Virus record (IMG/VR): IMGVR_UViG_3300003885_000003
Span: 1 to 59,528 of that record
Source: a virus
Strand: one strand, 5' to 3'
DNA length: 59,528 nucleotides
In this document: piece by piece, positions 1 to 59,528 of the stretch
Position numbering within the stretch: the first letter of the stretch is position 1
Layout of the letters: each line of letters starts with the position of its first letter
Notes under the pieces: generated by a model
What the model saw: the letters and a program-made list of their open reading frames with translations, nothing else
Database searches by the model: none
What the model was told of the DNA's origin: nothing
Translations under genes and position numbers: made by a program

Positions 1-91
1 ATATGGAAGCACATGGGTGGGGGGATCATGTATACTATAGTTAGATTTTGAGACATTAACCAATAGGAGCAAGTAAAATGAATGAACCAAT
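1..91. repeat. Terminal direct repeat (circular assembly overlap)
   Basis: Bases 1-91 are identical to 59438-59528. An exact overlap of this k-mer-like size at both ends is what assemblers leave on a circular or circularly permuted contig, so the non-redundant genome is about 59,437 bp. The repeat contains the end of the gene at 59262, a promoter and the start of the gene at 78. It could instead be a real short terminal repeat, but its placement across a coding end and a promoter argues for an assembly artefact. Confidence 0.9.
24..44 (+). promoter_or_regulatory. Promoter, TATACTATAG family, for gene 78
   Basis: GATCATGTATACTATAGTTAG matches the core found at about 1060, 34,852 and (reverse strand) 42,609. 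The -10 is TATACT at 31-36. No -35 and no tandem operator boxes are present, unlike the three sister promoters. The same site occurs at 59461-59481, where it overlaps the stop codon of the preceding gene. Confidence 0.6.
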
Positions 92-344
92 CGCAACAAA
101 AACAAACGAACCGCAGGATACCACTCATTACCTAATCAACGCAGACGATCTATCTGAAAAAAGCCATCAGAAAAAGACATTGAGTATTTTTTTAAGGAAC
201 GACAATACCAAAATGTATCTGGGAGGAACCACTTACCAGTACAGCATCTGGGCAGTTCGCACTGTAAATGGTATTGAGATTTGGCATATACCATTCGATT
301 TTTCGGGCCGTTGGGTAAATGCAAAAAAGCGGAGTTGGAATTAA
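78..344 (+). CDS. Small hypothetical protein (88 aa)
   Basis: The start is supported by AGGAGC about 6 nt upstream of the ATG and by the TATACT promoter at 31. The protein is hydrophilic at its N-terminus and ends in a Trp-rich, basic segment. No family was recognised. It is followed by a strong intrinsic terminator, so it is the last gene of the rightward unit that crosses the circle junction. Confidence 0.7.
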   Translation: MNEPIATKTNEPQDTTHYLINADDLSEKSHQKKTLSIFLRNDNTKMYLGGTTYQYSIWAVRTVNGIEIWHIPFDFSGRWVNAKKRSWN

Positions 345-361
345 AACGAGATTGTTTTCTA

Positions 362-395
362 AATCCCCGGCTGACCCCCTCAGCCGGGGATTTTT
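362..395 (+). terminator. Intrinsic terminator T1 (CCCCGGCTGA family)
   Basis: A perfect 13-bp stem with a 5-nt loop is followed by TTTTTGCG. The same stem core CCCCGGCTGA / TCAGCCGGGG and the same TTTTTTGCG tail occur at 3303 (+) and 41,769 (-). It separates the rightward gene at 78 from the convergent leftward endolysin gene. Confidence 0.9.
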
Positions 396-399
396 GCGT

Positions 400-966
400 T
401 TACCCTACCACGTTAACATCGACTGACTTACTGTTTTGGCCTGGTACATACGTATACCCCGGCAAGCCGCTAACGGCCGCATACTGCCACAGCTTGTAGC
501 TCGTCCAGGGACGGGGAATCAGCGGCGCAGCAATATCCCAATTCGCCACCCACAACGGATGAAGGTCAGCAAACGCAGGATCGTACCATTTTATTTCGCC
601 TTCCCACGTACCGACATTCGTATAGATGCCTATGTTTTCTCGTGTCAGATAAAAATATTGATCAACGAAATCGCGAACCATCGGCCAGGTGGGGATGCCA
701 AGCTCAGACGTTTCCACATCTAGCCAGTCACCAAGCCGCCCTGGGGTGCGAGTGTCTACGAAGTTCTTGGCCTGAGCCGCATGATTAACGTCGGGGTAGA
801 GGAAATGGTAGCTGCCATGTGAGGTATATTCTTGCACTTGTGGCAGCCACTGGCTGTAGGTTGTATCATTTGCCAAGCCGATTGTTGCTCGCAAAACGAA
901 CCCGCGCACTTTGCCGGCCGTTGTCATTTCTTTGAAGTCAATTGTGTCAGCGATGTATTTGCTCAT
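400..966 (-). CDS. GH25 family endolysin (muramidase)
   Basis: This 188-aa protein matches glycoside hydrolase family 25 lysozymes, which cut the MurNAc-GlcNAc bond of peptidoglycan to release phage. Visible features are the N-terminal TIDF, the central YHFLYP, the catalytic DxE pair in WLDVE, GIYTN, and the C-terminal LWQY...SVDVNV end. It consists of the catalytic domain only, with no signal peptide or cell-wall-binding domain, so it would need a holin; the two-helix protein at 6493 is the candidate. The start at 966 is preferred over 990 because TATACT lies exactly 6 bp upstream of it, which predicts a leaderless mRNA. It is the last gene of the leftward late block but has its own promoter. 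Confidence 0.92.
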   Translation of the reverse strand: MSKYIADTIDFKEMTTAGKVRGFVLRATIGLANDTTYSQWLPQVQEYTSHGSYHFLYPDVNHAAQAKNFVDTRTPGRLGDWLDVETSELGIPTWPMVRDFVDQYFYLTRENIGIYTNVGTWEGEIKWYDPAFADLHPLWVANWDIAAPLIPRPWTSYKLWQYAAVSGLPGYTYVPGQNSKSVDVNVVG

Positions 967-972
967 GAGAGT

Positions 973-981
973 AGTATACCA
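973..981 (-). promoter_or_regulatory. Extended -10 promoter of the endolysin (leaderless)
   Basis: On the reverse strand TGGTATACT ends 6 nt before the ATG at 966, so transcription should start at or beside the start codon. There is no Shine-Dalgarno. The tandem operator boxes at 1003-1043 lie just upstream and may control this promoter as well as the divergent one. Confidence 0.65.
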
Positions 982-1002
982 GATTTCCAACTTAACATAA
1001 AA

Positions 1003-1043
1003 GTGTATCCTACTTTACAGTAAAGGTGTAAAGTAGTTTATAG
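1003..1043 (+). promoter_or_regulatory. Tandem operator boxes, site A
   Basis: Two related 18-mers, GTGTATCCTACTTTACAG (1003) and GTGTAAAGTAGTTTATAG (1026), start 23 bp apart. The second starts exactly 38 bp before the TATACT at 1064. The same geometry is found at 34,795 (+) and 42,670 (-), with a fourth pair at 49,804. They lie between divergent genes. Confidence 0.75.
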
Positions 1044-1055
1044 AGATGGGGGATA

Positions 1056-1078
1056 GGATCGTTTATACTGTAGTTAGT
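1056..1078 (+). promoter_or_regulatory. Box-dependent promoter A
   Basis: GGATCGTTTATACTGTAGTTAG, with the -10 at 1064-1069. No TTGACA-like -35 is present at the right distance; operator box 2 occupies that region. It should drive the rightward operon 1113-3278. Confidence 0.7.
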
Positions 1079-1112
1079 TAGCAATTAGGTTAACTGAATC
1101 GGAGAAATGGAA

Positions 1113-1328
1113 ATGACAAAAGTAACATTAGAAGAAAGCGGCTACGAAATCGAAATCACAAAAGAAATGATAAATGAAATGGCGCAATATGGTGATACAC
1201 CAAGCGATTGGGGTACAGAGGTAGAAAATTGCGTATGGGTGAGCGTAGATTACGCAAAAGGCGACCCACACTGGGACATCCCGGAGGGGTATCCAGAATA
1301 TCTTCCACTCTGGGAAGAACGTATTTAA
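1113..1328 (+). CDS. Small acidic hypothetical protein (71 aa)
   Basis: GGAG at 1101 is too close to the ATG at 1107 but correctly spaced from the ATG at 1113, so 1113 is preferred. The protein is acidic and Trp/Tyr-rich at its C-terminus. It is the first gene after promoter A. No family was recognised. Confidence 0.65.
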   Translation: MTKVTLEESGYEIEITKEMINEMAQYGDTPSDWGTEVENCVWVSVDYAKGDPHWDIPEGYPEYLPLWEERI

Positions 1329-1371
1329 TTTATTCTCTCCCTTTTGAAGATTTATTTGAAATTGTGTACCT

Positions 1372-2049
1372 ATGAGTAAATTTGCAAAGGTATGGAATTC
1401 GTCCGCGTCACTAGACGAATTCCTAGAAAAGTATCCCAAAGAAATCAAGCGCAGCAGCGCATATTCAATAGCATCCCGACTAAGAAAACAGGGAGAAGAA
1501 TTAAAATACTTCAATCCTAGATACAGAGAACGGGAGCATGAAAAGAAAGATGCATTCATATATCTCTGGAATTCGTGTGCATCACTAGATGAATTCCTGG
1601 AAAAGTACCCAGGAAATATTAGGAATGACAGCGCACGCTCAAGAGCCTCTTTGCTCAGGAGAGAGGGGCACGAGTTACAATATTGGCGCGATGCGGACAA
1701 TCTACCAATTGCAAAGCTGCGCGATTGGTACACGGCAGCCGAAGCAAGAGAGATGTTTGGCTGGACATCGCGAGCGATTGTTAGCCAAACGGCGAGCCGC
1801 GAAAAGTGGACAAGCGGCAAGATCGGAGGATCGAAATTATATTGGCGTATAGACGTTGATGATTATTGGTTTGCCCGCCAGCGCCGAGAGTTGGCAAAAC
1901 GGGTAGACTGGCTAAATCCAGGTAGCACCCTAATCAGACATGATGATTGGGACATGGATTGCCCAAAGTGTGGGGCATTCGCCATCGGACACTACGGAAA
2001 TAATTGGGTTTGCGTGCGAGGGCACGCAGAAAATAAAGATAATGAATAA
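1372..2049 (+). CDS. DNA-binding protein: duplicated helix-turn-helix plus zinc ribbon
   Basis: The 225-aa protein has two near-identical N-terminal repeats of about 45 residues, each with (S/C)ASLDEFLEKYP followed by a basic SR(A)S.LR..G helix. A third HTH-like region (about residues 118-175, WYTAAEAREMFGW) and a C-terminal zinc-ribbon-like CPKC...CVRGH follow. The repeats resemble small HTH domains seen in phage and planctomycete regulators. At the DNA level the two copies still share long stretches around GAATTC, so the duplication is recent. Its place in an operon under the tandem-box promoter makes it a candidate regulator, but its target is unknown. Confidence 0.7.
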   Translation: MSKFAKVWNSSASLDEFLEKYPKEIKRSSAYSIASRLRKQGEELKYFNPRYREREHEKKDAFIYLWNSCASLDEFLEKYPGNIRNDSARSRASLLRREGHELQYWRDADNLPIAKLRDWYTAAEAREMFGWTSRAIVSQTASREKWTSGKIGGSKLYWRIDVDDYWFARQRRELAKRVDWLNPGSTLIRHDDWDMDCPKCGAFAIGHYGNNWVCVRGHAENKDNE

Positions 2050-2061
2050 TGGAGAAAGATT

Positions 2062-2262
2062 ATGAATGATAAGATTTTACCATCTTTGCCCATATTTCCC
2101 CGCAATCATCAGGAAGTGCAATTTGCACTCCTTCATCCCCACGCGCAACTTACAGCGTATGCTGTTCCAGCATACGATAATTGGGACGGAGGTATACAGG
2201 ATATGCAGATGTGTGCCTATAGTTTTCAGTTGGGTGCATGGAGCGAATGGGAACCGGTATAA
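2062..2262 (+). CDS. Small hypothetical protein (66 aa)
   Basis: It starts at the ATG at 2062 with GGAG about 8 nt upstream. The C-terminus is rich in aromatic residues (YSFQLGAWSEWEPV). No family was recognised. It is followed by the first copy of a 45-bp junction repeat. Confidence 0.6.
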   Translation: MNDKILPSLPIFPRNHQEVQFALLHPHAQLTAYAVPAYDNWDGGIQDMQMCAYSFQLGAWSEWEPV

Positions 2263-2274
2263 GCGGGAAAAGGG

Positions 2275-2319
2275 CGCTGCCAAATTAGCAGCCAAGCCGG
2301 GGGCATTGTACCCGGCAAA
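2275..2319. repeat. 45-bp gene-junction repeat, copy 1
   Basis: Identical to 2636-2680. It holds two small inverted repeats (GCTG..CAGC and GCCGGG..CCCGGC). In copy 2 the first bases encode the last residues and stop (LPN*) of the preceding gene; here they are non-coding, so copy 1 looks like the relic of a replaced gene end. Confidence 0.85.
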
Positions 2320-2328
2320 GGAAATAAA

Positions 2329-2649
2329 ATGTATTTTTCATGGAGATTTTCAGGGGTATTGTTAGAAAAAAGCGGCCGATTTGTCTATACGCAAGTTGCA
2401 GAGACACCGCCAATAGGCACATTGTGCGAGTTCGTTGATGGGGGACTAGCAATGGCCCCCATCAAGGGGACGCCGTCACAGTACGATTGCGACATGGGGC
2501 GAAACGGACTGCGAGGCCGCGCACACGGAACGCAAATGAAGAGCGGGGGGGCATTTAAGTTTATGGGGGAGAGAAAGGGTGAATTTTGGTTCCGCGATGA
2601 GGAAGGCAGAGTTCCGAATTACTGGCTCAAAGATACGCTGCCAAATTAG
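2329..2649 (+). CDS. Hypothetical protein flanked by junction repeats (106 aa)
   Basis: The gene starts at the ATG at 2329 and ends inside copy 2 of the 45-bp repeat. The sequence is Gly-rich with aromatic residues (YFSWRFSGVLLEKSGRF near the N-terminus), suggesting a beta-rich fold. Only a weak GGAAAT ribosome site is present. No family was recognised. Its exact flanking repeats suggest it can be exchanged as a cassette. Confidence 0.6.
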   Translation: MYFSWRFSGVLLEKSGRFVYTQVAETPPIGTLCEFVDGGLAMAPIKGTPSQYDCDMGRNGLRGRAHGTQMKSGGAFKFMGERKGEFWFRDEEGRVPNYWLKDTLPN

Positions 2650-2680
2650 CAGCCAAGCCGGGGGCATTGTACCCGGCAAA
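2636..2680. repeat. 45-bp gene-junction repeat, copy 2
   Basis: An exact copy of 2275-2319. It overlaps the last codons of the gene ending at 2649 and reaches to 12 bases before the next ATG at 2692. Confidence 0.85.
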
Positions 2681-2691
2681 ATGATATTGAC

Positions 2692-3075
2692 ATGACTAAT
2701 TACTACAGTTGGAAAGTTGACGAGGACACAGTTATTGAGGATTTCGATTGGGCAATAGAAGCTGCCGAGGGTATCGCAAAATCGCTGGCGGGAGCGCAAA
2801 ATTCGCCAGAAGGCGGCCATGACAAGGAACGATGGCTGAACATGGCAAAAGACATATATGATGATCTCTATGACAGCCTAAGCTGGCGGGCAGACTTCAC
2901 AGCTTCAGATGTGTTCCCTGTGATTTGCGAAGCATTCGCAGAGACGTGCAGAGCGTTGGGCATAACCCCTATACCAGATTTCGCTAAGTTAAATCTGAAA
3001 ACAGAGTACATCCCGACTTACGAACCGGGAATGTCATTTGCACAGATAGCGAGAGGAGAGGGTCGTGATTTTTAA
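2692..3075 (+). CDS. Hypothetical protein (127 aa)
   Basis: An acidic, mostly helical protein that begins with MTNYYSW. No recognisable catalytic motif was seen. No clear Shine-Dalgarno precedes the ATG; a four-codon mini-ORF starting at 2680 ends with a TGA overlapping this ATG, so coupled translation is possible. Confidence 0.6.
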   Translation: MTNYYSWKVDEDTVIEDFDWAIEAAEGIAKSLAGAQNSPEGGHDKERWLNMAKDIYDDLYDSLSWRADFTASDVFPVICEAFAETCRALGITPIPDFAKLNLKTEYIPTYEPGMSFAQIARGEGRDF

Positions 3076-3107
3076 CAATAAAATAAAATACATTAGGGGG
3101 TGTTAAA

Positions 3108-3278
3108 ATGATTGTTTTTCAGGTGTATTTAATTGGTGTCGCTCTGTTTTTTGTCATTGCATACCGCATGAAACTAAGTGACGAAAAACCGCTGCGTAGT
3201 GCATTGTTTTTTGCAATACTATGGCCGGTGATGGCCCCGGCATGGGGGTTTTTAATGGTAGTGGAGTGGGCAACGTGA
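3108..3278 (+). CDS. Small membrane protein (56 aa)
   Basis: A short ORF with AGGGGGTG about 6 nt before the ATG. Two hydrophobic segments are visible (VFQVYLIGVALFFVIAY and ALFFAILWPVMAPAWGFLMV) separated by a short charged hairpin. It is the last gene before terminator T2. It might be an auxiliary lysis or superinfection protein, but nothing proves this. Confidence 0.55.
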   Translation: MIVFQVYLIGVALFFVIAYRMKLSDEKPLRSALFFAILWPVMAPAWGFLMVVEWAT

Positions 3279-3302
3279 TACCAGCATAGTGCAGTTTAAT
3301 GA

Positions 3303-3334
3303 CCCCGGCTGACACACTCAGCCGGGGCTTTTTT
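3303..3334 (+). terminator. Intrinsic terminator T2 (CCCCGGCTGA family)
   Basis: A 10-bp GC stem with loop CACAC is followed by CTTTTTTGCG. It is nearly the same sequence as T1 and T3. It ends the rightward operon that starts at 1113. Confidence 0.9.
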
Positions 3335-3337
3335 GCG

Positions 3338-4738
3338 TCATACTTTCCGCGCTTGCCAGTATGACAAATCAACCACTTTATCACCCGCCTGTAACCCGCC
3401 ATCCGGCTCCGTAAACCACTGCACATCAGACCAAATTGGCCTAACAGTATAATAAACACGACGCGGCAAATAACCGTTGATTGTTTCTGCTGCCTGTGAA
3501 GCGAATTGAATGCCGTCTACAGTAGACCAGAATTCTGACTGGACTGGCGTAAATCCATCAGCAAATATAGCGGCTTGTAATGCCGCATTCGGATTGAGGC
3601 TGATTGTTTGTAATTCTACAGATTCATTCCATAGTGCCTGCTGCCAGCTTTCGTCCGGGGGTGGCGGGTCGGTCGGGTAGGGGTAGTTGCGTGATAAGTC
3701 AGCAACTGCGTTCATGTGAGGCTGCGCTAACTCAAAATACTTCCACAATGTGCCAGGCCCACCACTGGTAAAAATTACACTACCTTTTACACGGCCGTCC
3801 CGATATGCGGCCGTCGTTGTTGCGTTGTCTAGCCAGTATTTTAGCACAGCTAGATACCGGTCGATGTCACCATTAAGCGCCTCAGGATGCCGCCAGCCGC
3901 CTTGGGGGTCGAGCCATCCCGACCAGTCAGGCGAAGCGTCGCGCACTACACCTGATTCACCAAATATCCAATCAGGACGCACTCCTGCTGCGGCAAACGA
4001 TTTATCCATTGTTTCCCAACGGCCAGAGTAAAAAGACCACTCGCCAGGCATAACAACATCAGGTTCACTTCGGTCTCGCACGTTGTCTCGTGTAGCCGCC
4101 TGCACATCTAATTCTAGTTGCATTACATATAATTCGTCTGGCGTTTCATGAAAACTAGCACGGGGCGCATTATGATGATAATTATGTGGACTATATTTAG
4201 TACTAGGCGGCATTAAGCCAGTATGATTCCGAACTGGTATATACGGATGATAGCCTAGCAGTGCATCATACATTACGGCCGCCTGAGCTACATCAAGCGG
4301 AATGTCGTTGCCGACGGCCGTCTCTGCGAGAATCATACGAATGTGGGCCAGTTCAGGTTCCTTTCGGTACTCCTCGTACCATACTTTTGCCATTGCTGTA
4401 TGGAGTGAGACCCACCGGATTCGCTCGCTGGCATCCTGGCTGTTGGAAAAAGTCTCGTTGTATTCCTGGATGTAATCGACGTACTGAGCCTCACGCCGGA
4501 ACGTGCCATCGACGAAATTGTTCAGCCAGTCGCGTGCGGGCTGTTCAAAGTCAGCACCAAACGGCGGCAGTGGTTGGTCACCTACCCACCGATACCAGGT
4601 TTTGATCCCTGGGTTCGCCTGCTTTGCTTCACGGCATCGCTCAACACCGAATAGAAACTTCACCACTGCACCCGCGGGCAGCTTCGCCACCGCTTTCGGC
4701 CAATCTTGCGGGCTGTTCTGGATATGAAAACCAATCAT
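3338..4738 (-). CDS. Glycoside-hydrolase-like TIM-barrel protein
   Basis: The 466-aa protein begins MIGFHIQ and has repeated beta-alpha features of a TIM barrel (IKTWYRW near residue 48, MILAETAVGN near 136, DWIFGESGVV near 265). The two Glu residues at the ends of putative strands are candidates for catalytic acid and nucleophile. The start at 4738 is preferred because AGAGG lies about 8 nt upstream. It sits with fibre and lysis genes and could act on host exopolysaccharide or sheath. The exact GH family could not be assigned. Confidence 0.55.
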   Translation of the reverse strand: MIGFHIQNSPQDWPKAVAKLPAGAVVKFLFGVERCREAKQANPGIKTWYRWVGDQPLPPFGADFEQPARDWLNNFVDGTFRREAQYVDYIQEYNETFSNSQDASERIRWVSLHTAMAKVWYEEYRKEPELAHIRMILAETAVGNDIPLDVAQAAVMYDALLGYHPYIPVRNHTGLMPPSTKYSPHNYHHNAPRASFHETPDELYVMQLELDVQAATRDNVRDRSEPDVVMPGEWSFYSGRWETMDKSFAAAGVRPDWIFGESGVVRDASPDWSGWLDPQGGWRHPEALNGDIDRYLAVLKYWLDNATTTAAYRDGRVKGSVIFTSGGPGTLWKYFELAQPHMNAVADLSRNYPYPTDPPPPDESWQQALWNESVELQTISLNPNAALQAAIFADGFTPVQSEFWSTVDGIQFASQAAETINGYLPRRVYYTVRPIWSDVQWFTEPDGGLQAGDKVVDLSYWQARKV

Positions 4739-4785
4739 TATTTTAATCCTCTCTAATATGTAAACCAACAGATAGCTAGAATTAT

Positions 4786-5121
4786 TTAACAGCTAAAACG
4801 GTTTGCTAAGTGAACTTCGTTTACCCACTTTTCCAATTCACATGTCCACTCACCATCATGAAATCTGATGATGTCGCCGCTTACTTCTTTGTATACATTG
4901 CATGCTACACCGTATTTGTTACGTAATGTAACATTTAACGATTGGTAATAATGCTGTACACAATCAACCATCTTTTTCTCATCCATCCAGAATACAGCCA
5001 TTTCACCACGTTCGTTAGAGCTGATATGTTGTTCACATGCTCCAACTTTCAGTACTTCCCGCGCATTTCGCGGTACATGTTTTTTTCGTGCAATCTGCCT
5101 GCACTTTTTTTGCTCAGACAT
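4786..5121 (-). CDS. Hypothetical protein (111 aa)
   Basis: A clear GGAGG precedes the ATG. The N-terminus is strongly basic (KKCRQIARKKH) and the rest is mixed, with four Cys residues. No family was recognised. It lies between two glycoside-hydrolase-like genes. Confidence 0.6.
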   Translation of the reverse strand: MSEQKKCRQIARKKHVPRNAREVLKVGACEQHISSNERGEMAVFWMDEKKMVDCVQHYYQSLNVTLRNKYGVACNVYKEVSGDIIRFHDGEWTCELEKWVNEVHLANRFSC

Positions 5122-5130
5122 AATAACCTC

Positions 5131-6306
5131 CTACCGGTTATTGCTATCTGTTGGTTTCAGTTTTGTAAAAATCTTGCCCATTTCAGTTATCGGCCCTGAG
5201 CCGTTTCCCTCACTCAAATCGGCAAATCGTTCGTCTCCAGCGTACATTGCCCACCGGTTTACGGCCGTAAATCCGTCTGTCCCGTCGTAAATTTGCTGTA
5301 AGCAGTCGGCACTTGCTGCGTCGTTTTTGCCGCAGGGCGATTTTGAATTGCGAGTGAAGCCAATCTCTGTTAGCCATAGTTGCTGGTCACGGCAGTACGG
5401 CCGTTCATTGCATAGGTCCAAAAACTGTTCATACTCATCTACGTAGCGGCTCACTCGCTCACGATCAAGGTTGCCCACGCCAATTTTGCCATTCAGATCG
5501 AACGCTGGGTAAACGTGGAATCCAATGCCGACCACTTCAGGAGCAAGTATACCATATGCAGCAACGAACTGGTCGAGCCATTTGGAGCCTGTAAATGAAT
5601 TGTGCGCGTTGCTGTTGCCTAGAATGACACGATAATCAATGCCTGCGTATTTCTCTGCTATTTGCTCACGATACCATACGGCGGCATCCTCTGGCGCAGT
5701 GCCGCATTGCCCAAAACTGCGCCAGACCTCACATTCATTGAATACTAGCACATAGTTACCTGGCGCACACAGCGCCTCCTCAAACTGTGCCCTGGTTGGT
5801 GTTGTTGGATGTTTGTCCGGACGAAGCTGAATGATATGTTCGTAGTCTGGCAACTCGCAAGCGTAGTTGTCCCCGTTTGCACCCCAAACGTACTGCCACG
5901 TGCTGCCCAAATCGTTACGTCTGAAATCCACCTGAGAACGGCCGCCAGGCACAAAGCCGAACGCCGCCCCCCTCCGTGCTGTGCTTTGTGGCCCTCTGGT
6001 CGGTGTGGGCGCCGGCGTGTTCGTAGGTCGCAGCGTAGGCGTAGGCTGTGGCGTGTTTGTGGCAACGGCCGTAGGCAGTGGGGTCGATGTAACATCCGGG
6101 GGACAATCGGCAAACGTAACGACCTGTACGCCGTCCTCAGAGTATGTGATCGTAGTGTCTGATTTACATTCAGCGCTGACCGGATTGTAGGCCGTTACGC
6201 TGTTGATATGATTGGTGGATGGCTGTGGCTCATCATTTTCTGAGCGACAACCAACCACGACAAATAACAGCACAGCAAAAAAGACAATTGCATACCTACG
6301 CTTCAT
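5131..6306 (-). CDS. Lipoprotein with Thr-Pro linker and GH128-like catalytic domain
   Basis: The 391-aa protein has a lipoprotein signal peptide (hydrophobic core, lipobox VVGC), then a Thr-Pro-rich linker at about residues 75-110, then a TIM-barrel domain. The barrel shows WQYVWG, VLVFNECEVW with a candidate acid/base Glu, GIGFHVYP, and LWLTEIGF with a candidate nucleophile Glu, an order seen in GH128-like glucanases. The start overlaps the end of the gene at 6296. Membrane-tethered, Thr-Pro-linked enzymes are common in Chloroflexota. A phage copy may remodel the host envelope or be a transferred host gene. Confidence 0.7.
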   Translation of the reverse strand: MKRRYAIVFFAVLLFVVVGCRSENDEPQPSTNHINSVTAYNPVSAECKSDTTITYSEDGVQVVTFADCPPDVTSTPLPTAVATNTPQPTPTLRPTNTPAPTPTRGPQSTARRGAAFGFVPGGRSQVDFRRNDLGSTWQYVWGANGDNYACELPDYEHIIQLRPDKHPTTPTRAQFEEALCAPGNYVLVFNECEVWRSFGQCGTAPEDAAVWYREQIAEKYAGIDYRVILGNSNAHNSFTGSKWLDQFVAAYGILAPEVVGIGFHVYPAFDLNGKIGVGNLDRERVSRYVDEYEQFLDLCNERPYCRDQQLWLTEIGFTRNSKSPCGKNDAASADCLQQIYDGTDGFTAVNRWAMYAGDERFADLSEGNGSGPITEMGKIFTKLKPTDSNNR

Positions 6307-6496
6307 CAGCAGGCTTTGCAATTAGCGTGAAGGCAAAAGGTATCATTCCTTCATCATTGAAGCTGCCAAGCTCCAAGACGCGGACAAATGAACCTTGAAA
6401 CATGGTTTTCTCTGCCCATCCCTCAATTGCCTTCGCCACATCTTCTCTGGTTAGTTCTAAGTTTGCTTGCGCTCGTTTTAGACTTTCTGCCATCAT
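6296..6496 (-). CDS. Small hypothetical protein (66 aa)
   Basis: The start overlaps the stop of the preceding gene (ATGA), and its own end overlaps the next start, so it is translationally coupled in the lysis/fibre block. The N-terminal half is helical (LKRAQANLELTREDVAKAIE). No family was recognised. Confidence 0.65.
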   Translation of the reverse strand: MMAESLKRAQANLELTREDVAKAIEGWAEKTMFQGSFVRVLELGSFNDEGMIPFAFTLIAKPADEA

Positions 6497-6795
6497 TCAA
6501 TCTCCTTTGAAACTATTACGGCCGCTTTGCCATCTGCCGTTCGTGGTGCTGCCATCGGGGTCACTCGCTGCCGTGCAAACCACGCCGAAATAATAGGAAT
6601 AGCCATTGCCACCAGCGGCACGATTATCGTCACAAAATTTTCAATACTACTGATTTGCTCTTGGTTCAGGTTCAGCCAGCCGAGCGCAACAGCCATTATT
6701 ATACCGGTAATTATACCGGCAATGACAGCCGTCGTCATCACTGGCTCACGTGTAAGTTTTAATTTCATTTTTTCTGTTCGTGTTAGTTCTTCCAT
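6493..6795 (-). CDS. Two-helix membrane protein, holin candidate
   Basis: The 100-aa protein has a short charged N-terminus, TM1 (about 19-38, AVIAGIITGIIMAVALGWL), an extracytoplasmic loop and TM2 (about 52-70, ending ISAWFARQRVTP). The 'ARxRVTP' end after TM2 is typical of small phage membrane proteins annotated as holins. AGGAGA lies upstream of the ATG at 6795. It sits in the same leftward unit as the endolysin, which fits a lysis role. Confidence 0.6.
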   Translation of the reverse strand: MEELTRTEKMKLKLTREPVMTTAVIAGIITGIIMAVALGWLNLNQEQISSIENFVTIIVPLVAMAIPIISAWFARQRVTPMAAPRTADGKAAVIVSKEIE

Positions 6796-6803
6796 CGTTT
6801 CTC

Positions 6804-7166
6804 CTATACCAAATAACCAAAAACGTCTATCACGGCCGTACATGCGGCCGTTGTGCCTGTGTTCACTGTGATTTGAAAAGTAGCTGCTGCTACTTGCTCT
6901 GTGAATTTTGTGTTGTTGCCATCAAGGACTATGTAATCTGTGCCAAGTGTGGTCAAACTGGACAGATCAACAGTCTGCTTCCAGTTCGTAAAATCGTAGT
7001 CCGTGCCACCGGCCATACTCGCAGAGGGGTCACGGATGACCACATGTGTGATATACGCTACTTTCGCAATTGGCACAGTGTACAGCGTCGTCGATGCGGC
7101 CGTTTTCATATCTACGGCCGGGGTGCTACTCAGTAGCGTTATCGCGTTTTCTCTCAGGTCAGCCAT
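6804..7166 (-). CDS. Putative virion/tail-associated beta protein (120 aa)
   Basis: A Thr/Val/Ala-rich protein of short beta strands, similar in style to the head or tail decoration proteins at 24155 and 25844. GGAG lies 7 nt before the ATG. It follows the fibre genes in the same transcript. No named family was recognised. Confidence 0.55.
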   Translation of the reverse strand: MADLRENAITLLSSTPAVDMKTAASTTLYTVPIAKVAYITHVVIRDPSASMAGGTDYDFTNWKQTVDLSSLTTLGTDYIVLDGNNTKFTEQVAAATFQITVNTGTTAACTAVIDVFGYLV

Positions 7167-7396
7167 ACTATTTCTCCATTGTGCGTCACTACATCTCCAT
7201 TGTTTACTAGCGCCATATCAAGGCCGTGAACACGCAGCAGGTTATTACCATCGAATATGAGCAGATCGTTGGTATCTGTCGTCCAGTGAGGTTCACCCTC
7301 AACGGCCGTTAAAATCGTACCTTTTGCAGCAATATTTGACGATAGCCCACTCTTGAATTGTATCTGAAAATCGGTGTCATACAGTTTATTGGTCAT
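7154..7396 (-). CDS. Tail-fibre-like small protein (80 aa)
   Basis: Residues about 10-50 (IQFKSGLSSNIAAKG, then EGEPHWTTDTNDLLIFDG) match the repeated 'QFRRGT...GEPxWxTDTxxLxxxDG' pattern of phage fibre head-binding domains. The start at 7396 overlaps the upstream stop (ATGA). Confidence 0.6.
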   Translation of the reverse strand: MTNKLYDTDFQIQFKSGLSSNIAAKGTILTAVEGEPHWTTDTNDLLIFDGNNLLRVHGLDMALVNNGDVVTHNGEIVWLT

Positions 7397-7950
7397 CGGC
7401 ATATCAACCAGGATATTTCAGCTTTCGCTCTGTGCCGATTATTCATAGCAATCAAGTCTACCTTTTCCTGCTGATTTAATTTAGAATTCAAAGCGCCGGT
7501 TTTTGAACCCATGCTGACATTGAATTGATCTATCAGTTCGATGTCATAATCGCTTGTGGGTGACGACGATAATGGGAAAAAGAACGAATAGAGCCGAGCG
7601 CCAATCACAACGGGAACAGGCCGTTCATCGTGGGGTGGGAACGGATCGTCATCCCCATCGCTGAGTGGGTTGGATTCGCTTGGAGATGGTATAACAAGCC
7701 ACACGTCCTCAGCTTTCTTTTTTAGTCTATTGTCAAGACTATTCAAAAATTGCTTCTCGTACTGATTCAAGTGGTCTGGTTCAGGAAACAAGTCACCCGA
7801 CTTCAATTCAAGTAAGTTTTTGCGCTGGTCAAGAATGCTTATCGAATATGACACAACCTTGTTTTCTCCAACTGACAATGTATATACGGTATCGCCAATC
7901 GCGTCTGGTATCGCCGTTTCAAAGCCTGGTGGGAATGGTTCATTTGCCAT
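7393..7950 (-). CDS. Hypothetical fibre-operon protein (185 aa)
   Basis: GGAAGGG precedes the ATG at 7950. The protein contains two related segments, each ending in a helix with N..L.....Q..KAE..WLI (about 70-95 and 160-183), so it is an internal duplication. It lies between a beta-helix fibre and a fibre-like protein. No family was recognised. Confidence 0.6.
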   Translation of the reverse strand: MANEPFPPGFETAIPDAIGDTVYTLSVGENKVVSYSISILDQRKNLLELKSGDLFPEPDHLNQYEKQFLNSLDNRLKKKAEDVWLVIPSPSESNPLSDGDDDPFPPHDERPVPVVIGARLYSFFFPLSSSPTSDYDIELIDQFNVSMGSKTGALNSKLNQQEKVDLIAMNNRHRAKAEISWLICR

Positions 7951-7969
7951 AATTACCCTTCCTATTATA

Positions 7970-8842
7970 TCAATTTGAGCCGGCATTGAACGCCGGGGAA
8001 TCTAGTTGCAAATTAAAGTTTTTGTTTGCCGGATCAACGAGTAGAGGATTTACAATAATGCTACCCGCTCCCAAAGCCGGCGCATTATCTAATAAATACA
8101 AGCAGGAATATGTTATATTAGTTGTCAAGTACCCCTCTGCTCCCCAATCCAAATTACTACCTCGTTGAACATCTATAATTGTATTTTTGATGTTCAATAT
8201 TCCTTGTCCCGTAATAAACAGTTTATCCAATTTCTCTGCTGAATTGTCGAGTAGCGAAAAAACACACCCTAGTATATTAAAAACCGAAGCTGGCCCTGCA
8301 TATATCTCAAAAATCGCCGCATCTGTCACCCCAGATCGTCCAATAATGTCATAAAACAAACAGTTATTCCAAGTATTAGTCATGGTTTTGTTTGACCAAT
8401 TAGAGACAGTCGAAAATAGTGACATTCTTATTCCGGTGGTTAATCTAATCTTGGTAAAAATGCAATTATTAAAAACAAGAGTTCCGACAGAAGCGTTTCC
8501 AGTAGTTACTGAGAATAACGACCCGCTAAGAACTGCATTTTGAAAAGTTATGTTACTAAAGTTCATTATCAGTCCACTGTTACCCATCGCATATAAAACC
8601 GTGTTTGACGCGGCGTCAAACACGGCCCCGCTCGCATTGGGTTTTTCACCTTGTATCGTTAAAGACTTTGTAAATGTCTGATTCGCAAACGTATATGCTG
8701 CCGTGCTGTTCTGGCAAATAATCGTATCACCACTAGCGGCTGAGGTATGCGCTTTTGCAATCGTTAACCAGGGTAAACTACTGCTACCATCACCCGGTGC
8801 CGAATCGTTGCCGGTGTCAGCATTCAAGTAATAAGTCGGCAT
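7970..8842 (-). CDS. Right-handed beta-helix tail protein
   Basis: The 290-aa protein opens with YYLNADTGNDSAPGDGSSS and PWLTIAKA, the hallmark N-terminus of secreted pectate-lyase-like beta helices. It is followed by many short N/S/T-rich rungs (LNIKNTIIDV). It ends with NLQLDSPAFNAGSN, another standard beta-helix ending. The likely role is a receptor-binding or polysaccharide-binding tail spike. The start overlaps the stop of the upstream fibre gene. Confidence 0.8.
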   Translation of the reverse strand: MPTYYLNADTGNDSAPGDGSSSLPWLTIAKAHTSAASGDTIICQNSTAAYTFANQTFTKSLTIQGEKPNASGAVFDAASNTVLYAMGNSGLIMNFSNITFQNAVLSGSLFSVTTGNASVGTLVFNNCIFTKIRLTTGIRMSLFSTVSNWSNKTMTNTWNNCLFYDIIGRSGVTDAAIFEIYAGPASVFNILGCVFSLLDNSAEKLDKLFITGQGILNIKNTIIDVQRGSNLDWGAEGYLTTNITYSCLYLLDNAPALGAGSIIVNPLLVDPANKNFNLQLDSPAFNAGSN

Positions 8843-9927
8843 CAATAAGTACCTCCAAATATCTTTACAGGCGGAGGAAACGCACCCATCGAACGCTTGT
8901 ACCCCTGCACATCTGGCCGGCCATTCAGTCCAACCGATACGCTATTGCCGCTCAATACCCTGATCTCCTCAGTGCTACTAAACGGCGTATGCTGTAAGTC
9001 GCCACTCTCCATCGTAAAGTCATACAGAATCGTGTGCCATGCCCCATCCATGTAAATTTCAAATGTAGGTGGGGAACTGTTCACGACACGGATTGCACGT
9101 TCCACATTGCGGTCATTGCTGCCAATCCGACAGTTAGCGATGTCTTTATTGCTGATGTAAGTCAGGCCGTATCCGGCCGTTGAGCTATCTTTTTCATAGC
9201 CCATGTCTACCCCAGACCTTATGCCGTAATTTATCGGCGATTCGTACCATGCAGAATCAGCAAGGATGAATACGTAATAGCGTTTTGTATCACTTGAAAA
9301 TCCGATGGCATCGGCCGTCGGTGTGGTCGCTAACAGATTGTCACGAGTATCAATCGTGACTTCTAGTCCACCAAGTGTTTCAATTTTAGCATACAGCACA
9401 TTCTTCGTTGCACCATCTAAATCACCATTCCAACCCGCACCATACGCTGTATCAGAAATCATTGCCGCTTGATACTGCGTTACGGCCGTCTCTGGTACGC
9501 TACTGTCCGCAATATTGTCGGTATGTAAAGCCAGATTAAACGCATCACCTGCGACTGGTTGCGGGTCATAGACTGCCTTTGTCATGTAGCCAGCCAGTGT
9601 ATTGGCGCTGAAAGTGTCTGTATCTGCGGCAGCAGCAACGAACGTTTCCCAATCGGTGGCGCTGCCCTGATCCACGCCACTATAAAATGTCTGATTATCA
9701 GGCAGTCGGAAATGATACCTCGCTGCCTGTGTAGCAGCGTCAGGCACTTGCAATGTCAGGCTGAACGTGCCATCGCTATCGCTCACGGCCGTACTGATTT
9801 GATGCTGGTTTATAAATGAGCCACCGGAGAATAAAAACGCGGTCAGCAACGTGGCGCGAACGTTCGTGCCATCTGGGAAATCACTATCCGGGTCTTGCTG
9901 CACTCCTGTGATTATTATCGTTGTCAT
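8842..9927 (-). CDS. Tail fibre protein with duplicated N-terminal domain
   Basis: The 361-aa protein begins with a beta-sandwich of about 95 residues (ITGVQQDPDSDFPDG...), nearly the same as the whole protein encoded at 9924-10232. The central part has a coiled or linker region, and the C-terminal part (about 150-361) is beta-rich (RYYVFILADSAWYES). The tandem duplicate suggests that the upstream copy is a free head-binding domain or a relic. ATGA overlaps link the two genes. Confidence 0.7.
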   Translation of the reverse strand: MTTIIITGVQQDPDSDFPDGTNVRATLLTAFLFSGGSFINQHQISTAVSDSDGTFSLTLQVPDAATQAARYHFRLPDNQTFYSGVDQGSATDWETFVAAAADTDTFSANTLAGYMTKAVYDPQPVAGDAFNLALHTDNIADSSVPETAVTQYQAAMISDTAYGAGWNGDLDGATKNVLYAKIETLGGLEVTIDTRDNLLATTPTADAIGFSSDTKRYYVFILADSAWYESPINYGIRSGVDMGYEKDSSTAGYGLTYISNKDIANCRIGSNDRNVERAIRVVNSSPPTFEIYMDGAWHTILYDFTMESGDLQHTPFSSTEEIRVLSGNSVSVGLNGRPDVQGYKRSMGAFPPPVKIFGGTY

Positions 9928-10232
9928 GCTACTGCCGCTGCGACGAACGTCTCCCAGACTGTCGAACTGGCCTGATTTACGTCGTCATAAAAAGATTGGT
10001 TGTCCGGCAACCGGAAATGATACCGTGCCGATACACTAGCATCGTCTGGTACTTGCAGCGTAAGGCTAAATGTGCCGTCACCATTATCGACGGCCGTACT
10101 GATTTGATGCTGGTTTATTAATGACCCACCTGAAAACATGAACGCAGTTTGTAACGTAGCACGAATCTTTGTACTGTCTGGGAACGTGCTGTCTGGGTCT
10201 TGCTGCACTCCTGTAATTGTGATTGTTGTCAT
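9924..10232 (-). CDS. Stand-alone fibre N-terminal domain (paralogue of 8842)
   Basis: The 102 residues align end to end with the N-terminal domain of the following fibre, including ITGVQQDPDS, INQHQISTAV and YHFRLPDNQ, with roughly 75-80 percent identity by eye. It starts at 10232, overlapping the TGA of the upstream gene. Either it is an independent structural part or the fibre's C-terminal module was lost. Confidence 0.75.
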   Translation of the reverse strand: MTTITITGVQQDPDSTFPDSTKIRATLQTAFMFSGGSLINQHQISTAVDNGDGTFSLTLQVPDDASVSARYHFRLPDNQSFYDDVNQASSTVWETFVAAAVA

Positions 10233-10648
10233 TCGTTCGGCCTCCAATCCGGCCGTGAATCGTGTTTATTGATTTGATCTATTAATTTGTCAATGCCGGT
10301 CAGCAGACGGTCTACACGTTGGCGAAGTTTTGCATTGACGACCTCCAACTCACCGGCTCTTTCCACATAGACTTTTGCGTCATGTTCTAAGCTGCTCACC
10401 CTGCCACGCAGTTTTGAGTTGACCGTTTTAACACTAGAAATCTGTACTTGTAATTCATGGTTACGCTGTTCCAATACATCCAGCCTCTTTTGCATATCGT
10501 CCAATAGGGCCATCGCAGTCTCCGTTAGTTTTGCAGCCATATCTACACGCCGTTTATCACGGCCGATAAGCCAAGCTGCGGCCGTTGCTAATGCTGTAAT
10601 CACAAATATAGCTATTGGCACGATGCTTAAAATAGTGTCTAAATCCAA
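10229..10648 (-). CDS. Membrane-anchored coiled-coil protein (139 aa)
   Basis: One N-terminal TM helix (about 5-27) is followed by a long charged coiled coil with regular Leu/Val spacing (about 35-130). This is the layout of phage i-spanin-like or lysis accessory proteins, but it lies among fibre genes. Upstream is the Thr-Pro stalk protein. Confidence 0.6.
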   Translation of the reverse strand: MDLDTILSIVPIAIFVITALATAAAWLIGRDKRRVDMAAKLTETAMALLDDMQKRLDVLEQRNHELQVQISSVKTVNSKLRGRVSSLEHDAKVYVERAGELEVVNAKLRQRVDRLLTGIDKLIDQINKHDSRPDWRPNE

Positions 10649-10694
10649 TACTCACCCGTTACTTTGTTTAATTGTCATCTTACTGTCTGCCATC

Positions 10695-11468
10695 TTACGG
10701 AGTAGCGGTGCTAGTTGGCACGGCCGTATCCGTCGCTGTAGGTATCAATGTCGGCGTAGTCGTTAATGTAGGCGTGTTACTCGGTTCAGGCGTGGCCGTA
10801 ACAACCACAGTAATCACTACTGGCGTATTTGTTGGTGTGTTAGTCGGCGTTGCTGTAGGCAGTGGTGTGGACGTGACCGTAGGCGTAGCTGTCCAGGCTG
10901 CCGCAGTCGCTGTCTGAATTACGGCCGTTAACGTCGCTGCTATGTCCGGTGTACTCGTCGGCATCGGTGTGCTGGTCATCGTCGGCGTTGGTGTCCATGT
11001 TGCACAGTTACACGACGTTGCCGTGGGCAGCGGCGTGTTTGTATTTGTCGCTGTGGGCAATGGGGTCGATGTCCAGGCTGCTGCTGTTGCCGTTTGTGCA
11101 ATGGCCGTTATCGTTGCCAGATAGTCCGGTGTGTTCGTCGGGGTGGGTGTAGCTGTACTTGTCGGCGTTGCACTTGGAGTAATACTCGGTGTCACTGTCC
11201 ACGTCGGATAGGGCGTATACGTCGGCAACGGCGTATAGGTCGGCAAGGGGGTCTGCGTCGGAACGGCCGTTGCCGTTATTGTTGGTGGCGTTATCGGTGT
11301 GCTAGTCGGTGGAAGAGGTGGGCCAGCTATATCGCTGGTAATTATTGGCAGGTAAGCACGGCCGTCCTGCTGGGCAGCTAGTCGCGATACGGCAAACGCA
11401 GCAGCAAGCCACAACAATGCACCGACAACTACTGCAATCAATAATGCCCGCAATCCGCCGTTAGTCAT
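10695..11468 (-). CDS. Membrane-anchored Thr-Pro-rich stalk protein
   Basis: The 257-aa protein has a TM anchor at about 6-28, then AYLPIITSD, then about 200 residues made of TPTPT/TNTP/TATP repeats with two copies of an 'IQTATAAAWT' type segment (about 118 and 185). YLP(L/I) followed by Thr-Pro repeats is a style typical of exported Chloroflexota proteins. It probably forms an extended surface rod in the infected cell. The repeat DNA carries several ACGGCCGT sites. Confidence 0.7.
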   Translation of the reverse strand: MTNGGLRALLIAVVVGALLWLAAAFAVSRLAAQQDGRAYLPIITSDIAGPPLPPTSTPITPPTITATAVPTQTPLPTYTPLPTYTPYPTWTVTPSITPSATPTSTATPTPTNTPDYLATITAIAQTATAAAWTSTPLPTATNTNTPLPTATSCNCATWTPTPTMTSTPMPTSTPDIAATLTAVIQTATAAAWTATPTVTSTPLPTATPTNTPTNTPVVITVVVTATPEPSNTPTLTTTPTLIPTATDTAVPTSTATP

Positions 11469-11730
11469 TTCCTAAATCAACCTCGCTGTTTACTTTTGCT
11501 CGCGCTGCCAGTCGTGCAATTTCAGCATCGCGCTCTTCCTCACTGAATAACACCTGAGTGCGTACACGAGATCGCACTCCACGCACAAAATAAGTTGCTT
11601 TTTCTAAATTCGTCGCTGTATTTGGATCAACATCATCCGGTAGATATGCCTCTGCGATACGCACCATTAGCGCCTGACTAACAGTACCCCCTGTGAGTGC
11701 CTCAATAATTGCAATCGCTCTTTGTATCAT
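11461..11730 (-). CDS. Hypothetical protein (89 aa)
   Basis: A helical, charged protein (FSEEERDAEIARLAARA near the C-terminus). Its stop overlaps the stalk gene and its start overlaps the end of the fibre gene at 11727. No family was recognised. Confidence 0.65.
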   Translation of the reverse strand: MIQRAIAIIEALTGGTVSQALMVRIAEAYLPDDVDPNTATNLEKATYFVRGVRSRVRTQVLFSEEERDAEIARLAARAKVNSEVDLGND

Positions 11731-12692
11731 GTTATTGCTGTATCCGTTCCTGCATCGTTTATGAAATGCAAACTACCGCTAACATTTAACCATAGTATAC
11801 CAAAACCGCTTGGGGGAGTGCCTGGCGTAGAAGATTCTCCCATCATAATATTGCCAGACGCTGCCCCTAACGAATTTGAGCCAACAACAAGACCATCACC
11901 AATACGTGCATCCGCTGTTGTTAAAATATGTGTCAGCGTCAAAACACCCCCAGAACTGGATTTCAACGGCTTACTAGTCGATCCTGGCGCTGATGAAAAT
12001 TCACTTTCTTGGAAATATCGCGCATCATGAATATGCAACGAACCCGCGTCGCTACCATCCGTCAGTGTAGTTAGTTCAGCACCGGTTCCAGTAGTATCGT
12101 GGCTCAAAATTGTGTGAGTTGCTACGACGTGATCATGTAGTGAATCAGCATTGCTACCATCTGTCAATGTAGTTAGTTCAGCACCGGTTCCAGTAGTATC
12201 GTGGCTCAAAATTGTGTGAGTTTTCGCATGATGTTGATCTGTCGTCACACCTGTAACTGAGTTATGTGCCCGTGTTACTAAATCCGCTAAATCACTGCCC
12301 GTTTTATTCACGTTGGCCCATGCGAGATTACCAGAATGATCGCTGGCACTATCAAACGGATGCAAACGAGTATGGTGTGCCCCCGGAATGGCCCTATGCG
12401 TCGCAATTTCACTCGCTACCTCGCTGTCACGCGCTATTGCTGCCGGAATATCCCCTTCAACCAACGGCCATGTATGATGTGCCCCGCCGTCGACTACATG
12501 AGCGGAAATATCTACGCCATCCACAGTACCATCAATCGTAATATTGCCACCAGTAATTACAATACCCCCGCTGCTAATTTCTACATTTGCACCAGTGACT
12601 ACAATTTTACGACCCGATGGTAAGGAAATGTCAGCATCGCGTCTGAAAAACCAGCTCGATAATGCCTGAATGATGTTGAACGGTGTGTCCAT
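11727..12692 (-). CDS. Tail fibre protein with internal tandem repeat
   Basis: The 321-aa protein has a Gly/Ile-rich beta region (about 25-60), then a duplicated block with ILSHDTTGTGAELTTLTDGS, then a C-terminal fibre-like domain (IMMGESSTPGTPPSGFGILWL) typical of phage fibre tips. TGGTATAAT lies exactly 6 bp upstream of the ATG and no Shine-Dalgarno is visible, so a leaderless start is possible in addition to read-through from upstream. Confidence 0.75.
   Translation of the reverse strand: MDTPFNIIQALSSWFFRRDADISLPSGRKIVVTGANVEISSGGIVITGGNITIDGTVDGVDISAHVVDGGAHHTWPLVEGDIPAAIARDSEVASEIATHRAIPGAHHTRLHPFDSASDHSGNLAWANVNKTGSDLADLVTRAHNSVTGVTTDQHHAKTHTILSHDTTGTGAELTTLTDGSNADSLHDHVVATHTILSHDTTGTGAELTTLTDGSDAGSLHIHDARYFQESEFSSAPGSTSKPLKSSSGGVLTLTHILTTADARIGDGLVVGSNSLGAASGNIMMGESSTPGTPPSGFGILWLNVSGSLHFINDAGTDTAIT
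12048..12222. repeat. Tandem duplication inside the fibre gene
   Basis: Blocks of about 70 bp at 12048-12120 and 12150-12222 are nearly identical, including GTTAGTTCAGCACCGGTTCC. They encode the two ILSHDTTGTG repeats. Confidence 0.8.
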
Positions 12693-12698
12693 TTTAGA

Positions 12699-12707
12699 AT
12701 TATACCA
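12699..12707 (-). promoter_or_regulatory. Extended -10 promoter overlapping a stop codon
   Basis: TGGTATAAT on the reverse strand overlaps the TAA of the upstream tail gene and lies 6 bp before the ATG at 12692. It may uncouple fibre expression from the tail operon. Chance is possible because it overlaps coding DNA. Confidence 0.4.
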
Positions 12708-13812
12708 CAACAATATTACGGAGCGGGTTTACGTCTGAGCTTTTTATTTGCAAATGATAGGGAGCCGTGAATATTGATTGCTCTATGTACTGCGGTTGAC
12801 GGCCGTAACCACTAGTATAAATCAGTCTGTCTGGTCGTGTATTCCAATGCAGCAGTTCACGGCCTGCCTCATCAAATATTCGGTCGCCAAAATCTGCCGG
12901 GTTGCGCTGATAAGTCAGGTATTTATTTGCTGCAAGCGTATTAAAATTACTATCAAATGTTTCTGCCTGTTTGTAAATTAGCTGCCTGTTTTCGTAGACC
13001 CCAGCAACCCAGCGATTATTTGCTGCGCCCCCTCTATCTGCAAGATCACGAATGACATTCCAAGCAGGTCGATCACCATTATAATATTGCTCTGCCTGTG
13101 TGGTATTTGCATCAATATTTATTGCACTTGTATTTATTACACTGTTGGGGTCTGCTGCTAAAATGGCAGAAATGATTGCACTAAGATTCGCTGTACTACT
13201 GCTAATAGTCTGTGAATAATTCCACCACATCATCATATGTGCATACCCGGCACAGCGGATACTCAACGATGGAGGAGCGCCACTGCTGGAGGTCATCACT
13301 TCGTCAATTGAAATCCTGCTCATTTCAGTAAGTGCGGTATTGGCCTCAATGTTTGCAGCAGTGGTTGTAATCTGTCCCCCGCTAATCGTTGCCTGTTTTA
13401 TGCCATAGCTATCTTGACTAGCGGTGTCATTGAGCGTAATTGTTGTCTGAGCGCCAACTGTTGGTGGATTTGTCGAAGTATCTAACGCAGAGTAAACGTA
13501 GTAAATTCGGTTAGCCATAGGTTTAATTGATTTGCTGCGTGACATTCCACCTTCTTGCAGCGTTAGCGACTGAACATACCCATTCCAGATCACCTGACCG
13601 CTTGGCGAACGCCAGACAATATCACGAATCAAACCAGCCCGAAACCACGAACGCAAATAATCCGTATCACCACGTAACACAAATTTACATGTATCGAAAC
13701 CGTATGAGGCGCTAACAATATGCGATTCGTTCTCAGTTTGCAATCGCTCATTGAACGAGTCGATGCTTTGCCTGATAACTGGTGCTAATGCGGTGATACT
13801 AATTTGCTGCAT
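12700..13812 (-). CDS. Minor tail / baseplate-type protein (370 aa)
   Basis: It directly follows the large distal-tail gene with overlapping stop and start. The N-terminal part (about 40-110) is beta-rich with WFRAGLIRDIVW and VIWNGYVQSL, a pattern seen in siphovirus minor tail proteins of the Gp37-like type. The mid part ends with NGDRPAWNVIRDLAD. The likely role is tail-tip or fibre attachment. Confidence 0.6.
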   Translation of the reverse strand: MQQISITALAPVIRQSIDSFNERLQTENESHIVSASYGFDTCKFVLRGDTDYLRSWFRAGLIRDIVWRSPSGQVIWNGYVQSLTLQEGGMSRSKSIKPMANRIYYVYSALDTSTNPPTVGAQTTITLNDTASQDSYGIKQATISGGQITTTAANIEANTALTEMSRISIDEVMTSSSGAPPSLSIRCAGYAHMMMWWNYSQTISSSTANLSAIISAILAADPNSVINTSAINIDANTTQAEQYYNGDRPAWNVIRDLADRGGAANNRWVAGVYENRQLIYKQAETFDSNFNTLAANKYLTYQRNPADFGDRIFDEAGRELLHWNTRPDRLIYTSGYGRQPQYIEQSIFTAPYHLQIKSSDVNPLRNIVVV

Positions 13813-16800
13813 TAGTTTGCTCCTCTACCAGTTAGCCAGCGGTCAGTAGCGCCAACGGTGATTGAGTGAAGCGCTTCCGGCTTACTTATCCAAATGCTGC
13901 CACCTGCCGTTGACGTGCTTGCAGTGAGTATCCAAATACGCTGCTGCTGCTGTGTCATTAACGCAGCAGCACCATTGGAATCGACACGATATGATGATTT
14001 GAAAAGACCAGTCGCCGTTTTTTCGGCGACTGCTTTAATGAGTAGCTTGGGCAATGTCACGCTGTCGATTGTCATTCGTGAGCCGTTGCTAATAGCGCTG
14101 GTAGTTGTGTTAGCGGTGTCTTTCACATCAACATACATCAGATTAGTTGGCAACAAAAACAGGTCATACGCGTAAAAATCAGCATCTGCTGCGCTTGATG
14201 TGATTTGCAAAACGATGCTGGTCTCATCTCCTAATTCGTCGCTGGTAAATAGTGATGAAACAGGCAGAGACACCGGTTCCTCGAACTCTATTAGTTCATG
14301 ATCGGTTGTGCTAGTAGTTGCTTGAATGTCGGTGAGCGAACTAATGCCACCTGAACCAGATACAATCTTTAGCCTGACTGATACTTCCCCGGCACTTCCA
14401 CCTGTCTGTTTGCCACGTAAAAATGCACGAAAAGTACCATAATAATCACGTGCAACGGTAGTCGCTAAAGTCAACTTGACGCGGTCTATAAGATTGTTCA
14501 AGCCCGCACCGGCTGAGGCGACGCTTGCATCGAAAAAGGCAGCGCGTCCTGTCGGGGCACTCAAATTATCAGCGATACTCGTTGCGCTATCAGTATCATC
14601 TGTTACCGACACGGTAACGCCGTCTGGTTGCTGCTCATCTGCAAAATTAAGATAGGCGCGAAACGTCGTATGATTTGTGACTGGCATAATGCCCGCCAGC
14701 ACACGATTAGCATATAGCTGTGGATTGCTGCCGCCCGGCCCGCCGTTGTCACCACGCGACCGCAATTTCATCTGTACAATGCTGTCCAGTGTACCGGCTG
14801 TTTGTGCTGCTGCAATTTCGGCATACGGCGTTACGGCCGTGTAAATGTCGCGTGTTTGTTGTATCGGATTGGTAAATGTACCGGTCAATGCTGATACCCT
14901 GGCGCGAACCCAATATGCGGTAATGGCATTTATTGCTGTTGTGGTCCAATCACTTGGAATTTCCCATGTGACGGAATTCATGCCAACTAGTGAAAATTGA
15001 GACGTGCTGTCTTGTGTCGTAATCGTTGTCCATGCCCCATTGTAATATTCCCAAATAATTGTATAGCTCGTTGTCGAGCTGGCCCCTGTAGACAAATCAA
15101 AAACAAGTGAATTAAATGGGCCAGTGTCGCTCAATGCAGTATTTATACCAAAATAAACAGCATCATTCAATGCGGCCGTTGCCGGAAATAACGTCAATGG
15201 AAACGAGCCAGGATACAAATTAGCAAAAACACCGCCATCGTCGTTTTTGATGTGCGTAAGTTGTGCCTCATTGTGTTTATTTGCCACAAATACAGGATTT
15301 GTACTGCTGGCTTCCTGCCCCACATTGAACGATGTGGTTGTCAGGCTCAATATTTGCCCATTATCAGCCACATATTTATTCGCTGACGTGCAAAGAATAT
15401 CTTCAACATAGCCACCTGGTAACGTGCTGTCTACTGTCCAATTATTGCCCTGGTCTGATGATTTTAGAATATTGCCATTATCACCAGCATAAAACACACC
15501 AGAGCAATAACGCAGTGATCGTACATCATTTGTTGGTGTGGTATCAGCTACCTCCCATGATGTCCCAGAATCTTCAGATGAGATAATTTGCCCGTCATCC
15601 CCACCGAAAATAACACTAGACACCTCAGCCAATGCACGAACATTGCCAGCCGGAAATGTACTATTTACTTCCCACGTTGCGCCGACTCCAAGCGGAGCGG
15701 CATACTCAATAATAAGCGTTGCTGCATTACCAGGAGATTTATCATAGGTATCTGCGTCACGATCACGGCCTGAAACTGAAAACTCAATAATAATTACAAT
15801 GTCATTGCCAGAAGCAAAGCCAGCACGATTAATAACTTCCTGAATTGGCGCTGAAATGTCCACCGTATCATAGGAAAGTCCACTCTTCCACGTTTCGACA
15901 CCAGACCATGTAGCAACGGCCGGTGTCTTTGTCCTATCAGTAATGTTGTTTGCAGTGCTGGTAAATGTTGGTGCGTCGTCAATATCTTCACAGTAAATCA
16001 ATGCTGTCCCTGACGTGCCGCTATCGGTGTCCTCTGCTATAAATCTGATTTTTGCGCTGTCGATTGTGCTGCCCTGTGCAATCGTTACTCCCTGAAAACG
16101 CAGACCGATTTTACGAGAGGTTTTATTAAACATGTCCAGGTCATTACTGGTCAAATCCATTGTGCCGCTTGTTTCCTCTGCGTCGTCTGTTGAGGTAGCT
16201 ATTTGAACACTGAATTCAGTAGTCGTGAGTGGGGATGCCGTGCGTAAAATTTCACCAGTGCCACCTGCGTATATTCTACCAGATGCCACTTGAAGCAAAC
16301 TATACACCTGTCCCGATGGTAAAGTATCGTCTATACCCCATGTGTTAGTCTCATCCTTTTTGTAAATCTGGCTGGTATCAGCAGCATATATTTCGCCACT
16401 GGTCGCTTCTAATAATTCGTAAACCTGTCCTGCTGGGCCAGTCGTTTCAACCGACCATGTGCCACCACTGGTCAATTTTAGAATACGGCCGTTTTCGCCA
16501 AATAGAATATCACCATTAGCCAATAGAGTTGCGCCGGTCACATTGCCGGAAACTATAACCGGGGCTGTTGTTTTAACAGCCCAAGTATCCAGGCTCAAAT
16601 CGTAAAACAGAATTTCACTAGCACCTCCAGCATAAATATCACCATTAGCAAGCTCGACAAAACAGAAAATATAACCTGTTGGCAGTGTTGTTTCTACACC
16701 CCAACTTGTCGCGAAATCCCATACTTGTTGAGCGCTGATGGCAACACTTTTCTGTACCGTACCAGGCACAGCCCCCAGCCATGCCGGTTGCCGATTTATT

Positions 16801-17306
16801 TGCACCACAAAAGGTAACAATTTTTGATTGCGAAGTGGAGCTTCATCAAACCACGTGTTTGGCTTAATGATGTTTCCTTGACTAATAAGTGCATATCCTG
16901 TATTTGTTTCACCGTCTAACTTTCTGGTAATATACACAGGACTATTGTTGAAACGGTTCAGCCAGTATCGCGGCGCACGATATAACAGCAGTTCTTCAAG
17001 CTGATCAATGCGCCGGATCATGTCGTCTGTATTTGAGAATTCAAGCACGAATCGGAAGCTTTCAATCACATTATCAAACACTGCATAACGTAAAACTTGT
17101 CCATCCGCGATAGCACTGTTTCCGTATGACCCGCCCCCTTTGAACGTAGAAGATCGGCCTGTCCATCCGTCAGAGAGCAATTTGAACCCAGGGGATGCCA
17201 TAAAATCGACACTCAGATCACCATCGGTTACAGTGAAAACCGAATTACCAACCGGCCCGATTGGCTTTTCTAAACCAAAATAACTATCCCAATAATTTGT
17301 TGTCAT
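13812..17306 (-). CDS. Large tail-tip protein with beta-propeller-like repeats
   Basis: The 1164-aa protein combines a distal-tail-like N-terminus (about 1-180, ending near PFVVQINRQPAWLG), then about ten repeats of the type 'W.V..T.P.G.V..L......IYAGG.G.ILK' (about 190-620), characteristic of BNR/YCF48-like beta-propellers, and then a C-terminal jelly-roll-like region. Such propellers bind sugars or act as receptor-recognition modules. It follows the tape measure in gene order. Confidence 0.65.
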   Translation of the reverse strand: MTTNYWDSYFGLEKPIGPVGNSVFTVTDGDLSVDFMASPGFKLLSDGWTGRSSTFKGGGSYGNSAIADGQVLRYAVFDNVIESFRFVLEFSNTDDMIRRIDQLEELLLYRAPRYWLNRFNNSPVYITRKLDGETNTGYALISQGNIIKPNTWFDEAPLRNQKLLPFVVQINRQPAWLGAVPGTVQKSVAISAQQVWDFATSWGVETTLPTGYIFCFVELANGDIYAGGASEILFYDLSLDTWAVKTTAPVIVSGNVTGATLLANGDILFGENGRILKLTSGGTWSVETTGPAGQVYELLEATSGEIYAADTSQIYKKDETNTWGIDDTLPSGQVYSLLQVASGRIYAGGTGEILRTASPLTTTEFSVQIATSTDDAEETSGTMDLTSNDLDMFNKTSRKIGLRFQGVTIAQGSTIDSAKIRFIAEDTDSGTSGTALIYCEDIDDAPTFTSTANNITDRTKTPAVATWSGVETWKSGLSYDTVDISAPIQEVINRAGFASGNDIVIIIEFSVSGRDRDADTYDKSPGNAATLIIEYAAPLGVGATWEVNSTFPAGNVRALAEVSSVIFGGDDGQIISSEDSGTSWEVADTTPTNDVRSLRYCSGVFYAGDNGNILKSSDQGNNWTVDSTLPGGYVEDILCTSANKYVADNGQILSLTTTSFNVGQEASSTNPVFVANKHNEAQLTHIKNDDGGVFANLYPGSFPLTLFPATAALNDAVYFGINTALSDTGPFNSLVFDLSTGASSTTSYTIIWEYYNGAWTTITTQDSTSQFSLVGMNSVTWEIPSDWTTTAINAITAYWVRARVSALTGTFTNPIQQTRDIYTAVTPYAEIAAAQTAGTLDSIVQMKLRSRGDNGGPGGSNPQLYANRVLAGIMPVTNHTTFRAYLNFADEQQPDGVTVSVTDDTDSATSIADNLSAPTGRAAFFDASVASAGAGLNNLIDRVKLTLATTVARDYYGTFRAFLRGKQTGGSAGEVSVRLKIVSGSGGISSLTDIQATTSTTDHELIEFEEPVSLPVSSLFTSDELGDETSIVLQITSSAADADFYAYDLFLLPTNLMYVDVKDTANTTTSAISNGSRMTIDSVTLPKLLIKAVAEKTATGLFKSSYRVDSNGAAALMTQQQQRIWILTASTSTAGGSIWISKPEALHSITVGATDRWLTGRGAN

Positions 17307-17307
17307 T

Positions 17308-17751
17308 TTATGTTGCGTCTGTCGTTACGGCCGTCCTGTAGCCATTGCTATCTATCGTTGCTACAATGCGGTTTTTTGCATCTGCTAAATCTCTGGCCGT
17401 CCACCCGCCTACGCCTGCGCTTGTTTTACCAAGAAGCGCAGCAGAGAACAGTGTCATTAATGTCAATCCTGTTTCCGAATTGTCAAAAACAGCATTGAAT
17501 GGAGACAATTCACGCGGCGTAATAGCGAAAAGAGCAATAACGTCATCAGTATCACCGCTCACGTAGAATTTTATAAATCCCTCGAATGCATCGGTCATCG
17601 TCGCCACATAACCGTAATGGCCGTTGTTGCCAACCTCAGTAATGCCGGTTGTTAACGCGCTGCCACTGGTGGCGAACGATGTGTCTAATAGCTGTCCATA
17701 CACCGTCTGCCCTGGCACAGAATCAAATGCAAAATGTACTGTATAGCTCAC
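17308..17751 (-). CDS. Tail-operon protein (147 aa)
   Basis: A GTG start at 17751 is preferred because GGGAGG lies 7 nt upstream and the codon overlaps the TGA of the previous gene. The N-terminal half is beta-rich. The C-terminus contains TARDLADAKNRIVATIDSNGYR. A minor tail protein is likely; no family was recognised. Confidence 0.65.
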   Translation of the reverse strand: MSYTVHFAFDSVPGQTVYGQLLDTSFATSGSALTTGITEVGNNGHYGYVATMTDAFEGFIKFYVSGDTDDVIALFAITPRELSPFNAVFDNSETGLTLMTLFSAALLGKTSAGVGGWTARDLADAKNRIVATIDSNGYRTAVTTDAT

Positions 17752-18233
17752 GGCGTCACCTCCCACGCGCTGCCATTCCAGACATAACCGGCAGCATTCA
17801 ACTCGCTAGTCACCAACGCGGCATTCACAGTTTCTGGCACAGCATCGCCCGTTTCAGCCGCTATCACATCCAGCCATGTTTGTCCCCGCGCCAACAACGT
17901 CTGATTAGCCGCTGACTTCGTGCCGGTCGCCATATCTGTATAATCTTCAATCGCGCCAAAGTCATCCCGCGCCGCGTTTAGGCGTTCTATATTGCCACTC
18001 TGTAGAATTTCAGAAAAAGCTTCAAAAAACGCACCGTTGCGGTACAGCTTCGCTAATTCAGTCGCGTCCGCTCCACCTGCAATTGCCTCAGTCCGAAATT
18101 GTGTGTAATAGGCATACGGCACAAAAGAAACAGATTGCTGTATACCGATTACCAGTTGTCCGGCACTAAAGATTTTCCAGTCAGTATCCTGTGCTGCGGA
18201 TGCCCGCCAGATTGCATATACAATAATGCTCAT
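17748..18233 (-). CDS. Tail-operon protein (161 aa)
   Basis: An Ala-rich helical protein whose C-terminus ends in GYVWNGSAWEVTP, a pattern common in tail proteins. It overlaps both neighbours by four bases. No family was recognised. Confidence 0.6.
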   Translation of the reverse strand: MSIIVYAIWRASAAQDTDWKIFSAGQLVIGIQQSVSFVPYAYYTQFRTEAIAGGADATELAKLYRNGAFFEAFSEILQSGNIERLNAARDDFGAIEDYTDMATGTKSAANQTLLARGQTWLDVIAAETGDAVPETVNAALVTSELNAAGYVWNGSAWEVTP

Positions 18234-18754
18234 AGAGACCTCCGCACAAAAACAAAGTTGTCGAATGTTCCGGCCGTTGGCGCTGAACCGGTCACCAAAT
18301 CTATAACAACATACGGCATGTCCTCAATAGCCAAATCATGGTATCGAGAAGAATTCAAGTTTCCACCATATGCTATCGTTGGAGTCTGTACACTTGGCGC
18401 ACCAATGCCATAATATGACGCTATACTAACAGGAACAACAAATCTGCCAACAATACCGCCTAGTGTGGACGTTGAAAAAACAGTTGCATTATCATTACTA
18501 ATAATATTCATTGTAATTGCCTGATCATGTGCAACATCTATCTGAAACTTGAATGATAGTGTTTTGTATCCCGCTGTTGATAGCGGAATAAAAATCCGTG
18601 ACGTTGTATTATACGTGCTGCCGTTTGTACTGCCGATCAAATACGATCTAAAATCAGTGAAATAAATATCACCTACAGTAACCGTCGCGGCATTTACATC
18701 TGCCGCTACAATTCGGTCAATTTTGTATCCGCGTCTACCCGAGGCTGTTGGCAT
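18230..18754 (-). CDS. Tail-operon beta protein (174 aa)
   Basis: It lies directly downstream of the tape measure (shared stop/start base). The sequence is beta-rich and looks like a small jelly-roll, possibly a carbohydrate-binding-like tail part. No family was recognised. Confidence 0.6.
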   Translation of the reverse strand: MPTASGRRGYKIDRIVAADVNAATVTVGDIYFTDFRSYLIGSTNGSTYNTTSRIFIPLSTAGYKTLSFKFQIDVAHDQAITMNIISNDNATVFSTSTLGGIVGRFVVPVSIASYYGIGAPSVQTPTIAYGGNLNSSRYHDLAIEDMPYVVIDLVTGSAPTAGTFDNFVFVRRSL

Positions 18755-21700
18755 TAGATCAAACTCCTTAAAACTTCAACGACTTTGAACGTAAATTCAT
18801 CCTCGGTCATTTGGTTATTTATTTCTGTATTAAATGTGATACCGCCCATGTTGACATTGGTCGTCAGTCCCCCGGCCGCTACTGCTCCACCAACACCGCC
18901 GCCACCCCCCTCGCCACCAGGAGGCGCAATAACAGCGCCAATCGTTGCCATCGCCGCACGAATGCCGTCAACCCATGCCAATCCGAAATCATACCCGGCA
19001 TCATACGCCTGGGGGACAACTTCACGCATTACAGCAATAATTTTAGCTAAAATGTCACGTATGCCACCGGGGACAGTAGTCGTCGCGAACTCCTCCATAC
19101 GTGCCAACATAACATCTACTAAATCAAAAAGACTAACAATCTCATCAATAATTGTTTTTGCCGCTTCGCCTAGCAACAAAATATCATTTGCTATCTGTAC
19201 AGCAACAACAACAACCCCAGCAACATCAGCACTAATTGTAAATAAAGATACCAGTTTGTCTAAAACAAACATAAAATCAGCAACAAAAACCTCTATAGAC
19301 GTTGCCAAGTTATCCATTGCTTCGTATTCGCTGAGCGCAACAATCGCGTCAATTGCCGGGGTAATTACATCAAATAGACCTCTAAGATCGGAGGCTACTT
19401 TACCAGCCCATTCTAACGACCCTTGGCTTGCTACCTGTGCCAGGATCAACGCCTCAATTATTTTATCTAGTGCAATCAGTAAATCGGCTTTGAACGCCTC
19501 CGCAGCAGTTTCTAACCCGGAAGTCGTTACATAGCTGCTTAATGCAATTATGCCATCTATTGCTATTTGTATCATCTCAAAAATAGATGACACAGAAGTG
19601 GCAATCTTGCCGGCCCATTCTATCGACCCCTGGCTAATCACTTGAGCCAAGATTAATGCATCAATTATGTAATTCAGAGCATATAGCAAATCAATCTTAA
19701 ACGCCTCAGCCGATACCTTCAATCCTGAAATTATGACATATTCACCAAGCGCAATCAACCCGTCAACGGCCGGCTGAATTAATGCAACAATGGCCGTTAC
19801 TGATTCGGCAATCTTCCCTGCCCATTCGACCGATCCTTGACTTGCTACATTAGCCAAAATAAGCGCATCAATAATATTGTTCAACGCTTCTATTAAATCA
19901 CTAGAAAACGCTTCGGCAGATTCTTTTAATCCAACCACTGCTACATAATCAGCCATTGCAATCAAAGCAACAATTGCATCTTCGATTATCCCCAATAATG
20001 CCCCTGCCGCACTTGCGAATATTTCTGCATGTTCCAACGCATCGACTGAAATTAGCTGTGCTGCTTCAGACATTTTGCTTACTAGTAATTCCAACTGAGC
20101 AACAAGGATAATCAGTTTGCCAGAAACATCAGGAATTTCCACACCATCCAACACTTTGAACGCCTCAATAGCAGCTAATACAGAATCGGAAACGTCCATA
20201 ACTGCCTGAGCAAATTCTGCCGCCATTGCTGTTGCATAACCAGCAGAATTAGCGTCGATGTTATTCATTGCTGTAGCAAAGACATTTACAAATGCTTCCA
20301 GGAAGTTGCCGAATTTCACAATTGAGACGTGCATACTGTTCCAATCAGTTTCAGAGACAAAACCCATCACCATCTGAATACCGATTATTGCCGGGGCAAT
20401 AGCTGCTGACACTGCCTGTAATGCGTTGGCAAATTTGATTGTTGCCTCTGCCTCTACTGTATCAGCCATATCTGCGATAGCACTGGTCACGTATTTAGTT
20501 CCTTGTCCAATGCCCTCGGCCACGCCTTCACCGATTGATTCGCCCAACGGAATCATTACACGAGCGGGAGAAGTTGCACCAAACGCCTCTTTGAATGCTC
20601 GCAACACCCCCGCAGCCAAACTTTTCACTGCCTCTAATAGTTTGCCACCAACTGCTATAGCATTTTTCAACCCCACCACAAGGCCATTAGCGATTGAATC
20701 AGCTAACGACTTCCAATCATATTCAGCAAACCATAGAACAAAAGCACGGCCCCAATCATCCAATGTAGAAACAACATCTTCAGCAAATTCAGCCAAACCT
20801 TCTTTTATACCATCCCTAACTGGTGGATAAGTATCTTCCCATGAAAATTCTTCAAACCAGTTTACAAATGCCGCACCCCATTTATCCAGTGTTGTTTTAA
20901 CATCAATGATAAATTCAGCCAAAGCAGTCAGAACTTTTTTAGTAACGGTATATCCAAGCTCCTCCCATTTGATCCCATCTCTCCATGAAAAAAACGCGTT
21001 GCGCCATCCCTCCAATGTCGTTTTTACATCTGCAATAAATTTACTTAATGCCGTAATCACGGCATCTTTTATATCAGCACCAATTTTCGTAGCTGCTGGT
21101 TGAATAATTCCCCATAATTTCACTAGGCCATTTTGTACGCCTGTTATTAGTGCATTCAAAATCGTTAAGCCAAGAGCTTTCCAATCAACACTCTTAAACC
21201 AGTCTGATATGGCTTTCCAAAATGTGACCAAATAAGGTTTTATTATCGTCCATAAATTGCCGACAAATTCGACAATTGCATTCCATCCTGTTTGCCATGC
21301 CTCTGATATTTTGGTGGTAAACCCCTCAAAGTCGCCTTGAAATAGCAGCTTAAACGCATCAAAGGCGGTTCTTATCGCAGACCAAATATTAGCTACAAAA
21401 TCACGAATACCAGCAAAATCCGTTTCCCATGCCTTACGTAATGTGGCGACTACTAAAACCGCAGCAGCAAATGCCGCAATAACAGGAGCAATGGCTGAAA
21501 TTAATGTTACAAGAGCGCCGATCACAACGGCCCCAATAATACCAGCGACAATAATCAAAATATCTTTCAATTCTACATTCTGAGCAATCCAATCTATTAT
21601 CGGTTCAGAAAACGCAATGACAACATCTTTTATCTCGATAATTTTTTCAATCAGTCCAGGTAAAACATCATCTTTGAAATCAATAATTGTATTCAACAAT

Positions 21701-22953
21701 TCTTGCGGAATAAACTCGCTAATTGCCGCAATGAACGCGTCTAATGGTGTCATGCCCTCCTCAAGCCCCGTTGTAAATGTATTTATTGCACTGGAAATTG
21801 TTTCTATTACATTTTGAACAATCGGGAAAACAGTATCAAAAACCACCTGAACTTTAGGCATAATATCATTAGCAATACCTAACAGCGCATCACCAAGAGG
21901 CTCTAACGCCAGCAGTGCATTGCGTTTTACGCCTTCCCACATTGACGGCCAGTTATCATATTGTTGATTAAGCGCTTCAGTTGCTCCACTCATGTCCTCA
22001 AGACTGGTTACGGCACTACTCAGTCCTTCAGTAAATGACACACCCAAATCCTCGGCCATTGTACCGAAGATGGCAACTTGCGCTTTGCTGCGTTCAATTG
22101 GGTCTTCAATGCTATTTAGGCCGTCAATAATATTGGGAAAATAATCAGACCATGCCTCATCACCTGCGACAACAAAGCCTGCAATATCATCAAATGACAA
22201 TCCTATTTGATCAAAAGCCGCTTTCGTATCATCGCTCCCTTCTGAGAGAATGATCCCCATTTCTTTCACAGCATCGGCAATTTTATCTGTGCCTAAAACC
22301 CCTGTCTCGGCTCCACTCTGCATAATACTGTAAAATTCATCAGCAGAAAAACCAGCATCACCAAATAAGTTTCCATATTCTGAAATGGAATCAACAAAAT
22401 CACCACTGGCGTTTAATCCGTTTTGCATACCTGACGCAATGAAATCCATTGCTTCTTCACCAGTCAAGCCAAATTCGGCCATCAGGTTTTTAGCAGCCAT
22501 AATCGATTCGTTGACTTCAAGACCAAACGCATCACGTAAAGCAAACGCGTCCTCAGCAATGCCTTGCAATGCCTCATCGGGCATATCGCCTAAATTCTGC
22601 GTAATCGTCGTGATTGCCAGTCCAATATCATCGAACGATTCGCCAAAATTATTGGCGAAGATGCCCTTCATCACACCTTCAAAACCGATGGCCTCTTCTT
22701 TGGCAATGCCCATCTGCGCAGCCATCATATCAACGGCCGTATCAATATCAGATGAGACACTGACAACGGCGACGGCCGCGCCAATAGCGGCTGTACCAAT
22801 AGCTAAAATACCAGTAGCAGCAAGGGCAAGTCCACCGGTAACAACGCTCGCTGCTGTTGTCCCCAATCCATCAATAGACTTGCTGATACCGACAATGTTT
22901 CCACTAGCATTATCAACACTTTCAACGACAATTTCGACTGTTTTGGAAGCCAT
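18754..22953 (-). CDS. Tail tape measure protein
   Basis: The 1399-aa protein has an N-terminal TP901-type tape-measure domain (ASKTVEIVVESVDNASGNI; Gly/Ala-rich hydrophobic region at 30-70; MAAQMGIAKEEAIGFE), TM-like segments near 450-500, repeated amphipathic blocks with W.E (about 690-780) and four similar repeats with 'SQGS.EWAGKIA' (about 1070-1250). Its length predicts a tail near 200 nm (about 0.15 nm per residue). No Shine-Dalgarno is visible; an intrinsic-terminator-like hairpin ends just before the ATG. Confidence 0.92.
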   Translation of the reverse strand: MASKTVEIVVESVDNASGNIVGISKSIDGLGTTAASVVTGGLALAATGILAIGTAAIGAAVAVVSVSSDIDTAVDMMAAQMGIAKEEAIGFEGVMKGIFANNFGESFDDIGLAITTITQNLGDMPDEALQGIAEDAFALRDAFGLEVNESIMAAKNLMAEFGLTGEEAMDFIASGMQNGLNASGDFVDSISEYGNLFGDAGFSADEFYSIMQSGAETGVLGTDKIADAVKEMGIILSEGSDDTKAAFDQIGLSFDDIAGFVVAGDEAWSDYFPNIIDGLNSIEDPIERSKAQVAIFGTMAEDLGVSFTEGLSSAVTSLEDMSGATEALNQQYDNWPSMWEGVKRNALLALEPLGDALLGIANDIMPKVQVVFDTVFPIVQNVIETISSAINTFTTGLEEGMTPLDAFIAAISEFIPQELLNTIIDFKDDVLPGLIEKIIEIKDVVIAFSEPIIDWIAQNVELKDILIIVAGIIGAVVIGALVTLISAIAPVIAAFAAAVLVVATLRKAWETDFAGIRDFVANIWSAIRTAFDAFKLLFQGDFEGFTTKISEAWQTGWNAIVEFVGNLWTIIKPYLVTFWKAISDWFKSVDWKALGLTILNALITGVQNGLVKLWGIIQPAATKIGADIKDAVITALSKFIADVKTTLEGWRNAFFSWRDGIKWEELGYTVTKKVLTALAEFIIDVKTTLDKWGAAFVNWFEEFSWEDTYPPVRDGIKEGLAEFAEDVVSTLDDWGRAFVLWFAEYDWKSLADSIANGLVVGLKNAIAVGGKLLEAVKSLAAGVLRAFKEAFGATSPARVMIPLGESIGEGVAEGIGQGTKYVTSAIADMADTVEAEATIKFANALQAVSAAIAPAIIGIQMVMGFVSETDWNSMHVSIVKFGNFLEAFVNVFATAMNNIDANSAGYATAMAAEFAQAVMDVSDSVLAAIEAFKVLDGVEIPDVSGKLIILVAQLELLVSKMSEAAQLISVDALEHAEIFASAAGALLGIIEDAIVALIAMADYVAVVGLKESAEAFSSDLIEALNNIIDALILANVASQGSVEWAGKIAESVTAIVALIQPAVDGLIALGEYVIISGLKVSAEAFKIDLLYALNYIIDALILAQVISQGSIEWAGKIATSVSSIFEMIQIAIDGIIALSSYVTTSGLETAAEAFKADLLIALDKIIEALILAQVASQGSLEWAGKVASDLRGLFDVITPAIDAIVALSEYEAMDNLATSIEVFVADFMFVLDKLVSLFTISADVAGVVVVAVQIANDILLLGEAAKTIIDEIVSLFDLVDVMLARMEEFATTTVPGGIRDILAKIIAVMREVVPQAYDAGYDFGLAWVDGIRAAMATIGAVIAPPGGEGGGGGVGGAVAAGGLTTNVNMGGITFNTEINNQMTEDEFTFKVVEVLRSLI

Positions 22954-22987
22954 AAAATAAAAAAGCCAGACTTATGCGCCTGGCTTT
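22954..22987 (-). terminator. Hairpin with T-run before the tape measure
   Basis: On the reverse strand, AAAGCCAG and CTGGCTTT form an 8-bp stem whose loop contains the stop codon of the frameshifted chaperone, followed by TTTTTTATTTT and then the tape-measure ATG. It would reduce tape-measure mRNA relative to chaperone and tube mRNA, and frameshifting ribosomes would have to open it. Confidence 0.7.
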
Positions 22988-23489
22988 GACCGTTCCTTAA
23001 ATTCTCTCATTCGCGCTTCTACATCCATGATAGACAAAACCGCTTGAATGTCTCTAAAATCCTGTGCTTTTAATTCTGACGGCGTACAATGGAATACATG
23101 TCGCATCAAAATATAACTCTGGTATTCAATTGGAGGAGAGCCAATTACGCCATCATGGAATAAAAACTGCTCCAGTGACGGCGCTATACGTTTTTTTGCT
23201 CTGCCAATGCCTGTTGAAGATACTCAGAAATCGCTCTGAATAAATTGAAAGTGTGCCTGAGGGGGATCGCTTTTGTGCCCCCTTCAATATATGTATTCAG
23301 AAAGTTAAAGATGGGCTTCGGATCGCCATCACCGGCGCTTTCTTGAATAGCCATAATATCTTCAAGCATTCCCCAAGTCGTTTCCATTAGCACAAATTCA
23401 TACGGCGACGAGCCATTATCATCACGCGCAAATGTGATATGCACCTGGTCATCTGGCAATTCCTCAAATCTAAAAGTTGTGTCTGCCAT
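22972..23489 (-). CDS. Tail assembly chaperone GT (programmed -1 frameshift product)
   Basis: A 172-aa fusion predicted from a -1 shift at A_AAA_AAC (23196-23190). The first 100 residues are those of protein G; the extension adds about 72 residues starting RIAPSLEQF and ending MREFKERSKPGA. The shifted frame is open right up to the tape measure. A short G plus an extended GT made by frameshift is the rule upstream of tape-measure genes in siphoviruses; both bind the tape measure and help tube assembly. Confidence 0.88.
23184..23489 (-). CDS. Tail assembly chaperone G (unshifted product)
   Basis: The 101-aa zero-frame protein ends GAG CAA AAA AAC GTA TAG, so the stop comes two codons after the slippery site. 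It is acidic and helical (FNFLNTYIEGG, AISEYLQQALAEQ). It lies between tail tube and tape measure, the expected position. Confidence 0.85.
   Translation of the reverse strand: MADTTFRFEELPDDQVHITFARDDNGSSPYEFVLMETTWGMLEDIMAIQESAGDGDPKPIFNFLNTYIEGGTKAIPLRHTFNLFRAISEYLQQALAEQKNV
23190..23196 (-). promoter_or_regulatory. Slippery heptamer A_AAA_AAC
   Basis: Seven A residues followed by C on the coding strand, in the correct register for simultaneous -1 slippage (CAA AAA AAC in zero frame). No strong stem or Shine-Dalgarno-like stimulator was identified by eye. Confidence 0.85.
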
Positions 23490-23914
23490 TACGCCACATT
23501 CGCTCTGGTCAATGCGCCATTACCAACAAACGGCACAGCCAACTGCAAGGCAGCGGCCGTACTAGCATCACCCGGATATACAATTTGTGTAAAATAGGCG
23601 TTGCCTGAAAGTGCCTCATCCCCTGAGTTGTTACCCGCAACGCTAATTACAAGAGCGCTATTTGTCCCCCCTTCAAACGCAGAGACACACTCAGCATATG
23701 CCTCAGTCGCAGTTTCAGAATAATAAATATTCAGCGTTCCTGACCATCGCCGCTTGCCAACAAGAGCAAAGGCAAAATCGCCATCAGCAGTATAGTGCTG
23801 GCTGTTTTCAATGTCTACAGTTAGCGACGCAGACATTGTAGACCCTGCAATCGCTTGCCCACCCACTGAAACATACAACGCTTTTCCATTAATTATTGTC
23901 GCTGATTGTGCCAT
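23489..23914 (-). CDS. Major tail tube protein
   Basis: The 141-aa protein shows the tube-protein style: NGKALYVSVGGQ, a long beta strand, then YTADGDFAFALVGKRRWSGTLNIYY. It sits directly before the tail chaperones, the standard position of the tail tube gene. Length and predicted all-beta fold agree. Confidence 0.75.
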   Translation of the reverse strand: MAQSATIINGKALYVSVGGQAIAGSTMSASLTVDIENSQHYTADGDFAFALVGKRRWSGTLNIYYSETATEAYAECVSAFEGGTNSALVISVAGNNSGDEALSGNAYFTQIVYPGDASTAAALQLAVPFVGNGALTRANVA

Positions 23915-24158
23915 CGTCTTTCACCTCATTTGTTTTTACTGTTTTACGCCGTTTTGATTTCACCAATTCAGCCACTTGTTCACGTGGTAAAATCAATGTT
24001 AAGCCGTCTTTTGCCAATAACTTTTTGGCGATGTCATCAGGTAAATAAATATTTTCACCCACCTGATATAACCTGTTTTCCACTCCTAAACGAGCGGCCG
24101 TGCTTTCACGAAGTATAAGTGGCATATCAACAATGTATTTTTTCAGTTCTTCGCTCAT
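23889..24158 (-). CDS. Hypothetical structural-operon protein (89 aa)
   Basis: The start at 24158 overlaps the upstream TGA (ATGA). The C-terminus is very basic (KSKRRKTVKTNE). Its position just before the tail tube is often held by small head-tail proteins. No family was recognised. Confidence 0.6.
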   Translation of the reverse strand: MSEELKKYIVDMPLILRESTAARLGVENRLYQVGENIYLPDDIAKKLLAKDGLTLILPREQVAELVKSKRRKTVKTNEVKDDGTISDNN

Positions 24159-24490
24159 GGTAAGTTGAATACTCCAATTGTGACGCTGGCCGTTGCCGAC
24201 CACGTAATATCAATATTGCCATCGGCAGCGTTATAAAGGCTTTTTGCAAATGGGCCGGCCATTTGTTCACCAGTTGTTGCTGCCACGCTAACAACCGTAT
24301 CAGCAATTGCATGGCTCTGTACCGTACCGGCCGTTGTGATTGTGCAAGTTATCACCCCACCTGATGTATTTTTAATATGTATAAATGTACGGCCGTCGTT
24401 GACGAACTCTTGACTAGCCGCAGCAGCAGCATATGAACTTGCTACATTTACACCGTTAAAATCGATTGTATATGTTGTTAGTAGTGCCAT
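24155..24490 (-). CDS. Virion beta protein (111 aa)
   Basis: A Thr/Val/Ala-rich protein with an HIKNTSGGVITCTITTAGT segment typical of phage decoration proteins (compare 6804 and 25844). It lies between the tail terminator candidate and the tube gene. Confidence 0.6.
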   Translation of the reverse strand: MALLTTYTIDFNGVNVASSYAAAAASQEFVNDGRTFIHIKNTSGGVITCTITTAGTVQSHAIADTVVSVAATTGEQMAGPFAKSLYNAADGNIDITWSATASVTIGVFNLP

Positions 24491-24496
24491 AGTTTT

Positions 24497-24997
24497 CTAC
24501 CTATCATAAATCTGCATTATTTGAATATGAAACAATCGCGTCCAGAATGGTTCTTCGTTCCAATAGTCATGGTCAGCAAACGTTTCAATGTGCGTATGTT
24601 CTCCACCTGAGCTTGTGCCAATTTCCCATATAGTTCGAGCAGATTTGCTTGAATACCGTTCGCGAGCCACCAAATTGTTAATTGCTCTACGCCAGCCACG
24701 TTCTAGTAATTCGGCATCTGCCGCAGCTTGAGACGGCCGTCTATGCTCACCGCGAGATAGATATAAAAGCCACTCCATTGTCCATCGGTCATAGCCTCTT
24801 ACGCCACGATTGCCGATGTCACCAAGTTGCTCGTTAATGCCTTTTACCTGGCTGACAATCATCACCGGCAAATTAGTCATGTCTACGTTGGCATAGTCAT
24901 CGGGGTAAATGTACACAGCCTGTAATGTTGTTGTGCCATTCGACAAGCCGGCTAAAATAGTTTTAGCTACATCCAACGTATCAGAAACGCTACTCAT
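24497..24997 (-). CDS. Tail terminator-like protein
   Basis: The 166-aa protein has the size and gene position of siphovirus tail terminators: it follows the gp10-like neck protein and precedes the tube. It begins SDTLDVAKTILAGLSN and contains YDRWTMEWLLYLSRGE. The start at 24997 is inside the upstream gene's last codons. Confidence 0.55.
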   Translation of the reverse strand: MSSVSDTLDVAKTILAGLSNGTTTLQAVYIYPDDYANVDMTNLPVMIVSQVKGINEQLGDIGNRGVRGYDRWTMEWLLYLSRGEHRRPSQAAADAELLERGWRRAINNLVARERYSSKSARTIWEIGTSSGGEHTHIETFADHDYWNEEPFWTRLFHIQIMQIYDR

Positions 24998-25418
24998 CAA
25001 ACAGCTCTACATATCGCTCACTAATCGCCTCAGTCAAAACCGGAATGCGTTCTTGTTCTATCACTTCATCAGCACGCCACCAGAACGGAATGTGCATCCA
25101 TGCCTGTCGATTATGTTTTGCGCCTACTTTCGGACCAACAACATAAACAGGATAAAAGCGGCCTTTCTGTCGTGCATTGTTTCCAATTACCCACGTTCCC
25201 GGCCTAATACGGCGGTCGTACCAACTTCTTCGTAGCGTCCCGGTGCGTTTGTAATTAGAAACTCGTGCAGGATAAGGTTTACGCTTCATGTAGCCAGTCG
25301 TATTTCCTGCCCATTTTCGCATTACATTATCTGTTTCACGCGGATGCGCTGACCCCATTCGCCGTAATGCTCGTTGCAAATCCTCATCGCGAATGATTAT
25401 TGAAACAGTTTCAGCCAT
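24990..25418 (-). CDS. HK97 gp10-like neck protein
   Basis: The 142-aa protein starts with a beta-helix segment (SIIIRDEDLQRALRRMG), then a basic middle (RKPYPARVSNYKRTG) and ends WMHIPFWW...VLTEAISERYVELF, similar in layout to HK97 gp10/tail-completion proteins. It lies between the connector and the terminator. Confidence 0.6.
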   Translation of the reverse strand: MAETVSIIIRDEDLQRALRRMGSAHPRETDNVMRKWAGNTTGYMKRKPYPARVSNYKRTGTLRRSWYDRRIRPGTWVIGNNARQKGRFYPVYVVGPKVGAKHNRQAWMHIPFWWRADEVIEQERIPVLTEAISERYVELFDE

Positions 25419-25843
25419 TATTCAGGGTCCCAATCTTTGACTTTATGACCAAATGCCTTGCGCTGGAAAAGCGGTGTAACAGTCGTGCCTGCAAAATCCA
25501 GGTCTTTCGTTGCGATGTCGGCCGTTGCTACCTCGTCACCATAGCCATACCGCTCACGCCATTCGGTCGCCTGTTTTGCATACCCCTTCGACGCATCCGA
25601 TCTCGTAAACGAACCCGACAAAACGCTAAACGATGTTTTTGGTTGCCATGCCGCTACTAGCGCTTCAAATCCACCAGCAACAGCCCGCTGCCAAGTTCCT
25701 TCGTAGGTAATGAGTGCATCAAGCTCAGCGTCAGAGAAATTGTTATTGTTTGGTTTTGGCCCCTGGCTTTCTGTTGTATCCTGAAGCCAAAAACGAACTT
25801 TGTCTCTATCTGTAGCTAGATCATCGTCATATGAAAATGCCAT
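25418..25843 (-). CDS. Head-tail connector (adaptor) protein
   Basis: The 141-aa helical protein starts with DDDLATDRDKVRFWLQDT, followed by SDAELDALIT and AAWQPKTSFSVLSGSF. This matches the HK97 gp6 / SPP1 gp15-like adaptor pattern ('D.d.vR..i.D....p.l.D.ei...'). Its position after the capsid genes agrees. Confidence 0.75.
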   Translation of the reverse strand: MAFSYDDDLATDRDKVRFWLQDTTESQGPKPNNNNFSDAELDALITYEGTWQRAVAGGFEALVAAWQPKTSFSVLSGSFTRSDASKGYAKQATEWRERYGYGDEVATADIATKDLDFAGTTVTPLFQRKAFGHKVKDWDPE

Positions 25844-26233
25844 TTAGCCACCAATAATAAACCACACGTCTGCGCTGTCTGAATTATTTGCCTGCGCGAT
25901 AGTAACTTTTACGCTGTCACCAATGACCGGAGCAATATACGTTGCCGCAATTGCCGCTCCTGCATTATCAGATACCGCATGTTGCACATTGAACCAGCCA
26001 TCAGTATTAGCATTCGTTAGCGTAAGCAACGTCAGAGCCGGAACGCTTGTACCAGAGGTTGCAATGGTTACGTCGGTTGTTGCCGGAGGAGTGTCATTAT
26101 ATCGTACATAGATACTGTGAATTACTCCGTTGATCGGAATTGATGTTGTGCTATTTGCCGTTGCTATACCGGCTCCCCCAGCAGCAACGCCACTGTTGAA
26201 CGGCCCGGCCAGTGAAATCGAAAGCGGCATCAT
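25844..26233 (-). CDS. Virion beta protein, decoration-like (129 aa)
   Basis: A Thr/Ala/Asn-rich protein (VRYNDTPPATTDVTIATSG). It overlaps the upstream stop at ATGA. A likely decoration or neck protein; no named family was recognised. Confidence 0.55.
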   Translation of the reverse strand: MMPLSISLAGPFNSGVAAGGAGIATANSTTSIPINGVIHSIYVRYNDTPPATTDVTIATSGTSVPALTLLTLTNANTDGWFNVQHAVSDNAGAAIAATYIAPVIGDSVKVTIAQANNSDSADVWFIIGG

Positions 26234-26538
26234 TGATTCTCCAACATTTTACGCAAGGCTGGCTTTCTGAGAACTTCATATTCAGCTATGCCTGCGTCTT
26301 TTGCACGCTGCCGTAATTCATTGATCTTCATACCAGAATAATCAGTAACAACAACAACAACCGTATCCTCTACAGTAACCAGCAAATCGCCGGCACTAGT
26401 CGTGATTAACATCGGATGGTTTTCAGCTTCTATCTCAAAGCCATTGGGGACAATGCGGTATTCGTATTTCACAAACTCGCGTCCGGCAAATGCCGTTACC
26501 ACGCTGAAACGGAAATCGTTAGGGACTTTTGCTTCCAT
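26230..26538 (-). CDS. Hypothetical protein with C-terminal SAP/HeH-like motif
   Basis: The 102-aa protein has a beta-rich N-terminal half and a C-terminal MKINELRQRAKDAGI...LRKPALRKMLE segment. This resembles the short two-helix HeH/SAP or Rho-N-like motif often seen at the ends of phage head proteins. Its position between capsid and connector supports a head role. Confidence 0.6.
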   Translation of the reverse strand: MEAKVPNDFRFSVVTAFAGREFVKYEYRIVPNGFEIEAENHPMLITTSAGDLLVTVEDTVVVVVTDYSGMKINELRQRAKDAGIAEYEVLRKPALRKMLENQ

Positions 26539-27083
26539 TATGCGACTGCCGCACTGAACGGCGTGGCCTCAGAGCCACCGCCTGACTGCGTAAATGCCTG
26601 GCAAGACCAGAATCCTGCAATGTAATCTATACACCGAATATACCCACCGACGATACCGCCGGTAGTCGCTGCGCCGGCAAATGTCATGGTATCGTCACCG
26701 GCATCCGCTCGCCAGATTTTCGATGTGCCATCCACATCGGTATCTTGCTGAATATTGAGCGAGCCGTCCATTACATCAGTCGCATTCGCAACCTGAATAA
26801 TGTTGGCATTACTCGTTGCTGCCACTGCAATAACAATATGATAGATGTGACCTGTCCCAGTTGCAGCCGGCAACGTTATCGCCACGCCAGCGGCGCGAGA
26901 CATAGACACCACTTTCCCGGCATGGGTCGCGGCCGTTAACGTCAACGTTGCCGTTGTTTCATCGACTGCTGCATTTGCCGACACATCAGCGGCTGAATTC
27001 AGTTCAGCCGCCGTTGCAGTTACGGCCGTGCTGCCAAGTTGAAGCGATGTGATGTCCAGAGTATCAAGATTGGTTGTTCCCAT
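26538..27083 (-). CDS. Capsid fibre/decoration protein (181 aa)
   Basis: It begins with a coiled-coil-like SLQLGSTAVTATAAELN segment, very common in head-fibre proteins, followed by an Ala/Thr-rich beta domain (ITLPAATGTGHIYHIVIA). It lies directly downstream of the major capsid gene. Confidence 0.7.
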   Translation of the reverse strand: MGTTNLDTLDITSLQLGSTAVTATAAELNSAADVSANAAVDETTATLTLTAATHAGKVVSMSRAAGVAITLPAATGTGHIYHIVIAVAATSNANIIQVANATDVMDGSLNIQQDTDVDGTSKIWRADAGDDTMTFAGAATTGGIVGGYIRCIDYIAGFWSCQAFTQSGGGSEATPFSAAVA

Positions 27084-27094
27084 CTGTCACACTC

Positions 27095-27991
27095 CTACGT
27101 GTTGCCGAGGTAAGCTGATAACGGATCGCCGTAACCGACTACATAGCGGCCATGATACTGCCAGTACCAACGGCCACCATCGGGTTGTTTGTTATCAAAC
27201 CAGGGTTCATTATTCAACTGCGGGCGTTTGCGAATCGCTACATAAAGTGGCTTAATTGACTGTGTTTCGTCAATCAACACCCACGCGGTTGTATCAAACT
27301 GTGGCACAGTAAAATAGTTCACTCCGGTATACGGGTTAATGTCACGATTAGCAGTGCCAGATTTCTCTGGATTACCAGTGATATTAGCTGCAACGCTGTT
27401 CAACGACGGATGACACACTATCAAACTTGGATTAAGTTCATAGTAATTTTCCTGGTCGTCTTTGAACTGTCGCATAGCAACCCAAACGGTATCAAAATTA
27501 GTCGCTGTCAATGCCAACGCACCGAGGTTGTCCTGTGCAGTCGTGTTTTTGGCATCTGGATAAAGGTGTGAATTGTTAAAAAACGTAGTTGCTGTGCTGA
27601 TACCTGTACCATAAGTTGCTGTATCCCCAGCGTTCAGCACCGTAAAGGTGCGGCTGTTGATGTGCCGCTGAAACGCCGGGATAACATTACGAAAACGTGT
27701 CAACAAAGAACCAGTCTGGTCGTCATCTATCGAGTTTTGAGACAAGCTCAGTGTCAGATAAAAATCAGTTGGGTCAACAGTTTTGCCACGTTCAACCATT
27801 GTATCGACCGCTTTGGGGTCTTCGGTCGGGATAGGCATCCCGCCTAAATCAACAAACGTAGTTGACGAGGCAGTAAGGTCAATTTCTGTCGCCACTCGAC
27901 GGTATGGCATATCGTCACGCACACGTCCAGCCAAAACGCCGGTTCGTGCCGCTACTTCTAAATGTTTCGGTAAATTTCCTCTGATAGCCAT
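27095..27991 (-). CDS. Major capsid protein (Mu gpT-like)
   Basis: The 298-aa protein has the Mu-type major head subunit pattern: N-terminal basic helix, YRRVATEID, a central SLSQNSIDDDQTG, F.R.INSRTFTVLN, FFNNSHLYPDA and a C-terminal VDETQ-like core with WQYHGRYVVGYGDPLSAYLGN. It is the most likely HK97-fold shell protein here. Gene order protease, decoration, capsid supports this. Confidence 0.88.
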   Translation of the reverse strand: MAIRGNLPKHLEVAARTGVLAGRVRDDMPYRRVATEIDLTASSTTFVDLGGMPIPTEDPKAVDTMVERGKTVDPTDFYLTLSLSQNSIDDDQTGSLLTRFRNVIPAFQRHINSRTFTVLNAGDTATYGTGISTATTFFNNSHLYPDAKNTTAQDNLGALALTATNFDTVWVAMRQFKDDQENYYELNPSLIVCHPSLNSVAANITGNPEKSGTANRDINPYTGVNYFTVPQFDTTAWVLIDETQSIKPLYVAIRKRPQLNNEPWFDNKQPDGGRWYWQYHGRYVVGYGDPLSAYLGNT

Positions 27992-27994
27992 AAT

Positions 27995-28450
27995 TTATGC
28001 TCCTGTACAAATCTGCGGACTGATTAGCTGCACATACTGAAAGCCGTCTTTAACGCGATGCAATTTACCGACCTGCGGATTGTCTCCGGCAGTTGCCGAC
28101 AATGTGCCACTATCTGACATATACATAGTGTCACCCACATCAGCGTCAGTAAAAACGGCGCCAGGGAAACCAAGAATGGTGGGCCATACATACACACTGA
28201 TTTTGTTGTCAGTTTCAGTATCGGCCGTGGCCACGGATGCGGGTTCTTCAGCGATGCCCACGAAAATGTCAGTCGCAACAACTGTTGTTGCGTCAACAAA
28301 ACCACGTATATACACAGTGTCAGCTGATTGATCAATAATCATCGGCTGACCTTTGTAAATGGTTTGCACAGCCGAATTATCGAGCACCCAAATTTCAGTA
28401 GTCGCTTCACCCGCAACTTTCACATAGGCATTAGTTGTTAAATCAGCCAT
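27995..28450 (-). CDS. Capsid-associated protein, DUF2190-like (151 aa)
   Basis: A small all-beta protein between protease and capsid genes (YKGQPMIIDQSADTV, FVGIAEEPAS, DTMYMSDSGTL). The layout matches DUF2190/decoration proteins that sit before the capsid gene in Mu-like head modules. Confidence 0.65.
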   Translation of the reverse strand: MADLTTNAYVKVAGEATTEIWVLDNSAVQTIYKGQPMIIDQSADTVYIRGFVDATTVVATDIFVGIAEEPASVATADTETDNKISVYVWPTILGFPGAVFTDADVGDTMYMSDSGTLSATAGDNPQVGKLHRVKDGFQYVQLISPQICTGA

Positions 28451-29825
28451 TTTTCTTCACCTCATAATCAGTCAAATTGTAATCAGACGCTGCGCCTAAT
28501 TCAGCTGCATCAAAAAATGCCTTAGCGGAATTACCCGCAGCCAGCGCAGCCTTTAGAGAATCTTGCGCATAATCAGGTACTTCTTTTGCGCCTTGTAACT
28601 GACGGCCGTGCCCTAATTCGCGGAATTCAATCACACCACTTGCCTGAATGTCACCAAGAATCTGCGTGGCAAATCCCAACTGAGCTGGATTAAGTGTTAA
28701 AAGCCACGTTTTCAGATCGTCTGGTTTTACTGGCAATCCTCGCGGGATGTCAGATGTGCCGGCTGTGACCTGCTGCGTAAATTCGCTAATCGTAGCCTCA
28801 CGGCGAATGCTGGCGATCATCTGCGACGCTTCTGTACTGGCCCGTTCGCGCATGATGTCGTACTGGTCAAGCATCGCTTGCTTGAATTCTTTGACCACCT
28901 CATCTCCTGCGTCTTGCATTTCCAGGAAATGGAGTACATCAAATGCCGGGGTATCTGGCTCTGCTGGTTTTTCGATCACGGCCGTTTTCACTGCGCTTTC
29001 AAGCGCACCCTTGACCTGACCAGCAACCAATTCGGCCAAATCGTCTTTAGTTATATTCATTGTTAGTACCTCATCACTTTCATTAGGTTCTTCCTCTATC
29101 GCCTGAACCGGTTCATTTTCAGCCGCTATCATTTCAAAATGTTTAATGCCATCAGCCAATTCAATCGCTGTAAAAAGCGGAATGCCTTTTTCGTCAACCG
29201 TTGCCGGCCAATTTGTAAGGCTACCACCTACGATCACTTTGTTTACCAGATCGACATTTGGAGAGAAGTTGGCCTGGATTTTGTCTTTAATCAGGCCAAC
29301 GCCTAGTTTTGTCCACTCTGCAACAATACTGAGTACTGCCACTGATTCGCCGTTGCTATCGGTGACTTCCCCTTGCTCGGCGCCCACGATCCACCCGGCA
29401 GCATCTGCGCGGTCATGATTGCGGGCGTCAATGGGCAAGCCCGGCATATTTTTGGTTTTGTATTCCTGAATACGCGCAAGTGTATTTACAAGAAATACCG
29501 GCAAATCTTTAGCGGCAAAAGACACTTCGCGACCAATCCGGTCAGCAAATGTACCAACCGCAAAACCAGGGAATGGTTTACCAGGTGTTAGGCCATCTAA
29601 ATCAAAAAACAAAAAATCTTTGTGCATAGGCATCTCAGCCTCCATCATTCTCTTTACGGCCGTGTTCGCGAATCGGAATGCCAGTCCTTCGCAATCATCA
29701 CCACTGCGATCATTGCAGCTTTTGAACGTTGCGTTAAATGTTTTAACGAATGCACTCCGCTGGGCAGCAGACATTCGTTTAATGCGGGCGGGCAATGATT
29801 TATCGTCTATTCCAGAATACGGCAT
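28443..29825 (-). CDS. Prohead protease/scaffold with N-terminal ChaB domain
   Basis: The 460-aa protein starts with a ChaB-like domain (about 1-60: MPYSGIDDKSLPARIK, FVKTFNATFKSC, AVKRMM). Then comes a Mu-I-like protease region (about 70-240) with LPIDARNHDRADAAGWI, where the His may be catalytic, and SPNVDL. A helical C-terminal scaffold follows (about 260-430). Fusion of ChaB with the protease is known in some Mu-like head modules. The start at 29825 is chosen because the upstream codons lie inside the attenuator hairpin tail. Confidence 0.78.
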   Translation of the reverse strand: MPYSGIDDKSLPARIKRMSAAQRSAFVKTFNATFKSCNDRSGDDCEGLAFRFANTAVKRMMEAEMPMHKDFLFFDLDGLTPGKPFPGFAVGTFADRIGREVSFAAKDLPVFLVNTLARIQEYKTKNMPGLPIDARNHDRADAAGWIVGAEQGEVTDSNGESVAVLSIVAEWTKLGVGLIKDKIQANFSPNVDLVNKVIVGGSLTNWPATVDEKGIPLFTAIELADGIKHFEMIAAENEPVQAIEEEPNESDEVLTMNITKDDLAELVAGQVKGALESAVKTAVIEKPAEPDTPAFDVLHFLEMQDAGDEVVKEFKQAMLDQYDIMRERASTEASQMIASIRREATISEFTQQVTAGTSDIPRGLPVKPDDLKTWLLTLNPAQLGFATQILGDIQASGVIEFRELGHGRQLQGAKEVPDYAQDSLKAALAAGNSAKAFFDAAELGAASDYNLTDYEVKKNG

Positions 29826-29841
29826 AATATTTTCAGGCAAC

Positions 29842-29877
29842 AAAAAAGAGGCGCATTTTCCGAAGGAAATGCGCCTC
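29842..29877 (-). terminator. Attenuator-like hairpin before the head operon
   Basis: A 13-bp stem (GAGGCGCATTT / AATGCGCCTC core) is followed on the reverse strand by TTTTTTG. It lies between the TTGACA/TAATAT promoter at 29936 and the protease start at 29825, so a transcript from that promoter meets it about 25 nt after starting. Full head and tail expression would need read-through or antitermination. Confidence 0.85.
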
Positions 29878-29907
29878 TAGTTTTTTCAACTCTAAGCTAT
29901 TATATTT

Positions 29908-29936
29908 ATATTATGTTATTTAGGTCTTTTTGTCAA
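29908..29936 (-). promoter_or_regulatory. Sigma-70-like promoter of the head operon
   Basis: The reverse strand reads TTGACA, 17 bp, TAATAT. It is the best host-type promoter in the window and lies directly upstream of the attenuator and the protease gene. Confidence 0.75.
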
Positions 29937-29958
29937 GCAAAATAAATCAATACAATAC

Positions 29959-30015
29959 AAAAGCGCCCGGCATCTGGAGGACAAGCCGAGCTCTTTCAGG
30001 TAAGGAGACCAACAT
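29959..30015 (-). ncRNA. Small-RNA-like element, copy 1
   Basis: On the reverse strand ATGTTGGTCTCCTTA is followed by a hairpin (GAAAGAGCTCGG / CCGGGCGCTTTT). The same TGTTG-CTCCTTA segment followed by a GAAAGCG...CGCTTTC hairpin occurs at 32,799 and 34,769. This copy begins right after the stop codon of the ParB-like gene and also works as its terminator. The CUCCUU segment could pair with Shine-Dalgarno sequences; this is inference. Confidence 0.5.
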
Positions 30016-30016
30016 T

Positions 30017-30916
30017 TCATTCTGGATTATTAACACCATTATATGGTGTACCAATCAACTTTATTTTCTTCATTTTCATCGCAGTAGTTGGCTTTACATA
30101 TGATAATGGTAAATCTGTCATCCACTTATTCCACGCATAAGCAGAAACGCGCGCAAATGCAACCGTTTTATATCTTACGAATTCGCCCGTATTACGACCA
30201 ACACTCATCTTTATAAAACTTTTATGTAACGCAAGTCTAGGGTCTTTTCCAGACAATTCGTTTAACTGAGCTACAGACTGCCAAAAATCCAATGCACGAC
30301 TCGGTTGGTATTTATATGTTATCATTGCAATAGACATAATACCCTTTGATTCTATTTTGCTACGAATCATTGAATCACACGGGGAAATAGCGTTTCTAAT
30401 AGCAGTAAATTCATCCAAGTACTTATATACAAATTGTATTGTATCTTCATGTGATACAATTGGCTTGCTTGCACTTGTTGGAAAACCTGCTTGAATATAC
30501 ATTGCTGCTGCTGACAATTTATTAGTAAGTCCCTTTGTCAACCCTATTTTTTCAGGGATACCATAGGCCGTTAAGCTGTCAGAATATGTTCGACTTTTGC
30601 CAATGTCATAATGGGCATATAGTGTTTTAACTTCATCTTCACTTATTACATAATGTTTTACAATTGGATTCTGTTTTAATGTGACTCCCGATTCCCGAAC
30701 TGATAAAAGCGTATGCTGCCCATTGACTAAAATACGTTTATTATTTAGCACAGCAAATGCAATCGTATTTGATGGGTTCCACGCACCATTACGCATTTCA
30801 TTTGCGTAGTGCAAAATACGCTGTTTGTTAATTGGTCGATTGCTGGCAAAGTTTTCGTCTATCCACATCGCAGCTTTCGCGGGAGTAATATTTTCTATTG
30901 TTGCAACTGTATTCAT
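30017..30916 (-). CDS. ParB-like nuclease-domain protein
   Basis: The 299-aa protein carries a ParB/sulfiredoxin-type motif, RILVNGQHTLLSV (about residues 71-83), after an N-terminal helical region with ITPAKAAMWIDEN. The C-terminal half is helical (ALDFWQSVAQLNELSG). Related phage proteins are annotated as ParB-like nucleases of unknown role. GGAGA precedes the ATG. It is monocistronic, between a 12-bp inverted repeat and the copy 1 RNA element. Confidence 0.7.
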   Translation of the reverse strand: MNTVATIENITPAKAAMWIDENFASNRPINKQRILHYANEMRNGAWNPSNTIAFAVLNNKRILVNGQHTLLSVRESGVTLKQNPIVKHYVISEDEVKTLYAHYDIGKSRTYSDSLTAYGIPEKIGLTKGLTNKLSAAAMYIQAGFPTSASKPIVSHEDTIQFVYKYLDEFTAIRNAISPCDSMIRSKIESKGIMSIAMITYKYQPSRALDFWQSVAQLNELSGKDPRLALHKSFIKMSVGRNTGEFVRYKTVAFARVSAYAWNKWMTDLPLSYVKPTTAMKMKKIKLIGTPYNGVNNPE

Positions 30917-30953
30917 CGTTTAATCTCCATGTTATTTTATGCAAAAAACGCAC

Positions 30954-30985
30954 GTTTTTTTGTTGCATATTTACAACAAAAAAAC
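30954..30985. repeat. 12-bp inverted repeat upstream of the ParB-like gene
   Basis: GTTTTTTTGTTG (30954-30965) pairs with CAACAAAAAAAC (30974-30985), with an 8-nt spacer. It lies 38 bp before the ATG and could be an operator or leader hairpin for this gene. Confidence 0.6.
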
Positions 30986-31004
30986 ACGTTATATGAAAAA
31001 TCTA

Positions 31005-31096
31005 TTGACAAGTTTTGCAAGAAGATTAAAATGACACTAGTCAAGTACATTTTATTTCCCTTACAAAGGCTCGCTCAATTAAGCGAGCCTTTTCTT
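31005..31096 (+). ncRNA. Candidate small RNA with own promoter and terminator
   Basis: TTGACA (31005), 16 bp, TAAAAT (31027) is followed by about 30 nt and then a terminator stem AAGGCTCGCT / AGCGAGCCTTTTCTTG ending near 31096. No ORF fits in between, so a rightward RNA of roughly 55-60 nt is predicted. The ParB-like gene is divergent from it. Confidence 0.5.
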
Positions 31097-31135
31097 GTTA
31101 TTTCATAATATATACGACAACTTCTTATCCGTCAA

Positions 31136-31252
31136 TCAAAAATACGTAACTAAACTTACCCCAACCTCTCTAATCGCACACCGTGATTTACCCGCAGCCA
31201 CCACACCCCGTCTATCGCCATAACCTGAATCATCATGGACCATCAGTGCCAT
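31136..31252 (-). CDS. Possible tiny protein (38 aa)
   Basis: A small ORF whose ATG at 31252 overlaps the end of the gene at 31243. It begins MALMVHDDSGYGD. No Shine-Dalgarno is visible. It may be spurious; otherwise this stretch holds nothing recognisable. Confidence 0.25.
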   Translation of the reverse strand: MALMVHDDSGYGDRRGVVAAGKSRCAIREVGVSLVTYF

Positions 31253-31410
31253 GATTCTGCGGTGCAATTTTGCCGAACGGCCGTTGGTAGGCAATCATAA
31301 TTTATGATTTCTTCAACAAATTCAATAAGCGGTTCAACAAGTTCAAGAATTACATCCAATTCTGCAAAAAACGCTTCTTCCTTACTCGATGCCAAATAGT
31401 TTTCAAACAT
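31243..31410 (-). CDS. Small acidic protein (55 aa)
   Basis: It starts MFENYLASSKEEAFF with TTGAGG 7 nt upstream, two bases after the preceding stop. The composition is acidic and helical (ILELVEPLIEFVEEII). No family was recognised. Confidence 0.55.
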   Translation of the reverse strand: MFENYLASSKEEAFFAELDVILELVEPLIEFVEEIINYDCLPTAVRQNCTAESWH

Positions 31411-31412
31411 AG

Positions 31413-31670
31413 TTACCTCAACTTTTCCAGAATATTCATAACGCCCCTTGCCCATTCGTTCATATCAAATGTAAACTCCCGCGACCATTTCTCTATATCA
31501 AATATGTTTATATCGGAGTCAGTAACGGCCGGCGCTTGCAATAAGCCGCGTCGTTGCAGTTCTTCACGAATAATCATAGCCGCCTGCATTCGCGGTTCAC
31601 GCCGTTCAATTTGGGACAATTTGACCAGCCCGCGCCGCTCATCATCTTGTAGTTTTATAAAAATTCTCAT
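31413..31670 (-). CDS. Hypothetical protein, possible small DNA-binding protein (85 aa)
   Basis: The start at 31670 (MRIFIKLQDDERR) is preferred over a TTG further upstream. The N-terminal half (RRGLVKLSQIERREPRMQAAMIIREELQRRGLL) has the strand-helix-helix style of Arc/MetJ-like proteins. It is the first gene of a two-gene leftward unit. A GATACTATAAG element at about 31,712 may be its promoter. Confidence 0.6.
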   Translation of the reverse strand: MRIFIKLQDDERRGLVKLSQIERREPRMQAAMIIREELQRRGLLQAPAVTDSDINIFDIEKWSREFTFDMNEWARGVMNILEKLR

Positions 31671-31832
31671 TTTTTCACCATCCAACTGTCACAACACCGT
31701 TCTTATAGTATCAGTACATCCGTTCTGCTTCGCATCGAAATGTTTTGATGAACCGCTGTACTCGCCACTGCTGCTTATGTGTTTTTGCGTGCATACGGCC
31801 GTATCAATGCTTCTGATGATTGAGCGATAATC

Positions 31833-32075
31833 TTAATCGCCTTCATATGCAATAATTGCACGAATAATCAGTTCAGCAACTTCTCTGTTACTTTCATCAA
31901 GAGGAACAAAAAACGCCTGGCCATCGTTATCACCAACTGATAAAGCATCAAAAACAAACATATCGGGACAGACTTCTTTTACCTTCCGTTCGTGTTCTGT
32001 CGCAGGTATCGCCTCATACTTTGCTGTTCTCGAAGCAATCGCTGCTTTTTTTAACCGTGCTAAAGTCCAGTTCAT
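31833..32075 (-). CDS. Small hypothetical protein (80 aa)
   Basis: It starts MNWTLARLKKAAIASRTAKY after GGTAG. The C-terminus is acidic (SNREVAELIIRAIIAYEGD). The 160 bases between this stop and 31670 hold only a possible 27-aa basic ORF and one ACGGCCGT site. No family was recognised. Confidence 0.6.
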   Translation of the reverse strand: MNWTLARLKKAAIASRTAKYEAIPATEHERKVKEVCPDMFVFDALSVGDNDGQAFFVPLDESNREVAELIIRAIIAYEGD

Positions 32076-32091
32076 TTCATCTACCTTAGCG

Positions 32092-32109
32092 TCCTCAAAA
32101 CGGCGGCGC
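32092..32109 (-). repeat. PPF-stop junction repeat, reverse-strand copy
   Basis: On the reverse strand GCGCCGCCGTTTTGAGGA encodes the end of the preceding gene (APPF*) and the ribosome site of the next. It closely matches junctions at 58614, 59021 and 59235. Confidence 0.6.
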
Positions 32110-32262
32110 TTCAGTGCCAGCTATTACGTGTGTCAGATTTATAAACGCATCATCGAATGATGTGCCATACGCATAATGTTGCCCTGCTGAAATGCTCCAT
32201 CCATCAGCCCGCCGGGAAATGTTGAATGTATCATAGCCTAATTCACCAATCGTCTGCTCCAT
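32095..32262 (-). CDS. Small hypothetical protein ending PPF (55 aa)
   Basis: It starts MEQTIGELGYDTFNISRRADGW style and ends GTEAPPF. The C-terminal AIN/LTH segment and 'W.I.AG..YAYGTSFDDAF' look like a compact folded domain. It lacks a clear Shine-Dalgarno. The PPF ending is shared with the gene at 58424, showing a shared junction module rather than homology of the whole protein. Confidence 0.6.
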   Translation of the reverse strand: MEQTIGELGYDTFNISRRADGWSISAGQHYAYGTSFDDAFINLTHVIAGTEAPPF

Positions 32263-32316
32263 AATTTATTGAGCTTTTCGTCGATGGGACGGGGTTATGT
32301 TTTTCATGTTAAAACC

Positions 32317-32577
32317 CTATTTGTTAAACGTAATATTAAAAATACCGATCACATCATCTTCCACATTATGCCGCTGTGCATATAACGCTAAACGAATCGC
32401 AGTGTCTTTCAGCCAATAATCAGTATTTTCATACTCACTCAACAAATCAGTTGAATAACCCCATCGTGCCTCAAGTTGCAATATGCGGAGAGCAACCACC
32501 GACGGAGGTAAATGCCATAGCTCATACGCAATTGCAGCTATCATTGTGTACGAGCTTTTTGTAACTGAAGTCGTCAT
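32317..32577 (-). CDS. Hypothetical protein (86 aa)
   Basis: GGAAG lies 8 nt before the ATG at 32577 (MTTSVTKSSYTMIAA). The frame is open further up to ATGs at 32682 and 32691, so a longer 121-124-aa product is possible, close to a TATAAT at about 32,708. Helical (PPSVVALRILQLEARWGYS). No family was recognised. Confidence 0.5.
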   Translation of the reverse strand: MTTSVTKSSYTMIAAIAYELWHLPPSVVALRILQLEARWGYSTDLLSEYENTDYWLKDTAIRLALYAQRHNVEDDVIGIFNITFNK

Positions 32578-32724
32578 AGTTTCTACTTCCAAAATACAAA
32601 ACGCCGCTTTGTCGTGGTAGTGGCTCCAGTGAAAAGCCATTGACAAAAGCGGCGTAGGTCTAATTGTATCACCGTAAGCCATCGCTACCACACGATATAC
32701 GAAAATTATACTGCAAATTTATAC

Positions 32725-32799
32725 AAAAAGAAAGCGACTGGCACAGGATAACCAATCGCTTTCTATAAGGAGACCAACAAGTCACACCTATAGTATAAC
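32725..32799 (-). ncRNA. Small-RNA-like element, copy 2 (promoter and terminator present)
   Basis: On the reverse strand TATACTATAG (about 32798-32789) is followed by GTGTGACTTGTTGGTCTCC, TTATAG and the hairpin GAAAGCGATTGG / CCAGTCGCTTTC with TTTTTG. A 55-60-nt transcript with an unpaired CUCCUU and a terminator hairpin is predicted. It also lies downstream of the gene at 32841. The 100+ bases on either side hold no clear gene. Confidence 0.55.
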
Positions 32800-32840
32800 A
32801 TAAAAAGTGAGGACGGCCGTTTGTCAACAACGCGATATAT

Positions 32841-33539
32841 TCAATAGAGCTTTAACGGATTGATTTCACATGTCTGTAAAAACAAGTTACCCGTCCCTCC
32901 AAATTCTTTATGTCCACCACGCAAATCGCACTTTGATTCTATTTTACCAATAGTAGGTACAATAACCAGGTCTATACCCTTCACCTGGATATTTTCATCA
33001 CAGACTTCATCGATCACAAACATGCTGTCAGGAAACGGAAATGTTCTGTTTTTTATAGAATCAATAATGACATTCTGTGCAGCCATTCCTTTATTGCTAG
33101 TAGTCATGCTATTTCTAATAGAATGCGCTATTAAAATATCTTGCGGTATACGTGCCCAAACACACCCATTCAATTTGTCAGGAGGAACCAAATACCCACC
33201 AGAAGTCCGTACCTTTTGTGTACCCACAAACTGATATACAGCAACTTTTCTATACTTACCTGTTCTTATCGCTATTACAGCATTACTCGGTGAAAACGAA
33301 TATATGTGTTTTGCCACAAAGCAAACATGAGCAATCAAATCGCTTTTATGCTTTTGAATACCATAGTCAATCAATCCAATACACGGGTCTGCTTGCCCAC
33401 GTAGCCACAATGATATGCACTCAGTATCCCCACAAGTTATCCCATAGGCTGATTTTCGTTTACGGCAAATTGGGCATAGGCTCGTTTTTTCAACATAATG
33501 CACAGCCTCAGCTACCCCGTAATGATCTCTATATCTCAT
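32841..33539 (-). CDS. Hypothetical zinc-finger protein beside the MT-A70 methylase
   Basis: The start at 33539 overlaps the last codons of the methylase. The 232-aa protein has an N-terminal treble-clef-like CPICRKRKSAYG...C....C (about 23-45) and a mixed alpha/beta remainder with VWARIPQDILIAHSIRNS. Tight coupling to the methylase suggests a partner, for example a specificity or nuclease function, but no nuclease motif was recognised. Confidence 0.6.
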   Translation of the reverse strand: MRYRDHYGVAEAVHYVEKTSLCPICRKRKSAYGITCGDTECISLWLRGQADPCIGLIDYGIQKHKSDLIAHVCFVAKHIYSFSPSNAVIAIRTGKYRKVAVYQFVGTQKVRTSGGYLVPPDKLNGCVWARIPQDILIAHSIRNSMTTSNKGMAAQNVIIDSIKNRTFPFPDSMFVIDEVCDENIQVKGIDLVIVPTIGKIESKCDLRGGHKEFGGTGNLFLQTCEINPLKLY

Positions 33540-34557
33540 TGCCCCAAATATCCCATCCCTCCGCAGCTTTTCTTGCAAACAATTCTATGCGTTTTCCATA
33601 TGTATAAAGATCATCAATAATTTCTCTAAATTCTTTTGGTTTTTCAGAATGAGTTCTTGATTTTTGAATACTGATAACGCTATCGTAAAGCTTGGAATTG
33701 TCCGGCAAACAACTTCCACGAGTACAGACCAGTAAAAATTCATGCCGAACACTGTTATAATGCCCAAAGTTATGACCGACTTTATCCCACACAAATGAGG
33801 TCTTGTACTTAAATCCCCACGCCTCAATAATCGGAATACATTCAACTAATAGAGGCGATGTGACCCATAAAAACAAAACGGCATCGTTTTCCACTATTGC
33901 CTTTACTGGCAACTCGCACAATTCTTTTATACTCATATCAGAATAATGCCGATTGACACGGCCGTAATTATCGTTTTCAGTTATCACCCCACTATCCCCA
34001 TAACGCCAGGGCGGGTCGGCATAAACGATACGATACTTATCATCAGGTAATTGTGGCGCGTTTTTTCGTTCTGCTACAAGGGCCTCTCGCTTATATTGAT
34101 GTGCAAGTCTACCAAAAACAGAATTTGTTATTGCTGTACTTTCTGTTTCTATTTCGTCTAAGGCATCTACAAAAACATCTTGTGGTATTAGTGCCAACTC
34201 CTGCCACCGCCGCGCCTGGCGTTCATGTATGCCATTGTCAGTTATGGTCTGAGTGTATTCGCTTGGGCTAGAATCGGACAGGCTGTCCGATTCTAGTTTT
34301 GTATATCTATTGCCATGTCCCCGCTCCAACTCGCGCAGCATCTCCCCTATCGCACGCTGCGTCAGTAGCTCACGGCGCTTAATACGATTGTACTCAGATA
34401 CAGCAACATTAGCAGCTTTAGCTATTTCACCCAACGCCTTTAGCTGCTTCTGTATAATGGTAACATCCCCCATTGTTTGCGCTTCTACAAGACGTAAATC
34501 AATCTCATCTAATTGACGGTCTATTGCACTTATTGTTTGTATTTGATTGTTGGTCAT
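33529..34557 (-). CDS. MT-A70 family adenine-N6 DNA methyltransferase
   Basis: The 342-aa protein has a helical N-terminal part (about 1-165, including ARRWQELALIPQ) and a C-terminal MT-A70 domain with YADPPWRY (about 186), LFLWVTSP, FVWDK and HSEKPKEF. The DPPW motif is the methylation catalytic motif; the SAM site lies C-terminal. AAGGAG precedes the ATG by 9 nt but is predicted to be tied up in a leader pseudoknot. It probably protects phage DNA or modifies host sites. Confidence 0.9.
   Translation of the reverse strand: MTNNQIQTISAIDRQLDEIDLRLVEAQTMGDVTIIQKQLKALGEIAKAANVAVSEYNRIKRRELLTQRAIGEMLRELERGHGNRYTKLESDSLSDSSPSEYTQTITDNGIHERQARRWQELALIPQDVFVDALDEIETESTAITNSVFGRLAHQYKREALVAERKNAPQLPDDKYRIVYADPPWRYGDSGVITENDNYGRVNRHYSDMSIKELCELPVKAIVENDAVLFLWVTSPLLVECIPIIEAWGFKYKTSFVWDKVGHNFGHYNSVRHEFLLVCTRGSCLPDNSKLYDSVISIQKSRTHSEKPKEFREIIDDLYTYGKRIELFARKAAEGWDIWGNEI
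34268..34296. repeat. Perfect 29-bp palindrome inside the methylase gene
   Basis: CTAGAATCGGACAG and its complement flank one central base. Read rightward it is followed by TTTTG, so it could act as an antisense-strand terminator; it codes for part of a Ser-rich linker (LESDSLSDSS) between the two protein halves. Confidence 0.8.
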
Positions 34558-34566
34558 TAGTGAATT

Positions 34567-34659
34567 CTCCTTAGCTTGTCCTCAGCGCAACGGATGGAGT
34601 GTGGCAACCTGCTAAGGAATAGGCGTTCAACTAGGTTATAAAGCTAGTCTAGCCACACT
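34567..34659 (-). promoter_or_regulatory. Riboswitch-like structured leader of the methylase
   Basis: The RNA should start about where helix P1 starts. P1 AGTGTGGC/GCCACACT (34659-34652 / 34605-34598) encloses P2 ACTAG/CTAGT (34648-34630) and P3 AAC..CT/AGGTT (34627-34606), a compact three-way junction. The P3 loop contains CCTTAGC, which is complementary to GCTAAGG (34575-34569) that includes most of the AAGGAG ribosome site. This pseudoknot would control translation. The ligand, if any, is unknown. Confidence 0.55.
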
Positions 34660-34663
34660 GAAA

Positions 34664-34672
34664 AGTATACCA
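34664..34672 (-). promoter_or_regulatory. Extended -10 promoter of the methylase unit
   Basis: TGGTATACT on the reverse strand; the start point would fall at the first base of helix P1 of the leader. Confidence 0.65.
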
Positions 34673-34683
34673 CATAGTTGTTA

Positions 34684-34769
34684 AAGCGAAAGCGACCAGT
34701 CCAAGAGTGGGAACCGGCCGCTTTCTATAAGGAGGTCAACAAGTCACACATCATAGATTATAGCATACT
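34684..34769 (-). ncRNA. Small-RNA-like element, copy 3
   Basis: On the reverse strand CTATAAT precedes GTGTGACTTGTTGACCTCC, TTATAG and the hairpin GAAAGCGGCCGG / CTGGTCGCTTTC. It matches copies 1 and 2 but lacks the long T-run, so it may read into the methylase promoter. It lies in the gap between the divergent operons. Confidence 0.5.
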
Positions 34770-34794
34770 TTCGCTATTTTCACTTAATATAAAA

Positions 34795-34870
34795 GTGTAT
34801 AGCAGTTAACACAAAAAGTGTAGCGTCGTTGATAAAGATTGGACTATAAATCGTTTATACTATAGTTAGA
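34795..34870 (+). promoter_or_regulatory. Tandem operator boxes and promoter C
   Basis: Boxes GTGTATAGCAGTTAACAC (34795) and GTGTAGCGTCGTTGATAA (34818) start 23 bp apart; TATACT at 34856 is 38 bp after the second box, followed by ATAGTTAG. It drives the rightward operon 35049-36447. A 28-codon ORF at 34891-34977 has no good ribosome site and is not called. Confidence 0.75.
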
Positions 34871-34950
34871 TAGGAACCCGGCTTAAGAGTATGGCAACTG
34901 GAACGAGAAACCCGGTAAAAATAAATGAAATCGTTGGAGATGCAAACAAG

Positions 34951-35028
34951 CAATTAAGTGGAATTGCAAGCAGATAAAGAGAGCAACGAACAAAAAGAAG
35001 TTGCCCCAACTGAACTTCCACTTAATTG
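34951..35028 (+). promoter_or_regulatory. Leader stem-loop of operon C
   Basis: CAATTAAGTGGAA (34951-34963) and TTCCACTTAATTG (35016-35028) form a perfect 13-bp stem. Its 3' arm ends exactly where the AAAGGA ribosome-site repeat begins, so the fold could control access to the first gene. Confidence 0.65.
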
Positions 35029-35052
35029 AAAGGATATTTAATTTAGCAATGA
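35029..35052 (+). repeat. 24-bp junction repeat, copy 1
   Basis: AAAGGATATTTAATTTAGCA plus ATGA, identical to 35192-35215. It carries the ribosome site and start codon; at copy 2 the same bases also encode the stop of the gene before (KDI*). Confidence 0.85.
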
Positions 35053-35204
35053 AAACACACTACTTGAACGAATGGCAGAAAAAAGCATTAACAATTTACT
35101 ACGACAAATATGGTGAATCAGCAACAGTTGATGCCATAAAATCATTTGAACAGACTGGGAAACTCGGTAAAGCAATGCTTAAATTCGCACCAAAGGATAT
35201 TTAA
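35049..35204 (+). CDS. Small hypothetical protein between junction repeats (51 aa)
   Basis: MKTHYLNEWQKKALTIYY..., with a small helical body (ATVDAIKSFEQTGKLGKAM). The first gene of operon C. It starts in one copy of the 24-bp repeat and ends in the other, so it is a removable cassette. Confidence 0.65.
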   Translation: MKTHYLNEWQKKALTIYYDKYGESATVDAIKSFEQTGKLGKAMLKFAPKDI

Positions 35205-35215
35205 TTTAGCAATGA
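35192..35215 (+). repeat. 24-bp junction repeat, copy 2
   Basis: An exact copy of 35029-35052 that spans the stop of one gene and the start of the next. Confidence 0.85.
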
Positions 35216-35412
35216 TTAACATACACACAAATGACCTGGAAATTGAAATGGTAGTCTACAACGAATGGACAGGCAAAAACACGCTAACGGCGTGGGAATG
35301 GGGACTACACAACGGGAAAATGTTCAAGCGATGGTTTGCCAGATATGAAGGCGAAAATTGGGCACACATGCTGTTTAATCAACCGCAGATCGTGAAATTA
35401 GCTAGTGGATGA
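35212..35412 (+). CDS. Small hypothetical protein (66 aa)
   Basis: It starts MINIHTNDLEIEMV inside the repeat. The C-terminal half is Trp-rich (TAWEWGLHNGKMFKRWFARY). No family was recognised. The 165 bases after it hold two ACGGCCGT-related sites and a hairpin ATGGGG / CCCCAT at 35438-35457. Confidence 0.6.
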   Translation: MINIHTNDLEIEMVVYNEWTGKNTLTAWEWGLHNGKMFKRWFARYEGENWAHMLFNQPQIVKLASG

Positions 35413-35577
35413 TGCGAAACGGCCGTAACCGGCCGTCATGGGGATTGGCAACCCCATCTGATGAGCAGCTAAAGTAAATCAAATCAAAGATTTTTAGAGA
35501 CGATGAAAAGCCAGCGATGGCCACGGCTTAATCTTAGCGACCTGAGCAAGTCAAAAAACTGCTTAAAGGATTTTATA

Positions 35578-35760
35578 ATGTACAAATATACAAAAGTTTA
35601 CAAACACGGCGATCTATACGATGTACCAATGACAGCCGATGAAATTAAGGAATATTTCCAGGATTTGCCTGACCCGGAAGCAGCAATAAACTGGCTTCAT
35701 AAGACGGGGGAGTATAACCTAACATTTGTTTTAATAATTGCAACGGAGATAAAAGAGTGA
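35578..35760 (+). CDS. Small hypothetical protein (60 aa)
   Basis: AAAGGA lies 7-8 nt before the ATG at 35578, preferred over an upstream in-frame ATG at 35503. It is acidic and helical (TADEIKEYFQDLPDPEAAINW). The stop overlaps the next GTG start. Confidence 0.6.
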   Translation: MYKYTKVYKHGDLYDVPMTADEIKEYFQDLPDPEAAINWLHKTGEYNLTFVLIIATEIKE

Positions 35761-36014
35761 TATTTGAAACGAGCTCAATAAAAGAAATCATGGAACGAGT
35801 GCATAAAGGCGCAAAAAGATGGCCAACCATTAGGGTGACAAAAGCCGGCAGTAATCCAGGATTTTGCAGAGAGTACTACCGGGGAGTGGAGACGGGGACG
35901 CTTTATTGCCTACAAGAAGATAATGGGCAGGGAAAGGATAAAACCCCATACATTTGCACTCAAGATGGAGAGCCAAGCCACAAAATCGACGCTATTCTGC
36001 AAGTGCAGGTATAG
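35757..36014 (+). CDS. Hypothetical protein (85 aa)
   Basis: A GTG start overlaps the upstream TGA. The opening 14 bases are the same as those of the GNAT-like gene at 53148 (MIFET), but the rest differs. The basic N-terminal half has two Cys near the middle (NPGFCREYYRG). No family was recognised. Confidence 0.6.
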   Translation: MIFETSSIKEIMERVHKGAKRWPTIRVTKAGSNPGFCREYYRGVETGTLYCLQEDNGQGKDKTPYICTQDGEPSHKIDAILQVQV

Positions 36015-36042
36015 CCAGCCAATAAATGGAGGTAACAGCAAA

Positions 36043-36447
36043 ATGAAACGGAGACAGCCGATACAGGTAACGGTTGAAACGATTATAAAGGCTCATGATT
36101 GCACGGCCGTTTTTCGCGATGCAATCCACAATCACGACGAGTTTATGATAAAAATATGCAGTGATGGGTTTATGCCGCTAGTGATTGAAGTCACCACTAA
36201 CGGAGAAATTTCGATAGCTCATTACTACACCCAAAACGGCGACGCAATGCGCGATCCAGAAATAACCCTGAACCCGCGAACGTGGAAAGGAACCAGCTTT
36301 ACACAGGACAGTTTAGGGATTTATCAGGAAGTTGGACAAGGTTGCTACAATCCAGGACTCGAAGATTTTTTGAGATCGTGGAGCAAAAACTTGAGAATGC
36401 AGGGGTTTTGCAACAAAGACAGAAATGCCGAGATAGTGACCGCGTAA
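36043..36447 (+). CDS. Hypothetical protein (134 aa)
   Basis: GGAGG lies about 9 nt before the ATG at 36043. Alpha/beta pattern (VTVETIIKAHDCTAVFRDAI, GFMPLVIEVTTNGEISIAHYY). The last gene of operon C, before terminator T4. No family was recognised. Confidence 0.65.
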   Translation: MKRRQPIQVTVETIIKAHDCTAVFRDAIHNHDEFMIKICSDGFMPLVIEVTTNGEISIAHYYTQNGDAMRDPEITLNPRTWKGTSFTQDSLGIYQEVGQGCYNPGLEDFLRSWSKNLRMQGFCNKDRNAEIVTA

Positions 36448-36484
36448 AAACAAAGGCCCGTGTTAGCTGCGAACTAACACGGGC
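36445..36484 (-). terminator. Intrinsic terminator T4
   Basis: An 11-bp stem GCCCGTGTTAG / CTAACACGGGC. The T-rich tail (CTTTGTTTTT) is on the leftward strand, so it mainly ends the packaging operon; it may also stop the convergent operon C. Confidence 0.85.
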
Positions 36485-36510
36485 AAATAACCAAAAAAGG
36501 TAGGGCTTTT

Positions 36511-36945
36511 TCATTTCAGTGCATCCCCATATCCATCCGCTTGCTCAGGTGTTAATCGCTTCGATAACCGAAGCAAGACCACTCCATTCTGATAATGATA
36601 TTCAGTTAACGCCGGCAACGCTTCAATTAATGCTGCCAGGTATTCACGGCGATTTGTTGCATCACCTTCACTAGCAAACACCTCAATCGAACCCCCGTCT
36701 ATCGTATCAAATTCATCAATATATTGTACTTCCAACCGCGTATCACGGAAATTTATTTTGCTGGTGTACCCGCCAGGCCGTCCTAGCAATTCATTCGGAT
36801 CACTCACTGCTGTAAATTCCAATGATTCGCCAATAGGTAATCCGTCCTTGCTGAGTGCCAAAAGCACATCATTAGCGGTTTGCGGCTCAGGCTGACAAGC
36901 TGTCAACAATAACACGAAAAACAAAATTGTAATTTTAGCAATCAT
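36511..36945 (-). CDS. Small lipoprotein (144 aa)
   Basis: A signal peptide with lipobox LLTAC is followed by a mature domain containing LPIGESLEFTAVSDPNELLGRPGGYTS, a conserved 'DPN.LLGRPG.Y' pattern known from bacterial (Gram-positive and Chloroflexota) lipoproteins. It is probably a host-derived extra gene in the late operon, perhaps for exclusion or envelope stability. Confidence 0.75.
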   Translation of the reverse strand: MIAKITILFFVLLLTACQPEPQTANDVLLALSKDGLPIGESLEFTAVSDPNELLGRPGGYTSKINFRDTRLEVQYIDEFDTIDGGSIEVFASEGDATNRREYLAALIEALPALTEYHYQNGVVLLRLSKRLTPEQADGYGDALK

Positions 36946-37148
36946 TTCACAATCCTTCGCCGTTCCTGCCGTGTAAAAAACAAACGGCCGTCATCTGAAA
37001 GTGCGTGCATCTGCTGAAGCTGTCGCTGCGCTAATAACCCCACCTCATGCGCCTGTTGCATTATTACATACCAATGAGCGGCCGTTTGTTGTTCCTGCTC
37101 AGACGGTTCAGATATAAATACACGATACTGCGGTGATGGTTCAGTCAC
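36942..37148 (-). CDS. Small hypothetical protein (68 aa)
   Basis: A Gln-rich helical protein (EQEQQTAAHWYVIMQQAHEV) with a basic end (FFTRQERRRIVK). The stop overlaps the lipoprotein start. Confidence 0.6.
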   Translation of the reverse strand: MTEPSPQYRVFISEPSEQEQQTAAHWYVIMQQAHEVGLLAQRQLQQMHALSDDGRLFFTRQERRRIVK

Positions 37149-37154
37149 TAGATT

Positions 37155-37271
37155 TTATAATTCTTCTGGTTCAAAACGGCTGCGCTTTAACCATGCACCC
37201 TTGTTCGTTGCAATGCGTCGTTTAATTTCTTTTTTTGAAAGTTTCTTTTTTGTTGTTTTCTTTTTTGCCAT
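37155..37271 (-). CDS. Lys-rich small basic protein (38 aa)
   Basis: Starts MAKKKTTKKKLSKKEIKRR and ends EPEEL. It follows the MuF gene after 3 bases. About half of the N-terminal residues are Lys or Arg, so it may bind nucleic acid in the capsid. Too short for firm assignment. Confidence 0.55.
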   Translation of the reverse strand: MAKKKTTKKKLSKKEIKRRIATNKGAWLKRSRFEPEEL

Positions 37272-37274
37272 GAT

Positions 37275-38378
37275 TTAACCATCTTCTTCTTTTGTTCCTA
37301 TACCACCAGTAAAAATTTCTTCAATATTATCTAAATCAAATATAGCAATTTCGCCTCGTGCCCGTGCAATTGCGAGCGCTTCTTCTCTATCAGAAACTAC
37401 CTGAGAAACATCAAGCCAAATATTATCATCTTCCTCATTATACCACGTTCCTATTGCATATGTGTCATTTTGCAAGTTGAAATAAACCTGATTCTTATTC
37501 ATGAATTTACGCATTTTTTCTTTATCTAATACAGACCCTTTAATGATACCTGAAGGAACAACCCCTCCAATTGCATAGTTTTGTGAACCAATGAAATTAC
37601 GGCCGCTCATCCCATGCGTAGACCCACCAAATTCATCAAATGCGTTTTGTACTGTACTAAATCGCAACGGTTGTCCTGATAGAACTGCATTGTTATCCTG
37701 CTGACCGACAGGTTTGCCATAATATCGCTTTTCACATTTACAATTAGCCCTGCATTCTGACTTTTCCCCTGGCTCAGGCAATGTACCGATTGGCACACGC
37801 CCAACGCCCGCATATCCAATGCAATCATCACAATGTTCAGCAGGATTGAGGAACCTTTGTTCTTCAACAAATCCAGCCGCTTTTTTTGCCTCAATGCGAC
37901 CGCGCCAGAACTGCTTATTACTAGACGTAACGTACATTTTTGCCCTTGCTTGGATTTGGGCAAGCGATAATTTCTCATCAGCAATATCCAACGCAAAACC
38001 GTCTAATGAACCATATTGCATCCAGCGCAAATCGGAACCTAACCGGCCCCAATCGCGCTGGGTCATCGCTTCACGGCCACCCCGACCGATAATGTACTGT
38101 CTACGATGCACTTCTTTTATCTCTTGACGCATCTTGCCTTGCCATTGTGCAACAGTTAAATTGCCGTTGTCTAATCGCTCTCCAAGTCGCCGAACATTAT
38201 CATAATAACCATCCACCAATTTATCTAGTTCATTCTGTATTTTAGCAGGGGAAACTGTACGGCCGTTACTGTTCCAAATATACTCGCTGCGGCTCATCGA
38301 ATAGCGGACACCTCCGCGATTGCGCGCGAAATAATACATAAACTCAGTGATAACGGCCGTCTGCTGGTCTGTAATCAT
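37275..38378 (-). CDS. MuF-like minor head protein with C-terminal extension
   Basis: The 367-aa protein has the phage head morphogenesis (SPP1 gp7/MuF) pattern in the first half (about 80-240: REAMTQRDWGRLGSDLRWMQY, a zinc-like H.DDC..Y...C....C.C near 180-215). The C-terminal domain (about 270-365: YAIGTWYNEEDDNIWLDVSQ, EALAIARARGEIAIFDLDN) belongs to a family often fused to MuF proteins and may be a small enzyme or toxin-immunity-like domain injected with DNA. It directly follows the portal gene. Confidence 0.82.
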   Translation of the reverse strand: MITDQQTAVITEFMYYFARNRGGVRYSMSRSEYIWNSNGRTVSPAKIQNELDKLVDGYYDNVRRLGERLDNGNLTVAQWQGKMRQEIKEVHRRQYIIGRGGREAMTQRDWGRLGSDLRWMQYGSLDGFALDIADEKLSLAQIQARAKMYVTSSNKQFWRGRIEAKKAAGFVEEQRFLNPAEHCDDCIGYAGVGRVPIGTLPEPGEKSECRANCKCEKRYYGKPVGQQDNNAVLSGQPLRFSTVQNAFDEFGGSTHGMSGRNFIGSQNYAIGGVVPSGIIKGSVLDKEKMRKFMNKNQVYFNLQNDTYAIGTWYNEEDDNIWLDVSQVVSDREEALAIARARGEIAIFDLDNIEEIFTGGIGTKEEDG

Positions 38379-39844
38379 TCTACTAATTCAGCATCAAAAA
38401 ACTTGTCGAGATTTAAGCCGTTTTTCTCAGAGAACCGCTTGAGACTGCGAGAAATGCGATCTAACTCATCCGGATCATCTAAGTCAAGCAAATCCTCATC
38501 TGTTGTACGTGTCGGCTGATTTTTACCTAGCGCGATGGGCACAGCAAATTCGCTATCTGTATCATTTTCGTCATCGTCGGAAACAACTTCATCTTTTTCA
38601 TCAACGGCCGTATCCGACTTATCAATCTCTGTTATTTCGATTTCTGGCAAAAAGTCACTCTTACGTCTGAATGCTGCAAAATCTTCCTCAGTAAACGACA
38701 TTATGCTACTCATTCCCTGTGCAAATTGTGCTAGTTGCGACAAGTCAATTGTCTGTTCAACCGGTGTCGCTCTCATTACCGGCGATTTGGACCAAGACTT
38801 AAACTGCGGATTATGGCGTTTGATCTGCGCCCAAAGCTGCGTTCCTGTTTGCGCAGCATATCCACTCATCATAGCGTTGAAGCCGCTCAAAAACATGCTT
38901 GAGCTAGATTGCATTGCAGCATTACTACCAGTATCGGCCGTTGCCGAAAGTGCTATCCATTGCATCATAAGGATTTGCAATTTTACAATGCTGTAATATT
39001 TGATTGCATCAAGAACTGACCCTGCGGCGGCAAATGTCGAATCAATTATTTCAGCAGTGATATGTGCCGGCAACGATAGATAGCTACCTTCCTGAGCTGC
39101 CAATAATGCGCGAGCAGCCTGCCGAATATTTGCTTTATCCTCAGTATCAAGATCACGTTCTGATTGAAATTTGACATACCCGGCCGTATGCTCTAAGCCA
39201 ATACCCAAGATCAATTCCAAATTATACTGAAATGATTCCGGTCGCCAGAACGCTTCTAGTGGTGATAATCCTTCCGGTGATGTTGGATCGCCAAATGTAA
39301 TATGTAGGCTCTCGTCGCGGGGCAGAATTATTTCATCATTGGGTGGGTCAAGCTGCACAAAACCCTTCACCTCACCGGTAGAATCATCCATGTCCCAACG
39401 CACAAACGACGAATAATCACGCCAAGCCAACTTTGAAAAACCAATTAAACCATCATCGCGTCTAAATGGTACAACTTCCCACCAGCCCCAGCCGTGTCCA
39501 GTGACTTTATAAATTGTATCAATATATTTACGTTGTCCACCCTCAATATCATCCCACAGTGAATTTAGATATTCCCTGCCAACTTTTTCTGCCTCAGTAA
39601 GATTTTCCCACGGCAATTCCCAATAAAAACCCACTTTTGCCCCGCTAGTTTGCCAAACAAATCGAGCCTGTGCCATCTGAGGATCACGTCGCCAAATAGG
39701 TTTATAATGCGTTTCATAAACACCAGGCCAATATAAATCTGGCTGGTCTGCCTGCATAATCTGGCCGTAATACGCCTCTATACCAGTTGTCCCCTTCTCT
39801 CGATTACGGCCGTTTTTACGATGTGCTGCTAGTTGATTTACCAT
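38375..39844 (-). CDS. Portal protein (Mu gp29/DUF935-like)
   Basis: The 489-aa protein sits between terminase and MuF, the standard portal position. Typical segments are VYETHYKPIWRRDPQMAQAR, DEIILPRDESLHITFGDPTSPEGLSPLEA, and a helical stem ILMMQWIALSA. The acidic C-terminal tail (about 420-450) follows the clip. The start at 39844 lies inside the end of the gene at 39816. Confidence 0.88.
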   Translation of the reverse strand: MVNQLAAHRKNGRNREKGTTGIEAYYGQIMQADQPDLYWPGVYETHYKPIWRRDPQMAQARFVWQTSGAKVGFYWELPWENLTEAEKVGREYLNSLWDDIEGGQRKYIDTIYKVTGHGWGWWEVVPFRRDDGLIGFSKLAWRDYSSFVRWDMDDSTGEVKGFVQLDPPNDEIILPRDESLHITFGDPTSPEGLSPLEAFWRPESFQYNLELILGIGLEHTAGYVKFQSERDLDTEDKANIRQAARALLAAQEGSYLSLPAHITAEIIDSTFAAAGSVLDAIKYYSIVKLQILMMQWIALSATADTGSNAAMQSSSSMFLSGFNAMMSGYAAQTGTQLWAQIKRHNPQFKSWSKSPVMRATPVEQTIDLSQLAQFAQGMSSIMSFTEEDFAAFRRKSDFLPEIEITEIDKSDTAVDEKDEVVSDDDENDTDSEFAVPIALGKNQPTRTTDEDLLDLDDPDELDRISRSLKRFSEKNGLNLDKFFDAELVE

Positions 39845-40010
39845 GATCACCATCCATATCATCTATACTGTTAAAAATTCGGAAACGGCCGTTGCTTAAA
39901 TCCGAATCAGTTGTGTCCTCGCGTCTTTGCCACTCTTCAGCCAAGTCCCACATTGTATCTAAATCAACCGAACTGCTGCTGTCTGTATCCGGGTAAATAT
40001 ATATTTTCAT
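39816..40010 (-). CDS. Small acidic protein between terminase and portal (64 aa)
   Basis: GGAGGA precedes the ATG at 40010. The protein is acidic (YPDTDSSSSVDLDTMWDLAE). It overlaps both neighbours and is probably an accessory packaging protein. No family was recognised. Confidence 0.6.
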   Translation of the reverse strand: MKIYIYPDTDSSSSVDLDTMWDLAEEWQRREDTTDSDLSNGRFRIFNSIDDMDGDHGKSTSSTS

Positions 40011-41293
40011 GCTATCCTCCGCTTGCCACCACTGCCCCAGCGTGATGAAATTTGCTGTTCTTGCTGCAATTCGTCCATTCCCCCCCAACCCCCGCTATGA
40101 GCAATTCCTTGCCATGCAATAGCTAATGCCATTACCGTATCATCGTGCATTCCTGATGGCGCACTATAACTATACCCCGACGCAATCTTCTTAGCTTCGT
40201 ATGCTGATAATTCGTTTATGGTCGTATCGTCTGGCAATATGCTGATTTCCTGATGTTCAAAAGCAGACTGCAATAATTGAATAATCGGCGCCTTTGTTGC
40301 ACTACTGGTATGAAATGGAACGATCAGCATGTCTCGCTGTCGCAGATGATCGATAACTGGCTGACCAATACTGTTATCCTCAATTATCATGGATTTTAGA
40401 TTGAAACGACCGTATACTGCATGAAGCCGATCTTCTAGTGCAGTGTAGCCAATGCGCCGAAACCTGTCCTTGTATACCTCGCTCCGGGTTGCAACATCAA
40501 ATACAGATACTACTGTATAATCAGCGGCATCGGCCACATCAACACCAGCAATATATTGTTTAGCTCCATCAGCCGCATCTAGCCAGGCCGACGTTGCACA
40601 TTCAGTTATATTGCGAAATACCATGCCCTCACCGCTTACAATTCTGGCAAGATATTCTTGATTAAACAGCCATGTGGGAACCTCCCGTTTTACTTCGTCA
40701 ATGGCTGAATTCTCAATATACTGATTGTCATAGGACGTTGCATGAAGTTGCAGCCAATTATCGCGATCTGCTGCGCCACGCCATAACTGAGCCGCCCAAT
40801 TGTTGCCTTTCGGTACACCGGAAAATGCCGCCCATCCGCTAAAATCCAACAATGTCGCCTGAATGTATTCCTGCCAGACAATCTCTTGCATTAGACTGAA
40901 TTCATCTAATACAACTCCGCGAATGCCTTCTCCCGCCAATGACGATGGATTATCGGCCGTTCGGAACCAAATTTCACCTAAGCCAGGTAGACGAATTTCA
41001 AAGCGACTACGATTTATATGTTCTCGCTCCACCAAGCCCAACGCACGAATAACCTTCCTAGCAATCGTTGTTACTTCACGCCAGGCACGTTTCATTGATG
41101 CGCTGCGCCATGAAATACCTGTCCACCAGTAAAGACCAGGTTGTAACTGCATATGATAAAATATGCGCTGCACCATACCATCAGTTTTCCCATATCGCCG
41201 GCCAGCAAAGATCACGACGCTGCCAGGGTATTCTATCATCTGCCGCTGTGTTGTAGAATGCGGGGCCTTTAGTGCTATATCAATTGTTATCAT
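40007..41293 (-). CDS. Terminase large subunit
   Basis: The 428-aa protein contains the ATPase Walker A variant FAGRRYGKT (about 30-38), Walker B GVVLDEFSLM (about 126-135), and the RNase-H-like nuclease motifs AGVDVADAADYTVV (about 248) and IIEDNSIG plus HDDTVMAL (Asp residues). It packages DNA into the prohead with ATP and cuts concatemers. The start overlaps the small subunit end. Confidence 0.93.
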   Translation of the reverse strand: MITIDIALKAPHSTTQRQMIEYPGSVVIFAGRRYGKTDGMVQRIFYHMQLQPGLYWWTGISWRSASMKRAWREVTTIARKVIRALGLVEREHINRSRFEIRLPGLGEIWFRTADNPSSLAGEGIRGVVLDEFSLMQEIVWQEYIQATLLDFSGWAAFSGVPKGNNWAAQLWRGAADRDNWLQLHATSYDNQYIENSAIDEVKREVPTWLFNQEYLARIVSGEGMVFRNITECATSAWLDAADGAKQYIAGVDVADAADYTVVSVFDVATRSEVYKDRFRRIGYTALEDRLHAVYGRFNLKSMIIEDNSIGQPVIDHLRQRDMLIVPFHTSSATKAPIIQLLQSAFEHQEISILPDDTTINELSAYEAKKIASGYSYSAPSGMHDDTVMALAIAWQGIAHSGGWGGMDELQQEQQISSRWGSGGKRRIA

Positions 41294-41639
41294 CTGATTG
41301 CCAAATGAAACGGATGTTTAATGGTTCGCCGTCTTTGCCTGTATGCTCTTGCTTAATGCGTAGCCCCCAACCGCGTTCTTTTGCCTCTGCCATATTATTT
41401 AATATGTAAAATAACGCCGTTAGCTCACCATCTTCAATGGCGCGATTAAACAACACACTCTCCGCCTCATCCACAACACTATGCCGCCGATCACTAAGTG
41501 CCTGTTGTGCAGTTGGGTAACTAGCAATCCATTGGTACACGGCCGTCCTACTGCGCCCATACGCACGAGCAACAGCAGAAATATTTCCTTCAGCCTCTTC
41601 TATTTTTTTAATTAGTTCGCTCGCTGATGGTTTCGCCAT
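41280..41639 (-). CDS. Terminase small subunit-like HTH protein
   Basis: The 119-aa protein has an N-terminal HTH (ISAVARAYGRSRTAVYQWIAS) followed by a helical region and NNMAEAKERGWG near the end, a pattern common in Terminase_1/small-subunit-like proteins. It overlaps the large subunit by 14 bp. Confidence 0.78.
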   Translation of the reverse strand: MAKPSASELIKKIEEAEGNISAVARAYGRSRTAVYQWIASYPTAQQALSDRRHSVVDEAESVLFNRAIEDGELTALFYILNNMAEAKERGWGLRIKQEHTGKDGEPLNIRFIWQSDDNN

Positions 41640-41701
41640 TTTTTATGATGCTTTTTATACTGTAAGGTTGCCATTATGTTTATCTAGTTCGACATATAAC
41701 C

Positions 41702-41710
41702 ATTATACCA
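41702..41710 (-). promoter_or_regulatory. Extended -10 promoter of the packaging operon
   Basis: ACGTGGTATAAT on the reverse strand. It lies just after terminator T3 and about 65 bp before the small terminase start. TTGACT is present but only 8 bp away, so it does not function as a normal -35. Confidence 0.6.
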
Positions 41711-41734
41711 CGTGTAGTCAAATAGCGGAGAACG

Positions 41735-41769
41735 CAAAAAAGCCCCGGCTGATGGGGTCAGCCGGGGCT
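41735..41769 (-). terminator. Intrinsic terminator T3 (CCCCGGCTGA family)
   Basis: A 12-bp stem is followed on the reverse strand by TTTTTTGCG, the same module as T1 and T2 but inverted. It ends the replication operon before the packaging operon. Confidence 0.9.
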
Positions 41770-41779
41770 AGTGAATAAG

Positions 41780-41929
41780 TTATTCATACGTAATAAGCAA
41801 CTCTATCCATAGCAGAAAGAGCTCGTCGCTTTCACCCCCATCAAAATTCTCTCGATAATATTCACGCAAGACACTGACAAAATTTCTTTCAGTGTCTTCT
41901 GTTATTTCTGGTATTTCTGGCATCTTCAT
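41780..41929 (-). CDS. Small acidic protein (49 aa)
   Basis: Starts MKMPEIPEITED at 41929, within one base of the upstream stop. Very acidic. The last gene of its operon. Confidence 0.55.
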   Translation of the reverse strand: MKMPEIPEITEDTERNFVSVLREYYRENFDGGESDELFLLWIELLITYE

Positions 41930-41930
41930 T

Positions 41931-42143
41931 TTAATATAACTCTGCAACTTTCGCCTTAAATTCATCGCGACCAATGTTTTTGCCATGCCGATAAGCCGCC
42001 ATAATTAGCTCGTCAATAAAATCAGGGTTTGCCGTTTCAAACACCTGCGCCTGAGCTTCCATAACACTCGTAGCATCTTCAAGTATCGCTAAAACTTCGT
42101 TGGTATTTTTCACCATTAAATCTAAACGTTCTTTGTTTGTCAT
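41931..42143 (-). CDS. Small hypothetical helical protein (70 aa)
   Basis: An acidic helical protein (ERLDLMVKNTNEVLAILEDA) with AAYRHGKNIGRDEF at the end. AAGGAAAT precedes the start. No family was recognised. Confidence 0.6.
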   Translation of the reverse strand: MTNKERLDLMVKNTNEVLAILEDATSVMEAQAQVFETANPDFIDELIMAAYRHGKNIGRDEFKAKVAELY

Positions 42144-42155
42144 TTCTATTTCCTT

Positions 42156-42395
42156 TTAATGCACGTAATCTGTCTTGCCGTTATAAGCTACAATGTCACC
42201 AGTTTCAAAATCTACAACTTCATCACCGATTACAAAGTTTTCTTTGGGATAAGTTGCTCTGAATGCACGAAGCGTTCCGCGAGTTTGAATGCCTTCTTCA
42301 AACGTTCCACCCTTGATTACCTGATAAATGTTGTGCCCTGCGAGGGTTTGCGTGTATCCGTTTCTTTTGATTGTTATCCCTATTATTACGTTCAT
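42156..42395 (-). CDS. Small hypothetical protein (79 aa)
   Basis: GGAGG lies 5 nt before the ATG at 42395. It overlaps the end of the upstream gene. Beta-rich (FVIGDEVVDFETGDIVAY). No family was recognised. Confidence 0.6.
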   Translation of the reverse strand: MNVIIGITIKRNGYTQTLAGHNIYQVIKGGTFEEGIQTRGTLRAFRATYPKENFVIGDEVVDFETGDIVAYNGKTDYVH

Positions 42396-42396
42396 C

Positions 42397-42597
42397 TTAG
42401 CCTCCATAGTTGGCATACGTTACATCGAACATCGAGGTTTGCTGTAACTCGCATAATTTATCGAAGGATACAACTTTGTTTTCTGTATGTTTCCCGCAAT
42501 TGATCATCTGAATTACATAAAACTGACTGCTTTGGTCAGCTGCTTTTTTATCACACTCTGTAATTGCTTGTTTTCGTGTCAGTTTTGTTTTGCTCAT
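42397..42597 (-). CDS. Small hypothetical protein, leaderless start (66 aa)
   Basis: TATACT lies exactly 6 bp upstream of the ATG at 42597, and no Shine-Dalgarno is visible, so a leaderless mRNA is predicted. The protein begins MSKTKLTRKQAITECDKKA and has several Cys. It is the first gene of the unit controlled by operator site B. Confidence 0.65.
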   Translation of the reverse strand: MSKTKLTRKQAITECDKKAADQSSQFYVIQMINCGKHTENKVVSFDKLCELQQTSMFDVTYANYGG

Positions 42598-42603
42598 ATC
42601 TAT

Positions 42604-42670
42604 AGTATAAATGATCCCATGACCAACTTCTATAAAGTAGGACACACCTTTACTGTAAAATAGGATACAC
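42604..42670 (-). promoter_or_regulatory. Tandem operator boxes and promoter B
   Basis: On the reverse strand, boxes GTGTATCCTATTTTACAG (42670) and GTGTGTCCTACTTTATAG (42647) start 23 bp apart; TATACT (42609) begins 38 bp after the second, in GGATCATTTATACTATAG. Almost the same sequence as site A. Confidence 0.75.
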
Positions 42671-42690
42671 TTTTATGTGAAGTGACTAGC

Positions 42691-42891
42691 TCACTTGTTC
42701 CGTACCACAGCTAGACGATGAGTACGGCCGACGCGGAAATGGACATAGCGACGGCCGTCTATAGTCTCATCACAAACGATAAACCGGTTGCCGGTCTCAC
42801 CGTAGAACTGCCAGCCGGGGGGAGCATTGAATTCATCTACTGTAGCGCGAAGAAGCATCTTTCGGGTCCCGGTGGGGCAGATTAGGGTCAT
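42691..42891 (-). CDS. Small hypothetical protein (66 aa)
   Basis: A beta-rich basic protein (GRRYVHFRVGRTHRLAVVRNK). It lies just downstream of the primase with a weak GAGAA ribosome site. No family was recognised. Confidence 0.55.
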   Translation of the reverse strand: MTLICPTGTRKMLLRATVDEFNAPPGWQFYGETGNRFIVCDETIDGRRYVHFRVGRTHRLAVVRNK

Positions 42892-42916
42892 GATTTCTCG
42901 GTTCTTTCGTTTTCAG

Positions 42917-45103
42917 CTAGAATTTGATGGCTTCAGCCACCTCATCAAGCCTGAAACAAGCCTGCGGAGGGGTGTTTTTTGAAGTGGTGTCCCCGTTAAC
43001 AGGTATCTTTTTTTTCTTATCTGCTATCGGGGACAAATCGCCATCTACACTGCTGATACTCGACAGGATTGCCAGTTTTTTACTGGCTACAATCTCGTTG
43101 TCGCCGGCGCGTGGGCCAATTCCTTTAATGCGATACTGTTCACCGGCCGCATCAAGCGCCTTGATCATATCAATAACTGATAAATCCTTTGGCTCAAAAT
43201 TGCCGGCTGGCAAATCCTCATCAAAAAACGCACGAACTGCCAATCGCATTTTATGCCAATCAACACCATAAATACCCCACGTCACTTCGTTTGAGGATTT
43301 ATCATTATCAGATTTGTCTGTCACTTCGTTACCTCCACGTTTACTTGTCTGATTGCCCCACGTGCCCAGGCCACGAAACGCCCGGTGACCCTTTGGCGTG
43401 TTCAATACCCACTCACCGACCAGATTAAACAGTTCAGCCATATCTGCCGGAATAGGCGTTCCTTCCTCATCTACAGCATCATGTAGCACAACTGAACGGC
43501 CGTTGCCGATGTTGGAAATGGCATAGCTCAGGTGGGGGTCATTGCGTTGTCGCTGTTTTTTGAGTTTGCCAGTTAAGCGTTTTGCGTCCGCATTATCAAG
43601 AATGCAAAACGTCATCAGATTGCTGAACTGATAAGTATTGTTGCACGCCGCGATGATCTTCTCACAGTATTGTAAAACACGCTGCCGGCGGCAATGCTCA
43701 CACGGCGGCACATAAATACCGCGTGACATAAACCCGCGCCAATTGTCCCACGGCTGACGCATTATGCGGGATACATTGTAATCAATGTTTTTTGTACACC
43801 AGTGATTTGAGCACGTCTTAATCGTTTCGTTAGGAGGATATTCACCACTAAAATACTCTGCGGTTGGCTCTACTGTGAATAGATCAGTAGCTAACACATC
43901 CCCGGACAAGCGCTTCGCAGTGTAATCTGCCATCAGTTTGAAATCAAGATCAAGATCAACGGCCGTATCTGTTGACCTTGAAACGGCCGTGCCCAACGTG
44001 CCGGGCGGCGCAAATGTGGCCGGCACGTTGTCGGCAACAGCCCCAATCGGCCGATGTCCTGGTGGAGGGGTTGCAGGATGCTCTGACCCGCGCATCACGC
44101 CATCATGCCATGCGCGGGTCATGCTGGCCTCTCCATACTCCGCCACATAGCCATTGTCAATGCAGGCATCAATAATGGCCTGCGGCATCTCGGCAGATAC
44201 ATCATCAGTCCACCCAGCGACAATGAGACTGCCAAATCGTGCAGCCGCCATGTATAGCGGCTTGTGTCGCGATTCCGTTGTAGCTGCCAGGTCAGCGGCG
44301 ATACTGGCTATTGTAGCATTGAGATATTCGGCGGCATCTCCAACAAATGGCACAGCATTTTTAGCGGCCGTTTCTAGGCGTAGGCGAAGAGCATCCTGAG
44401 CTTCTATATACGGCCGTAAAATCACACGATTGAATACATTAAACTTGCAGGGAGTATCCCATGTGCCGACGGGGTGAATATTGGCGCCGATCTTATTGAA
44501 CAGCAGAGATACGGTGGACGTCGGCGCAGCGTCAGTTGTGGCTTTGTAGTGCCACTGAAACGCCTTGATACAGTCCTGTAACAATTGCGGGTTGTTGTCA
44601 AACGCTGGTGTTTTCTTCAACCACAAAACCGGATGGCCTTTTTCGGCCCCGGACAGGCTCGATGAGGACTCAATAAATAATGATCCATGTTGCCCGAAAA
44701 ACGGGTCACTAAACCATCTGTCAATCACGCCAGGCTTTTTGCTGTCATCGTCCAGGGTCAGGATAATGCAATTTGCACGGCCGTCTACGTAAGCGTTTTC
44801 AAATTGTCGCGGGGATGCCGCGTTACGTTTCGGATGGTCTAGCGGGAACTGGCGGGGCCAGCGCTGCACGTATGATTGAGAGTAAGTGCAGCCATCGGCC
44901 ACCAGAGCCACAAATGAATCTATATCATGGCGTTCAGTCGTGTAAGCCAGGTTGTCGCCGGTTGCCTGTTTGTAGCCTGTGTTCCGTCGCACAGCCAGAA
45001 TCACAGTATGGTCTGCGTCCGGGGATGCGTAGTTTACGATTTCTGGCGGTGGAAATTGTGTACCGTCGAAAGTGGTCACGATAGGTTTGTTTGTATTATT
45101 CAT
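42917..45103 (-). CDS. Primase (AEP prim-pol-like, 728 aa)
   Basis: The start at 45103 has AGGAG about 8 nt upstream. The N-terminal part (about 75-215) contains IILTLDDDS, a metal-binding D.D-like motif, and SSSSLSGAEKGHPVLWLKKTP in two pieces, both like archaeo-eukaryotic primase-polymerase domains. Next comes a helical RHKPLYMAAARFGSLIVAG region, typical of primase C-terminal accessory domains, then a Cys cluster (CSNHWC and CEHCRRQ, about 425-460). No Walker motif was seen, so no helicase is fused. It probably primes phage DNA synthesis with host polymerase. Confidence 0.68.
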   Translation of the reverse strand: MNNTNKPIVTTFDGTQFPPPEIVNYASPDADHTVILAVRRNTGYKQATGDNLAYTTERHDIDSFVALVADGCTYSQSYVQRWPRQFPLDHPKRNAASPRQFENAYVDGRANCIILTLDDDSKKPGVIDRWFSDPFFGQHGSLFIESSSSLSGAEKGHPVLWLKKTPAFDNNPQLLQDCIKAFQWHYKATTDAAPTSTVSLLFNKIGANIHPVGTWDTPCKFNVFNRVILRPYIEAQDALRLRLETAAKNAVPFVGDAAEYLNATIASIAADLAATTESRHKPLYMAAARFGSLIVAGWTDDVSAEMPQAIIDACIDNGYVAEYGEASMTRAWHDGVMRGSEHPATPPPGHRPIGAVADNVPATFAPPGTLGTAVSRSTDTAVDLDLDFKLMADYTAKRLSGDVLATDLFTVEPTAEYFSGEYPPNETIKTCSNHWCTKNIDYNVSRIMRQPWDNWRGFMSRGIYVPPCEHCRRQRVLQYCEKIIAACNNTYQFSNLMTFCILDNADAKRLTGKLKKQRQRNDPHLSYAISNIGNGRSVVLHDAVDEEGTPIPADMAELFNLVGEWVLNTPKGHRAFRGLGTWGNQTSKRGGNEVTDKSDNDKSSNEVTWGIYGVDWHKMRLAVRAFFDEDLPAGNFEPKDLSVIDMIKALDAAGEQYRIKGIGPRAGDNEIVASKKLAILSSISSVDGDLSPIADKKKKIPVNGDTTSKNTPPQACFRLDEVAEAIKF

Positions 45104-45300
45104 TGCTTTGCTCCTAGATGGCTGTTGGCTCTCTTGTCCCACTTCCTGGCGTGTTCCATGCTGTTGCTCAGGTAATCAAGCGGGGGCTTTGGTACACAGT
45201 CACGGCGCAGCAGCCTACACCGCAATTCGTAGCTGATGGCATCGCGCAGGAAGTCACGGCGATTATTATTGTACACACGATACACGATACTGTTATTCAT
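45100..45300 (-). CDS. Small basic protein (66 aa)
   Basis: A basic protein (YNNNRRDFLRDAISYELRCRLLRRDC). It overlaps the primase start by four bases and the upstream stop. No family was recognised. Confidence 0.6.
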   Translation of the reverse strand: MNNSIVYRVYNNNRRDFLRDAISYELRCRLLRRDCVPKPPLDYLSNSMEHARKWDKRANSHLGAKQ

Positions 45301-45484
45301 TTGGCGAAAACCTTGTAGCTGTGGCGGTTTCTAGGCTAACTGTATGTCCCGTTTTTGCAACGTGTTTTCTGATTTCACGCTGTCCACGTCGTCTATCGGT
45401 ATGGTCCGAAAATATCCAGTAGCACTGTAGGCACATAGCGTAGTAGCTGGTTATGCCAAGTCGAGTAGACTTTACTTTGTTCAT
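45293..45484 (-). CDS. Small C2H2-type zinc protein (63 aa)
   Basis: The start at 45484 is preferred (MNKVKSTRLG). It contains AMCLQCYWIF and, after about 20 residues, HVAKTGH, the C..C...H....H layout of short zinc fingers common in phages. It is the first gene after the structured leader at 45.6 kb. Confidence 0.65.
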   Translation of the reverse strand: MNKVKSTRLGITSYYAMCLQCYWIFSDHTDRRRGQREIRKHVAKTGHTVSLETATATRFSPNE

Positions 45485-45513
45485 GTTTTGTCCCAATGGC
45501 TGGCTGGCTGGTA

Positions 45514-45668
45514 ACAAAAAACACCTGTACCTTAGCATGGCGGTTTTGCCGAACGAAGGTCTTATAACTCACTGGTTAGATGAGTGTCCAAAACCGACAT
45601 GCTAAGAAACAAGTGTTTCTACTGCTGCCCTCGTTCTTGTTTTATCCGCTCACCGGGAACCACCCGAC
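45514..45668 (-). ncRNA. Structured leader or small RNA upstream of the primase operon
   Basis: A transcript from the promoter at 45704 would fold into a long hairpin: AACACUUG, CUUAGCAUG, CGGUUUUG pair with CAAAACCG, CAUGCUAAG, CAGGUGUU (25 pairs with one wobble and two small internal loops). The 40-nt top contains a further 5-bp hairpin (ACTCA/TGAGT, 45567-45585). It ends in UUUUUUG at about 45,515, like an intrinsic terminator. It could be an attenuator for the downstream operon or a free RNA. Confidence 0.6.
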
Positions 45669-45674
45669 AATCAC

Positions 45675-45704
45675 AGTATAGCATAGCAAAACGAGATTTG
45701 CCAA
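45675..45704 (-). promoter_or_regulatory. Sigma-70-like promoter of the primase operon
   Basis: TTGGCA, 18 bp, TATACT on the reverse strand, followed within a few bases by the structured leader. Confidence 0.65.
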
Positions 45705-45714
45705 CACCACGATG

Positions 45715-45903
45715 TTAGACACTAACAACCTTCAGCTTTTCAGCTATGCTTTCCATATATAGCACACAGGCATCATGGTCGCCTGAGTACAAGGTCGCAG
45801 AATCGGCGTTTTCATAATTAGCCACTACTTTATTCAGTTGTAGATAAATGCTTAACGCAAAATCCAAATTGATTAAATCTCCACCAATATCGTAAACCCA
45901 CAT
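45715..45903 (-). CDS. Small hypothetical protein (62 aa)
   Basis: GAGGAG precedes the ATG at 45903. Acidic with short beta and helix segments (GDLINLDFALSIYLQLNK). No family was recognised. Confidence 0.6.
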   Translation of the reverse strand: MWVYDIGGDLINLDFALSIYLQLNKVVANYENADSATLYSGDHDACVLYMESIAEKLKVVSV

Positions 45904-45920
45904 TTTATTGCTCCTCTGAA

Positions 45921-46130
45921 TTATGCGTTGCGTTTGTAACCATCGCAGACATACCACTCAGGCTCACAGTTATCCCATGTCCCGTTGGGGCCATCCGGCC
46001 GTTTACAATACCACTCTAAAAAAGGACTTTTATCATTACCTGCTGCTGGTTCTTCATACCAATATGCACAATTGGCACAGCATCGCCGATTTAAGTACCG
46101 GTAGTTTGTCACGCCTTTTAGTTCTATCAT
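45921..46130 (-). CDS. Small Cys-rich protein (69 aa)
   Basis: The start at 46130 has GAGG nearby. It contains CCANCAYWYEE, WYCKRPDG and EWYVCDGYK, so a zinc-binding fold is likely. No family was recognised. Confidence 0.6.
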   Translation of the reverse strand: MIELKGVTNYRYLNRRCCANCAYWYEEPAAGNDKSPFLEWYCKRPDGPNGTWDNCEPEWYVCDGYKRNA

Positions 46131-46156
46131 TTCGCCTCGTTTTCTTGGGCAGTACG

Positions 46157-46336
46157 CTATAGCGTGTCTAACGCAGCTTGGATATATCGTTCCATCCAAT
46201 CTGCAATTTCTTTATTAGTTACGTTACCTGTAGGCAGCCACATAGACTTTGTGTTAATTGCTGTAGAATAAACGGTTACTACTGGCGGTGTTCGTTTTCC
46301 CGACTTGATTTTCACGCTAAAATTTAGCTCCATCAT
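46157..46336 (-). CDS. Small hypothetical protein (59 aa)
   Basis: It starts at the ATG overlapping the stop of the Dam-like methylase (ATGATG). It begins MMELNFSVKIKSGKRTPP and ends WMERYIQAALDTL. No family was recognised. The ORF is easily missed because it is short. Confidence 0.6.
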   Translation of the reverse strand: MMELNFSVKIKSGKRTPPVVTVYSTAINTKSMWLPTGNVTNKEIADWMERYIQAALDTL

Positions 46337-47181
46337 ATCTCCATTTTAGTCTGTCGCAGATGCACGTCTAAATCAGGCCGTGCATTATGCGACCTGTCAC
46401 ATATCCATAGTATCTCTGTGCGGCTTTCGCCCCGCAATTGCTTACTGGCTGACATTACAGTCTCAATCTCTATACGTTCCTGTGCTGACTGAGGCTCAAC
46501 ATCCTGCGCGTAGTTGCTCAGGATGTAGCTGCCTGTAGCATCGTCTAACGTCGTACAAAGAGCCGCCCAATCTGCGGCCGTGTAGCCGCTATAATGACCC
46601 TGTTGTGAGCCAGGGTAAGGCGGATCCAAGTAATGCAACGTTTGCGGCGAATCCCACCTCTCTATGAACTTCAGCGCGTCGATGTTGTCCACAAATACAC
46701 CGCGTAGCCGGTCTAGCTGTGCCGGCAGTCTGTGCAGCTTACGCTGCCATGTACTGGCGTGATTACGACTAACTTGGCCAAAACTCCATCCTGCATTAGC
46801 TTTATTTGCAAATGATTGATTGAGGTTCACAAACACGGCCCATGCAATCTCCATATCCGAATAGTCACCAGGCGCTTTCCATATTTCACAAGCCAGCCGG
46901 TGTTCTTCCTGAGCGTACAATGTAAGGTCGAGTCGTCGTTCAAGTTCGGCCGGCTGGTCACGGGCCACACGGTAAAACGTAGTGATAACGCCGTTGTTGT
47001 CGTTAATGGCCTCGCGGTAGTAATGTGACGACCGGCGCACAGGGCGCGGCTTAGCAAACAGCAACGCTGCGCCACCTGCGAAGGGTTCGCTGTATACCGT
47101 GTGTGGTATACGATTAACCTGTTTCAGCAGGTGGCGCATTATGCTCTGTTTGCCGCCGTAATAACTGAGGAGTGGTTTCAT
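46333..47181 (-). CDS. Dam-type (D12 class) DNA adenine-N6 methyltransferase
   Basis: The 282-aa protein shows the D12 class pattern: LLSYYGGKQSIMRHLL at the start, EPFAGGAALLFAK (SAM-binding FxGG, about 32-44) and the catalytic LHYLDPPYPGS (about 181-191). It makes N6-methyladenine, probably at a short palindrome. It is the second adenine methylase in the window. Confidence 0.92.
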   Translation of the reverse strand: MKPLLSYYGGKQSIMRHLLKQVNRIPHTVYSEPFAGGAALLFAKPRPVRRSSHYYREAINDNNGVITTFYRVARDQPAELERRLDLTLYAQEEHRLACEIWKAPGDYSDMEIAWAVFVNLNQSFANKANAGWSFGQVSRNHASTWQRKLHRLPAQLDRLRGVFVDNIDALKFIERWDSPQTLHYLDPPYPGSQQGHYSGYTAADWAALCTTLDDATGSYILSNYAQDVEPQSAQERIEIETVMSASKQLRGESRTEILWICDRSHNARPDLDVHLRQTKMEI

Positions 47182-47567
47182 AGCTCAGTTTCTGTGATCT
47201 CGCCGTCAGTCACGTCAATTACGCAGATATAATCCCCACCTTCCCACACAAGAAGCGCTTTAAGATGACCCGTGCTTTTCATGAGAGCCGGCAGTATAAC
47301 TTTCTGGTATGCTGTTCCGCTGCCCTCACCGGACAACGAGATTTTATAGACATACAACATTTTGGTTTCTATGTTTCCAGTTTCTTCTATTACACTCTCT
47401 CCAAATGATGTAGTAAAAATCATTTTCGTTTCATTATGATTTAATGCTACTTGATACTGCATACAAAACCCTTTGCGTTGCATATCGTCACTAAATTGCA
47501 ACGCAACAAGCGGCATTTTCAGCCTGTGCAGTGTTTTCGTGCGCCAGTTTGTTATGTTGTAGCTCAT
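47178..47567 (-). CDS. Hypothetical protein with shared N-terminus (129 aa)
   Basis: It starts MSYNITNWRTKTLHRL, an N-terminal segment shared with the next gene upstream (47564), including nearby DNA. After residue about 25 it differs fully and becomes beta-rich (LYVYKISLSGEGSGTAYQKV). It looks like a fixed leader segment joined to different bodies. Confidence 0.6.
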   Translation of the reverse strand: MSYNITNWRTKTLHRLKMPLVALQFSDDMQRKGFCMQYQVALNHNETKMIFTTSFGESVIEETGNIETKMLYVYKISLSGEGSGTAYQKVILPALMKSTGHLKALLVWEGGDYICVIDVTDGEITETEL

Positions 47568-47965
47568 AATAATGTTTTCGCTTTGAGGTGGCTTACCAGG
47601 TCGGCTATCCGGGTAACCATGTCGTTGATCAGGTCGTCTACCCTGTTGGCTATCAGGTCGGCAACCAGGTCGTCTACCCTGTTGGCTATCAGGTCGTCTA
47701 CCCTGTTGGCTATCAGGTCGGCAACCAGGTCGGCAGCCAGGTCGGATAGGTAGCCAACAGGGTCGTCTACCCGTTTTGCAGCCAAGTCGTATACCAGGTC
47801 GGCAACCAGGTTGTCTACCAGGTCAGATAGGTAGCAAACCTGGTCGTCTACCCGGTTGGCAGCCAAGTTGTCTACTAGGTCGTTTACACCAAATTGCAAC
47901 GCATCAAGTAAAGGTTCCAGTACGTGCAGTATTTTCGTGCGCCAGCGGGTTATGTTGTAGCTCAT
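47564..47965 (-). CDS. Repeat protein with shared N-terminus (133 aa)
   Basis: After MSYNITRWRTKILHVLE comes a long helical repeat region (about 28-118) made of short units such as DLVADLIANRVDDL and YLSDL, with unit lengths of about 7, 11 and 18 residues. Regular Leu/Val spacing suggests an amphipathic coiled structure. The DNA repeats are short tandem copies, so unit number should vary. Confidence 0.6.
   Translation of the reverse strand: MSYNITRWRTKILHVLEPLLDALQFGVNDLVDNLAANRVDDQVCYLSDLVDNLVADLVYDLAAKRVDDPVGYLSDLAADLVADLIANRVDDLIANRVDDLVADLIANRVDDLINDMVTRIADLVSHLKAKTLL
47600..47880. repeat. Minisatellite-like repeats in gene 47564
   Basis: Many copies of GTCGTCTACCC and CAGGTCGGCAACCAGGTCG and GTTGGCTATCAGGTCG are arranged head to tail. 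Replication slippage or recombination would change length in multiples that mostly keep the frame. Confidence 0.8.
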
Positions 47966-48020
47966 AATTCACGCCCTTTAACGGCCGTTACCACGCGATA
48001 ACGGCCGTTTATGCTCCCGC

Positions 48021-48788
48021 TTAAAACGGCACTTCGTCAGCTTCGATTTCAATAGGCTGTGGATTGGAATCTTCTGGATATTCGCCGATGTCTGCACTAA
48101 CAACCAGATTCTTTAACTCGTTTTTCAGTTGCGCCAACTGTAAGATTTCTTTTCCTACAATCGGGTCACCTTGAATAAAGGTTGGCACAACCCATGTCCC
48201 CCGGCTATCTGACTGCGTAATAGTCGATACAAAGATTGATTTCCGTAATCCTGTACGCTGTGCCAATGCTGTCAGGGTACGCGCCGATTTCAAAGAAGTC
48301 GATTGCATCGTGAGAATTGCGGGTTCTTGCGTTTCAATGACCCACACAAGGAAGTTTCTTTGCCGCGTACATTGCGGTTTTTCTCCGTTAACAAACTGGC
48401 CCATTGGGCATGTGTTGCAGGGGCCAGGCAGTGGAGCGGTTGCATTTTCACCGTCAGGCATTGCGCCATTGTTTGATTTGCAAACCGGGCTGTTCTCGCT
48501 GTCAAACTTTTCAGGCCACATAACGCGAGTATCTAGCATATACATTAAGACTACAATATGTAAATCTTGTTCATATATATGCCCTGTGAGGGTGTTGACC
48601 CACAGGCCTGGGGTTACAGGCTGGTCGTTTATCTGCATTGGCCGATTTTGCGAACTCACACGTAATCGAGCCGGCATCCCCACATCACCGTCTTTCAAGT
48701 TTTCAACGCCTTCAGGCGTAAGGTCAAGACTGTTTAGAAGTGCTATTTCTTCTTCTGTCATACCGTCTACTACAATTAGATCGTTCAT
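48021..48788 (-). CDS. Single-strand DNA-binding-like protein with SSB-type tail
   Basis: The 255-aa protein has a central zinc-like cluster (VCKSNNG, GPCNTCPMGQF, QCTRQRNFLVWV), typical of a phage ssDNA-binding protein group, and ends in an acidic tail EIEADEVPF similar to the DDDIPF tip of SSB proteins. It lies in the replication operon with GGAG before the ATG. Binding and recruitment of replication partners is the likely role. Confidence 0.7.
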   Translation of the reverse strand: MNDLIVVDGMTEEEIALLNSLDLTPEGVENLKDGDVGMPARLRVSSQNRPMQINDQPVTPGLWVNTLTGHIYEQDLHIVVLMYMLDTRVMWPEKFDSENSPVCKSNNGAMPDGENATAPLPGPCNTCPMGQFVNGEKPQCTRQRNFLVWVIETQEPAILTMQSTSLKSARTLTALAQRTGLRKSIFVSTITQSDSRGTWVVPTFIQGDPIVGKEILQLAQLKNELKNLVVSADIGEYPEDSNPQPIEIEADEVPF

Positions 48789-49336
48789 TTTGTCTCCTTC
48801 AGACAATTTAACTTAGCTGCTGCTAAGTTCAGTTGGGCGACGTACATCATATTGCGCCGGCCAAACTCTTTTATCGTTGATTCGTAATGGGTCACCATTG
48901 CTTTCTGGCGGGCGATTTTATTCTCGGCCAGTTGAAAGTTTCGTGATAACTCAATATACAAATCATTCTCAATCAGTATCTTTTTCCCTGCTGCCTTACG
49001 CAGCGAATCGTTGCTGTACAGCGGTTTGCCTTTGTCGTTGATTTCACAAGCTGCCTCAAAAAACGCGGCATCTTCCATACCAGCTAATGTGGTTTTTATC
49101 GCCGATTGTGGCTCCTGCAAACCAAGCAATTCACTGACTGCCTGATTCAATTGGCTCCCAACATCTTTATACTGTTCATAAAGCTGTTTGGATTCAGACT
49201 CCAGCGTTTCAGTATCGGGCATTTGTGGACGAAGGGCAGCCTCCATTTTCGCGGCCCACTTTGCCATGCCGTCAATTCTCGTTTTTATCTGATTTATCTC
49301 TTGAGCCATAGATAGTTCTTCTGTTCGTACTGCCAT
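48785..49336 (-). CDS. Coiled-coil recombination/replication accessory protein (183 aa)
   Basis: A long helical protein with a middle motif YSNDSLRKAAGKKILIEND and a coiled-coil end. Similar proteins are common next to ssDNA-binding or recombination genes in phages and mobile elements. It overlaps the SSB-like start by four bases. Confidence 0.6.
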   Translation of the reverse strand: MAVRTEELSMAQEINQIKTRIDGMAKWAAKMEAALRPQMPDTETLESESKQLYEQYKDVGSQLNQAVSELLGLQEPQSAIKTTLAGMEDAAFFEAACEINDKGKPLYSNDSLRKAAGKKILIENDLYIELSRNFQLAENKIARQKAMVTHYESTIKEFGRRNMMYVAQLNLAAAKLNCLKETK

Positions 49337-49349
49337 ATTGTTACCTCCA

Positions 49350-49376
49350 TGCCGGGGAAGTCACGCTTCCCCGGCA
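49350..49376 (-). promoter_or_regulatory. Intercistronic hairpin before gene 48785
   Basis: TGCCGGGGAAG / CTTCCCCGGCA form an 11-bp stem directly before GGAGGTAACAATATG. No T-run follows, so it is not a terminator; it may protect or modulate this mRNA or its ribosome site. Confidence 0.6.
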
Positions 49377-49382
49377 ACTAAT

Positions 49383-49751
49383 TTATCGCAATTCACCGGC
49401 ATGTTCTGCACAACGTAGCATTGTTGTTTTGCTGTGCTTCCGGCAAATAACTAAATGAAAACGAGCTCGTTTACGGCAGCGTGTTAACACGCCGTTAATG
49501 CGGTCTTCTCGGTCGCAAACACGACGACCTGTGTATGGTTCGTCAGTGCTTACAGTGTGTCCTGTGCGCGGTTCGTCCAGGGGATCAGCGGAATCGGCTT
49601 CTTCCAGTGCGCTATCGGTTTGTGTGTATCGCTGCATAATGTGATCCATTATGCAGGTGTAGGCTGTTACCTTTTCGCTTGGAACCGTGTCCAAGCTAAT
49701 CCAAGTGTCAACCTCTATTAGTAAATCTGCATACGCTTTTTTGTAGTCCAT
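49383..49751 (-). CDS. Hypothetical Cys/His-rich protein (122 aa)
   Basis: The start at 49751 has GGAGG 6-7 nt upstream. An ATG at 49772 lies exactly 6 bp after TATACT, so the mRNA likely begins there and a leaderless form is possible. The C-terminal half has CRKRARFHLVICRKHSK and LRCAEHAG, probably zinc-binding. First gene of the long leftward replication unit. Confidence 0.6.
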   Translation of the reverse strand: MDYKKAYADLLIEVDTWISLDTVPSEKVTAYTCIMDHIMQRYTQTDSALEEADSADPLDEPRTGHTVSTDEPYTGRRVCDREDRINGVLTRCRKRARFHLVICRKHSKTTMLRCAEHAGELR

Positions 49752-49778
49752 TGTTGCCTCCGTTTCATTCATATTAGA

Positions 49779-49787
49779 AGTATACCA
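49779..49787 (-). promoter_or_regulatory. Extended -10 promoter of the leftward replication unit
   Basis: TGGTATACT on the reverse strand, 6 bp from the ATG at 49772, facing left from operator site D. Confidence 0.65.
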
Positions 49788-49803
49788 TTGATATTTTCTG
49801 TAT

Positions 49804-49869
49804 GTGTTAAGCGGTTTACAGTGTAGGTGTAAAGTACTTAACACTTGTAAATGAATATTGATGTACACT
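49804..49869 (+). promoter_or_regulatory. Tandem operator boxes and rightward promoter D
   Basis: Boxes GTGTTAAGCGGTTTACAG (49804) and GTGTAAAGTACTTAACAC (49827) start 23 bp apart; the second is nearly a perfect palindrome. A weak -10 TACACT (49864) lies 37 bp after the second box. The region lies between divergent operons and precedes the ribbon-helix-helix regulator gene, so autoregulation is plausible. Confidence 0.65.
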
Positions 49870-49897
49870 AAAAGCATATTGATTTTGGAGGTACGAT

Positions 49898-50218
49898 ATG
49901 GAAACAAAACGAGTGAAGATTGAAATAGACGAACTCCTATACGGTGAACTCGTACAGGAAGCCACCAGCACGGGAATTTCGCTACCTGCGGTGATTATTG
50001 CGCATTTGCTAGACTACAGGACAATAATGCGCGAATTCGCCGCACGGCTGATCCTGGCGAGTTATAGCACCAATAAGGAACGTGATATTTTATACGGATT
50101 TATTGAGCGTCTGGTAGATACAGGCAGTATCACTAATAAAGAACGTGATACTTTGCACAAATTTACTACACGTTTTATTACGGCCGGCGGCATTCTCAAC
50201 CAGGAGAAGGTAACGTGA
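49898..50218 (+). CDS. Ribbon-helix-helix transcription regulator candidate (106 aa)
   Basis: The N-terminus METKRVKIEIDELLYGELV, followed by a helix-turn-helix-sized gap and LPAVIIAHLLDY, fits an Arc/CopG-type RHH DNA-binding domain; the C-terminal half is helical and repeats 'TNKERD'. GGAGG precedes the ATG. RHH proteins often bind tandem operators near their own gene. It is the best guess for the protein that binds the four tandem-box sites. Confidence 0.6.
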   Translation: METKRVKIEIDELLYGELVQEATSTGISLPAVIIAHLLDYRTIMREFAARLILASYSTNKERDILYGFIERLVDTGSITNKERDTLHKFTTRFITAGGILNQEKVT

Positions 50219-50613
50219 CTAATGAATTAACTGACGAAATGTTGGCTAATATTCGCCAAAAATACCTTAACGTGGTTGAGACGCATCGGAGTGCCAATAC
50301 AACTGACGAACAGTACTGGCAAGGTCGCAAAGACGGCAACAGAGAAATTATGGCATTGTTGCCTAGCGTAACAACTGATTACAGCGCACTGAATAAATCG
50401 AGCTTGGGCTATCGTCCCCCCGTTGGTGAACTTTTCGACCGGTTTGTTGAAGATGCCGTGTATTTCATGGCAGCAACTGTGTACGAGTTAAAAACGGGAA
50501 GGTTGGATATGCGAACTAAAACGGGATTGCGCGATACTGTTGAATTGTATGATCGGCTTGCCGCTGATGGGGTCGTCCCCGTGATTGACGACCATTGTTT
50601 ATTTGACCAATGA
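50215..50613 (+). CDS. Hypothetical protein (132 aa)
   Basis: A GTG start overlaps the regulator's stop. Helical, acidic protein with ELFDRFVEDAVYFMAATVYEL. No family was recognised. Confidence 0.6.
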   Translation: MTNELTDEMLANIRQKYLNVVETHRSANTTDEQYWQGRKDGNREIMALLPSVTTDYSALNKSSLGYRPPVGELFDRFVEDAVYFMAATVYELKTGRLDMRTKTGLRDTVELYDRLAADGVVPVIDDHCLFDQ

Positions 50614-51008
50614 CCGGCTTACCCACGAACGCATCCGACGACGTGAAGAAGCTCAACCCTGGTCTATACGGCCCATCGCGAACTGCTGTGCCGGCTGCAA
50701 CCAGCACGTTGGAGGACAAAATGGCGCTGATGTTAGATGCCCTGGGGTTTTCGTATCAGCGTGAATACAAGTTTCACAAAGACAGAAAATAGCGCTTCGA
50801 CTTCGCGATACCGAATGGCAAAATTGCCATAGAGTGCGAGGGGGGCGTGTGGACAAATGGCCGGCACACCCGCGGTTACGGTTTTATCGCTGACTGTGAC
50901 AAATACAATGAAGCGATCTTTGCCGGCTGGCGAGTGTTCAGGTTCACGGCCGATCACATACGTAACGGCCGTGCCTGGGAGATGCTTAGGAGATTACGCT
51001 ATGATTGA
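50610..51008 (+). pseudogene. Vsr/PD-(D/E)XK-like endonuclease with in-frame amber
   Basis: Codons 1-60 (MTGLPTNASDDVKK... ending FSYQREYKFHKDRK) and 62-132 (RFDFAIPNGKIAIECEGG, HTRGYGF, GWRVFRFT) make one endonuclease domain in a single frame, interrupted only by TAG at 50790-50792. The family usually has Trp at this place (RRW.FDFA), so TGG to TAG is the simple explanation. The putative catalytic acidic residues (FDFA, IECEGG) are intact. Either it is a pseudogene, or it is made by readthrough or suppression. Confidence 0.75.
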
Positions 51009-51020
51009 GGAGAAATATAG

Positions 51021-51272
51021 ATGATTATCGATAATTTATTAGTGTTAGATATAGCCAACACATTTTTGGATATTAAAATATTGTTGTCTAGTAAATACAG
51101 CGTTGGCAGATCGGATGGACAACCGCTGTCTTTGTCCGATCAATTGATGATAGATAATATTTTTACAAATGCCGACAAAATAACCGATCAGCTAATCAAC
51201 GATATAACGAAGCAAAATAAAGATAAGTTGGTGGCATCCGTTTTGTTATGGGTAAGTAAAGATTTGCAATGA
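51021..51272 (+). CDS. Small hypothetical protein (83 aa)
   Basis: GAGGAG lies about 10 nt upstream of the ATG. A helical protein (DQLMIDNIFTNADKITDQLI). Its stop overlaps the methylase start. No family was recognised. Confidence 0.6.
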   Translation: MIIDNLLVLDIANTFLDIKILLSSKYSVGRSDGQPLSLSDQLMIDNIFTNADKITDQLINDITKQNKDKLVASVLLWVSKDLQ

Positions 51273-51985
51273 ACCTCATACTACTCGATTTATTCTGTGG
51301 TGCTGGTGGCGGCTCAGTCGGCTTTCATCACGCTGGCTTTGATGTAGTTGGGGTAGACATCAATATGCAAAAACGCTATCCGTATGATTTCCTGCAAATG
51401 GACGCGCTTGATGCACTGCGGAAACTGATAGCCGGTGACGGTCTGTTATTCGGCAGCAGGTGCATCTACCTGAGCGACATTGCTGTTATCGCGGCATCGC
51501 CGCCGTGTCAGGTGTACAGCGTTACGGCTTCTCTGAGCAATGGCAACCATCCTGATTTGGTGGCTATTACTCGTGATGCACTAATAGGGACTGGCAAACC
51601 ATATGTTATCGAGAATGTGCCTGGATCGCCGTTGATAAATCCGCTAATGTTATGTGGTACGATGTTTGGCTTGCGCGTTATTCGCCATAGGTTATTTGAA
51701 TGCAACCCATCAATTTGGTTTCCCCCGGCAATTTGCAACCACTGGGGTACTGCCTCATCGTCTGGTCGAGGCAAAAAACCAACAAACGTGCCTGGCTATG
51801 TGCCTGGCACACTGATAAATTACGATTTCATTACTGTAGCAGGGAGTGACTATATTGTGGCTGACGGCCGTATTGCAATGGGTATTGACTGGATGACAAA
51901 AAAAGAACTGTCGCAGGCGATCCCACCCGCATACACTGAATTTATCGGTAAGCACTTAATACGTGTATTATTTAGCGAGGTATAA
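51269..51985 (+). CDS. C5 cytosine DNA methyltransferase
   Basis: The 238-aa protein contains LLDLFCGAGGGSVGF (SAM motif I), VIAASPPCQVYS with the catalytic Cys, YVIENVPGS (motif VI) and a short target-recognition region; the end has AIPPAYTEFIGKHL (motif X). It is short for a full Dcm enzyme but has the main motifs. It gives the phage a third methylase, of a different base. Modifying the ACGGCCGT palindrome is one untested possibility. Confidence 0.9.
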   Translation: MNLILLDLFCGAGGGSVGFHHAGFDVVGVDINMQKRYPYDFLQMDALDALRKLIAGDGLLFGSRCIYLSDIAVIAASPPCQVYSVTASLSNGNHPDLVAITRDALIGTGKPYVIENVPGSPLINPLMLCGTMFGLRVIRHRLFECNPSIWFPPAICNHWGTASSSGRGKKPTNVPGYVPGTLINYDFITVAGSDYIVADGRIAMGIDWMTKKELSQAIPPAYTEFIGKHLIRVLFSEV

Positions 51986-51990
51986 ATAAA

Positions 51991-52248
51991 ATGCTACAGT
52001 ACAAAATCAAGATCGAGTTTCTTAATGAGGAATTGATTGTAAAAAGTTTGCATATAGCAATGGTAGAAGAGATAGCTGTGCATTTCATCGAGGAATTGTG
52101 CCGAGAGAACGATTTACCAGTACGACATCATTACATCCGCAAACTGGTAGGAGAGAGAGATGGTGTCAGTATCAAATTATTGTCTAATACTGAAATAATG
52201 GAAATGGCAAACGCCCCCCGGCTTCCGTTCAATTGGGACACAATTTAA
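51991..52248 (+). CDS. Small hypothetical protein (85 aa)
   Basis: It starts 5 bases after the methylase stop. Acidic and helical, with ENDLPVRHHYIRKLVGE. It might assist the methylase, but no family was recognised. Confidence 0.6.
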   Translation: MLQYKIKIEFLNEELIVKSLHIAMVEEIAVHFIEELCRENDLPVRHHYIRKLVGERDGVSIKLLSNTEIMEMANAPRLPFNWDTI

Positions 52249-52271
52249 CACTGTACGGTATCGAGGTATAA

Positions 52272-52658
52272 ATGAAACGTAAAACATCCTCCCTAACCTC
52301 TCGCCAAATCGATGAGCTTTGTCGGCAAGCCCGCGCCACTCGCAGTCGGCTGCCTAGTTTCCTGCGCGAATCCCTCGCCTTTGTGTCCCCTGCGGATCGC
52401 TCATGTGTGTTGTCTAATGATGTTCGCAAACGCCCCGCAAAGATCATCAAACGCGGTGTGTGGGGCAACCCTGGTAAGATGCGATCTGATTTGTGGAAAG
52501 TGAAGATGAGTGTAATCGTATGTACTTTTACTGATTTTATGAGTGGAAAATACGCTACAGCAACCGCTGCGGCTGTAGCAATCGGCTATCGCAGAGCCGA
52601 TAACTTAACTAAAAAATGGGATGCGCTGGGGCTGGACTGGCGCAGCAGAAAACTTTAA
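52272..52658 (+). CDS. Hypothetical HTH-like basic protein (128 aa)
   Basis: A basic protein with TSRQIDELCRQARATRSRL at the N-terminus and a C-terminal ATAAAVAIGYRRADNLTKKW segment that fits an HTH. GAGG lies upstream of the ATG. A DNA-binding role is likely. Confidence 0.55.
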   Translation: MKRKTSSLTSRQIDELCRQARATRSRLPSFLRESLAFVSPADRSCVLSNDVRKRPAKIIKRGVWGNPGKMRSDLWKVKMSVIVCTFTDFMSGKYATATAAAVAIGYRRADNLTKKWDALGLDWRSRKL

Positions 52659-52676
52659 GGTTTGTATTTTGCAAAG

Positions 52677-52687
52677 TGTGGTAAAAT
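52677..52687 (+). promoter_or_regulatory. Extended -10 promoter, leaderless
   Basis: TGTGGTAAAAT at 52677-52687 lies 7 bp before the ATG at 52695, and no Shine-Dalgarno is present. Confidence 0.55.
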
Positions 52688-52694
52688 ACCAGAC

Positions 52695-52931
52695 ATGACA
52701 AACACAAGAAACCAGCAACTCATGATTGAAATGGTGAATTGGATAGCTGAATATTTGTTGGAGCACGGCTATCCACCCGCTGCCCCGGACATTGCAGCCG
52801 GCATGGAAAAGAGCTTGACAACTGTATACGCGCTGCGGCGCGAAGCAAGAGCATTGAAAATGTTGGATTATGACACGGCCGTTTCCAGGTCATATCAAGT
52901 GCCAGGTGTATTTTTGGTGGATAAACGATAA
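52695..52931 (+). CDS. LexA-like winged-helix DNA-binding protein (78 aa)
   Basis: The start at 52695 is chosen from the -10 spacing. The protein matches the LexA N-terminal HTH style: MVNWIAEYLLEHGYPPAAPDI, then MEKSLTTVYALRREARALKM, then a wing with VPGVFLV. It has no protease domain. Together with its own promoter it is a second candidate regulator. Confidence 0.65.
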   Translation: MTNTRNQQLMIEMVNWIAEYLLEHGYPPAAPDIAAGMEKSLTTVYALRREARALKMLDYDTAVSRSYQVPGVFLVDKR

Positions 52932-53146
52932 TGTGGATTTCACTCAATCGCACAATCGCACACTACACAGAAGGCGAGAAAAATTCACGTGGCGCATATG
53001 TGTGTTTGTGTGGTTTTGATACATTGCCTAAATTTTGCGAGACGGACAGTTCGGCCAGGCATTGCAAAAATTGTGAGCGGTCACTCGCTAATATGCAGAA
53101 TCAAGTTGGTGACTTCAGCCGGCTAAAAACGAGATGGGGATTATAA
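52931..53146 (+). CDS. Small zinc-finger protein (71 aa)
   Basis: Starts at a TAATG overlap. It has YVCLCGF...C....HCKNCER, a four-Cys zinc site. The gene is between the LexA-like and GNAT-like genes. No family was recognised. Confidence 0.6.
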   Translation: MWISLNRTIAHYTEGEKNSRGAYVCLCGFDTLPKFCETDSSARHCKNCERSLANMQNQVGDFSRLKTRWGL

Positions 53147-53147
53147 A

Positions 53148-53474
53148 GTGATATTTGAAACATTACACGAATCAGCTCAGCGAGGCGAGTTAATTTTAAT
53201 TGACGGTGGTTTTTGCCATTGGCATTTACGCCGTGACCAACAACTAACTATCCGCGAAATAATCAGCATACGGCCGGGCGCTGGGTCTGAGATGTTAGCG
53301 TTTTTAATAGCTGTGCCTGGCGCAACATCTATTTTTGCAAAATGTCCTGCTGATCTGCCTGCAAATGATTGGTATGCTAATCGTGGGTTTCTCTGTGAGG
53401 GAATTCAGACAACACGAACCGGGCGGCAACTGAAATTATGGCGACTACCAATTCCAGGAGGTGATGCACGATGA
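53148..53474 (+). CDS. GNAT-like acetyltransferase (108 aa)
   Basis: A GTG start. The sequence has the phage GNAT pattern: HWHLRRDQQLTIREIISI, IRPGAGSEMLAFL (pyrophosphate-binding-like loop), AKCPADLPANDWYANRGF and LKLWRLP. Short versions of this fold are frequent in phages; the substrate is unknown. The loop is shortened compared with active enzymes. Confidence 0.65.
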   Translation: MIFETLHESAQRGELILIDGGFCHWHLRRDQQLTIREIISIRPGAGSEMLAFLIAVPGATSIFAKCPADLPANDWYANRGFLCEGIQTTRTGRQLKLWRLPIPGGDAR

Positions 53475-54208
53475 AAAAACACCAGCACCAGATAGCAAAT
53501 AAACGGGTATCTGCTACTGGTATGCTATCTGGTGCTGGCATAGATTTGATTTACTGTGCGTCTGGTAACAAACGTTTTGCGAAAATCGCAATTGATGCCG
53601 GATTTTTGTATGGTGCTCAATTACCTGGCACTGTTTATCATCCGATTTATTTTGCTGATCAAAACTGGAAAAAACCAAATCGGCAGAAATATATGGACGC
53701 ATTAGAAAAGCATAGACCATTTATGGCAACAGTTTTAGATTTTGAGCGAATAGACCAATTATCAGAAGTTTTGTCGTGGGCTGAGGAAGCGGCTCGATTT
53801 GTTGAGGTCGTAATGATTATACCAAAATGTTTTGGTTGTATTGTAAAATTGCCGCATATCATTGGAAACAAACCAATCAGATTGGCGTACTCTGTTCCTA
53901 CGCGCTACGGTGGCACATCCGTGCCCGTTTGGGAATTCTGGAATAGACCCGTACATCTCCTCGGCGGCAGTCCACAGAAACAAATGAGATTACGACCTTA
54001 CTTTGATGTAAGGTCTGTTGATGGGAATATGATGCAAAAAGCGGCCGTGACTTGGTGCGGATTCTGGCAACCAGGCACGGCTAGATATGCGTCAAATAGA
54101 TGGTGGCCGACACTAAAAGAATCTGGGAGTCATGTAGTCACGGATGCACCATACGAAGCATTTAGTCGTTCGTGTGAAAGTATTATGCAGGCATGGTTGA
54201 CATTATAA
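53471..54208 (+). CDS. TGT-like TIM-barrel protein (DUF6610-type)
   Basis: The 245-aa protein resembles queuine/archaeosine transglycosylase-like barrels: GIDLIYCASGNKRF, ATVLDFERIDQLSEVLSWAEE, VPTRYGGTSVPVWEF, HLLGGSPQKQ and VRSVDGNMMQKAA. DpdA-type relatives insert 7-deazaguanines into DNA, but no preQ0 or preQ1 biosynthesis gene is in the window, so it would use host precursors or do something else. The start overlaps the GNAT-like gene by four bases. Confidence 0.7.
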   Translation: MKKHQHQIANKRVSATGMLSGAGIDLIYCASGNKRFAKIAIDAGFLYGAQLPGTVYHPIYFADQNWKKPNRQKYMDALEKHRPFMATVLDFERIDQLSEVLSWAEEAARFVEVVMIIPKCFGCIVKLPHIIGNKPIRLAYSVPTRYGGTSVPVWEFWNRPVHLLGGSPQKQMRLRPYFDVRSVDGNMMQKAAVTWCGFWQPGTARYASNRWWPTLKESGSHVVTDAPYEAFSRSCESIMQAWLTL

Positions 54209-54211
54209 AAC

Positions 54212-54297
54212 GGCCGTATCTCTTTTCAGGAGACACGGCCACAATCGGGTCGTTGTCGTGTTAGCGGGAGTGCAACACAACTATAGCGACAACGACC
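54212..54297 (+). other. Two strong hairpins between genes
   Basis: Hairpin 1 (GGCCGT.TCTC / GAGA.ACGGCC, 54212-54240) and hairpin 2 (GGTCGTTGTCG / CGACAACGACC, 54248-54297, with an inner GTGTT/AACAC) fill the gap. Neither has a T-run. A structured leader or an RNA-processing site for the following operon is possible; no promoter was recognised. Confidence 0.65.
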
Positions 54298-54312
54298 TAC
54301 AGGAATTATAGC

Positions 54313-54717
54313 ATGAAAGTAATACATGTGGTTGCCGGCGTTATTGTCGTTGCTATCCTCGTCATATTGCTTGTATCAACGGTCATCGGAAAACCTCTGG
54401 CCGATGCTCAGGCCGCAATAATGCTGCAAGAGCATACACCACTAGAATTACAATTGGCTATACGCCAGAGCCGGCAGCAGGGGAGTGGTGTAAACTGGGC
54501 GCTTATGCTGCTGCTTATCGGCATCGTTACCATAATGGCATACCTTGCTATTGGCGACCGCACAACTAAGCTGCTGCGCGCCTGGAAATCATCACGCAGA
54601 CCACACACGCCGCACCAACCACCAATGATTGAGACGGCGCATATTCAGGAACTACCAATTGCCCCAGCCGCGCCGCGACAACTGCCAGCGACAACGGAAT
54701 GGACAGACCAATCATAA
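54313..54717 (+). CDS. Membrane protein with two TM helices (134 aa)
   Basis: TM1 is at about 4-25 (VVAGVIVVAILVILLVSTV) and TM2 at about 60-80 (ALMLLLIGIVTIMAYLAI), followed by a Pro-rich cytoplasmic tail. It lies one base before the ATPase gene, so the two are likely partners in a membrane complex. Confidence 0.65.
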   Translation: MKVIHVVAGVIVVAILVILLVSTVIGKPLADAQAAIMLQEHTPLELQLAIRQSRQQGSGVNWALMLLLIGIVTIMAYLAIGDRTTKLLRAWKSSRRPHTPHQPPMIETAHIQELPIAPAAPRQLPATTEWTDQS

Positions 54718-54718
54718 A

Positions 54719-56245
54719 ATGAAGTATATTCTACTCCTTACTCTGATTTTAGCTTCATGCAGCGCCGCGACTACTGGCAGTCCATCCGAACTGCGCCAGC
54801 AGGCAGCGCAAATTGAAAATGCAACTGCGCAGGCGGCGACTTACGCGCAGGCGGCAGAGTTGGAGCGCCAGCAGAGTACCCGCGGCGCGGCAACGGTAGC
54901 GGCGATGCAAATCACCATTGAGGCGGCTAATGTCGCTCTGGCAATGCAACGTGACGCGGCGACGGCAACGGCCGTATCCGCACGTCGTGAGAGTGTAGCA
55001 ACAATGGAAGCGGCTCAGGCTCAGGCAACAGCCACGGCCGTTGCCAAAGTGACTGATGACGCACAGAATGAACTTCTATTTTTGCAAGGACTGGAATACG
55101 ACCGGCAACGGCTACAGCAGGAAATTGTACGCGGGTACGCATGGGCGGCCGTGCAAATTCTGGCGGTAACGGCCGTTGTTGGAGCAATCATGCTGATGAT
55201 TCTTACCATCGCTCGACGGCCACAAAATGACCAGGCTGCCCCGCAGTCAGTACAAATTCACGGCCTAACGCTCATCCAGGATACAAGCCGGCAAAGCCCG
55301 TTTGAACGGCTGGTAGCACCTAATTCAGCGCCCTGGGTGCGCGTGGGGCCAGCCCGGCCGGTTGTAAAGAATGCGCCACTAATGTTACCAGCGCCAGCAA
55401 TCACGCTGCCAGTATTACCTACTGGTCACGTATTGATTGCTGGTGAAACTGGTAGCGGCAAATCAACGGCAATGAAAGCTGTGTTGGCATCGCGGGAAAA
55501 CGTGACGGTTTTGGACCCACACGCTGCGCCGAGCGAGTGGTCTGGCGCACACGTTCTAGGTGGCGGCCGTAATTTCGATGCTATCAATGAACACATGAAT
55601 TACATGAGACGGGTCTTGTCTGAGCGATACGCTGCGCGGAACAATGGTCAACGTAGTTTCGATGCAATAACTGTTGCCACCGACGAGATGCCGGCAATTG
55701 TGTCTGCGTTAGGTCGTGGAATTGGAGATGCCTGGCGCGAGTGGTTGCGAGAAGGTCGCAAAGTGGGCTTATTTTTTGTAGTATCGACACAAAGCACACG
55801 GGTAAAAACACTTGGGATAAGAGGTGAGGGTGATTTACTCGAAAACTTCGCTGCTGTATTGGAGTTGGGCAAAGTCGCCCAGGGCAATCACCGCGATCTG
55901 ACGGCTAGACAAGATCGCCCGGCCGTGCTGACAACCATTAACGGTGTGCAGCCGGTTGTTATTCCGTATCACGATCATGATCATGAGCAACAACATCAGT
56001 CACTGTATACAGCGCCACCGGCTTTATTTGACGATCCTACCGTAACTGGCTTGGAAACTGCCAAAGGCAATATTACGGCTGAACAATTCAGAATAGCATC
56101 GCGATTACTTAGGCAAAAAACCCAGACAGGACGGCCGTCAGGCAACGCGATTCAGAGCGTGGTGTGGGGTTATTCAGGCGGCAATGCGTATTATTATTTG
56201 GAGCAAATAAAAAGAGAGATTGAAATCAATACCGAGGGCACATAA
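54719..56245 (+). CDS. Lipoprotein-tethered FtsK/HerA-like ATPase (508 aa)
   Basis: Order of parts: lipoprotein signal with lipobox LASC (Cys 14); Ala/Thr/Gln-rich coiled region (about 25-130); TM helix (about 141-165); P-loop ATPase with LIAGETGSGKST (239-250), Walker-B-like ITVATDEMPAI (317-327) and FFVVSTQSTR. This is an FtsK/TraB/VirB4-like DNA-pump domain held in the membrane. The start at 54719 is chosen for its signal peptide. Such proteins are known from plasmids and integrative elements; in a tailed phage it is unusual. Confidence 0.78.
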   Translation: MKYILLLTLILASCSAATTGSPSELRQQAAQIENATAQAATYAQAAELERQQSTRGAATVAAMQITIEAANVALAMQRDAATATAVSARRESVATMEAAQAQATATAVAKVTDDAQNELLFLQGLEYDRQRLQQEIVRGYAWAAVQILAVTAVVGAIMLMILTIARRPQNDQAAPQSVQIHGLTLIQDTSRQSPFERLVAPNSAPWVRVGPARPVVKNAPLMLPAPAITLPVLPTGHVLIAGETGSGKSTAMKAVLASRENVTVLDPHAAPSEWSGAHVLGGGRNFDAINEHMNYMRRVLSERYAARNNGQRSFDAITVATDEMPAIVSALGRGIGDAWREWLREGRKVGLFFVVSTQSTRVKTLGIRGEGDLLENFAAVLELGKVAQGNHRDLTARQDRPAVLTTINGVQPVVIPYHDHDHEQQHQSLYTAPPALFDDPTVTGLETAKGNITAEQFRIASRLLRQKTQTGRPSGNAIQSVVWGYSGGNAYYYLEQIKREIEINTEGT

Positions 56246-56376
56246 ATGACACTTTTGGCGGTATTGGGTATCAGTACTAAATCAATACTACCAGAGAGGA
56301 ACTGCCAATACTAGCCTAAGTATTGGGTATTGATTCAGTATTGATTCAGTACTGGCAAAAACAGGAATAATTGAGC
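56246..56376. repeat. Iteron-like repeat cluster
   Basis: An 18-bp near-perfect inverted repeat (CAGTACTAAATCAATACT at 56272-56289 and AGTATTGATTCAGTACTG at 56337-56354) with further GTATTG(A/G) copies between them. It could be an operator, a partition site or an origin next to the ATPase gene. A 22-codon ORF overlaps the left part but is not called. Confidence 0.65.
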
Positions 56377-57015
56377 ATGAAATTAACCGACAAACTGAAC
56401 GAATTAGAGGACAGCGCCATCGACGTTATTGGCGTTTTCGGCCCCTGGCTAGGCCCCCTGCCAAGCGCTTACCTGGTTGGCGCAGCAGCTATCAAATATC
56501 TTGGTTGGCCGCCTGTCATCGCCCTGGTTGCGGCCGTTGCCGTCGAATCAATTGGTGTATTGTCGGTTGTTTTGGCACTGCGTCTCTATGAGTGGAATGA
56601 GACAAAAAACAAAACTGATCCTACTGCGCCGTTGTGGTTGGCTGTGTCGCTGGTTGCATTTTATTTTGTGGTGACGATTGGTCTCACTGTGATGCTGGAT
56701 GTAATACCGGAATTGGCCCGATACGCGCCTGCTGTGTTCCCTTTATTGGCGGCCGTTGGTGCGGTAAACATCGCTATTAAAAACGGCCAGCGACGGCGTG
56801 AGGCTGAAAAGCTGGCTAAAAAATCTGAGCGATACAGCCAGCGAAACCAGCCAGCGAAACCAGCGAACCGAGCGAGCGAACCGGTGAGCAAATTCGCTTA
56901 TATTTGCTCATGCGGTCGAGAGTTTGACAGTCAGAACGCATTGAATGGTCATAAGCGAACGTGCAAAACATCAGCGAATGGTCAGCGAAAAGTCAGCGAA
57001 AAGTCAGCGAATTGA
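56377..57015 (+). CDS. Four-TM membrane protein with C-terminal C2H2 finger (212 aa)
   Basis: Hydrophobic segments at about 18-37, 45-67, 84-108 and 118-134 are followed by a basic linker and a classic CSCGREFDSQNALNGHKRTC-type finger (about 172-190). DUF2637-like Chloroflexota/actinobacterial elements have related membrane proteins beside FtsK-like pumps. Membrane plus DNA-binding finger suggests anchoring of DNA to the membrane. Confidence 0.7.
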   Translation: MKLTDKLNELEDSAIDVIGVFGPWLGPLPSAYLVGAAAIKYLGWPPVIALVAAVAVESIGVLSVVLALRLYEWNETKNKTDPTAPLWLAVSLVAFYFVVTIGLTVMLDVIPELARYAPAVFPLLAAVGAVNIAIKNGQRRREAEKLAKKSERYSQRNQPAKPANRASEPVSKFAYICSCGREFDSQNALNGHKRTCKTSANGQRKVSEKSAN

Positions 57016-57025
57016 GGATGATGCG

Positions 57026-57277
57026 ATGATTGACACTATCATGCAAACGGCCGTAACGTGGTCAGAATTAACGCGGTTACTTGTGGCTGCCGGGTGGGTT
57101 GTTTTCTGCATGTATTGCCTAATTGTTATTCGTGGTTTTTGGAATTCGTGGTTTGCGGCTAGTCCAGTCACTGCTGCGCTGCTAGGCTGGCCGCTGTTGG
57201 TGTTAGGCTGTGCGTTTTGGGGCATCATGGCTTTGGGCGGCGTGGCCGTAATTATTAACAGCGTATATTTTTATTAA
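57026..57277 (+). CDS. Small membrane protein (83 aa)
   Basis: The start at 57026 has GAGGATG upstream. TM helices at about 18-40 and 48-75 (PLLVLGCAFWGIMALGGVAVI). It continues the membrane-protein operon. Confidence 0.6.
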   Translation: MIDTIMQTAVTWSELTRLLVAAGWVVFCMYCLIVIRGFWNSWFAASPVTAALLGWPLLVLGCAFWGIMALGGVAVIINSVYFY

Positions 57278-57290
57278 ATGGAGGTGGATA

Positions 57291-57473
57291 ATGAATGATG
57301 GCACAAAGGTCAGAATAACCCAACTCTCACTTATGGTCGGGATCATCTTAGCAGTGACTGGCTACATGCTCATGATCCAATACAACGGGTTGAGCCTAAT
57401 TGTACTGCCAGTCGGCACAGGGATGACATGGTTTGCGGTGGCAACGGCCGTATACCGTAGGTTAAAGCAATGA
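57291..57473 (+). CDS. Small membrane protein, tandem paralogue 1 (60 aa)
   Basis: Two TM segments (LMVGIILAVTGYMLMI and LSLIVLPVGTGMTWFAVATAV) and a basic end YRRLKQ. GGAGG lies upstream. The next gene has the same layout. Confidence 0.65.
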   Translation: MNDGTKVRITQLSLMVGIILAVTGYMLMIQYNGLSLIVLPVGTGMTWFAVATAVYRRLKQ

Positions 57474-57649
57474 ATGACAGCACAAAGGTAAAACTAAACC
57501 AATTAGCATTCCTAACCAGTATCTTCATAACTGCGACTGGTTGCAAGCTCGTAATCCAATACAATTACTTTGGCCTGCTTGTGCTGATAATTGGCATAGG
57601 GTTGCTATTTTTTGCGGTGACAATAGCCGCAAACTGCGAATTCAAATAG
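57470..57649 (+). CDS. Small membrane protein, tandem paralogue 2 (59 aa)
   Basis: The start overlaps the stop of paralogue 1 (ATGA). The opening (MNDSTKVKLNQLAF) aligns with MNDGTKVRITQLSL; both then have two TM helices. It ends NCEFK. The pair arose by tandem duplication. Confidence 0.65.
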   Translation: MNDSTKVKLNQLAFLTSIFITATGCKLVIQYNYFGLLVLIIGIGLLFFAVTIAANCEFK

Positions 57650-57669
57650 TGATTAAAAAAAGGAGAATA

Positions 57670-57933
57670 ATGGACAACTATTTACTCGAAGACTTAGCAG
57701 AAGTTCGGCATGACATATGGTTGCGTGAACAAATAGCAGAAGTTCAGCATGACATATGGTCACATTGGATGAAATACATGTTTTCGCAAGGCGTAATGCA
57801 GGATGGTTCTTGGCTTATGCCAGAAGAAAAGGTCTTGCGTTGGAAGCGACAAATGAAAACCGCTTATTCTGATCTAACAGAAAATGAGCGCGAATCTGAT
57901 AGGGATCAAGCTGACAAGATTCTGGAAATTTAA
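57670..57933 (+). CDS. Conserved small phage protein (WSHWM...SDRDQADK family)
   Basis: The 87-aa protein has an N-terminal duplicated 'IAEV.HDIW' and a conserved WSHWMKYMFSQG, W.RQM.T.YS.LTE and SDRDQADKIL. This combination is frequent in environmental phages, function unknown. Confidence 0.65.
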   Translation: MDNYLLEDLAEVRHDIWLREQIAEVQHDIWSHWMKYMFSQGVMQDGSWLMPEEKVLRWKRQMKTAYSDLTENERESDRDQADKILEI

Positions 57934-57944
57934 TTATAATTGAT

Positions 57945-58045
57945 GGTATACGGCCGTATACCGCAGATTCAAATAGTGAGTTGTCCAGTATTACTGGACA
58001 ACTCAGGAGAGTATAAAAATGGTAAAACGACAGTTAAAGCAATGA
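57945..58045 (+). other. Relics of lost paralogues, palindrome and hairpin
   Basis: 57945-57962 is the perfect palindrome GGTATACGGCCGTATACC. 57950-57976 would encode TAVYRRFK*, the end of a membrane paralogue. A 12-bp stem GAGTTGTCCAGT / ACTGGACAACTC follows (57978-58004). After AGGAG, 58019-58045 encodes MVKRQLKQ*, again a C-terminal relic, and its TGA overlaps the next ATG. Confidence 0.6.
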
Positions 58046-58251
58046 AAAAACAAACGAAATACGAACGCCTTCTGACTGACTTAAGCCGGCTTGCTGGAAC
58101 AGAGATTACTGGTGGAACGCTGAACGTAACGTTGCCTGATGGTACAACACAAGTCTGTATTGATTATGCAGATGGCACGAGCCAATATTTTACTGGTCGC
58201 GATGCAGCCGCATTGCAAAAAATGGCAGACGAACATGAGAGAGGTAAATAA
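58042..58251 (+). CDS. Small hypothetical protein (69 aa)
   Basis: The start at 58042 overlaps the relic stop (ATGA). It has a beta-rich middle (TLPDGTTQVCIDYADGTSQYF). No family was recognised. Confidence 0.6.
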   Translation: MKKQTKYERLLTDLSRLAGTEITGGTLNVTLPDGTTQVCIDYADGTSQYFTGRDAAALQKMADEHERGK

Positions 58252-58427
58252 TGAAAAAAAGCGATACGAAAAAGTGGCACGACGAAATGAGTAGGCTTGG
58301 CTGGCAGCCAGTAATTGAGGACGGTGAGGTTATTCAGTATCGTCATCCAAAAACGTTAAACACCATCAATAAAAATGTGTTCAACACATGGATGGAAATG
58401 ATGATAAAGGGCATTGATAAATCATGA
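58251..58427 (+). CDS. Small protein, tandem paralogue of 58424 (58 aa)
   Basis: MKKSDTKKWHDEMSRLGWQP... shares 'WH..M.R.GW..V.....VIQY..P' and the C-terminal helix with the next protein. It starts at a TAATG overlap and is missing from simple ORF calls because of its size. Confidence 0.6.
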   Translation: MKKSDTKKWHDEMSRLGWQPVIEDGEVIQYRHPKTLNTINKNVFNTWMEMMIKGIDKS

Positions 58428-58630
58428 CACACGACCGAGACACACAACAAGCATCGAGCTATGATAGATGGCATAATCAAATGATTAGAGCGGGGTGGGT
58501 ATCTGTTCAAGGTTTATACGGCAATGTTGTTCAGTATCAGTATCCCCGGCGGGGGGGGAAGCATATCGTGATAAAGTCGGCAGAGTTTGCGCCGTGGGTA
58601 GAGCTTGAGCAAACGCCGCCGCCGTTTTAG
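58424..58630 (+). CDS. Small protein, paralogue of 58251, PPF end (68 aa)
   Basis: MTHDRDTQQASSYDRWHNQM... aligns with the previous protein. It ends ELEQTPPPF, overlapping the junction repeat. Confidence 0.6.
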   Translation: MTHDRDTQQASSYDRWHNQMIRAGWVSVQGLYGNVVQYQYPRRGGKHIVIKSAEFAPWVELEQTPPPF

Positions 58631-58634
58631 GAGA
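58614..58634 (+). repeat. PPF-stop junction repeat, copy 1
   Basis: CGCCGCCGCCGTTTTAGGAG carries the codons PPPF*, the ribosome site and the lead to the next ATG. Related copies are at 59021-59038, 59235-59254 and, reversed, 32092-32109. Confidence 0.75.
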
Positions 58635-58638
58635 ACTC

Positions 58639-59019
58639 ATGAATATAGAAGATTTGCATGATGGGCAGAAAAGTATAATTATCGTTTCTTTGATGGGCAG
58701 ATTGATTAAGGATTCACAAAATCCAAAATTGTATGGAATGCAGACATGGCAACCAATTTCCTACGATGAGCCAGGGGAAACGGTGAAAAAATTTCCTGTC
58801 CCTAATTTCTACAATCCGCAAAATATGCAATATGCGTGGCGCGTATTGAATTGGGTATGGGGATCACGTCTCGCAGAACAGTATTTGCAATGGCGATTAG
58901 AGAGAGATGAAACACCTGAGACCATGCCGCCGAACCTTGCAGTACAACTATGGCTCGATAAAATTTTAGAGCTTGCTAACGAAAATGGAATGATTGATTG
59001 GCGTAAGTTTGAGTGGTAG
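58639..59019 (+). CDS. Hypothetical protein (126 aa)
   Basis: AGGAG precedes the ATG. Trp-rich, mostly helical (YAWRVLNWVWGSRLAEQYLQW). It lies between two copies of the PPF junction repeat, so it may be an exchangeable cassette. No family was recognised. Confidence 0.65.
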   Translation: MNIEDLHDGQKSIIIVSLMGRLIKDSQNPKLYGMQTWQPISYDEPGETVKKFPVPNFYNPQNMQYAWRVLNWVWGSRLAEQYLQWRLERDETPETMPPNLAVQLWLDKILELANENGMIDWRKFEW

Positions 59020-59020
59020 A

Positions 59021-59038
59021 GCCGGCCGTTTTAGGAGA
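59021..59038 (+). repeat. PPF-stop junction repeat, copy 2
   Basis: GCCGGCCGTTTTAGGAGA lies after the stop of the previous gene, so its PF* codons are no longer translated as a gene end. Confidence 0.65.
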
Positions 59039-59043
59039 ATATT

Positions 59044-59226
59044 ATGGATGATTTTGAACCTGACGTGATTAGCAAAACATGGAAATGTTTCCGGGTAGAG
59101 AAGTTCAATAATGATTGTGTTGGATTTGGTCTTTGGATTATGCTTGGCATTCCATTTGAAAACACGTTACTCATGATTGGTTTTGATTTTATGATGCGCG
59201 GGTATCGGTTAGAAATTTTACGGTAG
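59044..59226 (+). CDS. Small hypothetical protein (60 aa)
   Basis: AGGAG lies upstream. One hydrophobic stretch (FGLWIMLGIPFENTLLMIGF). Between junction copies 2 and 3. No family was recognised. Confidence 0.6.
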   Translation: MDDFEPDVISKTWKCFRVEKFNNDCVGFGLWIMLGIPFENTLLMIGFDFMMRGYRLEILR

Positions 59227-59234
59227 GGGGATAG

Positions 59235-59254
59235 GCCGCCGCCGTTTTAGAGAG
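59235..59254 (+). repeat. PPF-stop junction repeat, copy 3
   Basis: GCCGCCGCCGTTTTAGAGAG follows the stop of the gene ending at 59226 and provides the ribosome site for 59262. Confidence 0.7.
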
Positions 59255-59261
59255 GCAAACA

Positions 59262-59477
59262 ATGTTCAATGTTATTAGATTGTTTTTAGTTCGGCAGATA
59301 AGAGATTTAATATGGTGGTTTCGGATTTCCAAGAAAGAAATACCCGAAAGATTTTGGATGTTTTTGGCGTGGCTGCTGCCTAGAAAATTGGTGATGTGGG
59401 CTACCATTCGCCTGATTGCTAATGCAACACAGGATGAATATGGAAGCACATGGGTGGGGGGATCATGTATACTATAG
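59262..59477 (+). CDS. Small phage protein with LPRKLVMWATIR motif (71 aa)
   Basis: The C-terminal half (WLLPRKLVMWATIRLIANAT) is like a motif common in small actinobacteriophage and environmental phage proteins of unknown function. Its stop codon overlaps the TATACTATAG promoter for the next gene. It ends in the circular overlap. Confidence 0.65.
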   Translation: MFNVIRLFLVRQIRDLIWWFRISKKEIPERFWMFLAWLLPRKLVMWATIRLIANATQDEYGSTWVGGSCIL

Positions 59478-59481
59478 TTAG
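59461..59481 (+). promoter_or_regulatory. Second copy of the gene-78 promoter (circular overlap)
   Basis: The same bases as 24-44, present again because of the 91-bp overlap; TATACT at 59468-59473. Confidence 0.6.
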
Positions 59482-59528
59482 ATTTTGAGACATTAACCAA
59501 TAGGAGCAAGTAAAATGAATGAACCAAT

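Follow-up and report, generated by a model that had tools for sequence, protein, structure and literature searches.

A plus-strand operon of a tailed phage encodes an FtsK-family motor that, by sequence and model, is tethered by a predicted lipoprotein signal and a transmembrane (TM) segment and has a conserved two-TM partner and a multi-TM partner with a DNA-binding-type tail. Tentatively, we read this operon as a TraB/TcpA-like membrane double-stranded DNA (dsDNA) translocase that would spread the DNA of its element across septa, possibly coupled to partition.

The phage genome

The window, meaning the whole 59,528-nucleotide stretch analysed, comes from an IMG/VR virus record and carries a 91-bp direct repeat at both ends. 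The genome therefore closes to 59,437 bp and is complete and circularising. A large terminase subunit (TerL), a major head protein (MCP) and a tape measure protein identify it as a siphovirus-type tailed phage. The recognised structural genes lie on the minus strand. The operon is found among the plus-strand genes, in a region shared with methyltransferase genes. Megablast of 40–50 kb against phages gave no matches, and scans of IMG/VR for close relatives with the ATPase alone or TerL returned nothing; an alignment-based query is needed there. Judged from the relatives described below, the host is probably a filamentous member of the Chloroflexota.

Pfam and PHROG scans of most genes in the window recognised no integrase, as the original prediction had it, and no ParA, ParM or known plasmid Rep. 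A phage-plasmid lifestyle, as proposed at that time, is a possibility. Tailed-phage genes, a circularising genome and the lack of a recognised integrase agree with it, but recognised Par and Rep genes are missing. The Pfam and PHROG scans also recognised no relaxase or VirB4-type ATPase of type IV secretion system (T4SS) conjugation among the window genes they covered, and no other Tcp/T4SS conjugation genes were recognised in the window.

Organisation of the operon

Every part of the operon originally described for positions 54313–57649 is present. Just 5' of it lies a 13-bp inverted repeat (GGTCGTTGTCG...CGACAACGACC; 54247–54298, plus strand), a possible operator or leader hairpin. The fold z-score for 54205–54320 is −6.4, in a stretch that also holds the terminator-like hairpin of the preceding gene. 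The first gene (54313–54717, plus strand) encodes a 134-aa membrane protein with two strong TM segments by hydropathy and a proline-rich tail predicted to be cytoplasmic. It has a homologue at the same position in a Chloroflexota element, L011 (BLASTP 1e-5; phmmer 7e-7), which in turn matches its counterpart in a second phage, L007, at 1.5e-14. We regard this two-TM protein as a putative partner of the ATPase, whose gene (54719–56245, plus strand; 508 aa) opens one base past the two-TM stop codon. The upstream TTG start at 54629 given in the ORF listing is unnecessary.

A 131-bp gap separates the ATPase gene from the multi-TM gene and contains a repeat cluster (56263–56354, no strand assigned). 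The cluster consists of AGTATTGATTYAGTACTG with partial copies and inverted arms. Four AGTATTGATTYAGTACTG sites occur in 56272–56354, against 0.05 expected from shuffles, and direct copies are spaced 11 bp apart in both orientations, so the iteron-like cluster of the original prediction is real. It is a candidate operator, centromere or motor-recognition site. A search beside the motors of relatives revealed no visible conserved repeat array.

The next gene (56377–57015, plus strand) encodes a 212-aa multi-TM protein with a basic tail, recognised by hydropathy and Pfam. It had been described as a four-TM protein with a C2H2 finger. Three hydrophobic segments are clear and a fourth is weaker, and the C-terminal CxC...HxxxC finger scores 19.4 bits against zf-C2H2_6, under the cut-off of 25. 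The protein weakly matches a TM protein with a winged HTH in L011 (phmmer 2e-4; BLASTP 0.003), and has no match to PF10935 (DUF2637). Three small membrane proteins follow on the plus strand: an 83-aa two-TM protein (57026–57277) and a pair of 60 aa (57291–57473) and 59 aa (57470–57649) that are tandem duplicates (phmmer 4e-15).

A divergent FtsK-branch motor with a lipoprotein-type N-terminus

The ATPase combines a lipoprotein signal, a coil, one TM segment, an FtsK-family motor and a putative HTH-like C-terminus. Its N-terminus, MKYILLLTLILASC, contains the lipobox LILASC, which reads directly as a lipoprotein signal. A lipobox cysteine can likewise be read in L007 (GVGC), L011 (LAAC) and L012 (LVAC). 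With a type II signal peptide and this cysteine, the ATPase is a predicted lipoprotein. The coil spans 123 Ala/Thr/Gln-rich residues, modelled as one continuous helix, and the TM segment lies at about residues 147–165. Alignment places Walker A (GETGSGKST) at residues 242–250 (55442–55468, plus strand) and Walker B (VATDEM) at residues 319–324 (55673–55690, plus strand). The motor domain is modelled with a pLDDT of about 80–90 and the C-terminal region with low confidence. The C-terminus resembles the GYxGGxY motif at the end of pDU1-type plasmid proteins, a likeness that suggests a putative DNA-binding HTH.

Pfam returns mainly P-loop families for the ATPase, with FtsK_SpoIIIE (PF01580) at 23.0 bits, below its gathering score of 24. 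A profile built from 13 relatives has FtsK (2iuu) as its best match in the PDB (1.4e-11), in two colinear stretches over the motor; matches of the profile to midasin and dynein were attributed to the P-loop and discounted. Foldseek with the model ranks TcpA of pCW3 first (3.9e-7), then EssC and FtsK (FtsK at 1.3e-6), as a partial, moderate fold match with a TM-score to target of 0.37 and an rmsd of 5 Å. Profile, model and Foldseek agree that the predicted FtsK-family motor domain is genuine. These comparisons place the ATPase in the FtsK branch of motors, in a divergent subfamily whose window member misses the Pfam cut-off. By analogy with the FtsK family, it would translocate DNA.

Two other roles for the ATPase bear on these matches. 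It also matches PHROG 2666, labelled terminase large subunit (phrog_2666, 1.3e-9), which would suit an additional virion ATPase for packaging or ejection. That role is very improbable. The canonical TerL is encoded elsewhere (40007–41293, minus strand; phrog_2, 2.1e-31), on which ground we rejected packaging; relatives reside on plasmids without annotated virion genes, and the ATPase bears lipoprotein and TM anchors. Exclusion or defence, with the motor and membrane proteins blocking incoming DNA of other phages, was among the roles first proposed, and matches to the defence ATPases mads_8 and HerA point that way. The similarity is weak and lies mainly in the P-loop fold common to such ATPases; we saw neither a nuclease nor any other component of mads_8 or HerA systems, and the neighbours in the family are instead Par, recombinase and replication genes. 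We consider defence improbable. DNA uptake, also proposed, found no support.

The module occurs in phages and in chromosomal elements of Chloroflexota

The ATPases of the window, L007, L011 and L012 form one clade in our tree (support 100/99). The window copy nests with the chromosomal copies, not with that of the other phage, L007 (98/94), so exchange of the module between phages and chromosomal elements is probable. All four elements keep the lipobox–coil–TM–motor architecture and the preceding two-TM gene, and they represent two lifestyles: tailed phages (the window and L007) and, in L011 and L012, elements that are integrated or chromosomal and encode a serine recombinase. L007, with TerL, head and tail genes, carries ParA, a small downstream gene and the motor. 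Alignment searches placed L011 in an Anaerolineae metagenome-assembled genome (MAG) and L012 in a Chloroflexota MAG. The gene order in L011 is a DUF3854 protein, an excisionase-like HTH protein, a multi-TM protein with a winged HTH, the two-TM protein, the ATPase, a 152-aa gene and a large serine recombinase. The element abuts a truncated comM, the C-terminal part of which lies about 68 kb off on the same contig, and is therefore part of an island within comM. No member of the PHROG_2 terminase family turned up on this contig.

At 1e-8, matches occur in 37 of 400 Chloroflexota genomes; roughly 18 carry the short family, a count that leaves out weak matches and FtsK-length frames. The latter (700–1000 aa; E about 1e-9 to 1e-15) probably represent chromosomal FtsK. 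L065 and L073 reach the PF01580 gathering score, which the window, L007, L011, L012 and L066 miss. The flanks examined include prophages (L067 and L075, with tail and tape measure matches) and small contigs. L069–L071 and L076 were read as prophages because of how their genes are ordered and because a neighbouring large gene family looks tail-like, a reading that received no PHROG confirmation. L066 has a serine recombinase, a multi-TM protein, the motor, an RHH-like gene and Prim-Pol/DUF3987, an AICE-like gene set; a simple repeat search found no att sites. Like L011, it is integrase-bearing with no Par gene in view.

Most motors have a multi-TM protein as neighbour, and those of L065, L040, L067 and L071 are clear homologues of one another. 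Identity of the multi-TM proteins with DUF2637/SpdB2 is unsupported by sequence in the TM part: DUF2637 scores above cut-off in only 3 of the 400 genomes, and the L011 multi-TM protein shares only its HTH tail with a nearby DUF2637 protein. In at least six cases the motor has a Replic_Relax gene no more than about 5 kb away. In L075, a peptidoglycan hydrolase (SLT + M23) stands between the motor and ParA.

Relatives on plasmids of filamentous cyanobacteria

By tblastn, cultured phages gave few matches, two of them Bacillus phages at 28%, and cyanobacterial plasmids gave clear relatives, including the 6.4-kb pDU1. The operon thus extends beyond lytic phages, to Chloroflexota integrating elements and plasmids and to filamentous-cyanobacterial plasmids, often beside partition genes. 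The ATP-binding protein of Nostoc pDU1 (WP_011666303) and its kin belong to the same motor subfamily by BLAST. It shares the motifs VxDPxAAPxxW and VKTLGIxGEG and a similar C-terminal motif with the window ATPase but has no lipoprotein signal or coil. A Patescibacteria match (L021, on a 5.7-kb contig) groups with pDU1 on a short branch and was set aside as probable bin contamination. Weak matches on Staphylococcus plasmids, some annotated FtsK, fall outside the close family.

The cyanobacterial plasmid matches come from Nostoc, Tolypothrix, Calothrix, Moorena, Pseudanabaena, Allocoleopsis, Annamia and Kovacikia, all of which we take to be filamentous. The DUF3854 replication protein of one motor plasmid served as a control and matched 72 records, at least 25 of them from Synechococcus, Picosynechococcus, Cyanobacterium and Chondrocystis, presumably mainly unicellular. 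The chance of finding no unicellular host among about 13 motor records would be near 0.004 if records were independent, which they are not. Restriction of the motor to filamentous genera, among the cyanobacterial plasmid matches found, is a lead.

Partition genes beside the motor

Twenty motor-bearing Chloroflexota genomes contain ten ALP_N (ParM-like) genes, eight of which are at most about 3 kb from the motor. Several of these are close relatives, so the number of independent associations is perhaps three or four, besides cyanobacterial ones (L016, confirmed; L019, by resemblance). ParA is near the motor in L007, L075 and L002. Par adjacency fits pure segregation equally.

The motor might serve vertical segregation only, as a membrane-anchored, septum-clearing machine that with ParM or ParA ensures that both daughter cells retain plasmids and plasmid-like prophages. 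ParM or ParA adjoining the motor in several lineages, the motor on small plasmids such as pDU1 and the centromere-like 11-bp phasing of the repeats would all be expected. We consider segregation alone somewhat unlikely, however. L011 and L066, both integrase elements with no Par gene in view, carry the module too, as does the window phage, in which no Par gene was recognised. A long extracytoplasmic coil and several membrane partners would also seem more than segregation requires.

Actin-like genes adjoin the motor in prophages L067 and L069–L071, an arrangement that recalls the actin-like gene of the AlpAC system on Corynebacterium glutamicum prophage CGP3. In that system, the partition-type protein AlpC can place prophage DNA (PMC4446434). 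An AlpAC-like role, in which phage DNA is localised or replicated at the membrane during the lytic programme, would suit these prophages and the position of the window operon beside methyltransferase genes and apart from structural genes. It would leave the plasmid-only and integrated-element copies unexplained, and tethering needs no processive FtsK-type motor. We think this role improbable, if less so than defence. The window has no recognised actin-like gene, and the abstract on AlpAC mentions no FtsK-type motor.

Comparison with known transfer systems

In Streptomyces, the FtsK-like TraB moves dsDNA alone, and its DNA-binding membrane partner SpdB2 helps plasmids spread across septa (PMC4170104). 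Actinomycete integrative and conjugative elements (AICEs) are defined by an integrase, RepSA, RepAM or Prim-Pol, and an FtsK Tra protein; by these criteria a survey found them in Actinomycetales only, plus one extra putative element in Bifidobacterium (PMC3218068). Like both, the present module has an FtsK-type membrane motor as its key protein. As with TraB/SpdB2, there is a multi-TM protein with a DNA-binding-type tail, and the hosts are filamentous here where Streptomyces is mycelial. L066 shares a serine recombinase and a Prim-Pol replication gene with AICEs. The differences are a divergent motor with a lipoprotein–coil N-terminus, TM partners other than DUF2637, occurrence in Chloroflexota and cyanobacteria rather than Actinomycetales, and carriage by tailed phages. 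The window cannot be classed as an AICE, as Pfam and PHROG scans recognised neither an integrase nor RepSA, RepAM or Prim-Pol; L066 is an incomplete case, its motor scoring below PF01580. Nor is the module a TraB–SpdB2 pair, as no SpdB2-type DUF2637 membrane protein accompanies the motor. As for sequence-specific loading of the motor at clt/TRS-type repeats, non-random repeats adjoin the window ATPase gene and none were seen beside relatives' motors.

TcpA of pCW3, the best fold match, likewise has an N-terminal membrane anchor and an FtsK-like motor. The window, unlike pCW3, has no recognised relaxase or Tcp genes, and so falls outside T4SS conjugation among the genes scanned. FtsK and SpoIIIE have in common with the ATPase the motor domain, Walker motifs and membrane anchor, but the ATPase is shorter, element-borne and equipped with a lipoprotein signal and an extracytoplasmic coil. 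By analogy, the ATPase would work like the TraB or TcpA motor; we claim identity with neither.

Discussion

In the septum-passage reading that we prefer, the motor would sit as a hexamer on the cytoplasmic face of the membrane. The coils (120–160 residues, about 18–24 nm if straight) would extend outside the membrane and, jointly with the membrane partners, bridge the septal zone. Loading may occur at specific repeats, for which the 11-bp-phased cluster next to the motor gene is a candidate, and the motor would then pump the element's dsDNA across the septum into a neighbour cell of the filament or a nascent daughter. In related elements, ParM or ParA alongside the motor would bring the DNA to the membrane. 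There is a precedent in plasmid R1, where ParM/ParR promote transfer (PMC4949242).

Given the integrase-bearing copies with no Par gene in view, the conserved outer coil, the membrane partners, the L075 hydrolase and the filamentous distribution, we infer septum passage over plain segregation, with vertical segregation a close rival. Transfer along filaments is the best supported of the roles first proposed for the operon, through analogy and distribution only. More doubtful is the broader proposal that one single-motor, cell-to-cell dsDNA system with an outer lipoprotein–coil conduit is common to tailed phages, integrating elements and tiny plasmids whose hosts are multicellular Chloroflexota and cyanobacteria. 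Such a shared system for transfer along filaments, if true, was previously unrecognised and would give a virus a virion-free route of spread.

Conjugation of dsDNA by FtsK-type motors has been described from actinomycetes. If Chloroflexota and filamentous cyanobacteria have a comparable module, linked to partition genes and common to phages and plasmids, this would account for the persistence and spread of their small 'non-mobilizable' plasmids, pDU1 included. It would also make lysis-free spread of a temperate phage through a multicellular filament directly testable.

Sequences flanking the operon and other genes of the window

The operon is preceded by a DUF6610 protein gene (window 53471-54208; PF20314, 1.4e-36), whose product bears a putative resemblance, judged by eye, to TGT-like enzymes. 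Folding of the operon leader (window 54205-54320) gives two strong hairpins (z = -6.4). One of these has a 13-bp stem and a long loop, and is a possible attenuator or operator. At the other end of the operon, the membrane proteins of 60 and 59 aa (window 57291-57473 and 57470-57649) are a tandem duplicate (phmmer 4e-15). Directly 3' of the operon lies a RyR-domain-like gene (window 57670-57933), for which the PF02026 match, 7.5e-4, is under the cut-off. The second phage with the ATPase has a gene (L034, 1152-1877) with a motif similar to that of the RyR-domain-like gene, xVQHDIWxHWMxYxFS.

Elsewhere, a 133-aa protein (window 47564-47965) is made of near-identical heptad-like repeats, DLVADLIANRVDDL..., and no other internal repeat in the window is as strong. 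The window also encodes several DNA methyltransferases (at 33529, 46333, and 51269), including one of MT-A70 type (Pfam 4e-22).

Relatives of the motor in other genomes

A pDU1-like plasmid contig (L021) is binned as Patescibacteria, probably through contamination. Viral contig L009 and ‘TM6’ contig L023 are near-identical. Both encode a distant motor together with two other membrane proteins, one with 3 TM segments and one rich in proline, and carry a lysozyme-like gene; they possibly represent a small virus or plasmid of a separate kind.

In an Anaerolineae MAG, an island of ~68 kb lies within comM (G001 C100, about 85-153 kb; L027-L030). The island carries Rhs-like and restriction-like genes, and a DUF2637 protein is encoded immediately beyond its end.

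In an Anaerolineae prophage (L075, 7672-12865), the motor is followed by a membrane-anchored SLT and M23 peptidoglycan hydrolase, and then by an antirepressor-like gene, ParA, and a small gene. This gene set is a more complete form of the motor module.
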